Origin: a virus
Reading direction: 5' to 3' (one strand)
Virus record (IMG/VR): IMGVR_UViG_3300031772_004387
Coordinates: 1 to 47,007 of that record
Length of the DNA: 47,007 nt
The translations under genes were made by a program, and so were the position numbers. The notes under the pieces were generated by a model. That model searched no databases, had not been told where the DNA came from, and saw only the letters and a list, made by a program, of their open reading frames with translations. Position 1 is the first letter of the stretch. Each line of letters starts with the position of its first letter. Below are positions 1-47,007 of the stretch, piece after piece.

Positions 1-1373
1 TCCTCCGCCGGAAGTTTCAGTAGGGATTTGACGAATTTATGACCGTCGTACAGATCGTCGTTGGATGACGTGATGAACGACCGAGGCCGATCGAGTAGGG
101 CGAATTCGTTCTCGTACACGTCCTTGGTGATCAGGCCGACGACGCGCTCGGGCTTCCGGCCTGAATTCGGGTCCATGATGCTCTGCAGGATCCGGTCGTT
201 CGGGATGTCGTATTCCTGCTCGACGCGGACGAACTCCGCGACGAAGTCCTTGGTAGTGAACGGGTCTGAATTCTTGATGTTGTGGAACATCCGTTTCTGG
301 TACATCTCGTCCTCGACGGACGGCCACTCCCGGAAGATCCGCCATTTATTGTCTTTGCCGTACCGGATCCAGAGCGCGAACGGCGGCCGGCGCTCGTGCG
401 GATCGATCAGGAACCGGTAGGCGTAATTGTACGGCGAGTAAATCATCGGCACGGGGAAAACGTGTTTCTTTTCCTCGAAGATTTTATAGACCAGGCCGGA
501 CAGATATTGGAATTTTCCAGATACGCGCGCATCCTTCTCGTCAATATCGTAATTCGAGATCATGACCATAATATTCGACTTCCAAAGGTTGCCCTTCGGT
601 TGGATCCCGAATTTCCCTCCCAGGTCCCACTGCCCGCCTTCCTCGATACAGTTGTCCCAAACCTCGACGGTGATATGAACCTTGTCCTTGGGCTCCATGT
701 CTATCTTCTCGATGATGTCGTCCACAAAATACGACGCTCCGATAAGGGGCGTGGCCATGATAATCATGATTCCGCCGGCGCGTAGACGCGAGACGCAGGA
801 CATGAAAATATTTCTCGGGGGGATTTCGTCGAAAACCATCACGCCGACGTCCGCGGTCTGATATGCGACTTCTTCCTGGTCGATGGTTTTGAAATACAGA
901 TGCCACTTCGCGGACGGGAAAGAGATTTCCGAGACGTAGGTTTTCCCGACTTTGCCGGCACGGTAGAGATTCGGGGGGTACCAGCGTTTGAATTTCTGTT
1001 CCCAGATTACCGAGGCCGCGTCGCGGTTGGTCACGTACCACGCGGTCTTCGGCCAGCCCTTCGGGTATTGTTTATAAAACGGGAAATCAAAAAAGCCGGG
1101 GATGATCTCCCCGGTCTGGACGTCCTTGATATTTGAAAAGATATTCTGATTCCCGAACATAACGGAGAAAAACAGGTTGGCCGCGGTAGTGGTCTTGCCG
1201 ACGCCGTTGGCGGAGGTGACGAGGAAGATGCGTTTCTCGGGGACGTTGACGCCGATCGAACGGATGATATCGAAGCCAGACTTGGTGGGTACGAAGAACT
1301 GGTACGGCCGCTGATCGACGATCTGTTGCAGTTTGGCCTTGTCCTTGTACAGTGTCCGTTCAACGTCGAACAT
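1..1373 (-). CDS. terL: Terminase large subunit, N-terminal and central part (continues at 46881-46574)
   Basis: This is the ATPase/nuclease motor that packages phage DNA into the prohead. Reading starts at the ATG at 1373 and stays open to the window edge. The protein begins MFDVERTLYKDK. A Walker A motif (ANGVGKTT) lies near residues 53-61 and a Walker B segment (VGVMVFDE) near residue 180. An acidic residue in FLIDPHE near residue 322 and DPNSGRK near residue 398 suit the RNase H-like nuclease half. Across the circle join the full product is 559 residues, normal for TerL. The start overlaps the RecT stop as TGATG, so the two are translationally coupled. It is unusual for TerL to sit behind RecT rather than beside the small subunit. 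Confidence 0.93.
   Translation of the reverse strand, partial: MFDVERTLYKDKAKLQQIVDQRPYQFFVPTKSGFDIIRSIGVNVPEKRIFLVTSANGVGKTTTAANLFFSVMFGNQNIFSNIKDVQTGEIIPGFFDFPFYKQYPKGWPKTAWYVTNRDAASVIWEQKFKRWYPPNLYRAGKVGKTYVSEISFPSAKWHLYFKTIDQEEVAYQTADVGVMVFDEIPPRNIFMSCVSRLRAGGIMIIMATPLIGASYFVDDIIEKIDMEPKDKVHITVEVWDNCIEEGGQWDLGGKFGIQPKGNLWKSNIMVMISNYDIDEKDARVSGKFQYLSGLVYKIFEEKKHVFPVPMIYSPYNYAYRFLIDPHERRPPFALWIRYGKDNKWRIFREWPSVEDEMYQKRMFHNIKNSDPFTTKDFVAEFVRVEQEYDIPNDRILQSIMDPNSGRKPERVVGLITKDVYENEFALLDRPRSFITSSNDDLYDGHKFVKSLLKLPAE
2..127. repeat. Direct terminal repeat, left copy (circle overlap)
   Basis: These 126 bases are identical to 46882-47007. Base 1 (t) differs from 46881 (c), so the match begins at base 2. 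Joining the copies gives a 46,881-bp circle and restores the large terminase frame without a break. The size is what a k-mer assembler leaves at the ends of a circular contig, so this is most likely an assembly overlap of a circularly permuted or circular genome rather than a biological terminal repeat. Confidence 0.9.
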
Positions 1374-2722
1374 CACTTACTCGGATCGTGGAAATCCAGC
1401 ATGCTTTGGATCACCTTAATGATCGCATTGATCCGGGTGCCATTGATCGGCTTGTCGATATCCACGCCGTACTTCAGCATCTTGACCTTAAACTGGTCTC
1501 GGGTGAGCTTCAGGACCGTCTGCGCCTCTTCCATTTTGTCGAGAAGGATTTCGGAGGGATCCCGTTCCTCGTGAACGTCGCCCAGGTCCATCGATCCATC
1601 CGGCGGATCGATCGGTGGTTTCAACTCAGGAAGGGCGGGACCGGCCGGGGCCTCATCGGACTGTACTTTCGGGGGCTGTTCCGACATTACAATCGGATTC
1701 GGGGTGTTGTCCGGCCCGGTCTTCGCTTCCTTCGTGCTGCCAGGCACCGACGGCCCGGGAGTGTCCGCTGAGACTGACGAACCCTCAACCGGGCTGGCGC
1801 CTGGCTTCACTTCCTTCGCCGGATCCAGCTGTGGCATGGGTTCGAAATCTTCCAGTTCCGCCAGATCCAGTTTGTTGCCCTTGAACATTTCCGGAAGAAT
1901 GGTCTTTTCGTCCGAGGCGACTCCGAGCGTGGTGTCCGTAGAAAGGGGCGTATGATTCGCCAGAGCCCGGAACGGGGTTTTTTCCCACATGGTATTTTCC
2001 CAGTCCCCTTCGGCGGATTCCTTGTTTACGCGCGCATTCCACGGAGAAAATGAGGCGTTCCTGGCTTGGGAGAAATTCTTGTGCTTCATGATTTCTTCGC
2101 GGTCCATCACCTTGTAGACCGTGGCGCCTGATTTGAATTGCACGTAGGCGTAGGCACCCACGAGATTACCTCGGGGCGTTCCAAATTTAGGGCGTTTGTG
2201 AATCAGGCTTGCGTTCGAGCCTTCTACAAATTCAAAAATGTCGTTCTCTCGAACGGATTCCGCAACAACCTTGGCCACATCGGGATTACGGTACGCGAGG
2301 CTGATCATGCCCTTGTACCCGAGATTGAACGTGGCTTCGAGTTCTCCGGTTTTCCCGTTGTTTCTCGGGATCAGATAGACGTGACCGATTGCCGGTTCGA
2401 TGTTCAATCGGAGAATGATCGCCTGCATGAGGCTCCCGATGAGGGATTTCGGCGTGCACTTTTTCAAATCGGGGTTTCTGGCCACGATCACCGAGAATGT
2501 GGTCAGAAGGCTTTTCGCTATTCTCGGGTCCTGCAGGATCCCGACGATTTGCTCCTGATAGGATTCAAGAGACTTTTGAATTTGAATCGCCGTCGAGTGA
2601 CTGAAGTCCTTCGGCTGCTTCGCCAGTGCTTCCGTCGCCGGCGCGGTGGACGGTCCAGCTGCCTTTTTCGCCACCTGCCGGGCCACTTCCTTGGTCGATT
2701 GATCCTGGGGTTTGAATGCCAT
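1373..2722 (-). CDS. recT: RecT-family single-strand annealing protein
   Basis: This recombinase anneals complementary single strands during phage recombination and acts with the exonuclease encoded just upstream. The 449-residue product has the RecT core at roughly residues 45-260, including LNIEPAIGHVYLIPRNN and EATFNLGYKGMISLAYRN. An acidic, proline-rich linker at about 270-375 follows, then a helical C-terminal segment. A strong ribosome site (GGAGGT, 8 nt before ATG 2722) fixes the start, even though the gene overlaps the end of the exonuclease by 158 bp in another frame. Its stop overlaps the terminase start. The extended tail is longer than a minimal RecT, and its role is unknown. Confidence 0.92.
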   Translation of the reverse strand: MAFKPQDQSTKEVARQVAKKAAGPSTAPATEALAKQPKDFSHSTAIQIQKSLESYQEQIVGILQDPRIAKSLLTTFSVIVARNPDLKKCTPKSLIGSLMQAIILRLNIEPAIGHVYLIPRNNGKTGELEATFNLGYKGMISLAYRNPDVAKVVAESVRENDIFEFVEGSNASLIHKRPKFGTPRGNLVGAYAYVQFKSGATVYKVMDREEIMKHKNFSQARNASFSPWNARVNKESAEGDWENTMWEKTPFRALANHTPLSTDTTLGVASDEKTILPEMFKGNKLDLAELEDFEPMPQLDPAKEVKPGASPVEGSSVSADTPGPSVPGSTKEAKTGPDNTPNPIVMSEQPPKVQSDEAPAGPALPELKPPIDPPDGSMDLGDVHEERDPSEILLDKMEEAQTVLKLTRDQFKVKMLKYGVDIDKPINGTRINAIIKVIQSMLDFHDPSK

Positions 2723-3749
2723 CTGTCTTTACCTCCGCCGCCGAAACGGCCGTCTGAGTACGTTGAATTTCGCTGATATATTCCTTGGATGCGAGAATGA
2801 GCGCGGACGAATAGGGCCGCAGTATCCGCGCGCCCTTCCGGGGCTTCATGTACTTCTCGGCCAGATCCGGATTTTCCTCGGTCAATTTGCCGGCGTCCAC
2901 CATCTGTGTGTCCGGATTCTTTTTGAACGACGCGACGCGGAATTTCTTGAAATTGGCGATCTCCGCATCCTGCATGAAATTGGCCACCGTAAATTCCAGA
3001 AGATCCTTTTTCGCGGAAAGATCGGCCAGCTCCGTCTTCACGTTCATCAAATCACCGAGCGCCTGAAACGTGACCGGATCCAGCTCCACGGACTTCCCGA
3101 GCCGATGCGCCGGATAGAAACTCTTGACGTCCTCCATATTGACCAGTGGAGGCGGGACCTTAGCCATGACGTAATCGCACCAGAATTTGTCCTCGATCCG
3201 TTCCAAGTCTCGGATGAACTCGAGGTCTGGGAAAAGATCGATCGAATTCATGTCCCATCCGTCCAGGAGGCATACCAGAGCGCCCCACGCGAGACCGGAA
3301 CACGCGAACTGATGTTGGGTCTGGATGTAAAACGACAGTGGCATTTCACCAACACGCCACTTTTCGAAGATCTTCCGTTCGGTGTTTTTGACCTCGACCA
3401 GGCCCGGGCCGCGCTCTTGGTGGAATGCGATCCTGTCCAGCTCCGCGAACATGAAAGGGAAATGAGGATGGAAACGGAATTTATTGTCTCGGATTACCTT
3501 GAAGCCGTATGCCTTACCCCACCATTCCGCGATGGCGCCTTCGAGCGCCTTGCCGGCGGTCATCTTGGGTGTTTCTTCGGATACGATCGGTTCCGGTGAA
3601 ATTTTCTGAGCGTAGATATCGTACGGGGTTTTGAAGGTGGAAACACCGAGGATGCATGGAGCGTCAGAGCTCCCGATCCCCTTCTGGCGTGTCTTGTGCC
3701 ACGTCAACGTGTCCATCCCAATTGTCGTAAGCCACTTTCTCTCGGCCAT
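2565..3749 (-). CDS. YqaJ-type (lambda exonuclease-like) recombination nuclease
   Basis: This is a PD-(D/E)XK 5'-3' exonuclease that would supply single-stranded ends to the RecT protein encoded next. Family motifs are clear in the 394-residue product: KGIGSSDAPCILG near the N-terminus, KALEGAIAEWW, the catalytic pair FAELDRIAF and GLVEVKNTE, and QTQHQFACSG. The frame is open further upstream to 3977, but that extension is low complexity. ATG 3749 has an AAAGGA site 6-7 nt upstream and gives the expected N-terminus (MAERKWLTTIG). The C-terminal 52 residues are encoded in the 158-bp overlap with recT and look disordered (Gly/Ser/Asp-rich), so the core probably ends before the overlap. Confidence 0.92.
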   Translation of the reverse strand: MAERKWLTTIGMDTLTWHKTRQKGIGSSDAPCILGVSTFKTPYDIYAQKISPEPIVSEETPKMTAGKALEGAIAEWWGKAYGFKVIRDNKFRFHPHFPFMFAELDRIAFHQERGPGLVEVKNTERKIFEKWRVGEMPLSFYIQTQHQFACSGLAWGALVCLLDGWDMNSIDLFPDLEFIRDLERIEDKFWCDYVMAKVPPPLVNMEDVKSFYPAHRLGKSVELDPVTFQALGDLMNVKTELADLSAKKDLLEFTVANFMQDAEIANFKKFRVASFKKNPDTQMVDAGKLTEENPDLAEKYMKPRKGARILRPYSSALILASKEYISEIQRTQTAVSAAEVKTDGIQTPGSIDQGSGPAGGEKGSWTVHRAGDGSTGEAAEGLQSLDGDSNSKVS

Positions 3750-4170
3750 GGTCGGTCGTCCTTTCCATTCTTCGATTAAAACCTCGGATGATCTGATCGC
3801 TCGGGGGGAGACGTTTGCCAAATTGAATAATGGATTCACGAATGAAGGATTCGACGGAGCCCGTGGTGGCGTGGCCGAATTTGAACAGTATTTCCGAGAA
3901 CGTGTCCCGGATCCGGATGGACCAGATATCGCGTCCGCCTTCGTTCTGGTAGGGGTAGATCTTAGTTCCCATGACAATACTGGCTGCCACGGAGATATCC
4001 GGGCTTTCCGAGCCTAAATACTCCATTAACTGGGTCATATACTGCTCGAAGAAATCGACGGCGTTAAGGCCTTGCGCAGCCGAAAAGATCCGGATTCGCT
4101 TCTGGATTTCGAGGGGAATGCCCCGGATGGATCGGGAAATATTCGCTGATTTTCTGGCCGTCTGCGTCAT
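3664..4170 (-). CDS. Small protein with helix-rich, RHH-like N-terminus, first gene of the recombination unit
   Basis: I do not recognise this 168-residue protein. Residues 13-45 (RGIPLEIQKRIRIFSAAQG, then helix) resemble the two-helix part of ribbon-helix-helix DNA-binding proteins, so a regulatory or DNA-binding role is possible. The rest is mixed alpha/beta with a charged C-terminus. It overlaps the exonuclease start by 86 bp. There is no Shine-Dalgarno site: ATG 4170 lies only 10 nt after the -10 box of a near-consensus promoter, so the message would be leaderless or nearly so. Codon use and a sensible amino-acid composition favour a real gene, but the last 30 residues are less convincing. 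Confidence 0.6.
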   Translation of the reverse strand: MTQTARKSANISRSIRGIPLEIQKRIRIFSAAQGLNAVDFFEQYMTQLMEYLGSESPDISVAASIVMGTKIYPYQNEGGRDIWSIRIRDTFSEILFKFGHATTGSVESFIRESIIQFGKRLPPSDQIIRGFNRRMERTTDHGREKVAYDNWDGHVDVAQDTPEGDREL

Positions 4171-4180
4171 AAGTAGTCAA

Positions 4181-4209
4181 AATATACGAAACGGGATACG
4201 CAATGTCAA
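4181..4209 (-). promoter_or_regulatory. Sigma70-type promoter for the recombination/packaging unit
   Basis: Minus strand: TTGACA at 4209-4204, a 17-bp spacer, TATATT at 4186-4181. This is near-consensus. The sequence ATTCTTCTTGACATTG around the -35 box is identical to that at the plus-strand promoter at 34610. The predicted start site is about 4174, just before ATG 4170. The -35 box lies immediately behind the terminator hairpin of the upstream unit. Confidence 0.8.
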
Positions 4210-4215
4210 GAAGAA

Positions 4216-4255
4216 TTTCGGCCATGGGAGCATATATTATCTCCCATGGCCGAAA
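4216..4255 (-). terminator. Hairpin terminator at the end of the late unit
   Basis: A perfect 15-bp inverted repeat (4216-4230 with 4241-4255; arm TTTCGGCCATGGGAG) has a 10-nt AT-only-plus-C/G loop. In the minus direction it is followed by TTCTTCTT, a partly T-rich tract. It lies between the last late gene (stop at 4300) and the promoter of the next unit, the expected place for an intrinsic terminator. The arms contain CCATGG and could also bind a dimeric protein. Confidence 0.7.
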
Positions 4256-4299
4256 ACCAATTTAAATGACAAATGGAAGTCGTTTCATGAGTGCTCCTA

Positions 4300-4647
4300 T
4301 CACATACCAAGTGCAGTAGCGGCAGAGTTGATAGCTTCATCGGTTGCAATGCGTAGATGGTCGCGAATGAACTGGATCTTCTGCGCTCTGGCTGCATCCT
4401 CATTGATCCTGTCCGCGTTGTATTCAAGCCCCTGATTTTCAAGATAGGCAATAAAGATCGGTTCAAGCACGGGCCATGTCTGGTCACACACGATGCCCTG
4501 CTTTTGGAAGTAGTTTGCCCATCCCCTGCGTGCATTGACCGTAAGACTGGTGCTGCCAATTGAGGCATGGACATTGGCAGGCGGAGGATAGATCAATACC
4601 ACTACAGCAATGACCAGAACTGCGATGATCGAGCGTTTCAGTTTCAT
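4300..4647 (-). CDS. Small exported protein, unknown
   Basis: The 115-residue product opens with a textbook Sec signal peptide: MKLKR, then a hydrophobic run IIAVLVIAVVVLIY, with probable cleavage after NVHA. The mature part is about 85 residues, helical and charged, with one cysteine (GIVCDQTW). It is not recognised. It is the last gene of the late unit, 11 bp after the signal-peptide-bearing fibre-like gene, and its ribosome site is AAAGGAGT before ATG 4647. A periplasmic role late in infection (lysis aid or superinfection exclusion) is conceivable but only inferred from the signal and position. Confidence 0.7.
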   Translation of the reverse strand: MKLKRSIIAVLVIAVVVLIYPPPANVHASIGSTSLTVNARRGWANYFQKQGIVCDQTWPVLEPIFIAYLENQGLEYNADRINEDAARAQKIQFIRDHLRIATDEAINSAATALGM

Positions 4648-4658
4648 TGTTGACTCCT

Positions 4659-6674
4659 TTAGTTTGTAGTATCCCTGCTTATTTCAATCCAATCAGATAA
4701 TCCAGCATCCCACATCAGGCAAATATTATCTCTTATACCCAGAACTGCCGTTGCTCCACCGGCAAGTTGAGTATTGCAGTTGTCTGCTATTGATACAGTA
4801 TTAGCATCTACTGTTCCAAAAATATAAACAATCTGTCCGTCGAATGCTCCATCAACAATAGCGGGAGCGGTGTCAAGAAGTGCATCCGTATCCGCACCCA
4901 CCATCCGCATAACTGCTCTGGTGACAGTTATCGCTCCGTCATCCGCAACTGATGTTCCGGCTGCGGTAGTGGTATTTGGAGAATACCCAATCGGAAGGAT
5001 AAATCTAAGCCCGCCACTTTGCGTATGTGTAATGTCCCAAGTTGCCAGAGTAGGCGTAGCGTTCGGCGTCAGGCTCAATCCGAAATGCTCCGCTGTCGTC
5101 GCGCTTGCATCCGCGTCTGCGTCGCTTGAGATGTTCAGCGTCCAGTCGTCTTGATCTTCCGGCGTGGGATTTCCGATGCGCCAGCTTGAGTTGTCGAAAT
5201 ACCAGGCGTTGGCGACGTAGGTCAAAACTCCATTTCCAGAACTAACTCCGTATAATAATTGAGAAGACACGCCAACAATAGCGGTACTTCCAAATCTTCC
5301 ATACGAAGAAGTATTCAATGTACCTGTAATATCTAAAGTATATGCTGGATTTTTGTTAAATATACCCACATATAAATCAATCGGACTCATATAAATCGCA
5401 TCCGTCCCCGCCAGATTCATGATCTTACTTGCCTTCAACCCGCCGTTGGCTGTGACGTTGCCTGTGCCCGGCGTGACTTCGTAGATGGCAAGGCTTGTAA
5501 TGGTCATCGTAGAAGCTGCCGCTCCGCTGAAGATTATCTTGGCCGTGGTGTTGGCTGTGATCCTGTCGGTAAACGTGGTCGCGGTAAGTGTCCGACCTGC
5601 CGAGCCGCCGAGCGTATAAGTCGGAGCTGTCCCGCCGATTGCTGAGACAGTCATGACGACTTCGTACTGTCTGCCAGCCGTAACGGTGAAAGTGCCTGAA
5701 GGCGTTGCCGTGCCCGTGCCTGTACCTGCTATTTTAACAAGCGTTGCGGTTCCAGCAGACCACCCATCCGTACACGTCCAGCCTGCCGCTTCAAGAGCCG
5801 GTGCCATCTGCGCGGAGAATGTGCCGTTGACGGTCAGGTTCGCCCCTGCGGAGGTGGAGCCGATGGTGACGTCGCTTGCCGTTGTTACCGCTCCGATCTT
5901 GCTCACATTGAACATACTAACGTCGGCGTTATTGCGGAAGTTCAAGAAGTTGGTCCACGACCCGCCGGAAGTCGCGGAGTTGATATAGATTCCATTAGTC
6001 ACATCGTACGTCGGGTGCTCGTTGTAGATCCAGAGACCATGGAAGTTATTGATATTGGCAACCGACGTGGCGAAGTAAGGAGCCATCCAGATACGTGCAC
6101 CGCCAAAGGCGGTACCACTTTCAGGTTGCACGGCATCCCCGCCGGGATACCCTGCGCGCGCGGAAATGTCGGCACCAAACGAGGATCGTGCCGTTGATCC
6201 TGGCGCATCGGCGTTGGCATTAATATAGGTACGAAAGTATCCGCCGCGTAAGGTAATAGACTCATCGGCAGACGAACTCGACCCTACGCCCTCTATGCCC
6301 TGCAATACCGCGTTTGAGTTGTCCCCTTTCGACCAATTAATTCGACCGTAAAGAGCGGCAATTCCATCAGAGGATGCCGTCTGGGCAGCATTGATGTCGG
6401 CTCTGAAGTCCCAATATCGGGTCGGATCGGATGCCGTCGCGGTTTCGGTATAATCGGCGTTGATCTTACCGGATAAAGTAAATCCGAGCGCAGGAGAAGC
6501 CAGCTCAAGAAGATATCCGCCCATCCCGACGTAATGCCGGCCGTTGTAGATATACTGATCCTGAGTGGTTTTTCGGACCCTGGACGTGTCCGTGACCGTA
6601 ATCCACTTGGGGATATGTACGGCGCCGGCAGTCGCCGCCAGGACCAGGGCGATGAGAACGATCCATCGTTTCAT
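4659..6674 (-). CDS. Fibre-like protein with an N-terminal Sec signal peptide
   Basis: The 671-residue product begins MKRWIVLIALVLAATAGA, a convincing signal peptide, then continues as a phage-fibre-like chain. About residues 30-270 are Gly/Ser/Thr/Asn-rich beta structure. DVTIGSTSAGANLTVNGT near residue 270 is a typical fibre strand motif. A jelly-roll module with tryptophans (GWTCTDGWSAGTATLV) covers about 285-390. The C-terminus (DGQIVYIFGTVDANTVSI near 605, WDAGLSDWIEISRD at the end) matches the distal tip of many tail fibres. The ribosome site GGAGT precedes ATG 6674. Cytoplasmic tail fibres do not normally carry export signals, so this may act outside the cytoplasm. The 3' third is more AT-rich than its neighbours. 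Confidence 0.8.
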   Translation of the reverse strand: MKRWIVLIALVLAATAGAVHIPKWITVTDTSRVRKTTQDQYIYNGRHYVGMGGYLLELASPALGFTLSGKINADYTETATASDPTRYWDFRADINAAQTASSDGIAALYGRINWSKGDNSNAVLQGIEGVGSSSSADESITLRGGYFRTYINANADAPGSTARSSFGADISARAGYPGGDAVQPESGTAFGGARIWMAPYFATSVANINNFHGLWIYNEHPTYDVTNGIYINSATSGGSWTNFLNFRNNADVSMFNVSKIGAVTTASDVTIGSTSAGANLTVNGTFSAQMAPALEAAGWTCTDGWSAGTATLVKIAGTGTGTATPSGTFTVTAGRQYEVVMTVSAIGGTAPTYTLGGSAGRTLTATTFTDRITANTTAKIIFSGAAASTMTITSLAIYEVTPGTGNVTANGGLKASKIMNLAGTDAIYMSPIDLYVGIFNKNPAYTLDITGTLNTSSYGRFGSTAIVGVSSQLLYGVSSGNGVLTYVANAWYFDNSSWRIGNPTPEDQDDWTLNISSDADADASATTAEHFGLSLTPNATPTLATWDITHTQSGGLRFILPIGYSPNTTTAAGTSVADDGAITVTRAVMRMVGADTDALLDTAPAIVDGAFDGQIVYIFGTVDANTVSIADNCNTQLAGGATAVLGIRDNICLMWDAGLSDWIEISRDTTN

Positions 6675-6677
6675 GGT

Positions 6678-7205
6678 TTACTCCTCATTTCTTCCGAGAA
6701 CGGTGATCTCGATGTAGTCCGTGTTCGCGCAGACGTGATGACCTGTTTTAACTCGGACCAACAACCTGAAATATCGATGACCGGGCGGATAAAGATCGTC
6801 GGATACGGCCCTCCACGAACCGACGGAATCGATCAGTGTTTGACTGAGACGGTAGCCATTTTCATTGCTCCAAGACAAAATACCGGCCCGCATGAACCTG
6901 GAATTCCAGGCGTTCGAGGTCCAAAGCGAGACTTCGTAATGGGAGCTGTCCTGAGCGTTCGATACGAACGCATGGAACGATTCGGACGGTGTTTTCCAGT
7001 AGACCCTCGACCAGGCCGTATCGTATGCGGCGGTACTTTTGATCATGCTGGCGAAGGTCGTGATCGTGGACGCGACGCCGGTGCGCTGGATATACCAGTA
7101 CGTCTGTGGCGTCATGTTTTTCACGAACGTTTCGTCTTGCTTGTAGGATTGCCCCATCACGATCATTGCGGCGATCAGGGCCAGTACGACGGTGATTTTC
7201 TTCAT
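6678..7205 (-). CDS. Exported protein with signal peptide, unknown
   Basis: The 175-residue product starts MKKITVVLALIAAMIVMGQS, a Sec-type signal with no lipobox cysteine. The mature part is rich in aromatic residues and beta strands (PQTYWYIQRTG, HRYFRLLVRVKTGHH) and resembles a small carbohydrate- or surface-binding beta-sandwich, but no family is recognised. Its ATG overlaps the stop of the giant gene by 4 bp (ATGA), with AGAGGA upstream. The fibre-like gene follows after 3 bp. Three consecutive genes here encode exported proteins, suggesting a joint function outside the cytoplasm. Confidence 0.75.
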   Translation of the reverse strand: MKKITVVLALIAAMIVMGQSYKQDETFVKNMTPQTYWYIQRTGVASTITTFASMIKSTAAYDTAWSRVYWKTPSESFHAFVSNAQDSSHYEVSLWTSNAWNSRFMRAGILSWSNENGYRLSQTLIDSVGSWRAVSDDLYPPGHRYFRLLVRVKTGHHVCANTDYIEITVLGRNEE

Positions 7206-10200
7206 TGTGCGATCCTCTCTAAAAAGTTAGGTTGTTTTTTCTCGAATGGACTTTTCTTGGGTTCCATCCTTTTCCAAATCGGAGGTATGTTGGATCTCGA
7301 TCTGCTTCGCGCATTGAGCGCCGGAGGACGGATAGCGGACTGCGGAATACCTTCAGGCAGGGCTTCCTCGCCGTAGGTATTCATAATGTAGTAGGGGTTC
7401 TCGATAGCGATCCGGGCGATGCGGACCATGTCCATCCGTTTATTCTTCACAAGTTCGTAATTCGGTTTGACTTGTTCAAGCTCTTTTTTTATCTCCTTGT
7501 TCCGCTTCTGGATCTCCAAATAAGCGTTGTGCAGCACCCGGAGGGTCAAAACCTGTGTTTCGAGACTCGGGTCCTTGATGCCCTTCTCCGTCATGGTCTT
7601 GTATCTGCGCATCAGGGATTGATATTTCGGTTCGTACTCCATGACCTGTTTGACCGATCGAGAAGAAAATCCCACCGGGTCCCGAGCGATGCGCTGGCCG
7701 ATTAACGGCAGGTCCGCGCCTTCAGGCAGTTTCCGGTTCTGAGCGATCAGGTCCATGATCCGCGCGGTGTCCTCGATTTGATATCCGATGCCATCCCGGA
7801 GGAAATGCTGGATCTTCAGCGGTCCCATGCCAGTCATCTTGGACAGGGCGATGTAGAGCTGTGGCGTGCTCGCATACGCGCGCTTCCAGGGTTCCTCGTC
7901 GTAATATTTCATCCAGTCGTTTTCGATCTGAGTGCCGTAGTAGAAATTGTGGTTCGCGATGTTCTCGACGATCGTTTTCACCGCCGGCTGCATGAACACC
8001 ATCGGATCCCCGGGCATGTTGAACGCGATATCCTTCAGAAGGCGCATGGCCATTTTCTCGGATGATACCGGATCGTTCAGCCCGGCCATTTCGTCCAACT
8101 TGTTCCAGACGTACCCCTGGACAGCGCCGGTGATCCCGTACGCGAACGGCATTTTAATGAACCCGCCAAGCCGGTAGTACGATATCTTCTCTTCCTCGGG
8201 GATCTCCTTCTCGCGTTTCTTCAGTTTAAGAGGGGTCAATGCCTGGTTGATGGACCACGCGACGACGGTACCGAGAACCCCGAAGATCCCCAACCGGAGC
8301 ATGGCTTGACCGCGGACGCGCGGATCCGGATCCGTGAACGCCAGGAGCGATCGGTATGTGGTCTGGATGGATGGGTTCAGAAACCCGATGGACCGGTAGA
8401 ACGCCGTGGTTGTGAGGTTGGCGGGATGCTCGATGAATTTTCCTGAAACGGTATTCATTCCGGCGATTGCCCATTCGTCGGTGTAGCCCTTGTTTTTCAT
8501 CTTGTAATACTGACCACGGCGCGGGAGGCGTTCGGACTGCTCGGTCAAGAAATTCAGGCCACTCATGTATGACGCCATTTCCATCGGCTTCAGGACCGCC
8601 GAGATCGCCCGGTACGGTTCGAGCATGGATATCATTTTCTGGAATGTTTGGAGCTTGTCGAAATTCTCGATGTACAATCCCTCGGACAGGCGTTTCTTCA
8701 GCCCGTTCCATTCTGCCAGCTTCGCCCCCGAAAAACTCGCGGCCAGGGTCCGTGAAAACAGTTCCGTGTCCGGCACGTAATTCGGTTTTCCCGTGATGAC
8801 TGAGAACAGGCCGTGGAAGATGTTCTGGAATGGGATCCAAGATTTCAACTCCCCGCGCGGATCCGGAGAAAGGACCTCGATCGGATCCCGGGCGAAGAAG
8901 TTTCCGATCGTGAATGGGATCCTCGCCACGATCGAACGCTTCCAGGCATTCGTGATCGGCACGACGTGTTTATTGATGAACGCGGCCGTCTCGGTCATCC
9001 TGCGCGCGGAGATCATGGCCAGGAACAGGGGAGCATCGCGGACAATCCTGAATTCCTTCTGCTTCGAAGACTGGTTGTAGTACATGATGACATTCATCTT
9101 ATTCGGTACGACAGATCTCCAAATTTCCATTCCCGGTGTCATGATATTCACGTCGTCCGCGGTGATCGGCGGGTTCATGGCTTGGACCGGATATCCCTCG
9201 ACTGAAAGGCCCTGGATGTTTATGGCCTTCGCGATCTCCTTGGCCAGTTCTTCCTTGCTGACCGTGGCCATGAGCTTCGGGACCTTCTGGATCGGAGACA
9301 TGATCCGCGCGATGTAATTCTGCGCCTCGAGCGGGATGCTGCCGGAATGCTGGACTTCGCCCTGAAACTTCTCGAGCGCGTTCCAGAACTTGTTCTGGTA
9401 ATACGCTCTGTAGACGCGGCCAACGTCGTTGTAAATCGACTCCATCACGTCGACCACAGGGAGCTGGCTGCCATGCGCCGGTGCGTAATCGAACCTGACG
9501 AACCGCCGGCCGGCTCCTGTTGCTTGGCCGCCAATCTCCCCTGTTTTGTCGAATACCCGGTGAAGCGGCCAGTAATCGTAGAATTTCACCTTGTCCGCGA
9601 TGAGATCCTGGATGGTCTTCCTTCCGCCATAGAACTTGATGACGTGGATGGCATTGAAAATATTCTCCACGTCCCGGAACCCCGTCAACCACTCCGGATG
9701 ATCCTTTTCCGCGGCAGCGACCGCGTTCTTCATGTCCTGAAGCGTGATCCCTTCGGCCTGTCCGGTCCAGGCGTGCGGACCCCCTTGTTTTTCCGTGAAT
9801 TCGGCCCTGACGATTGCAGACTTGAAAGCGCCGTATGCGAAGAACTGATCCCAATTCTTCGATCCGATTGCCTTGTAGATATCGTGGGGGGTTTTGTTTT
9901 TGAAAACCATCCGGTTCCCGTAGGCAACGTTCATGTCATCCGGGAGAACGTTGCCGTATCCGGCGTTCACCAGCATGTCACGGGTGGTGCTGTCGATCGT
10001 CAAGCCGTTTGAGGTGACGGAAATCGGCATGTTCGTCATGGACCGGTCGATCTCGCTGGAAGTCATGAGCGTCATTTCGTACGCCCCGAAAACGTCCCAA
10101 GGTTTGCCTTGGGCGTTCTTCATAAACAGCCGCGCGATCTCCATACCCTTCGCCTTGGATTCCGCATTACTCTTGATCAGGCCACGGAACGTACGGTCGA

Positions 10201-13200
10201 TCGTCTCAAGCGCATGGCCCTGGGTGATGTGGTTCGTGATGAATGCGTTTTTGATCCGGCTGAAGTAATCGCGACCGGTTTCCGCGGGATAGTCCTTCGT
10301 GTAGGATTGAAATTGCTCCCAAATGGTTTTATTCCGGAAAACATTGTACGCGCGCGCGGCGTCTTTGATGGTGGCCAGGATCTCGGGATCCGCGGCAGTG
10401 ATCATGCTTTCGAGCATGCCGGTCTCTTGGAAGTTATCCCGGAGCATGTCGTAATTTTCGACGTACAGACGGACGAACTCCGCAAACCCTTCCCGGTAGT
10501 TCTTCGCGCTGGCGAACATGAAATGAGGCGACTGAGCGTGGGCTGTGAGTGTTTTGCTCATTCCGTTCTGCCGGAAGAACCCGGGGTTCTTGTCTTCGAG
10601 AAACCAGACCAGGCCGTGGCCGGCTTCGTGGATGTTGGCAATCCATGACTTCGATTTGGTGGACGTGATCATGCCGCGTTTCGCGTGGGACGCCGGAGCG
10701 CCGCGCGATGGCCGCTCCTGCACCATCAGGATTCCCCATTGTTTGTTCAGAAAATCAATGATCGACCGCATGCCCGTGTTTTTGTCCGACTTCATGGACT
10801 CGACCAAGTTCTTGCCCTCCTTGGTCTCTGCGGGGGTTTTGTACATCGGATCTTGCTGATAGGTCACATGGGGCGACTGCGGCTGAACCGTTTTTCTGGC
10901 TTCATCCTCCGGGAATTCTTCAGACTCGATCGCTCGGTCTTCGATTCCGTCAAGGGCTTCGTCTATCTCTGCGAAGTGAACCGGTTGGATCCCGGTTTGG
11001 AATGCGTCGTAGACGCCCAAGACCATCCTATCGTAATATTTCCTGATTTTGGGATTGTCGGCCGTGACTCTCCGGATGAAATCGTTCCGTGATTCGTTCG
11101 TCATCCGGGTAATACCCATGAGGTTCGTGAATCGTTCGAAAGAATTCTTTATTTCGTAATTTATTAAATTATTATTGTCCGAATAAAACTTTTTTACGAT
11201 CTCCGGATTCCCGGCCGGCAGCACTACCGCGGCCATGGCCCGATCGTACGCATCTTCGGTCCTGAACGATTCATCGCTTTCGGCACCTTCGATATATGGT
11301 TCTATTGTTCCACGTGGAACAAATCCCGTGCCAAGGTTATTCGACCGTTGCCAGTTGCTTTCGACGTCTGCCGGATCCGCGATATTGTCCGTGTCTTCTG
11401 AGGCGTCCAGGAACTCTGAACGATTTTCCGGATTCATCTTGCTGACTTCTCCGGCGATAGTCGCTTCCATCTGGCGAAGTTTCGAAACGATGATCCCGAC
11501 TCCCCAGGCATCATTCGGGGTATTTCCGTAGAGTGTGATAATATTCGGTTTGGTTTTGGATTTCAAACGCCACGAACGTCCTATGGCCTGAACGAAATCG
11601 GTCCCGCTGAACGGCGGGGTGATGATGATCATGGATCGCTGCCCGAGACCGTTACTGTCATCCAGGTTGATCCCGGCACCTCCGGATTCCACCGTGCAGA
11701 GTACCACGTCGGCGGCACCCTTCTGGAACCGGTCTATAGCATCCGCGTTCTTTTCCTCGCTGTATCCGTGGATCTCCGCGATGCGTCCGGGCTTGACCAG
11801 TCCTTCCGCGTACAGACGCTCCTTCAAATTCGTGATCGTCCCGGGAGTTTCCACGCCCGTCTTTATTTTTTTATTAATATCGAGCGACGGATTGATGAGC
11901 GTGGCGTATACGATGACCTTCCGGCCGGCCGCCAGTTCGTTCTTTACCATTTCCATGACGTGAGGGACTTTATCGACTTCGCATTGTCGGCGGATCTCCA
12001 TGAGCATCACGCCCAGGAAATTCCCGGGGATCCCGTTCGGAAAAGCCTCCTCGTAGGCCGTCTCGATCTTCCGGATCTTCTCGAACGTCTCCGAAGCCAG
12101 ATGAACGCGCGTGAACGTGATTGGTATTCCCTGCAGGGAGATTTCGCGCTTGATGATCTTTCCGGCCGTGGTTAATCGATCGAACAGCGAATACACACGC
12201 TTCAGGACTTCTTCCTCCCCGACGGCGGAATTGACTGTCCAGGTGGGATTCCCCTCTTTATCCTTTTTCAGGGCGAATCCCAATCGCTTCATCTGATCGT
12301 ACTCGGTCCGGCCCTCGTAGATCCCGATCCGAGCCAGGTAGTTCAGGGACGATAATTTATCGGTGGCAGTGGCGGACGCGAACAAGATCTTCCCGGCTTT
12401 TGCCGCTATCTTCCGGCCCAGGGATCCGCGCTGCGCGCCGGCGTTCTTGATGGTGTGGGATTCATCCATGATGACCAGGGTGTTCGATCCGGTGGCGTCG
12501 TGGACCGCGCCGAGGTTCTCGTACGTCGTGAGTACGATCGTACCGGGCTTCGCCTGTTTCATATCCTTGGTGAAATTCAAGGTGACGCCCATGGCCTTCG
12601 CGTCGTCTTTGAACGATCCGTAGAACTGGCGCGTTTTCCAATCTCCGGAAAGCACCTGCAGGCGTGTGACGATGATGACTGCCATACCCTTCTGCCGGTA
12701 ATGTTCCGCGACGGCCAGTTCTTCCCGGGTCTTTCCTACTCCAGTACCGTCTCCGATCAGGAACCCACCTTCTTTGTCAAGGGCCTCCACTGCGGCAGCG
12801 TAGCCCTCGACTTGGTGATCCATCAGGTTCCGGCTAATGCTCTCAGTAACGACGGATCGATCCGCAGGTCTTGCGGCCGACAACCGCGCTGTGACCAGCG
12901 ATTTGCCATGTTGTAGATCACCCGTTCCTCTATCCCCTCGAGGTTCGGGTCGACGATCGGTAATCTCTCTTTCAGTTTCGGCTGGGACAGGATCCGAGAC
13001 GGGGCTTTGAGGTTTGATTCCCTGGCCAGGGACGCCGGGCTCGGTGACGATTCCGCCGGCCGGGACAACGGACTTTCCACTATCGAATCTAATGGACTGT
13101 TCATTCTTCCTCCTCCATTCCTGCAATTGACGCTTCAGGATATCCGCCTTGTTTTCCGGCGCCGGCGGAGTACCGGCCTGGTCGAAGATGTCGCCCTGGG

Positions 13201-16200
13201 GCACTTCCGGCTTCTCGCCTTCGAAAATGGGTAGTCCCTCGGTACCGAGATTGACGCCCTTGGGTTTGATCTTTCCGGTGGGGGCGATCTTCTGTCCGAG
13301 CCCGGGGATCTCGAATTGTTCCCTCGGCTTCCGCTTCGGTCCTACCAGGTCCGAAAGACCTGGCACTTCCAGGTCCTTGATAAATTCCCGGGACGGGTTC
13401 AGGCTGGTGGCCGTTTCTTCCAGGATCTTCCCGGTCAAGTGATACGATTTCACTTTCGCCGGATCGAATTGTTCGAGGTGGTGCATTTCCGTGATGGTGT
13501 CGAAATCAAGTATGGCCGTGTTCCCGCCAGCCGATTCTACGACCACTTCTACGTTCCCGATCGCATTCCGGATGTCCTGCATGGTGTTGTAATCGACTTC
13601 GTCGCCGTTCGTGGTGATCATGTTCTGCAACATTTCCTGGCGGTCTGCAATAGGGATCTCGGCCTGGTGGCTGGCGACGTACAATTCGGCGTCTGAATCT
13701 ACTTTGATGGGTGCTGCATGTGGATTGTTAGCCGGACGGACCGTCATTCCGCCGTCCGCGTCCTTCGAAAGGACTTTGAATTCCCGTGGTCCTTCCAGGG
13801 GGTGATCCTCGACGTATGTATCGCCGACCTGGAATTCCTCTATCTTCGAAACCTTCAAGGATCCTTCGTCGACGCGGCGTTCCATTTCCTCGGTAACCGA
13901 TTGTTCTCGGGTGGGTCCTTCCGGTACCGGATTGGCTTCAGGGGAAATATATTCTTTGGCGATGGACTGAGAAATCAACCTCGTATCGGGTTCCGCGATG
14001 ATCCCTTGTTCATGGAGTTTCTGAGCCCATTGATCCAGCGTCATGCCGCCGCGTCCCTTCCGGAGAATGGTCGAACGGCCCTGAGTGTCCGTGTAGGGGT
14101 AGTTCGTGAACAGGTGCGGGGGCATGTCCTGGAATTCTCTGGTCAATCCGGCAGCCTGAACGCTTCGCCAGTCGATCTTACCGCCGGTGGCGATGTAATT
14201 GCCGACGGTGCTTTTCTCGGTTTGCCTGGTTCCCGGCCGGCGGATCTTCCGTTTCTTGCGGGGCGGAGGCACATATTCGATTTCGCCTCCGATGGCTTTT
14301 TTAACGGCCTCAATGTTCTGTATATCCGCGTCCGTCAACTGGATAGATCTTGGCGCTGTTCCTTTCTCCCCGGCAAGGGGGATGAGGGTGTGCGTCGTCT
14401 CTCCCGTGACCGGATCCTTGAAAGTTCCCCGATATTCAACGTCCATGTCCTTCAGGTAGGTGGCCACTTCCGGATTCAGGTTCTCCCATGCACCCTCACC
14501 CTTCCCGCGGATCAGCACCCTCCGGGGCGCTTCGGGTTCTTCGGTCCTTTTTTTACTCGGGATCACCTCCTTTGACATGGTTTCCAACCGTTCCAATTTC
14601 ATTTTAGTCGGTCCGGATTCATTCGGCTTGGAAGAAGAGGCCCATTGTCTCAACATGGCAGTGTAGGTTGATAGAAAAGTTTTCTCTAAGGGTGCATTTA
14701 CGTCAACCGGGAAAGACGATTCCAGATCCAGATCTGTAAATGAATGTTCGCCATGTGCTGTCTTTTCGTATCGAACCCCATATTTCTCTGCCAGAACCTT
14801 TGGATCGGTTATTACCAGGGGCGCAGCCCCCCCGATTGGGATTGGTTTCCCTTCGACTGATGGGGTCTGGCCGGAAGGACCAGGGCCTTCTTCGCCTTTT
14901 TTCGGCGGAGTTTCGGCGGGGATACCTTCCGTTCCCTGGCCACGTACTCCTGGATAGTTGCCGCGCCCCGCTTCCTTGTCGCGTTGAAGATTTTGCTGGC
15001 CGACGTTTTTACCGACGCCAGGGAGGCCTTCGGGTGCGACTTCCGCACCGACGCCTTGATCGCCTCGTATCGTCTTGGCATGTTTGACTCCTTGAAGGAT
15101 CGTCGGATCCTTGATTGCGGCTTGAAGGCGGTTACGGAACACGTCTCCGGCCTGGTTGATGAGATGGACTTCTTCCGGTGTGAATTTGACCTTGCCTTCT
15201 TTCAGGGATTTTTTGACGACCGCGTCAATCAAAATAGGAGTGATTCCTGAGTTGAACTGATTTTCCGTAATACCCATCTTCCGGGCAGCGGCCTTCTGTT
15301 CCTCGTCCTGGGCGTTCTCGGGTGCGTTGGCTTCCTGAAGTGCGGCCTCGTGCGCGTCCACGTTCTTCTGGACGAAGGCGCCCATCAACTCACCAGCCTT
15401 GCCGGACTCCGCACCCAGGGAAGTCTGAAGGTTTTTCTCGATGACCGGTCGGTGATTCTGAAGGAATTGGAAATCTTCCTCTTTGACTTCACCCTTACCG
15501 GAAATGATATGCGCCACGATCTCGTGAACCTTCGGAGCGGTCAGGCCGAGCTTGTACGCATTTTCCGATATACCCAGCTTTCGGGCTTCTTCTTGTTTGG
15601 CCTGTTCGTGTTCGGCGCGCGCGGTATTCCAATCTTCGTGAAACATTTCCTCTTCGGTTTGAGAAAAAAGAGGCGCGTTTTCGAGTTTGGAACGTTTAAT
15701 ATTTAGTTGAGCCTGATCGTACTTCCTCTGCGCCTCCGCCTTCTGGTTCCATTCGTTCGCCACGTAATTGTCGAATTCGTTGTTGAAATTCACGATATCC
15801 TGCGGCGTCGACGGGCTTTCCGCTTTCAACGATCGGGCATCCGCGGATTGACTTATTTCCTTGATCTTGTCCTTGGCCTCCTGGATCTGGCCTTTGTAAT
15901 CCCATATCTTCTCGAATCCTGTGTGAACTGCCTTAGCGCCTCCAATGGATCCGGCACCCACCAATGCTCCGAGAACACCGGCGCGCTTCATTGAATCGTA
16001 ACTCTGAAGGGGAAGGTTCTCGGGGTTGTACTGATCCGGCTTTTCAGACCACAGTTTTTTGATGAGTTGGTTTGTCAAGAAGACCTGAGCGCCCTCTTGG
16101 GCGAATTCCTCAAAACCTTCGCCAAAAACCTGTTTCAAGAACGAAAGGATCGGTTTTGTGGCAGCTGATTTTTCGGCATCCGCCAATGCCTGTTTGATAA

Positions 16201-17173
16201 GTTCCCTGCGTAAGACGGGATTCGTGGTTGTTTTGAACGCCTGACGAATCGCCTTCGCCATGAGCATCTGCTCGGCATACTCAACGACTCCGCTGATGCT
16301 TCCATAGAGTGAGGCGTAATGACCGATATCTTCTTTCGCAATTCCCAGAGATTTGGCGGTTTGAACGAAATTACCCGTTTCCGGCAGGGACATGGACCAC
16401 ATTCCCGCCAGAGCTCCCCCTACAAGGGTTCCTATTCCGGGCGCGATGGCCGTTCCGATCGCCGCGCCAAGCGCAGTCGCTCCCATGGCGGTGATCTGAT
16501 TCGGAGCATTCAGACCGAGATTGGCCATGAACGTGTTCCACGCCTCTCCGGCCTTATGCGCCTCGAATGGGTTTACAGTGCCCCCTGCGGCGTCCTGGAC
16601 GTCCATATAGCCTCTGCCGCCGGTAAAGCCCTGTACCGTGTCGGCGATGGTCCCCCAGACTCCTTTCAGGGGTCCTCCCTGCGCTTCCAGACCACGCGCG
16701 GTCATTTCCGCCCATGGTCCCACCCCGTGGATCGCCGCCTTGAACCCCATCAGGGGATCGAATTCCTCTTTCCCGGGCGCGCCGAATTCTTCCGAAATTC
16801 TCTGTCTGCGTGACCGTTCAAGCATCCGGAGATCGTCCTGCGGTTCCTGGGTGGCTCCCAACGTACCGTCAAGTGCCGCGAATGGATCCTGGGCTTCGCC
16901 TGTAACGCTGGGTGCATTCTGGGGCATGCCCTCAACGGAAAATGAATCTTGGGGTTGAGCGATGGAATCCAAGGCAAATGTTCCGGCCATGGGCGCGCGT
17001 GGAGCTGCCGGCGCGGGAGAAGATCTGCCAAATTTCCGGTTGAGCCCGGCTGCGATCACGGAATCAGGAAGACCCTGGTACTCGGGGTATTTCGCCTTGA
17101 CCAGTTCGAGGATTTTGTCGTCCGCCAGCGGTTGATACTCGGGGTGTGCGGATTTCAGTTCGTCGAGAAGCAT
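7202..17173 (-). CDS. Giant polyvalent (ejected-type) protein with SF2 helicase and HExxH metallopeptidase-like motifs
   Basis: At 3323 residues this is one fifth of the genome. Residues 1-50 hold a duplicated HPEYQPL/YPEYQGL motif; Ala/Gly-rich hydrophobic stretches near 230-260 and 400 could insert in membranes. A complete SF2/Strawberry-notch-like helicase follows: GDGTGVGKT near 1475, MDESH near 1568, ASATATD, GGAGINLDD, and QAIGRSWR near 1863. HEAGHGLVW near 2183 with downstream EGFAEFVR looks like a zincin site. Hydrophobic segments near 2970 and a basic helical tail end it. Giant proteins with DarB-like helicases are known in Bcep22-type phages and P1, where they are virion-borne. The expected role is ejection with DNA, antirestriction or genome entry. 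No methyltransferase or RNA polymerase motif was seen. It follows the internal virion genes with a TAATG overlap. Confidence 0.9.
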   Translation of the reverse strand: MLLDELKSAHPEYQPLADDKILELVKAKYPEYQGLPDSVIAAGLNRKFGRSSPAPAAPRAPMAGTFALDSIAQPQDSFSVEGMPQNAPSVTGEAQDPFAALDGTLGATQEPQDDLRMLERSRRQRISEEFGAPGKEEFDPLMGFKAAIHGVGPWAEMTARGLEAQGGPLKGVWGTIADTVQGFTGGRGYMDVQDAAGGTVNPFEAHKAGEAWNTFMANLGLNAPNQITAMGATALGAAIGTAIAPGIGTLVGGALAGMWSMSLPETGNFVQTAKSLGIAKEDIGHYASLYGSISGVVEYAEQMLMAKAIRQAFKTTTNPVLRRELIKQALADAEKSAATKPILSFLKQVFGEGFEEFAQEGAQVFLTNQLIKKLWSEKPDQYNPENLPLQSYDSMKRAGVLGALVGAGSIGGAKAVHTGFEKIWDYKGQIQEAKDKIKEISQSADARSLKAESPSTPQDIVNFNNEFDNYVANEWNQKAEAQRKYDQAQLNIKRSKLENAPLFSQTEEEMFHEDWNTARAEHEQAKQEEARKLGISENAYKLGLTAPKVHEIVAHIISGKGEVKEEDFQFLQNHRPVIEKNLQTSLGAESGKAGELMGAFVQKNVDAHEAALQEANAPENAQDEEQKAAARKMGITENQFNSGITPILIDAVVKKSLKEGKVKFTPEEVHLINQAGDVFRNRLQAAIKDPTILQGVKHAKTIRGDQGVGAEVAPEGLPGVGKNVGQQNLQRDKEAGRGNYPGVRGQGTEGIPAETPPKKGEEGPGPSGQTPSVEGKPIPIGGAAPLVITDPKVLAEKYGVRYEKTAHGEHSFTDLDLESSFPVDVNAPLEKTFLSTYTAMLRQWASSSKPNESGPTKMKLERLETMSKEVIPSKKRTEEPEAPRRVLIRGKGEGAWENLNPEVATYLKDMDVEYRGTFKDPVTGETTHTLIPLAGEKGTAPRSIQLTDADIQNIEAVKKAIGGEIEYVPPPRKKRKIRRPGTRQTEKSTVGNYIATGGKIDWRSVQAAGLTREFQDMPPHLFTNYPYTDTQGRSTILRKGRGGMTLDQWAQKLHEQGIIAEPDTRLISQSIAKEYISPEANPVPEGPTREQSVTEEMERRVDEGSLKVSKIEEFQVGDTYVEDHPLEGPREFKVLSKDADGGMTVRPANNPHAAPIKVDSDAELYVASHQAEIPIADRQEMLQNMITTNGDEVDYNTMQDIRNAIGNVEVVVESAGGNTAILDFDTITEMHHLEQFDPAKVKSYHLTGKILEETATSLNPSREFIKDLEVPGLSDLVGPKRKPREQFEIPGLGQKIAPTGKIKPKGVNLGTEGLPIFEGEKPEVPQGDIFDQAGTPPAPENKADILKRQLQEWRRKNEQSIRFDSGKSVVPAGGIVTEPGVPGQGIKPQSPVSDPVPAETEREITDRRPEPRGDRGTGDLQHGKSLVTARLSAARPADRSVVTESISRNLMDHQVEGYAAAVEALDKEGGFLIGDGTGVGKTREELAVAEHYRQKGMAVIIVTRLQVLSGDWKTRQFYGSFKDDAKAMGVTLNFTKDMKQAKPGTIVLTTYENLGAVHDATGSNTLVIMDESHTIKNAGAQRGSLGRKIAAKAGKILFASATATDKLSSLNYLARIGIYEGRTEYDQMKRLGFALKKDKEGNPTWTVNSAVGEEEVLKRVYSLFDRLTTAGKIIKREISLQGIPITFTRVHLASETFEKIRKIETAYEEAFPNGIPGNFLGVMLMEIRRQCEVDKVPHVMEMVKNELAAGRKVIVYATLINPSLDINKKIKTGVETPGTITNLKERLYAEGLVKPGRIAEIHGYSEEKNADAIDRFQKGAADVVLCTVESGGAGINLDDSNGLGQRSMIIITPPFSGTDFVQAIGRSWRLKSKTKPNIITLYGNTPNDAWGVGIIVSKLRQMEATIAGEVSKMNPENRSEFLDASEDTDNIADPADVESNWQRSNNLGTGFVPRGTIEPYIEGAESDESFRTEDAYDRAMAAVVLPAGNPEIVKKFYSDNNNLINYEIKNSFERFTNLMGITRMTNESRNDFIRRVTADNPKIRKYYDRMVLGVYDAFQTGIQPVHFAEIDEALDGIEDRAIESEEFPEDEARKTVQPQSPHVTYQQDPMYKTPAETKEGKNLVESMKSDKNTGMRSIIDFLNKQWGILMVQERPSRGAPASHAKRGMITSTKSKSWIANIHEAGHGLVWFLEDKNPGFFRQNGMSKTLTAHAQSPHFMFASAKNYREGFAEFVRLYVENYDMLRDNFQETGMLESMITAADPEILATIKDAARAYNVFRNKTIWEQFQSYTKDYPAETGRDYFSRIKNAFITNHITQGHALETIDRTFRGLIKSNAESKAKGMEIARLFMKNAQGKPWDVFGAYEMTLMTSSEIDRSMTNMPISVTSNGLTIDSTTRDMLVNAGYGNVLPDDMNVAYGNRMVFKNKTPHDIYKAIGSKNWDQFFAYGAFKSAIVRAEFTEKQGGPHAWTGQAEGITLQDMKNAVAAAEKDHPEWLTGFRDVENIFNAIHVIKFYGGRKTIQDLIADKVKFYDYWPLHRVFDKTGEIGGQATGAGRRFVRFDYAPAHGSQLPVVDVMESIYNDVGRVYRAYYQNKFWNALEKFQGEVQHSGSIPLEAQNYIARIMSPIQKVPKLMATVSKEELAKEIAKAINIQGLSVEGYPVQAMNPPITADDVNIMTPGMEIWRSVVPNKMNVIMYYNQSSKQKEFRIVRDAPLFLAMISARRMTETAAFINKHVVPITNAWKRSIVARIPFTIGNFFARDPIEVLSPDPRGELKSWIPFQNIFHGLFSVITGKPNYVPDTELFSRTLAASFSGAKLAEWNGLKKRLSEGLYIENFDKLQTFQKMISMLEPYRAISAVLKPMEMASYMSGLNFLTEQSERLPRRGQYYKMKNKGYTDEWAIAGMNTVSGKFIEHPANLTTTAFYRSIGFLNPSIQTTYRSLLAFTDPDPRVRGQAMLRLGIFGVLGTVVAWSINQALTPLKLKKREKEIPEEEKISYYRLGGFIKMPFAYGITGAVQGYVWNKLDEMAGLNDPVSSEKMAMRLLKDIAFNMPGDPMVFMQPAVKTIVENIANHNFYYGTQIENDWMKYYDEEPWKRAYASTPQLYIALSKMTGMGPLKIQHFLRDGIGYQIEDTARIMDLIAQNRKLPEGADLPLIGQRIARDPVGFSSRSVKQVMEYEPKYQSLMRRYKTMTEKGIKDPSLETQVLTLRVLHNAYLEIQKRNKEIKKELEQVKPNYELVKNKRMDMVRIARIAIENPYYIMNTYGEEALPEGIPQSAIRPPALNARSRSRSNIPPIWKRMEPKKSPFEKKQPNFLERIAQ

Positions 17174-18303
17174 TATTTCCCCAGGAGATCCAAGGGATCG
17201 GTGACAGGAGATGCGTAGGCTTTTCTGCTTTTGGCTGCTGCCTCATGCTCCGAGGCGGACTGTTCGTACCGTTCCCGGCGCTCCTTCAGGACCTTCAGGC
17301 GCTTTTTGATCTCATGTTCTCGATCGATTAACTTGTCCTGCCCGGGCCACGGCAAACCATGTTTGGAGCGGATCTCTTTCGTGATGGGGACGATTTCCTT
17401 TTGAAGCTTCGCTTCTTCTTCGATGATCGGCTTCACTTTTGCCCGGACGCCGACCGAGAATTCTTCGAGACTTTTCACCTGTCCTGCGTTGTACTGCGCT
17501 CGGCTTCTTTCCTTGGACGCCCTGATGGCGGTGTCGGGATTACCTTGTTCTCCGAATGCCCGGATGGTTTCGTCACTCGGGACCTGTCCTCCAAGAAGAG
17601 CCCTGTATCCTTCATTGAGAATTTTGTCCGTTTCAGCCATGTACTGATCGGCGTGAGGGGCGTACTGCGGATCGTAAATCGGATGACCTGCTGCGTCGAT
17701 TTCGCCCGTGGGAAGTCCAGCCTGGGAAATCAGGTTGGCGCGGTTCATCTTGGCCGCTCCCAACTGTCCCCAGTATTGCATGTACATTTTTAATTTGTCC
17801 GCTTTTTCCTGATCGTTCTTAGCATTGAGAACGTCCTGATGATGCTGGTAAAGCGGTTGGATTTCCTTCTGCCACTGATCCATGGTGATTCTTTTCGTCC
17901 CCGGGGGCATGAAAGGTTCCACGCCCGGGTACTGCTTTCCGAGCGCCGAAACATCCAGACCGAGATCGTTCAACCCTCCGGTCATGGCGAAATTCAAAGC
18001 CTCGGGATCCTTGGCAAGTTCCTGGCTTTTCTGATCGGCAAGTTTCAGGGCTTCGCTGGTTCCGATTGATCTCAAATTCTTTATATAATCAAGACTTACC
18101 TGAGATGTCACGTCCCTGGCGTGTTTCTTCTTCTCCTCGCCAGACCTGAAGTCCCGTTCCTTCTGATACTCGCCCTGCTGGAATTCACGGGTCCTCTGCG
18201 TCTCCCTGGCCTTGGCGCTTTCTCCGGCGATGAAATCGAGGGTATTGCCGATCATCCCGATGGCTTCATCGTGGGAATGAGTGAACACGTTGTCGTTGGG
18301 CAT
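17173..18303 (-). CDS. Probable internal virion protein
   Basis: The 376-residue product is highly charged and mostly helical, with coiled-coil character at about residues 25-75 (rich in Arg, Glu, Gln) and again at 300-365 (KEIRSKH, ERRERYEQSASEHEAAAK). No enzyme motif is seen. It is coupled by 1-bp TAATG overlaps to a smaller protein upstream and the giant protein downstream. Three consecutive genes of rising size before the fibres is the arrangement of podovirus ejection proteins (compare T7 gp14-15-16). Inference rests on position and composition. Confidence 0.7.
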   Translation of the reverse strand: MPNDNVFTHSHDEAIGMIGNTLDFIAGESAKARETQRTREFQQGEYQKERDFRSGEEKKKHARDVTSQVSLDYIKNLRSIGTSEALKLADQKSQELAKDPEALNFAMTGGLNDLGLDVSALGKQYPGVEPFMPPGTKRITMDQWQKEIQPLYQHHQDVLNAKNDQEKADKLKMYMQYWGQLGAAKMNRANLISQAGLPTGEIDAAGHPIYDPQYAPHADQYMAETDKILNEGYRALLGGQVPSDETIRAFGEQGNPDTAIRASKERSRAQYNAGQVKSLEEFSVGVRAKVKPIIEEEAKLQKEIVPITKEIRSKHGLPWPGQDKLIDREHEIKKRLKVLKERRERYEQSASEHEAAAKSRKAYASPVTDPLDLLGK

Positions 18304-18914
18304 TATAATTCACCTCCCCAGTCAACATTCTTTCCTGTCGTATCGCCGCCCGGATTGCCGGAAGGACCGATCTGTTTCTTGTTCTGCATATCGTATCGCC
18401 AGAGCATGAGCGCCTTGCTCAGCACTCCCAGGGGCGCCTGGGTCATGCTGCCGGTCCAGGCGGCCTTATTCTCGTCGAACTGATTGCTCGCGTTGGCCAC
18501 GGCACCCTGGTACTTCTGCAATTCTCCCATGTAATCCATCTTGGATTGACGCTGAGTGGCAAACAATCCCTGGTCCGCTTCAGTCGACGCCTTGCCGATC
18601 CCGTACGACGATCCGGCCAGAGATGAAAGCACCTGTCCCGCGTTCAGACCTGAAGCCGCGCCGGCCTGTTTGATGGCCGCGATATTCCCAAGGTTCTCCG
18701 CGCGCGCGCCTGTGAGCATCCGGTTCCGTTCGCCGGCCAGATCGCCCTCGTCGAGTACGATGTCCTTCTCGAACTGCCGCGGATCCAGCATCCCCACCAT
18801 GGGCCGCTTGGGTTTGTTAAGTAGACCCACCAGACTGCTCACCCCGGAGGCGATCGATCCGATTCCGAAAGGGCTCCCGATGAAATCGAGAATACCGGAT
18901 TTTTGTTCAGGCAT
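18303..18914 (-). CDS. Probable internal virion protein, T7 gp14-like position
   Basis: The 203-residue product starts MPEQKSGILDFIGSPFGIGS and has a hydrophobic Gly/Ser-rich N-terminus (about 8-35), followed by Ala/Gly/Gln-rich helix (GAASGLNAGQVLSSLAGSS, about 85-110). This composition is typical of the smallest podovirus ejection protein. The frame is open to 19055, but ATG 18914 has a strong AAGGAG 6 nt upstream, and the extension would run through the CRISPR-repeat-like element at 18969-18928. The stop overlaps the next start (TAATG). Confidence 0.75.
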   Translation of the reverse strand: MPEQKSGILDFIGSPFGIGSIASGVSSLVGLLNKPKRPMVGMLDPRQFEKDIVLDEGDLAGERNRMLTGARAENLGNIAAIKQAGAASGLNAGQVLSSLAGSSYGIGKASTEADQGLFATQRQSKMDYMGELQKYQGAVANASNQFDENKAAWTGSMTQAPLGVLSKALMLWRYDMQNKKQIGPSGNPGGDTTGKNVDWGGEL

Positions 18915-18927
18915 GACGTTCTCCTTA

Positions 18928-18969
18928 GTTTCAATCCACGGCGGGGAGGCAGAAGATCCCTCCCCGCCG
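18928..18969 (-). ncRNA. Solitary type I-C CRISPR-repeat-like element (hairpin plus handle), copy 2
   Basis: Minus strand: CGGCGGGGAGG (18969-18959), a 9-nt loop, the exact complement CCTCCCCGCCG (18949-18939), then TGGATTGAAAC (18938-18928). The 11-bp stem abuts the 11-nt sequence that ends type I-C CRISPR repeats and forms the 5' handle of their crRNAs. The 16-mer CGTGGATTGAAACTAA is shared exactly with the element at 41585-41555. The stem is longer than in ordinary I-C repeats. The ribosome site AAGGAG of the next gene begins 2 nt after the handle. There is no second repeat, so it is not an array. Expression as a separate RNA is inferred. Confidence 0.55.
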
Positions 18970-18991
18970 ATCGTAACTGATCCAGCGATCC

Positions 18992-19279
18992 TTAACTCGG
19001 GCCGCCGGCGACCTTCACCAGTTTGAATATCCCGTTCGCGGAAAGGCACACGCACGCGACGATGATCAAATAACCGATCAGACCGTCGGACGCCAGGTGA
19101 GAAAAACTGGCGATGAACGAAATGACGACCGAAATGACGACGCTGATCAAGGGCGCCACCGTTACCTTGACAAACGCCTCGATCGTCTTTTTGATCGTCT
19201 GTGTCACGGTCACCACTACGGCCGCCAGAAGAGCGATGATGCCCGTGAATTCCGGAGACAACCAGGTTGTTGGAAACAT
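18992..19279 (-). CDS. Small membrane protein, holin-like
   Basis: The 95-residue product has three hydrophobic segments: about residues 12-32 (GIIALLAAVVVTVTQ), 40-60 (VAPLISVVISVVISFIAS) and 68-86 (GYLIIVACVCLSANGIF), with short charged ends. This fits a class I-type holin that would form lesions in the inner membrane at lysis. The lysin gene is, however, 6 kb away and has its own membrane-protein neighbour. A strong AAGGAGG site lies before ATG 19279. An alternative is a membrane-anchoring protein of the ejection complex encoded next. Confidence 0.6.
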   Translation of the reverse strand: MFPTTWLSPEFTGIIALLAAVVVTVTQTIKKTIEAFVKVTVAPLISVVISVVISFIASFSHLASDGLIGYLIIVACVCLSANGIFKLVKVAGGPS

Positions 19280-19316
19280 TGTACCTCCTTAAATTGCCGA
19301 ACCGGCGCCGTCGGGA

Positions 19317-19697
19317 TTAACCCGTCGGTGGACCGTCGGCGGTTCCGCCGTCGGCTTCGATCTCGGGATCACCATCTGGTACTTCCGGATCCGTGGTCGG
19401 GCCTGTGGCTTTGTTTTTGGATACTCGGGTGAACGATTTCGGATCCTGGGGATCCTTCCCCTTCGCCCTGGGTACGTTCGCGAATGCAACCTTCTGAGAC
19501 TTGATGGGATCCGCTGTCTTGGAAATCACCAATCGTCCGGGGTACTGCGTTTCAAGAAGTACGGCGTCCGCGTCGGGAACTTCAGTCCACGCATTGCACT
19601 TCAGGGAGTATTTTCGGGGGTAGGCATTCACCACCCTTACCCCGTACGATACACCCTTGATCGTCGCGAGGGACCAGTCTTTCAAACGTACTTGCAA
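19317..19697 (-). CDS. Unknown small virion-module protein with TTG start
   Basis: The 126-residue product is not recognised. Residues 1-70 look like a compact beta-rich fold (SYGVRVVNAYPRKYSLKC, VLLETQYPGRLVISK). The last 45 are Pro/Gly/Asp/Thr-rich and probably disordered. The start is TTG 19697 with AAAGGAG 6 nt upstream; no in-frame ATG is near. It lies just downstream of the capsid genes, so a head-completion or decoration role is possible but unproven. Confidence 0.65.
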   Translation of the reverse strand: MQVRLKDWSLATIKGVSYGVRVVNAYPRKYSLKCNAWTEVPDADAVLLETQYPGRLVISKTADPIKSQKVAFANVPRAKGKDPQDPKSFTRVSKNKATGPTTDPEVPDGDPEIEADGGTADGPPTG

Positions 19698-19721
19698 TTC
19701 AAACTCCTTTCTGTAACCTTC

Positions 19722-19764
19722 GGGGCGGCGCGCGCAGACGGCGGAAGGAGGACGCGGCCGCCCC
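19722..19764 (-). other. Intergenic GC-rich hairpin
   Basis: GGGGCGGC (19722-19729) pairs with GCCGCCCC (19757-19764) around a 27-nt loop. It lies between two late genes, upstream of the TTG start at 19697. There is no T tract, so termination is unlikely. mRNA stabilisation or processing is a guess. Unlike the elements at 18928 and 41555 it lacks the TGGATTGAAAC handle. Confidence 0.45.
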
Positions 19765-19783
19765 TTCGGTCATGTTGAGAGGT

Positions 19784-20068
19784 TTAGGTGACGATCGCGT
19801 CCCAGGTTTCGCTTTCGGACAGTCTCCACATATCCCCGGTGGTGAGATCGATAAGTTCCGATCCCGGAGCTACGTGGCCTCCGTCATTGTAGTGCGCGAA
19901 GTGAGACGTGGTGGGAACAAAGTCGACGAAAATCCTGATCGGGCAATTGCTCGCATACCCTTCCAGGATGATTTCTTCGATCCAGACATTCCCGGTGGCG
20001 CTGCTGAATTCGGTCGCCGGTCTGGTCAGACGAACCGAGCGCAAAGCGTTTCGAACAACGGTTGCCAT
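19784..20068 (-). CDS. Unknown small structural-module protein
   Basis: The 94-residue product (MATVVRNALRSVRLTRPATEF...) is predicted to be mostly beta strand with no signal peptide, cysteine cluster or enzyme motif. The ribosome site AAGGAGA precedes ATG 20068. It lies two genes after the major capsid gene. Small beta proteins here are often head decoration or fibre-attachment proteins, which is a positional inference. Confidence 0.65.
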   Translation of the reverse strand: MATVVRNALRSVRLTRPATEFSSATGNVWIEEIILEGYASNCPIRIFVDFVPTTSHFAHYNDGGHVAPGSELIDLTTGDMWRLSESETWDAIVT

Positions 20069-20100
20069 ATCTATTTCTCCTTAAACAAGTTTAGAGTGAA

Positions 20101-20697
20101 TTAATCGTGAGTGGACTTGATACGGGCGGATCCGATATAAGCGGATCCGGGGACCTTTTTTGTAAAGCACACCCACCACGATATAACCGTGGCATCTCCT
20201 GAACCCGTTTGACCGTCGAAAATAAGGCGTAACCACGGGTAGGCGTTATAGAGCCGGTTATGAATGGCCGTCTCGGTGGTGCCTGCCGCGCCCCAATTGT
20301 CCAATGTATCGTTTTGGACGGTTCCTGCTTCCATCTGGTCTAAGCACTGACCTGAAGCGATCAAGCCGAGACGCCAGGTTTCAGCCGCGCCCAGGAAGAT
20401 GGCGTATTCCGCGAAAACATTGACGTCTTCCTTGACCGCGGAGGCCGGGGAATTCGACGTGACCCCACCCACGTATGCGTGACCGGCGTTGCAATCACCG
20501 ATATACATGGCTTTCGTGTACCAATTGGTCGTGGAATCGGTGAGTTGTGGCCCCATGATCCCGTAGAAAGTGACCTGGTACGCATCCTCGACCACGTACA
20601 TGGTCCCGGAGTTGTAGTGATCGACAAGGGCGAAAGAACTGGCCGCCGGGAAAAGAACGGCCAGGATCGCGATGAAAAGAAGGATTCTTTTTATCAT
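20101..20697 (-). CDS. Exported protein with signal peptide in the capsid module
   Basis: The 198-residue product begins MIKRILLFIAILAVLFPAASSFA, a clear Sec signal peptide, and the mature part has two cysteines (GDCNAGH, SGQCLDQ) plus one near the end (WWVCFTKK). It is beta-rich and Gly/Ala/Thr/Trp-rich, with no recognised family. It directly follows the major capsid gene, where an exported product is unexpected. Three cysteines suggest an oxidising compartment. It may coat the cell surface or periplasm late in infection, but no function can be assigned. Confidence 0.7.
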   Translation of the reverse strand: MIKRILLFIAILAVLFPAASSFALVDHYNSGTMYVVEDAYQVTFYGIMGPQLTDSTTNWYTKAMYIGDCNAGHAYVGGVTSNSPASAVKEDVNVFAEYAIFLGAAETWRLGLIASGQCLDQMEAGTVQNDTLDNWGAAGTTETAIHNRLYNAYPWLRLIFDGQTGSGDATVISWWVCFTKKVPGSAYIGSARIKSTHD

Positions 20698-20725
20698 GAT
20701 TTTACCTGTTTACCTTTCTGTCCCA

Positions 20726-21973
20726 TTAGGCCAGGGACGGGGCTGCGGCGTATCCGAACACCTCGATACTGCCGTCGTTCACGATCGCGTCGCCGCGGGT
20801 GCCGTCGTCCTCGTTCCAGAAGTCACCCCTGGAAGCGCCTTCGATGGTGCGGTATGCGATCGCCTGGATTTCGTCATAATCCGCCATCCGTTTCTTGAAC
20901 TCCAACGGCCGTCCGTAACCCTTGAATATGGCGTTCTGGCCGAGGATGTGAGACGACCAGCTGGTGTAGGACGCATACGAACGGAAGTCCGAGAGTTTCG
21001 TCGGACTCACGACTCCGTAAACCGGCAGGCTGGATGCGGTGGACAGCGGCCAGCAAACGGTGGCGGAATCGAAGATTGCGAAGCCGGACTGGAAATACTT
21101 CGCGCCGACGATGAACGGGTTGTCCTTCGCGTAGTTCTGCGCGAGGACGGAAGCCGACATATTCCGGAATTTGTCGTCCGCTTCCAGGTCCCTGATCATG
21201 TACGGGGGCATGACCCACATCCAGAAGGGGTTCCCGTCCTTCATGATCAAGGGAGCGGTCATCCTGACTTGCTCGTCGGACGCCATGGCGTCGAGAACCG
21301 CGACGCTCATCCTGTTCCCATTGTTGATCGCGTCAATACCAGCCGCGACCAGGTTCTCGTAGGCGGTGGTTCCGGGGTACACTCCGGCGGAGGCAATCCG
21401 GCCCTGCCCGATGATGAAGATGTTCGGATGACTGATCGCCTTGATGTTCTGCGTGTTGCCGGTGAATCGGCTCGACAAGAGAATGTTCCGGCTGAACCCG
21501 TAGTGCAGACCGTACGTCATCTGCAGGAATTCCTCCTGCTCGGCGTAGTGGCGCTGCAACTGCGGATAGGCCAGTTCCAGAAGCCGGTAATCCTTGGTCG
21601 TCTGTTCGGACATCGAACCGTCGACCGGCCTCACGCCCCAGCGGATCAGATCGATCGGGATGGTCGCGAAATTCATCTTCTGTTCCTCTTCGCGGCCTTC
21701 CAGCTGGGTCTTTCCGTACACGGGCAACCCATCCAGGTTCCTCATGCACGGGATCATCATCACGTCGCCCTGGGAGCGTTCCAGCTCATGCTGAAGAACG
21801 ACCGGGCTTTCCACCGGGTGCGGATCGTTTCCGGGATTGACAACGACCTGATCGCCCGGCGCGGTGAATTTGGCAAACTTCCCCCAGAAGTGCCTGCCCA
21901 GGGATTTCCACTTCATCTGGCTGGCCAGGATTTTGGGTTTATTGCCGGTGAAACTTCTTTCCAACAGTGCCAT
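20726..21973 (-). CDS. Major capsid protein, N4-gp56/DUF4043-like
   Basis: The 415-residue product forms the icosahedral head. Features of the N4-gp56/DUF4043 capsid family are visible: a GDQVVV strand near residue 40, the EGREEEQKMNFATIPIDLIRWGVRP segment (split here by family convention into E-loop and strand), helical AYPQLQRHYAEQEE near 145, and long alpha/beta domains to the end. The length is normal for the family. The gene follows portal and scaffold in canonical order. Its ribosome site lies in the 3' arm of a small hairpin (21980-21996), so initiation may be tuned. Confidence 0.85.
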   Translation of the reverse strand: MALLERSFTGNKPKILASQMKWKSLGRHFWGKFAKFTAPGDQVVVNPGNDPHPVESPVVLQHELERSQGDVMMIPCMRNLDGLPVYGKTQLEGREEEQKMNFATIPIDLIRWGVRPVDGSMSEQTTKDYRLLELAYPQLQRHYAEQEEFLQMTYGLHYGFSRNILLSSRFTGNTQNIKAISHPNIFIIGQGRIASAGVYPGTTAYENLVAAGIDAINNGNRMSVAVLDAMASDEQVRMTAPLIMKDGNPFWMWVMPPYMIRDLEADDKFRNMSASVLAQNYAKDNPFIVGAKYFQSGFAIFDSATVCWPLSTASSLPVYGVVSPTKLSDFRSYASYTSWSSHILGQNAIFKGYGRPLEFKKRMADYDEIQAIAYRTIEGASRGDFWNEDDGTRGDAIVNDGSIEVFGYAAAPSLA

Positions 21974-21979
21974 GGTTAA

Positions 21980-21996
21980 TTCTCCTTTTCGGAGAA
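21980..21996 (-). promoter_or_regulatory. Hairpin containing the capsid-gene ribosome binding site
   Basis: Minus strand: TTCTCC, loop GAAAA, GGAGAA, then TTAACC and ATG 21973. The 6-bp stem occludes the GGAG Shine-Dalgarno sequence of the major capsid gene. It may moderate or time capsid synthesis, or simply protect the site until ribosomes arrive from the scaffold gene. Confidence 0.45.
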
Positions 21997-22007
21997 CACG
22001 CTACTTC

Positions 22008-22898
22008 TTAATCCTCGGCCATCGCGAGATATCTTTCGGCATCAACCGAAGGCATATTCACGATATCGAAGGCGGACAGTTTGGTCATGGGTTTAAGACC
22101 GGGTCCGCCCTTTTCCAGACCGGCGCCGGTGAGTTTACTGCCGGACGCTGCTGCATCGTCAATCGCTTTCTGCCTGTCTCTCGCGGCCTGAGCGCCCGGG
22201 GCTTCGTAGGTTTCGTTCAAGGTATTGAAGACCATTTTCATGGTCGCCTTGTCCACGACGCCTTCGGTATTCACCATCTCCGGATGCTTTCGCATGAACG
22301 CTTTCACCTTGTCGAATTCAGGGCTGGAATAAAAGTCCTGAATTTCCTTCGGTTGTTCAGCAAAAGGTTTTGCCGGATCCGTTTTGACGCTCAGAACCTC
22401 GGATGCGAAGGTAACGTATTCCTCCGCGGTTTTTTGTACGATCGTTTGGGCCTGAAGTTCTTTCGACTTTTCGGCCTTGATTTTTACCTTCTCGTCCCAG
22501 ATGGTTTTCCGAACATCAAATTCCCGCTTGTCCGCCATCAATTCGGCGTACTGCGTCGGGTTTGATGTTTTCATTTCCTCCAAGTCCTCCTGCGAGGGCA
22601 TTTCGGGCGGTTTCGGTTCCTCCTGGGCATCCATTTTTTCGCGAAGCTCATCCCTCTCTCTCCTGGCCGCGGCTGCTTCCTCGGCCTTGTCATGAGCCAT
22701 TCGCTGCGTGTCGGCCAAGCGCTGTTTCAGGACCGCAGGATCGTCCTCGTCCTTCTTGTCTACCGGTTTCGTTTTCGCCGCTTCTTCGGCGGCCGCTGTT
22801 GCAGCCGCTTCCGCCGTGGGATCCGTCTCCGGCTTCTTGGCCTCTGCTTCCAGCTGTTCCGGCGACATACCGGCTGGATCTTTCAATTCGTCTGGCAT
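22008..22898 (-). CDS. Capsid scaffolding protein
   Basis: The 296-residue product is a typical scaffold: acidic, Ala/Glu/Lys-rich, with long coiled-coil regions (about 20-110 and 125-165) and no globular motif. The C-terminal part (ATMKMVFNTLNETYEAP, then FDIVNMPSVDAERYLAMAED) would be the capsid-binding end. It lies between portal and major capsid genes, the canonical place. AAGGAGG precedes ATG 22898. It guides prohead assembly and is expected to leave before packaging. Confidence 0.85.
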   Translation of the reverse strand: MPDELKDPAGMSPEQLEAEAKKPETDPTAEAAATAAAEEAAKTKPVDKKDEDDPAVLKQRLADTQRMAHDKAEEAAAARRERDELREKMDAQEEPKPPEMPSQEDLEEMKTSNPTQYAELMADKREFDVRKTIWDEKVKIKAEKSKELQAQTIVQKTAEEYVTFASEVLSVKTDPAKPFAEQPKEIQDFYSSPEFDKVKAFMRKHPEMVNTEGVVDKATMKMVFNTLNETYEAPGAQAARDRQKAIDDAAASGSKLTGAGLEKGGPGLKPMTKLSAFDIVNMPSVDAERYLAMAED

Positions 22899-22943
22899 GA
22901 AAATCCTCCTTCGATTTGCTTCCGGCGAGTGCTCATGGTGGTT

Positions 22944-24818
22944 TTAACCCCCGGCGGGGGCAGACCCCTGAGCGGCCGTAAGCTGGTTTGTTGCTCCTGC
23001 CATACCCAATATGGATTGTACTTCGGCAAGTGCCTGTTGTCGTTGCATCCCTCTGGCCATGAATTGCTGAACCTGTTTCAGTCTGGCCTTCATGCTTTCG
23101 AGATTCCCGAGATCGACGTCCTCCAACCACCATTCGACATCGATCGAGATCGCCGCTGCCTGCGGTCCGAAAAGAGTCGTGACCGTGTTGACCAATTCCT
23201 GCTTCATGAGGAATTTTGCCTGCTGCATCGTCGGGTTCGTCGGTTCGGTCGACGGGAAGATCGCGTACTTGCCGACAGATATATCATTGAAGATCACGTC
23301 TCCCTGCCGCTGGTTGATCTGAAGGAACTCGATTTCTTTCCCTCCGAGAATCGGGATGACCTTCGATGAATTATAAAACCGCTGGATCAATTTGACGCCC
23401 CGGTTCCAAAGGTTGTCCTCCATCTTTTGATAGCACAGATTGATCGGCAGAAGTGCCTTCTGTGCCTGCTGAAGCCTTTGCGCGTACAGGGAAGCGTTCT
23501 CCTGAGTGGTCTGCGTCTCGCCGCGCAGGTTTTCCGTGATCGACAGAATCTTATGGAACAGGCTGAATGATTCGTTCGCCTGATTCGCTTCAGCCATGGG
23601 AATTTTAGAAGGATCCATGCGCTCAAACACGTCGCGGATCGAATGACCGGTTTTGACCAGGATCTCGATTCCGGGCTGGGACGTCCTATTTTTGATCGCG
23701 TTGTAATTCTCGATCGCGGACGGCTTCATGACCACGCCGGTGCTTCCGGCTTTGTTCAGCACGTCGAGTTCACGGTTCTTCCGATCGTTGAAATCCAACT
23801 GCGGTCCGCGACCGCTTTTCGGAAGACCGAATTGATTCTGGAAATCCGGAGCGTAGATCGCATACGCGGAGAACGGGAAATAATTGAACATCCCGTCCTG
23901 GATTTCGTTCTCATCCTCCGAAAGGAAAAAATGGACTCCGGGGATGATGTAGGTTTTCATAACGACCGGAATGTTCTTGGCCGAAATGATCTTCCATTGG
24001 GGCATGGCCCGTTGGATCAATCGTCTCTTAACGGGATCGAGTTGCAGGATCTCGCGGTCCCCGTTGGCCGGATTGATCAGCACGTCCGCGTCCCGGTACT
24101 CGCGCCATTGGAATTCGATCACGCGATACTGCCCGTTCACCAGATCGACAAATTCCGTGCTGCGCCATGCGTTAAGACCCGGATCCGCGTTCATGAGAAA
24201 CCGAGACTGCTCTTCATTCATCAGAATCGGCTTCAGAGTCGATTTCCAATTCGGCCATTTGTTCAGGATGTCGGTCGTATCGAACCACTTCGTCCGGATC
24301 TGATACTGACCATCCATCCCGAGAATGTCCTGCGCGCGCGAATCGTACATCATTTCCTTGTTCTGAATCGAATAGACATTGGCGGATCCTTCGAGCTCTT
24401 TCTGGTTGTTGTACTCGATCGTTGCCCATCCGCGCTTGATCAGACCTTCCACGTATGTTTTGATCATGGTCATTTTGTAATCAGACTGGACTTGAATGTA
24501 TTGGCAAATCTTTTCGTAGATCCTGGATATCTCGGGCGATCCACCCCAGTACCCGTACACTTTCATGCGCGACTTCGTGACGATGAATTCCCCGACGACG
24601 TGATTGAACACCGGAAGGAACAGGTTGAAAACGTTCGTGGGGCGTTTAAGTTTCTCGTAATACTTCTTCTGCTCGGACGTGTAATGGTTTCCCATCAGGA
24701 GATCATAACCCTGATTCATTTCTTCGTACTCGGTGACGGCTTGACTGAGCGCGTTCATGTAGCATTTCATGATCATGGCCATGCGCTCGGTCTGTACTTG
24801 AATGCTGGGAAGTGCCAT
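22944..24818 (-). CDS. Portal protein, P22-like
   Basis: The 624-residue product is the dodecameric ring through which DNA enters and leaves the head. The N-terminal helical part (residues 1-90, including QGYDLLMGNHYTSEQKKYYEKL and FNLFLPVFNHVVGEF) and the central and C-terminal layout match P22-like podovirus portals, including the conserved ENASLYAQRLQQAQKALLP helix near 430 and LNVEWWLEDVD-like strand near 575. Length and position upstream of the scaffold fit. AGGAGATAC precedes ATG 24818. Confidence 0.85.
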   Translation of the reverse strand: MALPSIQVQTERMAMIMKCYMNALSQAVTEYEEMNQGYDLLMGNHYTSEQKKYYEKLKRPTNVFNLFLPVFNHVVGEFIVTKSRMKVYGYWGGSPEISRIYEKICQYIQVQSDYKMTMIKTYVEGLIKRGWATIEYNNQKELEGSANVYSIQNKEMMYDSRAQDILGMDGQYQIRTKWFDTTDILNKWPNWKSTLKPILMNEEQSRFLMNADPGLNAWRSTEFVDLVNGQYRVIEFQWREYRDADVLINPANGDREILQLDPVKRRLIQRAMPQWKIISAKNIPVVMKTYIIPGVHFFLSEDENEIQDGMFNYFPFSAYAIYAPDFQNQFGLPKSGRGPQLDFNDRKNRELDVLNKAGSTGVVMKPSAIENYNAIKNRTSQPGIEILVKTGHSIRDVFERMDPSKIPMAEANQANESFSLFHKILSITENLRGETQTTQENASLYAQRLQQAQKALLPINLCYQKMEDNLWNRGVKLIQRFYNSSKVIPILGGKEIEFLQINQRQGDVIFNDISVGKYAIFPSTEPTNPTMQQAKFLMKQELVNTVTTLFGPQAAAISIDVEWWLEDVDLGNLESMKARLKQVQQFMARGMQRQQALAEVQSILGMAGATNQLTAAQGSAPAGG

Positions 24819-24828
24819 GTCGTATCTC

Positions 24829-25269
24829 CTAAAGCCAGGGATCGACCAGATGAATCAGGTCTCTGCGGTACATGATCGGTCTCATGCGCACGAAGGCGTT
24901 TTTGATGGCTGCCTTTTCGTCCGTCATGGTGGTAGAATCGCCGCCGCCGGCTTCGATCAGGAATTTCGAATCCTTGCAGATCGCGATGTGCGTCGGAGCG
25001 AACGGAACGCTCCCGAAAAAGGCCAGAACTCCCACGGTGGGTTCGGTGACGATCTTCGAACGGAAGATGGTGAGGATCCCCCTGGCGTTCTCCCGTTGGG
25101 CATACGAGAACACTCCCATTCCACGGAGTACCTCAGATATGAAACCCGAGCAGTCGAATCCGAATATGGGATCGTCACCCGCTCCGACGGAAGAACCCCA
25201 GTAATACCGTTTGCCGATGAAACGCTGGGCGTACTCGATCGCCGTGAATGCCAATGGTTCGTTTCTCAT
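24829..25269 (-). CDS. NlpC/P60-family endopeptidase (endolysin or virion lysin)
   Basis: This is a cysteine peptidase that would cut peptidoglycan stem peptides. The 146-residue product has the NlpC/P60 core: YWGS near residue 23, catalytic Cys40 in GFDCSGFISEVLRGMGV, and His94 in APTHIAI followed by a strand ending FLIEAGGG. The active site appears intact and there is no signal peptide, so release would need a holin or delivery in the virion. It overlaps the upstream small membrane protein by 4 bp (ATGA), a usual holin-lysin style pairing, and is followed by the portal gene. Confidence 0.85.
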   Translation of the reverse strand: MRNEPLAFTAIEYAQRFIGKRYYWGSSVGAGDDPIFGFDCSGFISEVLRGMGVFSYAQRENARGILTIFRSKIVTEPTVGVLAFFGSVPFAPTHIAICKDSKFLIEAGGGDSTTMTDEKAAIKNAFVRMRPIMYRRDLIHLVDPWL

Positions 25270-25493
25270 GTTTTGCTCAGTAATTTCAGGACGGTTTGAA
25301 GGGTGTCGTTGATGTTTCTCAGTTCAGTCACAATGCCCGCATGTTTCGCGTTGCAAGTATCCTTGAATACGAGATCTTCCGGGTCTAACCTGGCTGATGC
25401 ACGCGATTTGATTGCCGTCATGGCCACCTGGGCACCTGCGAAGCAAAATCCCCCGAATGCTATCCCGACTCCGATGTACATATCCGCGTTCAT
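25266..25493 (-). CDS. Small membrane protein paired with the lysin, holin-like
   Basis: The 75-residue product has one N-terminal hydrophobic segment (IGVGIAFGGFCFAGAQVAMTA, residues 7-27), a basic stop, and an amphipathic helical C-terminus (IVTELRNINDTLQTVLKLL). One membrane span plus coiled coil fits a small holin or a spanin-like partner. Coupling to the NlpC/P60 gene by an ATGA overlap supports a lysis role. AGGAGAA precedes ATG 25493. Confidence 0.65.
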   Translation of the reverse strand: MNADMYIGVGIAFGGFCFAGAQVAMTAIKSRASARLDPEDLVFKDTCNAKHAGIVTELRNINDTLQTVLKLLSKT

Positions 25494-25533
25494 GAAGCAT
25501 TCTCCTGTTAAATAATTACTTACCGTGACTACA

Positions 25534-26403
25534 TTAAGCCGTCATTGCGGCGGTTCGTCCTGTCTCGTACAGGTTTACTCCGTCTGATGTCCAGTGAATA
25601 CAGAATATTTTGGCGGTCACCGTACCTGTTGCCAATGTTCCAGTAGGTTTAAACCCGCTGCCAAAGGTGATTGTCCTGCTGGTTGTTCCGCTTGTCAAGA
25701 TCATAAGTACAACATGCTTCCCTGCTGCCGGCACGGTGGTCGTATATGTGGCCGTTGCAGTTGGAGTCACCTTGACAACATCATTCGTACCGAATGCCAT
25801 TGCCGTGGCACCGTTCTCTAAAAGCGCGTAGACAGGATTACTGCCGCCCGCATGGGAATGCGTGGAAATCACTCCGGTCAGTTTGGCTTCGATCTCCGCC
25901 TTGGTGATATCGCTGTTCTTCTGGGCGTTTGACGGAGCGTGAGCCGCGGTAACGTGCGTTTGGATGTTGGAGTTGGCCGGTTCCTTCCCGGCAATGGCTG
26001 TGTTCTGTGCCGCTCCATCGTGGTCAAGACTATTTGAGTGATCAAGCGAATTGCTGTGATCCAAGCTGTTTCCGTGTTTTTTGCTGATCGCATCCGCCAC
26101 CTCGGTATCGGCCTTCACCGCGGAAAGAGTAGTCTTCCCTGATATTGCCGTGTTCTGCGCTGAACCATCATGATCAAGAGCATTTGAATGCAGGGAACTC
26201 AGATCCGGCTTGTCTGTCAGTTCAGAATAGAGAGTTGTTCCTGGAGCACCCGGAGGCCCGGGAGGACCCGGGGAACCCTCAACTTCCTCAAGATCGGCTT
26301 CCGTAACGAACTTCACGGTTGGGGGTGCATCGTAAATAACAGACAGGGCTATTTTCAAGCGTCTGTTCTTCGCGAGTTGTTCTTCCAATTGCCGCTTATC
26401 CAT
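25534..26403 (-). CDS. Tail fibre protein with collagen-like segment
   Basis: The 289-residue product has an N-terminal attachment-like helix, a collagen-type stretch GSPGPPGPPGAPG near residues 43-55, and then LYSELTDKPDLSSLHSNALDHDG, a common fibre motif. Imperfect repeats follow: the SNSLDH unit occurs three times in tandem near 112-128, and AQNTAI(S/A)GK occurs twice. The C-terminal 90 residues are a Thr/Gly-rich beta domain. It would be a trimeric host-contact fibre. The start may be GTG 26406 or ATG 26403; the latter gives a TGATG overlap with the gene before. Confidence 0.82.
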   Translation of the reverse strand: MDKRQLEEQLAKNRRLKIALSVIYDAPPTVKFVTEADLEEVEGSPGPPGPPGAPGTTLYSELTDKPDLSSLHSNALDHDGSAQNTAISGKTTLSAVKADTEVADAISKKHGNSLDHSNSLDHSNSLDHDGAAQNTAIAGKEPANSNIQTHVTAAHAPSNAQKNSDITKAEIEAKLTGVISTHSHAGGSNPVYALLENGATAMAFGTNDVVKVTPTATATYTTTVPAAGKHVVLMILTSGTTSRTITFGSGFKPTGTLATGTVTAKIFCIHWTSDGVNLYETGRTAAMTA

Positions 26404-26594
26404 CACAATCCCGCTGCCGTCAATCTATCTTCGGCATCCGTCATTCTGGTTTCCAGGGATGCAATTCTGGTTTCGAGCGCCGAGACCTGATACTGTTGGT
26501 CGCGGACCTGTTCGTCGAAGTGCTGCCCGGTTCGTTCTTCATTAAGCCGGCTTCTTTGGCTTTCGGATGTGATTTTTACCGGTCGATCAGGCAT
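26403..26594 (-). CDS. Small coiled-coil protein between tail and fibre genes
   Basis: The 63-residue product is almost wholly coiled coil (QVSALETRIASLETRMTDAEDRL repeats a 7-residue pattern at about 36-58) with a charged N-terminus. It overlaps the nozzle-like gene by 8 bp and the collagen-like fibre gene by 1 bp, so it is translationally coupled to both. A short coiled coil here could be a fibre-joining or chaperone protein. No Shine-Dalgarno is obvious. Confidence 0.7.
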   Translation of the reverse strand: MPDRPVKITSESQRSRLNEERTGQHFDEQVRDQQYQVSALETRIASLETRMTDAEDRLTAAGL

Positions 26595-29500
26595 TAAGAT
26601 TCCAGTCTTTCTGTTTGATCAACAGATTTTTAAATGTGAGCGTCCGACTGGTGGACGGGATGGTCGATATCTCCGGATGGAGAATATGGAACATTACCGG
26701 AGTGTCGACCTCTATGTACCCAAGAGCTCGTTCCTCCATCCTGAACTGGATGTAATCCACGTAAGCGATACCCTGGCCGGCCGTAAGAGGGATCACCTTA
26801 ACCACGACATAGAGACTCGTGGAAGACAGGGGTGCGCGGACTTCGATCAGATCCCACCCTCCAATGGCGCCAACCGTGAATTCTCCGTACAAATCGTCAT
26901 CGGTACCGTTTCCAATTCTTATTTTGAAAGTTGCCGGCGTGGGAGTGGTATTAGATCGAACCGAAAATTGAATTTGAAACTTTCCTCCCACAACCCCGGT
27001 GAATGCCCGAGAAGCGTATCCGCCGTTGACCGTAGATTGAATCTTCAGACAATTTCGTCCGTTCACCCCCGCTTCAGCCTCGTTCGAAATCGTTGCATTC
27101 ACGCCCGTGAAGGAGCCGGTTCCTGTTTCAAAATCCTCCGTCACCGTGGCATAATCCTGCAGATCCAATTTACTTTCATGATCGACGACTCCGTCCGATA
27201 TAAGTTTCAGATAAGGTCCTGCCGTGGACCATACGGCGTTTGAAACACCGTCAACGATACTCCGGAGGATCTTTTTGAATTTATGTAGATTCGACCGTCC
27301 CAACTCCCTGCCTTTAAGATAGAGCCTCATGGATTCATCGTCCGTGCCCGCGGAGCCCTTGCTGTACGTTTTCGTGGCCGTGAAAACGATCATGTCCCCG
27401 TCGTAGTCCGTGAAGCCGCCCAGAAGCGTGTACGCGATCTCGCGCACGAACCAGTTGTTGTATTCCATCTGCCAGACGAGGATATGCGTCGAATCGAGTA
27501 CGAACCAGACTTCCTTATTAATCCGATCGAACGTGATGAACGAACTCGCGCTCACGTGCGCCAGGTAGTACTTCCGGAGGTTCGCTTTGGAGATCACCGG
27601 TACCGGTGATCCGGACTGGAATGAATAAGCGTCGTCCTTGTCCATGAAGATCAGCACGCCGTCGATGACGATGAAACCTTTAATCGGAAACAAACCACGG
27701 TGTTCGAGGCCGATGTCCAGATAGAACCCGCCGTTCGAGTACTGGACCTGAGTGATCGTATTCTCCTTCAGGCAGACGATGCGATCTCCGATGTTCAGTA
27801 CGACCTTATTTGAATCAGCGTCGCCGGATTTGTTTGGCGCCACCAGAATGTCCGGATGCGAATCCGGCTGGTACACGGGACTGTACCGGAGTTGGTCCGC
27901 CTGTTCATCCTCGGTTGAAACCAACCACGACCGTTCCCCGACGAATGCCATGTGTGAGGATCCGCAGTCAAGGGATTTGGTTCCGGCGGGAATCTGAGAA
28001 ATGGCATAGAATTCATTCGCCAGCGTCGTCGGATCGAAAACGACGGTGAAAAAATAACCCGTCGCCGCATTATATTCGTGGAATCTTTCCACTTCGACGA
28101 TGGATTCAAGATATCCCGATCCCAATGAAACATCAAACGGTATCGACGCGATGGGAACGGAAAGTTCGATGTAAAAATACGAAGTATCGATGCCGACGGC
28201 CGTTATAATCGCGCTCCCGAGATCACCCGCCAAACCCGAGAAAGATATTTTTCTTCCCATCAGGAGGTAATTATCGCCAAATAACGTTATGTCAGCAACA
28301 TCATGATTCAAATACAGTCTTTTCGGATGAGTACTGTCGTAATAGAATTTTTCATGGTTTGCGGTGCGAGCATATTTATAATTGGTGATTTTATCCAGAA
28401 AATCGACGTACTCCTTTTCGTAGAACGTTAATTCGTTTTCTTTTTTCGTGGTTCCCACGACCTCGGACGCATTCACGAACATGAAACCCGTGGACCGGGC
28501 GTTGGGGTTTGAAGTGTCCGGCCATTTGGCGGGATTCGAGAGATCGGCTCCGGGGAGTTGCAAAGTCATCCTCTGCCCGATCGTTTCGGCTATCCCTCCG
28601 TCGTTCATGCTGGTCCAGAAACCGTCTCCCGGATCGATATCGCCGCCCCATGACGTGTAATCCGGATTATTCAAAAGCGTGTATTGCGCGCGGTCGTACA
28701 GGTTTGAAATTCTTGGAAAAAAATACATTGCGTTCGCCAGAGCCGCGCCGAATCCGGACGACATCTCCCACCAATTCGCGCTCCAAAATCTCCTGATGGA
28801 AATCGGAACCAGGTTGGCGGGTTTCAGGTACCATCCGTCGAACGAGATACTGGCTTGCTGAAAAACCTGCACAAGGTCCACCAGGCAAACTCCGTCACTG
28901 TCGTTTTCAGACGGGATGATCGAGATATAAAGACTTGTTCCCGTCGTTGTGAATTCGTCCGATTCCAAATATGCCCAATCGCCCCATACCTCTTCATTAT
29001 CCGCAACCGTGACGGAATCAAAAACGGTGATTTCGAATGTAACCGGGTCCACGTCGGTGATGTACGTGTAAACTCCTCCTATCGTGATATTCATTCCAAT
29101 GTTAAAAGGTGCGATGTTGTGAACCTTTACGACAGTGCCCGTCAGGGCTCCGTCGGTGGTGGTTTTGTAAGACAATTTCACCACGTCGTATTCGTAACCA
29201 CCCAGGGTCTTTCCGATCTTCACCAGAACGTCGCCCTGATCACCCGGGGTGGCGTCGGATCTGCGAACGTGCAGGCGAACCCGGGTTTTTGTAGCATTCG
29301 CGACGGTCAGTAATTTGTAACCGTTGGCATTATTTGAACCATCCTCATCGATTTGAAGACAATCCGAACCCTTCGCAACCGTGGCCGACGTCACTTGCGT
29401 CACCGCGGCTCCGGTTCCGCTCGTCCATCCTTCCACATCCGTCTCGAAATCACCTTCGTACTTCAGTTCCCATGCGTCTTCGAGTATCGTTCGTTTGATG

Positions 29501-29943
29501 TACCCGTACCAGAGCGGGCAATCCGTAACGACTCCAGCCGTCGTTTTTATCGGTCCAACGATCCTGATGACGCCCCGGAAGAAGAAAAATTTACACGTCA
29601 CGTCCGAGGGTATCGTAACGTCCGCCGGCATCGTCAGTGCGGATCCGAGTGCTTCGTTCTCGTACCCGTCTCCGTCTCCGGCGTGATAATCCACACGGTA
29701 AAGACTGGTGCCGTCCTGGATCAACAGAAATCTCGATCCCGAGTTATCCTCGGTGAATTCCTCGACGGCCTTGAATGCCGTGCCGCCGATGGATTCATGG
29801 AAGCGTTCCACGTTCGAGAGCGATCCGAACTTATTCATCCGGCAGTTGATGACTTCCTGCCATTCGTTTTCTTTGAGAAGATGTGGTTCCACGTCCGATA
29901 TCATCGGACCCGGAAGGAAACGTTGATCCATCAATTCACCCAT
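26587..29943 (-). CDS. Tail nozzle/tubular B-like protein with carbohydrate-binding-like modules
   Basis: The 1118-residue product begins with a segment (EWQEVINCRMNKFGSLSNVERF, split at about residues 23-45) like the opening of T7 gp12/P22 gp10-type nozzle proteins, and its many propeller-like strands (TWLVSTEDEQADQLRYSPV, FPIKGFIVIDGVLIFMD) support this. Two inserted jelly-roll modules are visible: about 165-235 (DVEGWTSGTGAAVTQ) and 965-1060 (DFETGTGSFTGVNATIS). This protein would form the tail tip and may also bind surface glycans. ATG 29943 and ATG 29931 (MDQRFLPG, TGATG overlap) are both possible starts. Confidence 0.78.
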   Translation of the reverse strand: MGELMDQRFLPGPMISDVEPHLLKENEWQEVINCRMNKFGSLSNVERFHESIGGTAFKAVEEFTEDNSGSRFLLIQDGTSLYRVDYHAGDGDGYENEALGSALTMPADVTIPSDVTCKFFFFRGVIRIVGPIKTTAGVVTDCPLWYGYIKRTILEDAWELKYEGDFETDVEGWTSGTGAAVTQVTSATVAKGSDCLQIDEDGSNNANGYKLLTVANATKTRVRLHVRRSDATPGDQGDVLVKIGKTLGGYEYDVVKLSYKTTTDGALTGTVVKVHNIAPFNIGMNITIGGVYTYITDVDPVTFEITVFDSVTVADNEEVWGDWAYLESDEFTTTGTSLYISIIPSENDSDGVCLVDLVQVFQQASISFDGWYLKPANLVPISIRRFWSANWWEMSSGFGAALANAMYFFPRISNLYDRAQYTLLNNPDYTSWGGDIDPGDGFWTSMNDGGIAETIGQRMTLQLPGADLSNPAKWPDTSNPNARSTGFMFVNASEVVGTTKKENELTFYEKEYVDFLDKITNYKYARTANHEKFYYDSTHPKRLYLNHDVADITLFGDNYLLMGRKISFSGLAGDLGSAIITAVGIDTSYFYIELSVPIASIPFDVSLGSGYLESIVEVERFHEYNAATGYFFTVVFDPTTLANEFYAISQIPAGTKSLDCGSSHMAFVGERSWLVSTEDEQADQLRYSPVYQPDSHPDILVAPNKSGDADSNKVVLNIGDRIVCLKENTITQVQYSNGGFYLDIGLEHRGLFPIKGFIVIDGVLIFMDKDDAYSFQSGSPVPVISKANLRKYYLAHVSASSFITFDRINKEVWFVLDSTHILVWQMEYNNWFVREIAYTLLGGFTDYDGDMIVFTATKTYSKGSAGTDDESMRLYLKGRELGRSNLHKFKKILRSIVDGVSNAVWSTAGPYLKLISDGVVDHESKLDLQDYATVTEDFETGTGSFTGVNATISNEAEAGVNGRNCLKIQSTVNGGYASRAFTGVVGGKFQIQFSVRSNTTPTPATFKIRIGNGTDDDLYGEFTVGAIGGWDLIEVRAPLSSTSLYVVVKVIPLTAGQGIAYVDYIQFRMEERALGYIEVDTPVMFHILHPEISTIPSTSRTLTFKNLLIKQKDWNLNA

Positions 29944-31436
29944 CCGTATGCATCGGGAGTGCCCGGCGCCGGATCGCCCGGCAGGACCAGGTCCTTGTCT
30001 TGATCCGAGTCGAACGAATCCGCCATTTTATTTTTCATTTCGTTGTATTCGTTCACGTCGTGCTGGAATCCGGGGTAGTTCTGCTTGAGTTCGATGCACG
30101 CGCCATAATAAAGCGCCTGGTCCAGCGCGCGATCGGTCCACTCGGGCACATTGATCTCGCCGGCAAGCAGATCCGCGTCGGCCTTGGTGACGAATACCTT
30201 CCCGCTCGAGTAGAAGTACATCGTAATCACGCTGGTGGCGTCGATCCCTCCGAAGTAGATTTTCCCGCCGTCGATCGTGTAGGTATTGGGTTCCGTGGGA
30301 TCGAATTCGTCCGGCTCGCGCCAATCGCAATCCGGATCCAACTTGTACAGTTTCATGAACCATCGCGGCAGCGTCCAGTACGCAACGAATGTCCCCAACG
30401 TCGAGAAGTCCATCTCCAAGCTGTCCTTGACCAGGCGGTACTCCTTGCACAGTCGCCAGTAAAGTCTCTGCAGGGTACGCTGGATGTGAGGATAATACTG
30501 CCACCGGTTCCCCTTGGGGTTTTCTATCCGGAACGATATGTCGTCGATGTATTCATTCAACATGGTTTCTGTCCCCCATACATCCATAGTGTCCGCGGAT
30601 TCTCCGGGAGTGATATTATCGAGTGATCCGGAGGTGATGAATGCGAATATGTCATAGACCCTCACCTCGGGACCGCTGACCCGGACTTGTATATTGGCAT
30701 CTTCCGTCCATGAGGCCGCCGTGACCGTTTTTTCGAGAATTCCATCTTTGTAAAATTTAAATTCAGTATCCGATTTTCTGATGACCATCAACTCTACTTC
30801 CTTGTCGACCGTCCAGGCCGTGGCACTTTCAAATGTGGCTCTGAAATAATATCTTTTTGTGTTGATGTGGCTAAGTACGGAATAAACGGTACCCAGAACG
30901 AAACCGATAAACATTCCAAAATAGGCGGATGTCGCTTCCATGAGTTTGGCGCGAACGTAGAATCCCGCTCCCACGCCGAACTTCAAAACCGACGTTATGG
31001 AACCGTCGTATGGAGATTGATTTTCATAGGAGTCAACCTCGATATATCCGTCATGTTTGTACGTGTAGTTCGGATTCAAGACCGTCCATTTTCCCGATGT
31101 CTCGAGATCGTTTATCAAGCCTCCTTCATCCTCGAGCAGAAAAACTTCCGATTTATTGGATCGTAGAATCGCCGCAACATTATCAAAAAGCAGATATATG
31201 GTTCTGCCGGCTGCTTCTTTGGATGGTACTCTGAACCACCAGATCGAACTCACGCCCTCGACATACGAAAAACGGTATTGAGCGACAGGCGTGACTCCAT
31301 CATTGTCTATGAGACTGATATCGGAGAAGTCGGGATTCATTCCTTCTTCCCACGCAACCGTTATAACCCCGTTGTAATTGATGATTGAATTCGTGGAAAC
31401 GGGCAGTATGACGGGTTTATATCTTACCCAATCCAT
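29931..31436 (-). CDS. Tail/adaptor protein: DUF2341 and lectin-like domains fused to an adaptor-like domain
   Basis: The 501-residue product looks like a fusion. Residues 1-100 match DUF2341 (NPDFSDISLIDNDG, SIWWFRVPSKEAAGRTIYLLF), a surface-associated domain. Residues 110-275 form a LamG/concanavalin-like sandwich (GFYVRAKLMEATSAYFGMFIGF, VELMVIRKSDTEFKFYKDG). Residues 285-480 resemble podovirus head-tail adaptor-type proteins (WYRL helices, CIELKQNYPGFQHDVNEYNEM). The C-terminus is Asp/Pro-rich. It would add a ligand-binding decoration to the tail base. It overlaps the next gene by 13 bp. Confidence 0.7.
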   Translation of the reverse strand: MDWVRYKPVILPVSTNSIINYNGVITVAWEEGMNPDFSDISLIDNDGVTPVAQYRFSYVEGVSSIWWFRVPSKEAAGRTIYLLFDNVAAILRSNKSEVFLLEDEGGLINDLETSGKWTVLNPNYTYKHDGYIEVDSYENQSPYDGSITSVLKFGVGAGFYVRAKLMEATSAYFGMFIGFVLGTVYSVLSHINTKRYYFRATFESATAWTVDKEVELMVIRKSDTEFKFYKDGILEKTVTAASWTEDANIQVRVSGPEVRVYDIFAFITSGSLDNITPGESADTMDVWGTETMLNEYIDDISFRIENPKGNRWQYYPHIQRTLQRLYWRLCKEYRLVKDSLEMDFSTLGTFVAYWTLPRWFMKLYKLDPDCDWREPDEFDPTEPNTYTIDGGKIYFGGIDATSVITMYFYSSGKVFVTKADADLLAGEINVPEWTDRALDQALYYGACIELKQNYPGFQHDVNEYNEMKNKMADSFDSDQDKDLVLPGDPAPGTPDAYGWVN

Positions 31437-31455
31437 GATTCACTTCCGTGGTATT

Positions 31456-32283
31456 TTAATCCTGAGCCAGTTTTTCACGGACCGGTACCGTAATGCCCAT
31501 TTCGGCCTGGATACCCATCATGATTCCATTGAGGATATCTGAAGCCGCCTCCTTCTTGTACCTTCCCGCCTTTGCCAGGAACCACATGGTCGTATCGATG
31601 ATCATATTGTGGTACTCGGCCGGGATCAGACTCCACAGGGCTCCGTACGTGGTCTGGTTGACGACGGTTGCCGGGGAGACCGTGGCCAATTTGGTGGCGC
31701 CCACGTAATCCGTGATCCGGAACACCATGGGCGCCGTCAGGACACCGCCCGTATTCAGGTACAGCGTCAATTGATAATCGTTGTAGAAATCGTCGATCGC
31801 CAGTGCGTCGGGTGAAAGCGTCACGGTCGCAGCCGAAGCATAAGTCATGGCCCCCTCGATCATGGGCACAAGGCGTTTCCGGTACCGGATCGTATACGCC
31901 GTGCCGCCGCCGCCGCCGAAGACGGGGTAAAAGATGATTTTCGCACCTTCGTGGACGAAAGCGGGAAATTCAGCCGTCCCTGGGTGGTTGACCGATCGTC
32001 CGATCTGCGGCCGGTGTTCCACGGGCACTCGTTCGCACGGGATTGTCGCGCGCGTGCAGTCCATGATCATCAGCATATCTCCGGTCAGGGCAACCTCCGA
32101 AACGGATACTCCGGTACCGGCGATCGTTTTCACCAGCCATTCGCTCATCAAGGTCATGAGAAGCTGGCTGAGTTTGTCCTGGGCCATGTTCGTGTACCGC
32201 TTGAGCAGCGCCACGCCCAATTCCCCCTCCGTCATCAATCCCGTGAGATCCCGGGTGGTCGACATGATTTCCTGCATATCCAT
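31456..32283 (-). CDS. Head-tail connector/adaptor-like protein
   Basis: The 275-residue product has an N-terminal helical region (RDLTGLMTEGELGVALLKRYTNMAQDKLSQ split at residues 10-40), a central beta-rich part with a five-glycine run (FGGGGGTAYTIRYRKRL), and a helical C-terminus (WFLAKAGRYKKEAASDILNGI). This pattern is common in adaptor proteins that sit between portal and tail. GGAGACTACT precedes ATG 32283. Neighbouring adaptor-like and tail genes support the role. No sequence motif proves it. Confidence 0.65.
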   Translation of the reverse strand: MDMQEIMSTTRDLTGLMTEGELGVALLKRYTNMAQDKLSQLLMTLMSEWLVKTIAGTGVSVSEVALTGDMLMIMDCTRATIPCERVPVEHRPQIGRSVNHPGTAEFPAFVHEGAKIIFYPVFGGGGGTAYTIRYRKRLVPMIEGAMTYASAATVTLSPDALAIDDFYNDYQLTLYLNTGGVLTAPMVFRITDYVGATKLATVSPATVVNQTTYGALWSLIPAEYHNMIIDTTMWFLAKAGRYKKEAASDILNGIMMGIQAEMGITVPVREKLAQD

Positions 32284-32323
32284 AGTAGTCTCCTGTGCCT
32301 TGCGGCGTTAATCTTCCTTGGAC

Positions 32324-32845
32324 TCAGTCTTCCCTGTAAATATCTTTTTCCACGGAGACCGGCGCCTCCTCGGTGGAAGGGTTGTACAAACCGGCCGTTG
32401 CGGAAACCGCTTCCTCCGGGAGCTCCCACGACGTTTCCGGCGGTGTGGAGGCCACTTCCTCGGCCAGCACGTCTGCCACGGTCTCCGGCTTCGGGAGCTC
32501 CACGTAGATGGTATTGCAATGGTCTTCGAGCACGCCGCAGGGCTTGAACCGGATCCGTTTCCTCGCCGGCAAGGAAATCCTTTCCCTTGGTCCGCGAAAA
32601 GATGTTAACCCCTCGAACTCGTACGCCTTTTTTTTGTCGATCAGGAACGTCCCGAATTCCTTGATGCTGATCCGTCCCTCCGCCTGGGTATCCATAATGT
32701 ACTGCCGGAGCGAGGCGAACAGACAATTGATCACCTTCTCCGTCACGTCCCACCGGACGCCGGCCATCCGCGCCGTCATCCGCAGCAGATCGTCCTTCCT
32801 GAACGACCTGCCCTCTATCGCGTCGCTTTTCCTTCTGCGGCTCAT
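32324..32845 (-). CDS. HU/IHF-family DNA-binding protein with acidic tail
   Basis: Residues 17-110 of the 173-residue product match the HU fold: helices KDDLLRMTARMAGV and VTEKVINCLFASLRQYI, then GRISIKEFGTFLIDKKK (the G-F-G-T-F signature here is E-F-G-T-F, residues 63-67), a beta arm and RKRIRFKPCGVLEDHCN. HU/IHF proteins bend and compact DNA. An extra C-terminal tail of about 60 residues, acidic and Pro/Glu/Thr-rich, is not part of the usual 90-residue protein. Its place among head-tail genes suggests a packaging, condensation or virion role rather than chromosomal architecture. Confidence 0.8.
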   Translation of the reverse strand: MSRRRKSDAIEGRSFRKDDLLRMTARMAGVRWDVTEKVINCLFASLRQYIMDTQAEGRISIKEFGTFLIDKKKAYEFEGLTSFRGPRERISLPARKRIRFKPCGVLEDHCNTIYVELPKPETVADVLAEEVASTPPETSWELPEEAVSATAGLYNPSTEEAPVSVEKDIYRED

Positions 32846-32846
32846 A

Positions 32847-33491
32847 TCACTTCCCGACCACGATTATACCCTCGATTTCCTTCTCGAAGTCCGCCGCGAA
32901 TATCGCCGCCCGAGCGGGGTCGTAGTTCTCCACCAGGCACACGTACTCGCACGTCTTTTGTATCAACGCCGGCCACAAATGGGGTCCGAACGGCACCGGG
33001 TGCGATACGTCCACCGCATCCCCGAACCCGAGATACTGCAACCAGAACCCGTCCGTCACTTTCGCCGAGCTCGGCAGCGGCAACACGGCAATCAATCCCA
33101 CCCCGCCCGTCGAGGGGATTCCATAAAAATCACTCACGTGCGTGTACACGGGATTCGCCGTGGTCGGCATGTGGTTCAAACCCGTGGGGGGCCATTGATC
33201 CTGCGGTATCCACTCGCAAGGAATACCCAGTCCAGAGGATGGGATCGTCCCAGAGTAAAGTACCCTCACGTTCAACCGCCTCACAAAATCAACCGGAACC
33301 TCCTGGCAACCTATCAACTCCAAATCCAATACCACACTCTTGATGCACTGAGGAACATACGCAGCCGGTAACCTGTTTATCATGTGCTTGATCGCCCGGT
33401 TCACACTCTTCCCCACGTTCATCCGGTCGTAATCCTGAGCCTCAATCTCCAATAACCCCGAAACCTCAGCGCATAACTCGGCGTAAGTCAT
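32847..33491 (-). CDS. Adaptor-like structural protein (head-tail joining)
   Basis: The 214-residue product begins MTYAELCAEVSGLLEIEAQDYDRMNVGKSVNRAIKHM (residues 1-37), a helical opening typical of podovirus adaptors, followed by a beta-rich middle with Pro/Gly loops and a helical end (KTCEYVCLVENYDPARAAIFAADFEKE). The longer frame starts at TTG 33512, but ATG 33491 has GAGGA 7 nt upstream and is preferred. It is the first gene after the 463-bp noncoding leader. It ends 1 bp before the HU-like gene. Confidence 0.72.
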   Translation of the reverse strand: MTYAELCAEVSGLLEIEAQDYDRMNVGKSVNRAIKHMINRLPAAYVPQCIKSVVLDLELIGCQEVPVDFVRRLNVRVLYSGTIPSSGLGIPCEWIPQDQWPPTGLNHMPTTANPVYTHVSDFYGIPSTGGVGLIAVLPLPSSAKVTDGFWLQYLGFGDAVDVSHPVPFGPHLWPALIQKTCEYVCLVENYDPARAAIFAADFEKEIEGIIVVGK

Positions 33492-33954
33492 GTCGATATC
33501 CTCGGAAACCAATTCTTAAATATTAAAGAATCATAATGAAAAGATTGGAAAATTCCTGGGAAATTTTGGGAAAACAGCGCGGTGATAGATAAAGTATTAT
33601 CCTTTAATGATGAAAGGGACGGGCAAATAGGAAGGGTAGTGAGGCGACCCGTCATAATATCATGGATCGTTCCATGCGCCGCCGGAGTCCCGTTCCATCG
33701 GGACACCTCCCCTATAAGTGAATCATTATATTGGTCATACTTAATACATGCAGGTATACATAATGCAGGTAAGGGCACGTACAGCAGGGTAATGATCAGA
33801 CAGAGCAACAGGACGGCAGGCAGGCGTACAACACGCAAGCAATCAAGGGCATGGACAGGGTGCAAGTGATGACAAGTAAACATTACATCCTCTGCTGGTA
33901 TACATACTATGCTTTTATGCGAACATCAAATGATATGTCAGATGATAAGTTATT
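33492..33954 (-). promoter_or_regulatory. 463-bp noncoding late leader, possible packaging/control region
   Basis: No convincing gene was found on either strand. The region holds two adjacent perfect inverted repeats (33661-33704), a TATAAT on the minus strand at 33730-33725 without a good -35 partner, the 8-bp repeat ACCTGCAT twice 15 bp apart (minus strand, 33776-33750), and the 10-mer GGTATACATA at 33752 and 33897. It lies directly downstream of the small-terminase-like gene, where pac sites and late control elements often occur. No T-run terminator is seen. Confidence 0.5.
33661..33704. repeat. Two adjacent short inverted repeats
   Basis: CATGGA-TCGT-TCCATG (33661-33676) and GTCCCG-TTCCAT-CGGGAC (33687-33704) are both perfect 6-bp inverted repeats separated by 10 bp. 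GTTCCAT occurs in both. They may be protein binding sites (operator or terminase recognition) or mRNA hairpins in the late leader. Confidence 0.5.
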
Positions 33955-34488
33955 TTATTCTAAGGCTTCAACTTCCTGGCGCGTTTCTTCAGCCGAGACA
34001 GGCGCAAAGAAGCCGATCTTGGCTCCATCCGAGTACCAGCCCTTGACCTTGGAAGTGATCTCCACGGCCTTAAGCTGGATATCGGGTGCCTCAAGCCGCA
34101 CGATCCCACCCGTCAAGGTGAACGTTTCGCGCTTTGCATTGAGTAATTGAGACAGTTTTCCCAGTACCGTCAGGTCATCCAAGCCTACAATTCCCATCAG
34201 TTCTTGGAAGTCGGTACGGTGCGAGAAGTCATTTAAAATTTGAGAAGCATGACCTTTATTTACATGTGCCTTCTTGCACGATTCTTCAAGTTCAAGAGTT
34301 GTTAAAAAATAATATAAGAAACGACGGCTAACAAGCGTCAAATGCATAGCTTTTAATTTTTTGTAGATAGGATCGGTTGTCGGACGTTGGAGGGATTCTA
34401 TTGCTTGATTGATCAGGTTCGGCGGTTTAGGCTGATAAGACTGAGCTTCTTGACCTGCTTCCGGTGATGTATTCGGGGGATCGTTCAT
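33955..34488 (-). CDS. Small-terminase-like DNA-binding protein, first late gene
   Basis: The 177-residue product has a Pro/Gln-rich N-terminus (1-35), a helix-turn-helix-like region (LEESCKKAHVNKGHASQILND, split at about 66-87), and a C-terminal part DDLTVLGKLSQLLNAKRET plus IQLKAVEITSKVKGWY that resembles phage small terminases, in which an HTH is followed by a helix pair and a K-A-x-E-x-x-x-K-x-x-G segment. It would recognise packaging DNA. An alternative is a transcription regulator. No ribosome site exists: ATG 34488 lies 6 nt after the -10 box, so the mRNA would be leaderless. Confidence 0.6.
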   Translation of the reverse strand: MNDPPNTSPEAGQEAQSYQPKPPNLINQAIESLQRPTTDPIYKKLKAMHLTLVSRRFLYYFLTTLELEESCKKAHVNKGHASQILNDFSHRTDFQELMGIVGLDDLTVLGKLSQLLNAKRETFTLTGGIVRLEAPDIQLKAVEITSKVKGWYSDGAKIGFFAPVSAEETRQEVEALE

Positions 34489-34494
34489 ACCGGA

Positions 34495-34523
34495 AAGATA
34501 TCCCTTTGATCCGGTTTTGTCAA
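34495..34523 (-). promoter_or_regulatory. Sigma70-type promoter of the late unit
   Basis: Minus strand: TTGACA (34523-34518), a 17-bp spacer, TATCTT (34500-34495). The normal 6-8 nt distance from the -10 box puts the start site on or beside the A of ATG 34488. It is divergent from the promoter at 34610-34638, with an AT-rich 86-bp stretch between them. Confidence 0.75.
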
Positions 34524-34609
34524 TGCTTTTTTATTTACGTTAAATACGCATTATTTTATAATATTTATAAGTCTTTTGTTTTGTGCGTGAACAAAGTTAT
34601 AGATTCTTC

Positions 34610-34638
34610 TTGACATTGACAGCTTGTTGTTATATATT
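34610..34638 (+). promoter_or_regulatory. Sigma70-type promoter of the plus-strand early unit
   Basis: TTGACA (34610-34615), a 17-bp spacer, TATATT (34633-34638). Its upstream part ATTCTTCTTGACATTG is identical over 16 bp to the minus-strand promoter at 4209-4181. The predicted start site falls at about 34646, where an ATG begins. Confidence 0.82.
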
Positions 34639-34645
34639 ACATACC

Positions 34646-34771
34646 ATGAAACAAGGCTATTACACTTCTTCTCTTCTTTCTCATCAGACGGCGGGGGCGC
34701 GCTTCGCGCGTCTCCGTCCCACCTTCTTCATTCAATCAGCAGTTTCTGCAAGGGGAGATCATGCAGGTTAA
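34646..34771 (+). CDS. Possible leaderless 41-residue leader peptide
   Basis: An open frame starts with the ATG 7 nt after the -10 box (MKQGYYTSSLLSHQ...) and ends at 34771, overlapping the start of the next gene (ATG 34761). It crosses the long GC hairpin at 34690-34718, which supplies the AGARFARLRP segment. Composition is not strongly protein-like, so it may be a regulatory leader peptide whose translation opens or closes the hairpin, or simply untranslated leader. No function is assigned. Confidence 0.35.
   Translation: MKQGYYTSSLLSHQTAGARFARLRPTFFIQSAVSARGDHAG
34690..34718 (+). promoter_or_regulatory. Long leader hairpin of the early unit
   Basis: GGCGGGGGCGCGC (34690-34702), loop TTC, GCGCGTCTCCGTC (34706-34718): 13 pairs, three of them G-U in RNA. 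It lies about 45 nt from the predicted start site and upstream of the ribosome site of the gene at 34761. No T-run follows, so it is a stability or attenuation element rather than a plain terminator. Confidence 0.6.
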
Positions 34772-34943
34772 AATCGTTATGAGCTTTGATACGGCTTTTC
34801 AAGCACATTGTTTGCTGAAAGCTTTGGCTGATAATTTAACGGTAGCAGTAAACGTCATGCGTGAGAGATCAGAACCAAACCAGCAACTATCATCAGACAT
34901 TCGTAAAGACGGTTGTTCTTGTTCTTTTAATCTTACGAAGTAG
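34761..34943 (+). CDS. Small early protein, unknown
   Basis: The 60-residue product (MQVKIVMSFDTAFQAHCLLKALADN...) reads as alpha/beta with a central helix and a Cys-Ser-Cys near the end (DGCSCSFNLTK). AAGGGGAGA lies 5-6 nt before ATG 34761. No family is recognised. It is the first well-supported gene of the plus-strand unit, where host-takeover genes are usual. Confidence 0.6.
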   Translation: MQVKIVMSFDTAFQAHCLLKALADNLTVAVNVMRERSEPNQQLSSDIRKDGCSCSFNLTK

Positions 34944-34953
34944 GGGGCCCCGG

Positions 34954-35127
34954 ATGAAAAACGCGAAAAGCAGGTTTCTGGACAAGCGGGAGGGAGGATG
35001 GCGATTGAGGGACAGGTACGAGGGATTGAAGCATTATCTGGAGCTGGAAACGGTCGAAATATGGCCGAATGAGGATACATACTTGAACGCAAAGGCTTGT
35101 GAGCAGGCCGGTATTGAACGCTCTTAA
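34954..35127 (+). CDS. Small early protein, unknown
   Basis: The 57-residue product is highly charged (MKNAKSRFLDKREGGWRLRDRYEGL...) with a helical first half and no signal or cysteine motif except one C near the end. A GGGGG run lies before ATG 34954; the frame is open upstream to 34861, but that start has no ribosome site and overlaps the previous gene. Function unknown. Confidence 0.55.
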   Translation: MKNAKSRFLDKREGGWRLRDRYEGLKHYLELETVEIWPNEDTYLNAKACEQAGIERS

Positions 35128-35152
35128 CCATCACCAAACAAGGGGAAATAAC

Positions 35153-35473
35153 ATGAAAAACATGAAAGCCATCAGCACGTACACGCAAGAACAGGCTCTT
35201 GATGACGGGAATTTGATCGAGCTGGGTAAATTATCAACCGGTCAAAAGGTCGTCGTCACATCGGCCTTGTTTGAATCTTTCAAGCGCGAAAAAGGGATGC
35301 TGAGCGATGAATCAGCTGCCGAATTGGACAAGCTGATTCAGCACGGGGTTGAAATGCTGAATATACCCGCAATTCAGGATAGCGAATCCATGAAATTACG
35401 CGCAATCGAGCCGAATATCTGGGTTGTCGCGGACGGAAACGGCTTGACGTTCATGAGGCCGGACGATTATTGA
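35153..35473 (+). CDS. DUF6573-like small protein
   Basis: The 106-residue product begins MKNMKAISTYTQEQALDDGNLIELGKL, and the YTxxQALxDGxLxxL pattern is typical of DUF6573-type proteins found on phages and plasmids, whose function is unknown. The rest is helical with a final strand region (AIEPNIWVVADGNGLTFMRPDDY, split). AAGGGGA lies before ATG 35153. It is the last gene before the hairpin at 35485-35545. Confidence 0.65.
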   Translation: MKNMKAISTYTQEQALDDGNLIELGKLSTGQKVVVTSALFESFKREKGMLSDESAAELDKLIQHGVEMLNIPAIQDSESMKLRAIEPNIWVVADGNGLTFMRPDDY

Positions 35474-35484
35474 ACCCCTTGTAA

Positions 35485-35545
35485 CCGCTGGGCGCGCTGC
35501 GCGCGCGCCACGAGCCAGATTAAAGGCGCGTCCAGCGGGTTTTTT
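35485..35545 (+). terminator. Intrinsic terminator with large internal loop
   Basis: CCGCTGGGCGCGC (35485-35497) pairs with GCGCGTCCAGCGG (35526-35538) with one G-U, followed by GTTTTTT. The loop contains more GC-rich sequence able to fold. It lies 12 bp after the stop at 35473 and would end or attenuate the first part of the early unit. Confidence 0.75.
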
Positions 35546-35584
35546 ATATGTTTACGGTTTTTTCAACCTGAAAGGATTTGATCC

Positions 35585-35758
35585 ATGTACGTTATCACAA
35601 ACGATAAAGGGCTTTTCGTTTCAAGATTGCAGAACGGCCACAGTTACACAAAATTCCTGCAGCACGCGAAGCCATACAAAACCATCGAGAAAGCCAAGGC
35701 GGATTTATGCCCTGAGAATGAACACATCCAAACCATTGACGGATTTTTTGAGAGGTAA
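35585..35758 (+). CDS. Small early protein, unknown (57 residues)
   Basis: The product reads MYVITNDKGLFVSRLQNGHS... ending DGFFER. It has an N-terminal strand pair and a lysine-rich helix (KPYKTIEKAKADL), a layout like small phage proteins of unknown role. AAAGGATTT lies before ATG 35585. A further small gene starts 3 bp after its stop, so the two are coupled. Confidence 0.65.
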   Translation: MYVITNDKGLFVSRLQNGHSYTKFLQHAKPYKTIEKAKADLCPENEHIQTIDGFFER

Positions 35759-35761
35759 ACT

Positions 35762-35941
35762 ATGAGCCTTAAATCAACCATCGAAAAGAATGAGCGTATC
35801 TATCAGCTTGAAAACGCGCTCCGGGATAGTCTCGCAACCATAGAAATCTTTTACAGCCATTACGACGAAAAGCTCACTGAGGGGGAATCGCAAATGATTC
35901 GGCACTCTATCGCGCTTTCCCGTAAAACCTTGGAGGGATAG
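35762..35941 (+). CDS. Small helical early protein, unknown (59 residues)
   Basis: The product (MSLKSTIEKNERIYQLENALRDS...) is two helices joined by a YSHYDEKLTEGES turn, acidic-basic mixed, with no motif recognised. The start is 3 bp after the previous stop, with GAGAGGT overlapping that stop as ribosome site. The next gene starts 2 bp after its stop. Confidence 0.65.
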   Translation: MSLKSTIEKNERIYQLENALRDSLATIEIFYSHYDEKLTEGESQMIRHSIALSRKTLEG

Positions 35942-35943
35942 CT

Positions 35944-36132
35944 GTGAGTTCTCCAAAATACCGTATCAGCTCAAGCGCTGAGGGTTTCGGCTGCTATTTC
36001 GTAGAGGAATTGAAACCCAAGGCCGGACATGAAGCATACGACGAAATTCATCCTCTTGAAAAAGAGGAAGAAATCAGAAAATGCCTCCAAGAGGCGCTTA
36101 ATAATTTTGATTCTTGGAGACTCAGACAATAA
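35944..36132 (+). CDS. Small early protein with GTG start, unknown
   Basis: The 62-residue product (MSSPKYRISSSAEGFGCYFVEELKPK...) has an N-terminal strand region and a Glu/Lys-rich C-terminal helix. The start is GTG 35944, supported by TTGGAGGG 6 nt upstream. It overlaps the RadC-like fragment in another frame from 36029. Confidence 0.6.
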   Translation: MSSPKYRISSSAEGFGCYFVEELKPKAGHEAYDEIHPLEKEEEIRKCLQEALNNFDSWRLRQ

Positions 36133-36322
36133 CCATCCGTCCGGAGAAATCAATCCCAGCGCGGAAGATCGGGCGATTACCCTGCAAATGACCGAGGCGG
36201 GAAAGTTGCTTGGGATCCCCGTGCTGGATCACGTCATCGTAAACACGGAACCGGAGGGGGATCTTTTCGAACCGAAAATCCGTTTCTACTCATTCGCAGA
36301 AAAAGGACTCATAAAACCATAA
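36029..36322 (+). CDS. Truncated RadC/JAB-domain protein
   Basis: Residues 35-95 of this 97-residue frame match the C-terminal half of RadC: NNHPSGEINPSAEDRAIT, KLLGIPVLDHVIV and FYSFAEKGLI. The usual motif HxHPSG(x)nS/PS(x)nD would chelate a metal, but the first histidine is replaced by asparagine (N-N-H-P-S-G) and the N-terminal half of the domain is missing. The first 30 residues overlap the previous gene in another frame, so translation may begin later (TTG near 36101). It is either a degraded gene or a minimal protein without the full active site. Confidence 0.55.
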   Translation: MKHTTKFILLKKRKKSENASKRRLIILILGDSDNNHPSGEINPSAEDRAITLQMTEAGKLLGIPVLDHVIVNTEPEGDLFEPKIRFYSFAEKGLIKP

Positions 36323-36340
36323 ATAACAGGAGGAGCACCG

Positions 36341-36580
36341 ATGGAGTCAAGCATCAATGAAACGGGGGACAAGTTGACGTTGATCGTCCCGATTGACAAG
36401 TACGGAAAACCCTCAAAAAGCGGCCGGTCGATGATACACTACATGACCGAAACGGGAAAGTGGGACACACTTGCGGCCACCCTGGGGGGAGGAACCCTGA
36501 ACGCCAAGGTCACAATAGCCCGCTTCGAGCCGAGGAAACCACGGCAGACGGCAGCGGAGCAGGAACACGAGCCAGCGTAA
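36341..36580 (+). CDS. Small early protein sharing its C-terminus with the next gene
   Basis: The 79-residue product has a beta-rich N-terminus (KLTLIVPIDKYGKPSKSGRS) and ends with LNAKVTIARFEPRKPR, almost the same as LNAKVTIAAFEPRTPR at the end of the protein encoded at 36614. A strong AGGAGGAG site precedes ATG 36341. Function unknown; the shared tail suggests a common partner or a duplication. Confidence 0.7.
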   Translation: MESSINETGDKLTLIVPIDKYGKPSKSGRSMIHYMTETGKWDTLAATLGGGTLNAKVTIARFEPRKPRQTAAEQEHEPA

Positions 36581-36613
36581 AAAGTCCCCAAAAAAAGAGA
36601 AAGGAGCATGGAG

Positions 36614-37258
36614 ATGTTAATATTTTTGAAAGACGAAAACGAGGAATGGGAACGCCATGAGGGAAGTTTGACCGATTTAAAATCCGCACTCGACAAGCGA
36701 AATATCAGCATCGGCGACAGGGCCAGCATCGGCGACTGGGCCAGCATCGGCGACTGGGCCAGCATCGGCGACTGGGCCCGCATCGGCGCAGGGGCCCGCA
36801 TCGGCGCAGGGGCCCGCATCGGCGACTGGGCCAGCATCGGCGACTGGGCCCGCATCGGCGCAGGGGCCCGCATCGGCGACTGGGCCCGCATCGGCGACTG
36901 GGCCCGCATCGGCGCAGGGGCCCGCATCGGCGCAGGGGCCAGCATCGGCGCAGGGGCCCGCATCGAAAAAACATACGATGCCCTTGTTGTGGGACCAATT
37001 GGATCGCGTAACGCATACACCACGTTTTTCCGCTCAAAAGAAGGAATCGCCGTAAATTGTGGCTGCTGGGCTGGGATGATTGCGGAATTCCGTCAGCGTG
37101 TCACTGATACCCACAAGGGCAATGCACACGAAATAGTCTATCTTGCCGCATGCGACTACGCAGAGGCCGTTATCCTCAACGCCAAGGTAACAATCGCCGC
37201 ATTCGAGCCGCGCACGCCGAGAAAGCCGGACGTGCCCGAGAATGACGGCGGAATCTGA
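36614..37258 (+). CDS. Hexapeptide-repeat (left-handed beta-helix-like) early protein
   Basis: The 214-residue product has an alpha/beta N-terminus (1-30), 14 perfect-length hexapeptides IG(D/A)(W/G)A(S/R) at residues 33-116, and a C-terminal alpha/beta domain with cysteines (VNCGCWAGMIAEF, AACDYAEAVI) ending in the tail shared with the preceding gene. I-x-x-x-A-x hexapeptides form the left-handed beta helix of acyltransferase-type proteins, here about 4-5 turns. No catalytic histidine is seen within the repeats, so it may be a structural scaffold or a DNA-mimic-like rod. AAGGAG 7 nt upstream favours ATG 36614 over ATG 36608. Confidence 0.75.
   Translation: MLIFLKDENEEWERHEGSLTDLKSALDKRNISIGDRASIGDWASIGDWASIGDWARIGAGARIGAGARIGDWASIGDWARIGAGARIGDWARIGDWARIGAGARIGAGASIGAGARIEKTYDALVVGPIGSRNAYTTFFRSKEGIAVNCGCWAGMIAEFRQRVTDTHKGNAHEIVYLAACDYAEAVILNAKVTIAAFEPRTPRKPDVPENDGGI
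36710..36961 (+). repeat. Fourteen tandem 18-bp repeats in a coding region
   Basis: Exactly 14 units of 18 bp, built from ATCGGCGACTGGGCC(A/C)GC and ATCGGCGCAGGGGCCCGC variants in mixed order. The units are nearly identical at the DNA level, not just in protein, so the array expanded recently or is kept homogeneous by recombination. All changes in unit number keep the frame. Confidence 0.95.
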
Positions 37259-37312
37259 AAGGAAGGAAAGGAGTTGGGAATAGCATGATTTAATAATCAA
37301 GGAGTACTGATC

Positions 37313-37513
37313 ATGTGGAAACCGAAAATCGTTATCGTCACGGAGGGCGGGAAGGTGGTCCAAGGGTTCACTCAAAACAAGAATGCCGGACAGATAGAGG
37401 TACTGGAAGCGTCAGGAACGACATACTATGAGCGAATCAAAGAAGTCCGACAGACCATGCATCCGGCGCAGGTCCGCGCGTGGACAATCAAGGAAGGGGA
37501 TAAAAAGCCATGA
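37313..37513 (+). CDS. Small early protein, unknown (66 residues)
   Basis: The product (MWKPKIVIVTEGGKVVQGFTQNK...) starts with a beta strand and ends in a basic helical tail. AAGGAGTACTGATC precedes ATG 37313. It overlaps the next gene by 4 bp (ATGA). No family recognised. Confidence 0.65.
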   Translation: MWKPKIVIVTEGGKVVQGFTQNKNAGQIEVLEASGTTYYERIKEVRQTMHPAQVRAWTIKEGDKKP

Positions 37514-37860
37514 ACGAAACACAGCTGTTGAATCGGAAACAAAGGATTGAAAAACAGTTCAGGGAACCCTTTGTATCTTCAAAGCTCTCGAAGGATGCGA
37601 TCAGGCACATCAACAGGGCTCATAAGAAATACGAGCTCGGCAAAGCAAAGGATTTTTTCGAAATCACTCCGGAAATGGTGGCGTATCTGGATGTCTACCT
37701 TGGGAGGGATCTCATCCGCTTCACCAAGGAAGCACAGCACATCTTCAAGCTGGACAACAACCAAGGCTACATGCTCTTGATGACATGGGCAAACGATCGG
37801 TTCCGGAAGTACGGCAATCCCACGGTGAATAATCTACTGCCAATCACTCACCTACCATAA
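37510..37860 (+). CDS. Helical early protein, unknown
   Basis: The 116-residue product is helical and charged (KDAIRHINRAHKKYELGKAKDFFE, then LDVYLGRDLIRFTKEAQHIF) with no cysteine or catalytic motif. It is coupled to the previous gene by an ATGA overlap and is followed by the hairpin at 37867-37936. Function unknown. Confidence 0.65.
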   Translation: MNETQLLNRKQRIEKQFREPFVSSKLSKDAIRHINRAHKKYELGKAKDFFEITPEMVAYLDVYLGRDLIRFTKEAQHIFKLDNNQGYMLLMTWANDRFRKYGNPTVNNLLPITHLP

Positions 37861-37866
37861 ACCAAA

Positions 37867-37936
37867 GGCGCCGGGGCTCGGCTCGGATAAGCTGGCCCTT
37901 TGATGTGCTGGGTTCCGGCGCCGGAAAGGATTTTTT
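37867..37936 (+). terminator. Structured intergenic region ending in a T-run, probable terminator
   Basis: GGCGCCGG (37867-37874) can pair with CCGGCGCC (37915-37922). TTCCGGCGCCGGAA (37913-37926) is itself a perfect palindrome, followed by AGGA and six Ts. It lies 6 bp after a stop codon. The long arm-to-arm distance and the extra spacing before the Ts make it an unusual terminator or a partial attenuator before the HNH gene. Confidence 0.5.
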
Positions 37937-37997
37937 ATACATTCTTCGTTTAGATTTGAATTAATTTCTCTTTATCTTATCCAAAAGGAGAATGCCC

Positions 37998-38516
37998 ATG
38001 AAACCAAACCCGCCACTTTACTGCGCATCGTGTAAAATAAGAATTCCGAACAGAGCCGACAGATTAATACGTTATTGTAAAAAATGTTTTTTAGAACTCC
38101 GCTGCAAAAACTGCGGCCAAATTTTACCAAAAAATAAATCTCATAAATGCCGATCTGTTGATTTGATTAAGAATAGGTTATGTTTGAAGTGTGGGAAAAA
38201 CCTTCGCTATGATGGCTGGGAACGATACAGCAAAATATGTTCACAATGCGGAAAAAAGAAATTTAGGCAGCATGAACGGGAAAGGCGCAAAGAATTGAGA
38301 TTATTATTTGGAGGAAAATGTCAAATCTGTGGGTATAATAAATGTGCCGACGCTCTTCATTTCCATCATAAAAATTCAAAAGAGAAATATATTTGGAACG
38401 TTAAAGGCAAAGGCGGAGCATCCATTAGGGAAGTGAAAAAATATCCCGAAAGATTCCTCCTTTTATGCGCTAATTGTCATATAGGACTTCATAGCAAAGA
38501 AAGGAAAATAGAATGA
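37998..38516 (+). CDS. HNH endonuclease with zinc-ribbon N-terminus
   Basis: This is a likely nicking or double-strand homing-type nuclease. The 172-residue product has paired cysteines at 9/12 (CASC), 27/30, 36/39, 62/65 (CLKC) and 81/84 (CSQC) giving two or more zinc ribbons, then an HNH core: CQIC at 108-111, the ALHFHHKNS histidines 121-124, and LCANCHIGLH at 157-165. It is clearly more AT-rich than its neighbours. AAGGAG 7 nt upstream selects ATG 37998 over 37992. Free-standing HNH genes of this type often move between phages. Confidence 0.85.
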   Translation: MKPNPPLYCASCKIRIPNRADRLIRYCKKCFLELRCKNCGQILPKNKSHKCRSVDLIKNRLCLKCGKNLRYDGWERYSKICSQCGKKKFRQHERERRKELRLLFGGKCQICGYNKCADALHFHHKNSKEKYIWNVKGKGGASIREVKKYPERFLLLCANCHIGLHSKERKIE

Positions 38517-38845
38517 ATCGACAAATTATTTATTTACAAAAAAACAATAAATCGGTTGTTTTTGCTGATAAAATTATATTACCTCGATCTTCTCGGCTCC
38601 TGAGAAATCATTCTGAAAATTTTGGATGGGGGGATTGCGGTTCCGGACCAGCTCAACTCGCTCTCGCCCTGCTGATGGAATTCTCCGGACAGAGAAAGTT
38701 CTGGTGCCTGCAGAATTACCAGCAATTCAAGGTGGATGTGATCGCCCTGCTGCCGGATGGTGACGCGCAGCTGCCCATCAGCGTCATCAAGAAGTGGGTG
38801 GCAGATCACCTGGTCAAGGAGGGGCCGGGTCTGAAACCAATCTGA
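38513..38845 (+). CDS. DUF6166-like protein
   Basis: The 110-residue product contains ENFGWGDCGSGPAQLALALL (residues 36-55), the signature of DUF6166-type phage proteins of unknown function. The first half is AT-rich like the HNH gene it overlaps by 4 bp (ATGA); the second half has the composition of the rest of the phage. It is the last gene of the plus-strand unit. Confidence 0.7.
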   Translation: MNRQIIYLQKNNKSVVFADKIILPRSSRLLRNHSENFGWGDCGSGPAQLALALLMEFSGQRKFWCLQNYQQFKVDVIALLPDGDAQLPISVIKKWVADHLVKEGPGLKPI

Positions 38846-38870
38846 AAGCATTCCGACAGAGGGAAAGAAA

Positions 38871-38900
38871 AAAAGCCGTCCGATATTCAGGACGGCTTTT
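38871..38900. terminator. Bidirectional intrinsic terminator between convergent units
   Basis: AAAAGCCGTCC (38871-38881), an 8-nt loop, GGACGGCTTTT (38890-38900), with A-rich sequence on the left and T on the right. It serves both the plus-strand unit (last stop 38845) and the minus-strand unit (last stop 38916). Confidence 0.9.
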
Positions 38901-38915
38901 TATTGGGAGAGGAAT

Positions 38916-39233
38916 TCAGGGCGGATCTTCCGCTTTTTGCTCTGCATCATACAGCTCTTCGTTGTACAGCGTCTCATAAATCATGTCACGCCGGAAGATG
39001 CAGGTCCGCGGGCGCATCGCGGTTATAAAACATTCGTACATCCCGAGCATGGTTAAATATTCTTTCAGCTTTTGGACCTGCGCCAACAACAAAACCAGGT
39101 TAGTGCCAGGGTGTTCGTGTTTTTCCTCGCTGGTCTGAATCATGGTGATCACTTCCTCAATCAGCATCATCAATAGGTTCTTCCAAAGACCGCGCGCGAT
39201 CAGGTCCTTGGCTTCGTCCTCGGTCGGGATCAT
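38916..39233 (-). CDS. Small protein, unknown, last gene of the replication unit
   Basis: The 105-residue product is helical (DEAKDLIARGLWKNLLMMLIEE, then LVLLLAQVQKLKEYLTMLGM), with two cysteines in the middle and an acidic C-terminus. It overlaps the previous gene by 4 bp (ATGA). No domain is recognised. Confidence 0.65.
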   Translation of the reverse strand: MIPTEDEAKDLIARGLWKNLLMMLIEEVITMIQTSEEKHEHPGTNLVLLLAQVQKLKEYLTMLGMYECFITAMRPRTCIFRRDMIYETLYNEELYDAEQKAEDPP

Positions 39234-39895
39234 TCCTCATACCCCTCGACGCCGGGGATCCCGAGATCCTTCCCTTTGACCGTGCGCGCCAGCTGGTTCA
39301 GTTTGGCTATTTCGATGGAAGCATACCCACGAAAGTTCGCAACCTCAGCCAGAGCTCCGTAAAACTTACTGGCATCCACCACCCTCGCGAACCACTTCTT
39401 CCCGAACGTTCGCTGATCCAGCTTCGGGCCAGCTGCCGGCGCCGGGACCGTCTCGGCCGCCCGGGTTATTACCGTTTCCGCTTCCTCGGTCTTGCCTTCC
39501 CTCTCGAGAGCTGCCGCCTCCGCCAGGCGTTTGTCCTGGAGGTCTTGGGCTGCCTTTAGACGCTTAGTTTCCTGCTCTTGCTGATATCCCTTCATCGTGG
39601 ATTCCAGCTTTTTTTTGAGCATTTCCAAAGGTTCCTTGGCCATCCGGATTCTTTCGTACAGCGCGTCCAGGGCTTCTCGAAGGGGCTTCCGAATTGGATC
39701 CGAGTCGAGATCGACCTGCTTGATATGGGCCTTACATTCTTCCCACAGTCCGCGCGCGGACTTCAGTTCCTCGTCATTCGAGATCACGATCGTCTGGTGA
39801 TCCGACACAAACACCGTGACCGCGGCCTCGATCGAGTCCAGAGCCGCTTTGTCAAAAGGGATCAACTCGGGGTTTCCTGGCATTACATCGTCCAT
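39230..39895 (-). CDS. Coiled-coil early protein, unknown (recombination-accessory-like)
   Basis: The 221-residue product has a helical N-terminus (25-60), a long coiled coil (75-140, DALYERIRMAKEPLEMLKKKLES to KRLAEAAALEREGKTEE, split), and a C-terminal globular part (165-221) with TFGKKWFARVVDASKFYGALA. This layout is widespread among phage proteins beside recombinases and exonucleases whose role is unproven. AAAGGCGGAAAC precedes ATG 39895. Coupled to the next gene by ATGA. Confidence 0.7.
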   Translation of the reverse strand: MDDVMPGNPELIPFDKAALDSIEAAVTVFVSDHQTIVISNDEELKSARGLWEECKAHIKQVDLDSDPIRKPLREALDALYERIRMAKEPLEMLKKKLESTMKGYQQEQETKRLKAAQDLQDKRLAEAAALEREGKTEEAETVITRAAETVPAPAAGPKLDQRTFGKKWFARVVDASKFYGALAEVANFRGYASIEIAKLNQLARTVKGKDLGIPGVEGYEE

Positions 39896-39911
39896 GTTTC
39901 CGCCTTTCTGG

Positions 39912-40055
39912 TTAATTATTGAATTCCTTCAAACGTTCATTGAGCCGGTCTATTAAGGCACGAAGAACGCGCCTTGCGGTTGCCTTCTGATACATCAGGT
40001 GGATAAATTCAAGCAGGGAATCGGCCATGCCTTTACCGGCAGAATTTCCTCTCAC
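39912..40055 (-). CDS. 47-residue protein with GTG start
   Basis: GTG 40055 overlaps the resolvase stop (GTGA) and has GAGGAGG 5-6 nt upstream, so the overlap architecture supports it strongly. The product reads VRGNSAGKGMADSLLEFIH... and ends NERLKEFNN; it is basic and helical. An internal ATG at 40028 is possible. No function can be assigned. It fills the space between the resolvase and the coiled-coil gene. Confidence 0.7.
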   Translation of the reverse strand: MRGNSAGKGMADSLLEFIHLMYQKATARRVLRALIDRLNERLKEFNN

Positions 40056-40534
40056 CCCAGCCTCCTCGATCCGAAGATCGAAATACAAATCGCCGCCGCA
40101 ATATCGCCGGTGAGCACCTTGTTGTGGCCCAACTCGAGCAGGTCCGGCTTGTAGTATTTCGCGATGTTCAGGTACATGGGTTGCGCGATTGTTTTCAGGG
40201 TGCCAATGCGGATGTTAAAGCTCCAGGTCCATTCATTGTACTTCGTGAAGAAAACGGGGATCTTCGGCACAAAACAGATCCGCAGCGCGCCGGCGACCAG
40301 GGCCATCTGTTCCATGACCACGGTATTCCCGGGGTGCCCGGTTTCGATGTAGACAGCCTGAACGCGGCTGAAATATTTCGCGTTCTCGAAAGTCTGATAG
40401 ACATGGCCGAATTCCAGATTTTTCCCGGGCGGGAGGATGCCGACTTCATGGCACTTCTCGCCGTCTGATATCGCCCAGGCGATCGGCTTCGCCCAGCCCG
40501 GATCGAACCCAAGGACGATTTGGCCGGGATTCAT
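40052..40534 (-). CDS. RuvC-like Holliday junction resolvase
   Basis: This nuclease would cut branched DNA before packaging. The 160-residue product has an RNase H fold with acidic residues at the RuvC positions: D11 in VLGFDPGWAK, E64 in VYIETGHPGN, and H137/D144 in GHNKVLTGDIAAAIC. Length matches RuvC. It overlaps the previous and the next genes by 4 bp. Divergence from cellular RuvC is marked, so phage-type resolvase is the safer name. Confidence 0.8.
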   Translation of the reverse strand: MNPGQIVLGFDPGWAKPIAWAISDGEKCHEVGILPPGKNLEFGHVYQTFENAKYFSRVQAVYIETGHPGNTVVMEQMALVAGALRICFVPKIPVFFTKYNEWTWSFNIRIGTLKTIAQPMYLNIAKYYKPDLLELGHNKVLTGDIAAAICISIFGSRRLG

Positions 40535-40869
40535 GTGAAGATTGCCCGGATAAACAGGAACAACAGGATCCCGCCGGCGCCGCAGATCACGTCCCCGTAG
40601 CTGAATCCTCGGGGGTCGAAAATCCTGCGGTCCACAAAACGAAGAAAACCGGGGGCATGAAGGAAACCAAAATGTGAAGTCGTGACAATGAAATATTCAA
40701 GCGATGATCTCCCCAACGCATACGCGGTGTCCAGAAGCTCCCACACCACCACAAGCACAAACGCCGCGGCAGGTCCCCAAATCCAAGCCAGCAACGCCGG
40801 GCCGAAGAAGTGAACCCACGACCACCGATCGAAGTTTTCTTGCCACCCGCGAACAATCGGGAAATTCAT
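40531..40869 (-). CDS. Small membrane protein, unknown
   Basis: The 112-residue product starts MNFPIVRGWQENFDRWSWVH and has hydrophobic segments at about 20-50 (FGPALLAWIWGPAAAFVLVVVW, split) and 90-110 (GAGGILLFLFIRAIF). A conserved-looking GDVICGAGG lies before the last span. It starts at ATG 40869 overlapping the previous stop (ATGA); the longer frame to 40980 has no ribosome site. An inner-membrane role is likely. Confidence 0.65.
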   Translation of the reverse strand: MNFPIVRGWQENFDRWSWVHFFGPALLAWIWGPAAAFVLVVVWELLDTAYALGRSSLEYFIVTTSHFGFLHAPGFLRFVDRRIFDPRGFSYGDVICGAGGILLFLFIRAIFT

Positions 40870-41105
40870 GCGATCCTCCTGTGCTTGTAAAATTTTCTGA
40901 TGATTCGAAACGCGCACCAGGCAACCAGCCAATGAGCTTCCATGGCGAATGTCTCTCCGTGGTAAAAGATGTTCGTCCATTCGCCATCGGAAAAGAATCG
41001 AGTTTGTACGGCCCGAATGTCCGGCGATAACAGAAATCCAACGGTCGGAGTAGGATCGTATTTTATCGACCGGATCGCCCGGTACGCACGCGAAAGACAG
41101 TTCAA
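40866..41105 (-). CDS. Small protein with TTG start, unknown
   Basis: The 79-residue product (MNCLSRAYRAIRSIKYDPTPTV...) is basic with a Trp/Phe-rich middle (NIFYHGETFAMEAHWLVAWCAF) and a basic tail. The start is TTG 41105 overlapping the stop before it (TTGA), with GGAAGGA upstream. No signal peptide. Function unknown. Confidence 0.6.
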   Translation of the reverse strand: MNCLSRAYRAIRSIKYDPTPTVGFLLSPDIRAVQTRFFSDGEWTNIFYHGETFAMEAHWLVAWCAFRIIRKFYKHRRIA

Positions 41106-41536
41106 AACGGTCCTTCCACGTCCGAAACGGTCTTATCTCCGGGTTCCGGCGCGCTTACGGAAGGACCGCCCTCGGTGGGTGTTTCTTTTTCCTGCATATC
41201 GAGCTCGGATTGCAACTCGCGCGCGGTCATATCGCGGCGCTCGATGATTTCGAATGTGTCACGACGCTTGGTTAATACAACCCCCGACACATAATCCGGA
41301 ATGATATCCACGTCTATCATCTTGTGCATCTTCCCGGAAGTGATCCGCTGGGTGGCCGTATCGATCGTCGCTTCCTCTCGGGCCAGTTGGGCTTTCGCTT
41401 GGGTGGCCATGGCCTTGAGTTCGTTTTCGAGTTCCGTCTGCCGGTTGATCGCCTGGGATAGAACGTATGCCTCGTGAAGAATTTCCTCCTGCGTCATCAC
41501 GCATTCGAGCAACCGTTTCTCCGTCGTCGTTTTCAT
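41102..41536 (-). CDS. Helical early protein preceded by a CRISPR-repeat-like element
   Basis: The 144-residue product is mainly coiled coil at residues 15-65 (EEILHEAYVLSQAINRQTELE, then KAMATQAKAQLAREEATID), with a charged middle (VDIIPDYVSGVVLTKRRD) and a disordered acidic tail. It resembles host-nuclease inhibitor-type or recombination-accessory proteins only in shape. Ribosome site GGAGGAA precedes ATG 41536. The type I-C-like hairpin element ends 18 bp upstream of the start. Confidence 0.65.
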   Translation of the reverse strand: MKTTTEKRLLECVMTQEEILHEAYVLSQAINRQTELENELKAMATQAKAQLAREEATIDTATQRITSGKMHKMIDVDIIPDYVSGVVLTKRRDTFEIIERRDMTARELQSELDMQEKETPTEGGPSVSAPEPGDKTVSDVEGPF

Positions 41537-41554
41537 GCTTCCTCCGTCTGGTTA

Positions 41555-41585
41555 GTTTCAATCCACGCGCCGCATGGGGCGCGAC
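41555..41585 (-). ncRNA. Solitary type I-C CRISPR-repeat-like element, copy 1
   Basis: Minus strand: GT, stem CGCGCC (41583-41578), loop CCATGC, stem GGCGCG (41571-41566), then TGGATTGAAAC (41565-41555): 31 nt in all. Length, the GTCGC opening, the hairpin and the 11-nt ending are those of type I-C CRISPR repeats, whose Cas5 cuts at the base of the hairpin and leaves TGGATTGAAAC as crRNA handle. No second repeat or cas gene is present, so it is solitary. It lies between two genes of the early unit. Expression and Cas binding are inferred. Confidence 0.7.
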
Positions 41586-41596
41586 CACTAATGCCA

Positions 41597-42421
41597 TTAT
41601 TTTTGAATAAGACCAACGCCCATGACCTTGGCGGGCGGCGTCGTATCGACCGGGATCCCCTCGTAGGAAACGATCGTCTTTCGAGCCATGCCGTTTGTCA
41701 TGTAAATTTTATAAACAAACGGTCCGTTCACGCTCACGTCGAAAACGAATTCATTCGGGTAGACCGTCGTGCTGCCGCGGGTGCCCTTGGTCTGAAATTG
41801 CGTCTGATACATGGACCCGATCGAGACAGTTATTTTACTGTTGCCGTACGCTCCGCATCCATAGACTACGCATTTGATTTGTCCTTTTTTCATGGGAATA
41901 ATCGTGCTCACCGATCCGGAATCGGCATACAGACCGGGCCCGAACAGAGCTGTAAGATTTAAGAATTTTGTGAATGGATCAATCCGGTTTTCCGTGTAAA
42001 TCCATTTCGGCTGACGGAAAGTTTCGTCCGTAAAGGGCAAGGCATCCTGCGCCGGAGGCTCAATCGGGGGAGGGATGACGGCCGCGGGTCTGAACGCCAC
42101 TTTCACGGTGTCGCTCGGGATCCCGAGATTACCCGCTGAATCCTTGGCCGCAACGCAAAGCAGCGAGGAATCCGCCAGAACGTCTTGCGTAAAAATATAG
42201 GTCGTGTCCGAGGTGCCGAATGTCACCCAGCCCAATCCAGGGTTGATGTAGGTGAATTTGTAGATCCAGTACTCGATCTTCGGTTCATTGATCTTTTGCC
42301 AGATCAGGCCTACCCGATTGACGTCCTTCGAGAAAACATAGGTCCGCTTGAAAGCGTACTGCGCGTTAATCGTAACGAACGCGAACGCCATGCTTGCGAG
42401 TAAAACCATCGTCTTTTTCAT
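41597..42421 (-). CDS. Exported protein with fibronectin III-like domain
   Basis: The 274-residue product begins MKKTMVLLASMAFAFVTINA, a Sec signal peptide. Residues 22-115 form a fibronectin III-like sandwich (VGLIWQKINEPKIEYWIYKF, DSLLCVAAKDSAGNLG-like segment, DTVKVAF), a Pro-rich linker follows, and residues 145-260 form a second beta domain. AAGGAG 6 nt before ATG 42421 fixes the start; the frame to 42535 is a spurious extension. It overlaps the previous gene by 56 bp. An exported adhesion-type protein in an early unit is unusual; a surface-masking role is a guess. Confidence 0.75.
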   Translation of the reverse strand: MKKTMVLLASMAFAFVTINAQYAFKRTYVFSKDVNRVGLIWQKINEPKIEYWIYKFTYINPGLGWVTFGTSDTTYIFTQDVLADSSLLCVAAKDSAGNLGIPSDTVKVAFRPAAVIPPPIEPPAQDALPFTDETFRQPKWIYTENRIDPFTKFLNLTALFGPGLYADSGSVSTIIPMKKGQIKCVVYGCGAYGNSKITVSIGSMYQTQFQTKGTRGSTTVYPNEFVFDVSVNGPFVYKIYMTNGMARKTIVSYEGIPVDTTPPAKVMGVGLIQK

Positions 42422-42671
42422 TTCCTTGCTCCTTCCAAAAGTGACAGGCCGGTGATTTGAGACGGATATCAGTCGCCGGCCCACTGCTCTGATATCCTTC
42501 CTTGCATTTGTAATATAGATTTGCGTACTGAACATAGATCCTGTTTCCGCACGTCCCGCACGTCTCGCCCTCGGGACCGGTCCCGGGATGCGCCGCGTAT
42601 CCGGTGACGCGGTGCTTCGCCTTGACGGACGGATCGGGCATGACGTCGAAGATTTCAGTCTGATCCGTCAT
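42366..42671 (-). CDS. Small zinc-ribbon phage protein
   Basis: The 101-residue product contains GYAAHPGTGPEGETCGTCGN (residues 23-42), then YYKCKEG, GPATDIRLKSPACHFW: four or five cysteines spaced like a treble zinc ribbon. The G-P-E-G-E-T-C-G-x-C and S-P-A-C-x-x-W signatures occur in many phage proteins of unknown function. It overlaps the neighbours (ATGA at the start). Its end overlaps the next gene by 56 bp. Confidence 0.75.
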   Translation of the reverse strand: MTDQTEIFDVMPDPSVKAKHRVTGYAAHPGTGPEGETCGTCGNRIYVQYANLYYKCKEGYQSSGPATDIRLKSPACHFWKEQGNEKDDGFTRKHGVRVRYD

Positions 42672-42871
42672 AATTGGTGCATCGTCCCGTTGACAAAATA
42701 GATCTTGTCGTAGAAAAGAGCGAAGGATTTCCCGAATCCTGGTTTTTTCGATTCGGCGATGTGACACGTAAAATCCCCGCTCGGCTCCGCGTCGAGACGT
42801 TTCTTTTCCTTTTTCAGCCAGTCAAGATCGTCTGGTTTCAACCAGTTCGTGATACGGTTCAGGTCGTTCAT
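42668..42871 (-). CDS. Small protein, unknown (67 residues)
   Basis: The product (MNDLNRITNWLKPDDLDWLKKEKKRLDAEP...) has a Lys/Asp-rich helical start and a strand-rich end (SFALFYDKIYFVNGT). It is coupled on both sides: TAATG with the gene before and ATGA with the next. No motif recognised. Confidence 0.65.
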   Translation of the reverse strand: MNDLNRITNWLKPDDLDWLKKEKKRLDAEPSGDFTCHIAESKKPGFGKSFALFYDKIYFVNGTMHQL

Positions 42872-43476
42872 TAAATACCTCCTATGAGCAAAGCAGCGAC
42901 CAGCGCCAGCCCGAACCCCGTCATCCCACCGTACCCGAATCCGGTCCAGAAGTGTCCGGGAGGACAGGGATTCTCAATGCGATACTGTTTTTGGATCCGG
43001 TCGACCACGGCCTGATCTCCATCCATGAACCGAATTGTGTTCATGAACGAAGTCACCGGCGCCGGCGCGGTCGCCTCGATGTGGGATTCGATTGATCCGA
43101 AGTACATCGTCGGATGGATGAAAGTTTTGTCGGACCGGTAGAGTTTAAGGCCCACCGCGGTATCCTCGGGCGGAATCGTCCACCGTCTGGTCGTAGGCAA
43201 AGCTTTCTCGATCGCCCGAATCGACAACTGCCGATGAAGTTCCGCGATTGTTCGTTCGCTGGCCAATTCGCTCATCCTCAGCCGGGCGTAGTTTTCGGTA
43301 AGAACATCAGTCACCATGACGACCGAATCCGGAGGTGACGGAGCTGGTCCCGGGATCGGCCTGTATTCGATCTTCACTCGTGGATTGAAAAAATACATGC
43401 ACGCGAAGAAGCAGGCACTCATAGACAAGAAAATACAGCCAGCCAAAACAGCCTTGGACATTGATGAATTTGTCAT
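42871..43476 (-). CDS. Membrane-anchored protein with two hydrophobic ends
   Basis: The 201-residue product starts MTNSSMSKAVLAGCIFLSMS, with a hydrophobic span at about 8-30 (rich in Cys and Phe), a Pro-rich linker, a helical middle (NYARLRMSELASERTIAELHRQ) and a C-terminal glycine-rich hydrophobic segment (GYGGMTGFGLALVAALLIGGI, split). This suggests an inner-membrane protein with most of its chain outside or inside the cytoplasm. ATG 43476 overlaps the previous stop (ATGA); the frame is open to 43872, but that part is the shadow of another gene. Confidence 0.65.
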   Translation of the reverse strand: MTNSSMSKAVLAGCIFLSMSACFFACMYFFNPRVKIEYRPIPGPAPSPPDSVVMVTDVLTENYARLRMSELASERTIAELHRQLSIRAIEKALPTTRRWTIPPEDTAVGLKLYRSDKTFIHPTMYFGSIESHIEATAPAPVTSFMNTIRFMDGDQAVVDRIQKQYRIENPCPPGHFWTGFGYGGMTGFGLALVAALLIGGI

Positions 43477-43925
43477 GTGTCCTCCGATCCGTGAAATCTG
43501 TGATGCGCGTCCATGCGGTTCAGTTCGGATGCGCAGTTTTCGGCGATGCCACACAGGGGAGTAATAAAATTCGCCGTCTTTACCGCATTCCCGTATTTTT
43601 TGAAGAGTCTGCCCACCGTCGCGTAAAACTCCGCCTGTGCCTTGATGTCCTGCGCCCGGTTGCCGATCGAGGTGTCCAAATTCGACGGCCGACGTTTTCT
43701 TATTTCGTCCCAGCACATTCGCTTTATCGTGCCCGGAAGAGGAAAGTCTTTCAACGGAAAATCCATGTCGCCTATCTGAAGCATGACTTCCGTAAAAATA
43801 TCGAGAGATATATTCTTCAGGATGAGCCAGTAAGATTCCTCCATGCGCTTCATGGTTGGGATATCCTGCCATTTAAGCTGGGCCATAGGTTCGAAAGAAA
43901 GGTTGAATTGGTATCGGTCCATCAT
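43473..43925 (-). CDS. Replication-module protein, unknown
   Basis: The 150-residue product (MMDRYQFNLSFEPMAQLKWQD...) is helical and has a central DxxIRKRRPSNLDT loop and a basic C-terminal helix. It directly follows a replication-initiator-like gene (ATGA overlap), the usual place of helicase-loader or loader-like genes, but no ATPase motif is seen. Function is inferred from position only. Confidence 0.6.
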   Translation of the reverse strand: MMDRYQFNLSFEPMAQLKWQDIPTMKRMEESYWLILKNISLDIFTEVMLQIGDMDFPLKDFPLPGTIKRMCWDEIRKRRPSNLDTSIGNRAQDIKAQAEFYATVGRLFKKYGNAVKTANFITPLCGIAENCASELNRMDAHHRFHGSEDT

Positions 43926-44677
43926 GTCCCCTGTCTGGCAATTTGTTCTTTCGTCAAAATATTCTGTGAATTGGAATATTTACCTTCGAGGACCTTGAAC
44001 ACATTTGTGTCGTTTGCGATAAACCAGTCGAAATCTGCCTTCCATCCACGATCGTTGTTTCCAATAAGAAAAGGTATATCCTGAGCCAGACGGATGGCCA
44101 TGACGAATTTATCATAAAAATCCGGATCTGAAAGACGAGCCCGGCACTTATTTGCCCTTGCGTGGGTCAGCCTTTGATGCGTGGGTAGTTTTCCGTTGTT
44201 TTCGTGGTACGCCAACCATAGAGAATTGGTTGATGTTTTCACCTCTCCCCCCACACCCCTCTCTTCTTCCTTTTCCTTATCCTTTTCCTTATCCTTTTCC
44301 TTTTCTTCAAGGCTTCGCGAAGCCTTGGGTAACCCTTTACATACCCTTTTGAATAGACTATGTTTTTTAAGGAGTTGCATGTAATGTAAGTGAGGTTTGC
44401 ACTTAGGAGTCAATTCCCCATATTGAAAATCACAAAAGTCAATAAGCCACCATTTCCCGTTGTTTAAAATCTCTATATTTTTGTTGCATTTTTCAACCAA
44501 CAAATCGAAGTCAACGTGCTCTCCAATACAGAACCAAGCCAGCTCGAAATCCGCATCCCACACCCCCACATTATCGCAATTATCCGTGATGTACTGCCAA
44601 GCTGTTTTTAGAGACGGGGATAATTCTCTGTACCATTGTTTTTTCCAGATTGCAGTATCCCTAAACCTTTTTGACAT
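43922..44677 (-). CDS. Phage replication initiator-like protein
   Basis: The 251-residue product starts MSKRFRDTAIWKKQWYRELSP, the N-terminal winged-helix pattern of phage replisome-organiser proteins (ELSPSLKTAWQYITDNCDN, VGVWDADFELAW). A basic EKEKDKEKDKEKEEE linker, encoded by a 12-bp microsatellite, joins it to a C-terminal part (170-251) with GWKADFDWFIANDTNVFKVLEG, typical of the DnaA/replication-protein C-terminus in phages. ATG 44677 is chosen for the N-terminal match and the GGGG run upstream; the frame goes back to 44707. It would bind the phage origin. Confidence 0.8.
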   Translation of the reverse strand: MSKRFRDTAIWKKQWYRELSPSLKTAWQYITDNCDNVGVWDADFELAWFCIGEHVDFDLLVEKCNKNIEILNNGKWWLIDFCDFQYGELTPKCKPHLHYMQLLKKHSLFKRVCKGLPKASRSLEEKEKDKEKDKEKEEERGVGGEVKTSTNSLWLAYHENNGKLPTHQRLTHARANKCRARLSDPDFYDKFVMAIRLAQDIPFLIGNNDRGWKADFDWFIANDTNVFKVLEGKYSNSQNILTKEQIARQGT

Positions 44678-44999
44678 CCCCACCCCCCACCAGAAACCGT
44701 TTCTCATCCACTTTTTTGATTATCGAGCGGCGCTTTTTGACAGGCATGGAATTTTTCAAGACTTCATCCGACAGGGCCCGCAGATAAAAACCAGCTTCCG
44801 TTTTGACGAAAAGTTTGTACTTAAGAAATATCGCATCCAACATTTCCTCGTCGCATTCAAGAATTTCTTGAAGCCGAGGAAGATCCGCCGGGAGGCCTCC
44901 GTGGGTGATGTTGTAGTGGACCGCGCGCATGATGACGCCAAGGTAGGCATTCCCGCGATGCAGGAACGGGGAAATTAGGTTTTCAATTTGGAATTTCAT
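44661..44999 (-). CDS. DUF1376-like small replication protein
   Basis: The 112-residue product starts MKFQIENLISPFLHRGNAYLG and matches the DUF1376/YdaU pattern: RGNAYLGVIMRAVHYNITHGGLP (split at residues 14-36), LPRLQEILECDEEMLDAIFLKY, and GFYLRALSDEVL. Such proteins accompany phage replication genes and have winged-helix-like folds. It overlaps the methyltransferase stop (ATGA), which fixes the start; the longer frame to 45095 runs through the methyltransferase. The stop overlaps the next gene by 17 bp. Confidence 0.75.
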   Translation of the reverse strand: MKFQIENLISPFLHRGNAYLGVIMRAVHYNITHGGLPADLPRLQEILECDEEMLDAIFLKYKLFVKTEAGFYLRALSDEVLKNSMPVKKRRSIIKKVDEKRFLVGGGDVKKV

Positions 45000-46102
45000 A
45001 CGTGGAGCCCGAGTTGTCCGGTTCTGGATTTTATCATCGATGCATATTCCCGGTTGAGTTCGATCCCGATGTATAGACGTCCGAGTTTTTCGCAAACTTC
45101 TCCCGTGGTTCCTGAACCAAAGAATGGATCCAGGACGATATCGTCTTTCCTGCTTCCGGCCAGGATGCAGGGGATGATGAGTTTAGGCGGATACGTGGAG
45201 TAGTGCCCGCCCTTGATAGGCGAGGTTGCGACGGTCCAAACGGTGCGTTTATTGCGAAATTCGACGGTTTTTGTGACGGCAGCAGATAAGCTTCGATTTG
45301 CGTGGATGGTCCGGTTGGCATGTTGGACGTCCCGTAATTTATGAATTCGGCTGTTTTTCCCCTCTTTCTTGAACCTGTCGTGGCCCCCCTCTCCGAGCGA
45401 TGTGTCCCAGTTGTTTGGGAGTTTTTTGGCTTTCAGGTGGACGCCTCGGCCTCGATCGTGTGCATTTCCGGTGGTCCTCTCCTTGATCGCCTCGGCGTTG
45501 AAATAATATTTCCTGCTTTTTGTGAACAGGAAAATATGTTCGTGCGATCGAGTACATCGGTCTTTCACGCTCTCGGGCATGACATTAGACTTATTCCAAA
45601 TGATCTCCTGTCTCAGAATCCATCCACTCGATCGCAGAGCGAACGCGCAAAGCCAGGGGATCCCCACTAATTCCTTCGGTCGATATCCGGGGATCGGCAT
45701 TCTATTTGGCTGGGTCATTCCGCTCATGGCTGGGGCGCTGCCGGGCGTTCGAATGCCGAAATGAGCAGAAAACCTATCGCCCCGCGTTCCTCCGCCCGGG
45801 CATGCTCCTACCTTGCCGGCGCCGGTCGCGTATGTATCGCCAAGGTTAAGCCAAAGGGTGCCATCGTATCGTAAAACATTGAAAATCAAAGAAAAAATCT
45901 CTACGATATGCCGAACGTACATTTCAGGAGTGGGTTCAAGGCCCAGGGATCCCCGCCAGCCATCATCCCAAAGAAGGGGTTCGTTCCCATAATCCCGAAG
46001 ACCCCAGTACGGTGGGGAAGTCACGACCATCTGAACTTTTTCGTTACGGGTGATCATGCCCCATAAAGAAGCCCTGCAATCCCCGAAAAGAACCTTATTC
46101 AT
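44996..46102 (-). CDS. DNA methyltransferase (TSPPYW class, beta-type order)
   Basis: This adds a methyl group to adenine-N6 or cytosine-N4 in DNA. The 368-residue product has motif IV TSPPYW at residues 28-33 near the N-terminus and motif I DPFFGSGTTG at 325-334 near the C-terminus, with about 250 residues between that hold a target-recognition part. The order is that of beta-class enzymes. S-P-P-Y fits N4-cytosine or N6-adenine enzymes. No cognate nuclease is nearby, so it is an orphan and may protect phage DNA. Its ribosome site is weak. Confidence 0.88.
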   Translation of the reverse strand: MNKVLFGDCRASLWGMITRNEKVQMVVTSPPYWGLRDYGNEPLLWDDGWRGSLGLEPTPEMYVRHIVEIFSLIFNVLRYDGTLWLNLGDTYATGAGKVGACPGGGTRGDRFSAHFGIRTPGSAPAMSGMTQPNRMPIPGYRPKELVGIPWLCAFALRSSGWILRQEIIWNKSNVMPESVKDRCTRSHEHIFLFTKSRKYYFNAEAIKERTTGNAHDRGRGVHLKAKKLPNNWDTSLGEGGHDRFKKEGKNSRIHKLRDVQHANRTIHANRSLSAAVTKTVEFRNKRTVWTVATSPIKGGHYSTYPPKLIIPCILAGSRKDDIVLDPFFGSGTTGEVCEKLGRLYIGIELNREYASMIKSRTGQLGLHV

Positions 46103-46210
46103 AACTAAAACCTGCTATTTATCCTTGGGCCGCCTGGTGCGTTTTTAGGGCTATTCCGGATTTCAGAACAGCGGACCTTTCCGAACGGGCCGAGCGTCGA
46201 TTCTCCGAGG

Positions 46211-46546
46211 CTACGGTTTGCTCTTGGCGGCGGGTTTAGGCTGTTGCTCGGATTTATTAGGTAAAGGCTCCGGATTCGGGATTTGACGTGCCGTCCGAAG
46301 GCTGTCGAGCTGGGGAATGGTCCGGATTTTAGAAAGTTGCTGGGTGAATACTTGGACCCCGTAATCCAAATTCGTGTACGCCGTGGTCACGGTCTTGAGT
46401 TGGCCCATAGCGTCCACGAGCAGGTCCTTTGATTGTTGAATGTCCTGGGATGCCGGGGATAATTGAGCATGCTGGTTGACTTGAGTGAGACCCGGGATGG
46501 CAATCAAGCAAAGGATTGCGATGGTGAGTACGGTTTTCGTCTTCAT
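46211..46546 (-). CDS. Exported coiled-coil protein
   Basis: The 111-residue product begins MKTKTVLTIAILCLIAIPGLTQ, a Sec signal peptide, then a coiled coil at about 35-80 (DIQQSKDLLVDAMGQLKTV, TYTNLDYGVQVF) and a Pro/Lys-rich end. Composition resembles Rz1-like or periplasmic coiled-coil proteins, but no lipobox is present. AAGGAG before ATG 46546. It lies 27 bp after the terminase stop; a spanin-like role is possible. Confidence 0.7.
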   Translation of the reverse strand: MKTKTVLTIAILCLIAIPGLTQVNQHAQLSPASQDIQQSKDLLVDAMGQLKTVTTAYTNLDYGVQVFTQQLSKIRTIPQLDSLRTARQIPNPEPLPNKSEQQPKPAAKSKP

Positions 46547-46573
46547 GGTGTTTCTCCTTCTGGTTTGTGATGG

Positions 46574-47007
46574 TTAAACGAATTCAGCGCCCTCTTTTTT
46601 GTGCCACTGATCGACTTCTTCGTCGTCCTCGCTTTTATCGCCGTAATCCCCGCGGGGTTCGTAGTAAATATTCGGATCCGGGGGGATGTACTCGAATGGC
46701 ATGACCGCGGCGTACCGGATGACGTCCATGGGATCCTTGCCGATCTCCAAAACCTTCACGGAAAGGTCTTTTTTCTCCTGGGCCTTCCCGACGATCGTAT
46801 CGTATTTGTAGTTTTTGAAAGACCAGATGACGTTTTTGCAGCAGGGATCGATCAGGAATGGGAATTCCTCCTGGGAGATGCCCTCCGCCGGAAGTTTCAG
46901 TAGGGATTTGACGAATTTATGACCGTCGTACAGATCGTCGTTGGATGACGTGATGAACGACCGAGGCCGATCGAGTAGGGCGAATTCGTTCTCGTACACG
47001 TCCTTGG
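46574..47007 (-). CDS. terL: Terminase large subunit, C-terminal part (same gene as at 1-1373)
   Basis: The frame runs without stop to the right edge and matches the left-end gene through the 126-bp repeat. It contains the end of the nuclease half, with GKDPMDVIRYAAVMPF near the C-terminus supplying the last conserved acidic residue, and an acidic tail (SEDDEEVDQWHKKEGAEFV). The stop is TAA at 46576-46574. The two entries are halves of one 559-residue protein. Confidence 0.9.
   Translation of the reverse strand, partial: KDVYENEFALLDRPRSFITSSNDDLYDGHKFVKSLLKLPAEGISQEEFPFLIDPCCKNVIWSFKNYKYDTIVGKAQEKKDLSVKVLEIGKDPMDVIRYAAVMPFEYIPPDPNIYYEPRGDYGDKSEDDEEVDQWHKKEGAEFV
46882..47007. repeat. Direct terminal repeat, right copy (circle overlap)
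   Basis: Exact copy of bases 2-127. See the left copy. It lies inside the large terminase gene and joins the ends without disturbing its frame. Confidence 0.9.

Follow-up and report, generated by a model that had tools for sequence, protein, structure and literature searches.

A solitary type I-C CRISPR repeat and another hairpin sharing its handle, candidate RNA decoys for Cas5d in a phage genome

Solitary CRISPR repeats carried by phages are a recently described class of RNA decoys. In the main account of SRUFinder, a solitary repeat unit (SRU) is a match over at least 90% of the length at 41.1 bits or more, placed between genes and without neighbouring repeats (PMC10651486). Such repeats, RacrIF1 and RacrIC1 among them, inhibited CRISPR experimentally in that account. 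RacrIF1, a type I-F mimic from a Thiocystis prophage, binds the processing enzyme and nucleates Cas7 into incomplete complexes, thereby titrating both, while RacrIC1, from a Bifidobacterium pseudocatenulatum prophage, lies 11 nt downstream of the AcrIC5 gene on a bicistronic RNA and restores infection (PMC10651486). In type I-C systems, repeats are processed by Cas5d, which recognizes a hairpin together with the single strand 3′ of it, cleaves at the base of the hairpin to leave an 11-nt 5′ handle and remains on the hairpin after the cut; the I-C Cascade is described as containing two Cas5d subunits (reviewed in PMC5965380, PMC3890593).

Here we describe a candidate of this class in a phage genome. 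The window, meaning the entire 47,007-nt stretch analysed, is one virus record (IMGVR_UViG_3300031772_004387). An identical direct repeat of 126 nt occupies both of its ends (2-127 and 46882-47007), from which we infer that the record, at about 47 kb, probably covers the complete genome, either through circular assembly or with terminal redundancy. One open reading frame on the strand opposite to most genes (36608-37258, plus) contains about 14 tandem 18-nt units encoding hexapeptide repeats and matches PHROGs whose function is not known.

Element 1 is a 31-nt sequence on the minus strand (41585-41555) that reads GTCGCGCCCCATGCGGCGCGTGGATTGAAAC and consists of GT, a hairpin and an 11-nt handle. 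Folded alone (MFE -11.3 kcal/mol), it forms the hairpin CGCGCC-CCATGC-GGCGCG (41566-41583, minus), with a 6-bp stem and a 6-nt loop, followed by the 11 unpaired nucleotides of the handle TGGATTGAAAC (41555-41565, minus), immediately 5′ of which Cas5d is predicted to cut given its described activity (PMC5965380, PMC3890593). Direct inspection and folding thus bear out the preliminary description of this site in sequence, coordinates and stem-handle layout. Element 1 takes up most of a 60-nt gap (41537-41596) between two minus-strand reading frames in a neighbourhood of replication and recombination genes. Upstream, a 312-aa reading frame (41597-42535, minus), for which no family was found and which is not a known Acr, stops 11 nt ahead of the element; an internal start in this frame would give a signal-peptide-like N terminus (MKKTMVLLASMAFAFVTINAQ), unusual amid replication genes. 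Downstream, a 144-aa reading frame (41102-41536, minus), likewise without a family found, starts 18 nt past the handle and is preceded by the Shine-Dalgarno sequence GGAGG (41541-41545, minus).

We rejected overlapping coding as an account of element 1. A 112-aa alternative frame runs over it with codon-position GC of 0.67/0.57/0.40, whereas real genes peak at the third position; the codon-position GC of the 144-aa frame fits real genes. RNA anti-CRISPRs often lie next to acr genes; searches of the neighbours of element 1 against PHROGs and Pfam returned no Acr family, and no promoter was predicted beside it.

Although the exact 31-mer had no match in the bacterial genome collection, versions of it with up to 3 extra bases at one place occurred in 49 stretches, whose array consensus was almost always GTCGCGCCCCATGCGGGCGCGTGGATTGAAAC, on more than 30 array contigs with arrays of up to 88 repeats. 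Element 1 reproduces 31 of the 32 nt of this repeat and, at one nucleotide under the usual I-C length, lacks a single G, a loss that spares a perfect 6-bp helix and leaves the handle unaltered. Arrays with GTCGCGCCCCATGCGGGCGCGTGGATTGAAAC span Omnitrophota, Bacteroidetes, Spirochaetota, Chitinispirillaceae, Planctomycetes, Syntrophales, Ignavibacteria, Chlorobium, Pelotomaculum and others. Cas5d (TIGR01876) scored above cut-off in 16 of 24 genomes with GTCGCGCCCCATGCGGGCGCGTGGATTGAAAC-type arrays, against 1 of 14 controls.

Element 1 was also the top hit in the window of a covariance model built, with the window excluded, from 13 repeats, all from real arrays or the B. halodurans repeat of the literature (41.0 bits and E=1.1e-10 in cmsearch), a model that leans on the handle because its array repeats were mostly retrieved by patterns holding it. 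Aligned by blastn with the 32-nt array repeat, a comparison that spans the whole element, it scored 48.1-50.9 bits over 32 of 32 columns with 1 gap; the highest score in 300 Markov-simulated windows was 30.2 bits, and shuffled sequences gave 0 matches at up to 3 mismatches. For this element, a chance resemblance between an ordinary hairpin and a repeat is refuted by these values, and the earlier proposal of a solitary type I-C repeat beyond chance expectation is upheld.

Element 1 has the features of an SRU in its intergenic position, in its score above 41.1 bits over full length, obtained with one array repeat as query rather than the SRUFinder collection, and in its isolation, as no full or partial repeat lies within about 100 bp. 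There was no GGATTGAA within 110 nt, and alignments of the flanks were no better than those of shuffles. From type I-C repeats it has the GTCGC start, the hairpin, the TGGATTGAAAC end and a repeat that occurs in arrays of Cas5d-bearing genomes. Rfam gave no match at gathering score, the best sub-threshold hits for this and the second element described below being CRISPR-DR9 and DR10, and no named phage carried a full-length match to element 1. Sequence could hardly give firmer grounds for calling it a solitary repeat unit of type I-C.

Several described systems resemble this locus in part. Like the IMG/VR3 SRUs of the main SRUFinder account, element 1 is an intergenic, full-length match above 41.1 bits without neighbours. 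It shares with RacrIC1, as described there, a solitary I-C mimic placed 11 nt past an upstream reading frame, on a polycistronic RNA that is predicted in the case of element 1; RacrIC1, however, follows acrIC5 and was tested, whereas element 1 is a candidate whose upstream frame is no known Acr. Element 1 further differs from RacrIC1 in having a ribosome-binding site and gene directly downstream and a second element in the same genome (PMC10651486, main account). RacrIF1 is likewise a repeat mimic, but type I-F uses Cas6f with a stem-specific contact, whereas in type I-C the handle is bound by Cas5d, the processing enzyme itself. Phage-borne repeats of host type also occur as viral CRISPR mini-arrays; these need at least two repeats around a spacer, and none occurs in the window.

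Since repeats of the same class, including RacrIC1, inhibit CRISPR experimentally, an RNA anti-CRISPR is the best-supported function. A decoy function of element 1 is likely, and we favour, with moderate confidence, the reading in which element 1 is an RNA decoy within phage mRNA (a candidate RacrIC) and element 2 probably acts in the same way. Element 1 would be transcribed within a polycistronic mRNA that the phage itself makes from its minus strand. If the host has a type I-C system, Cas5d would bind the hairpin and 3′ handle and cut in between, 5′ of UGGAUUGAAAC; it would be kept on the upstream hairpin product, Cas7 could polymerize on the RNA, and another Cas5d may occupy the handle, with which the downstream mRNA would now begin. 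As neither cut product is a full crRNA, Cas5d and Cas7 would end in dead-end complexes and interference would weaken. Among candidates for this decoy class, element 1 is strong, of type I-C and otherwise unlinked.

The preliminary description held that there was no second repeat, which stands for the flanks of element 1 but not for the window at large, where a second hairpin with an identical CGTGGATTGAAACTAA lies at 18969-18928 on the minus strand. Neither this element nor the proximity of both elements to ribosome-binding sites had been recorded in that description. Found by repeat scan, motif scan and folding, element 2 (18928-18969, minus) joins an 11-bp hairpin, CGGCGGGGAGG-GATCTTCTG-CCTCCCCGCCG, to the handle TGGATTGAAAC, which at 18938-18928 is the only other exact copy in the window. 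The hairpin is perfect and directly abuts the handle (MFE -25.8, z -4.2); the 16 nt of CGTGGATTGAAACTAA are common to both elements and their stems are unrelated. Behind the handle comes TAAGGAG and then ATG, that is, the Shine-Dalgarno sequence AGGAG (18921-18925, minus) of a 203-aa reading frame in the structural block (18303-18914, minus), which starts 13 nt past the handle. A holin-like frame (18992-19279, minus; PHROG 1299) lies upstream, and the surroundings are structural and lysis genes. Within this late gene block, element 2 would probably act as proposed for element 1, later in infection.

Element 2 departs from a type I-C repeat in that, with handle and hairpin present, it lacks the GTCGC start. 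With 15.4 bits and E=0.022 it ranked second among the covariance-model hits in the window, the third scoring 12.1, and its blast match of 13 nt and 26 bits falls short of an SRU. A window of such size is expected to contain 0.022 handles, and hairpins of at least 6 bp end at 0.29% of positions. Because the joint expectation for a handle directly on a hairpin is about 6e-5 per window (0.022 x 0.0029), the pairing is improbable by chance, an estimate made post hoc and with hairpins more frequent between genes. None of 44 chance GCCGTGGATTGAAAC sites in viral contigs carried a hairpin of at least 6 bp, and on these control sites we rejected random CGTGGATTGAAAC-type sites as its source. In aggregate, statistical support for element 2 is moderate.

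These values also bear on whether both elements are ordinary intergenic hairpins, serving as terminators or in RNA processing or translation, whose likeness to a repeat is accidental. Where element 2 is taken by itself, this has something in its favour, in that at least 10 of the 300 simulated windows reached its 26-bit score and, in the relative G007, the corresponding location has an unrelated hairpin that lacks the handle. Given the non-I-C stem, the E value of 0.022 and this handle-less counterpart, its hairpin may serve another role. As an account of both elements, chance resemblance is very improbable, contradicted by the scores of element 1 and by the lack of a T-run behind either hairpin. 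Neither was called as a terminator, and for want of the T-run we rejected that assignment for both.

A differing stem does not by itself exclude recognition by Cas5d, since real arrays in L303, L364 and L121/L122 pair the same handle with other stems. In L303 (at 290) and L364, array-like repeats join the handle TGGATTGAAAC to stems that look nothing like it (for example CTCTCCGCC...GGCGGAGAG). L121 and L122 (contigs of 126 and 188 kb) have in common a phage-borne array in which the I-C handle follows a distinct stem, GTCGCATCCTCTAACAAAGGATGCGTGGATTGAAAC, and several spacers of the two arrays are the same.

We also weighed an origin without RNA function, in which element 1 is what remains of a host array that was once captured, or else marks a landing site where the phage integrates into arrays or spacers are acquired. 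The identity of its repeat with those of real arrays suits such an origin, and integration into arrays is listed in the literature as an earlier suggestion. Yet neither side of the element shows a spacer, a partial repeat or an array leader; hairpin and handle are intact within the tight 60-nt gap, and no integrase was found among the window's reading frames scanned. Array capture would also not be expected to place the handle a second time, on a hairpin of unrelated sequence. We consider this origin quite unlikely.

Relatives and hosts of the phage were sought by several routes. The capsid led to eight distant contigs (42-56% identical) that have most structural genes in common at low identity. 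The preliminary description had looked for the stem-handle layout to be conserved in related phages; neither element was present in any of these eight distant relatives, and homologues of the 203-aa frame in relatives had no handle. The exonuclease led to two distant loci, and the 144-aa and 333-aa neighbour proteins retrieved no close relatives. A capsid profile run against about 860 genomes from three phyla that use the repeat gave no convincing hit (the best, at E=2e-5, spanned part of the model), and spacers from 66 loci matched the window only over chance lengths of 14-19 nt.

The placement of both elements recurs elsewhere. A pattern scan of viral contigs returned at least about 100 solitary units with hairpin and handle among the matches listed. 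Of 86 non-redundant solitary units among those matches, 16 sit 5-35 nt ahead of a same-strand start with a Shine-Dalgarno sequence, compared with 4 of the 86 placed at the same distance in the opposite orientation and with 4.8% of random positions (binomial p=3e-6; sense versus antisense p=0.004), on gene calls made by simple, uncurated ORF rules. A looser window of 60 nt gave a weaker contrast. Statistical support for the leader placement of such units is good in this sample.

Several records contain more than one dispersed unit, with identical stems in L009/L012 and L061 and different stems in L007, L019 and L110. Pairs with one handle on different stems, and the enrichment at start codons, are not described for SRUs in the main account of SRUFinder (PMC10651486). 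Element 2 and the leader placement are what is new here: such units precede phage start codons more often than expected, sometimes several in one phage, with different stems and one handle.

This pattern raises the prospect that the elements are CRISPR-responsive mRNA leaders, in which the Cas5d cut, or Cas5d and Cas7 on the handle, alters translation or stability of the downstream message, with or without a decoy effect. The phage would thereby sense the host's crRNA-processing enzyme, or exploit it as a switch or as a nuclease that processes mRNA. Since a Cas complex on the handle would adjoin the ribosome-binding site, the downstream gene may be affected, both elements ending 13-18 nt ahead of a start with the Shine-Dalgarno sequence in between. 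The survey enrichment points the same way, as do the late genes behind leader units (tail assembly chaperone, tail lysin, holin and head decoration protein). A recombination gene also lies behind such a leader. A scan free of stem bias, fixing only handle, Shine-Dalgarno sequence and ATG, added further leader units, some with non-canonical stems (L285, L292), and L019 has two leader units with one handle and different stems. Against this, 70 of the 86 listed solitary units lie outside such leaders, the downstream genes have no common function, and a leader is also a simple route to transcribing a decoy. On balance, we hold leader regulation to be rather unlikely relative to the decoy reading. 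A combined form, in which phages keep the handle read by Cas5d and vary the stem in their own leaders, so that Cas5d would be lost to the decoy and gene expression changed as well, is unlikely. The pattern allows a direct test of the minimal repeat that Cas5d needs and of the response of phage genes to the host CRISPR machinery.

Individual loci of the survey showed further arrangements. In L007, two solitary units occur in one record (1310-1420 and 13100-13190); one is followed by a strong terminator, a small-RNA layout, and the other comes directly after a -10-like TGATAAAAT, ahead of a tail assembly chaperone gene. L012 and L009, which belong to one 50-kb record, carry a single identical solitary repeat in three dispersed copies. 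AAAC runs (GAAACaaacaaacaaac) follow the solitary units of L009, L012, L057, L109 and others, and the bases immediately past the handle are A-rich throughout the surveyed set.
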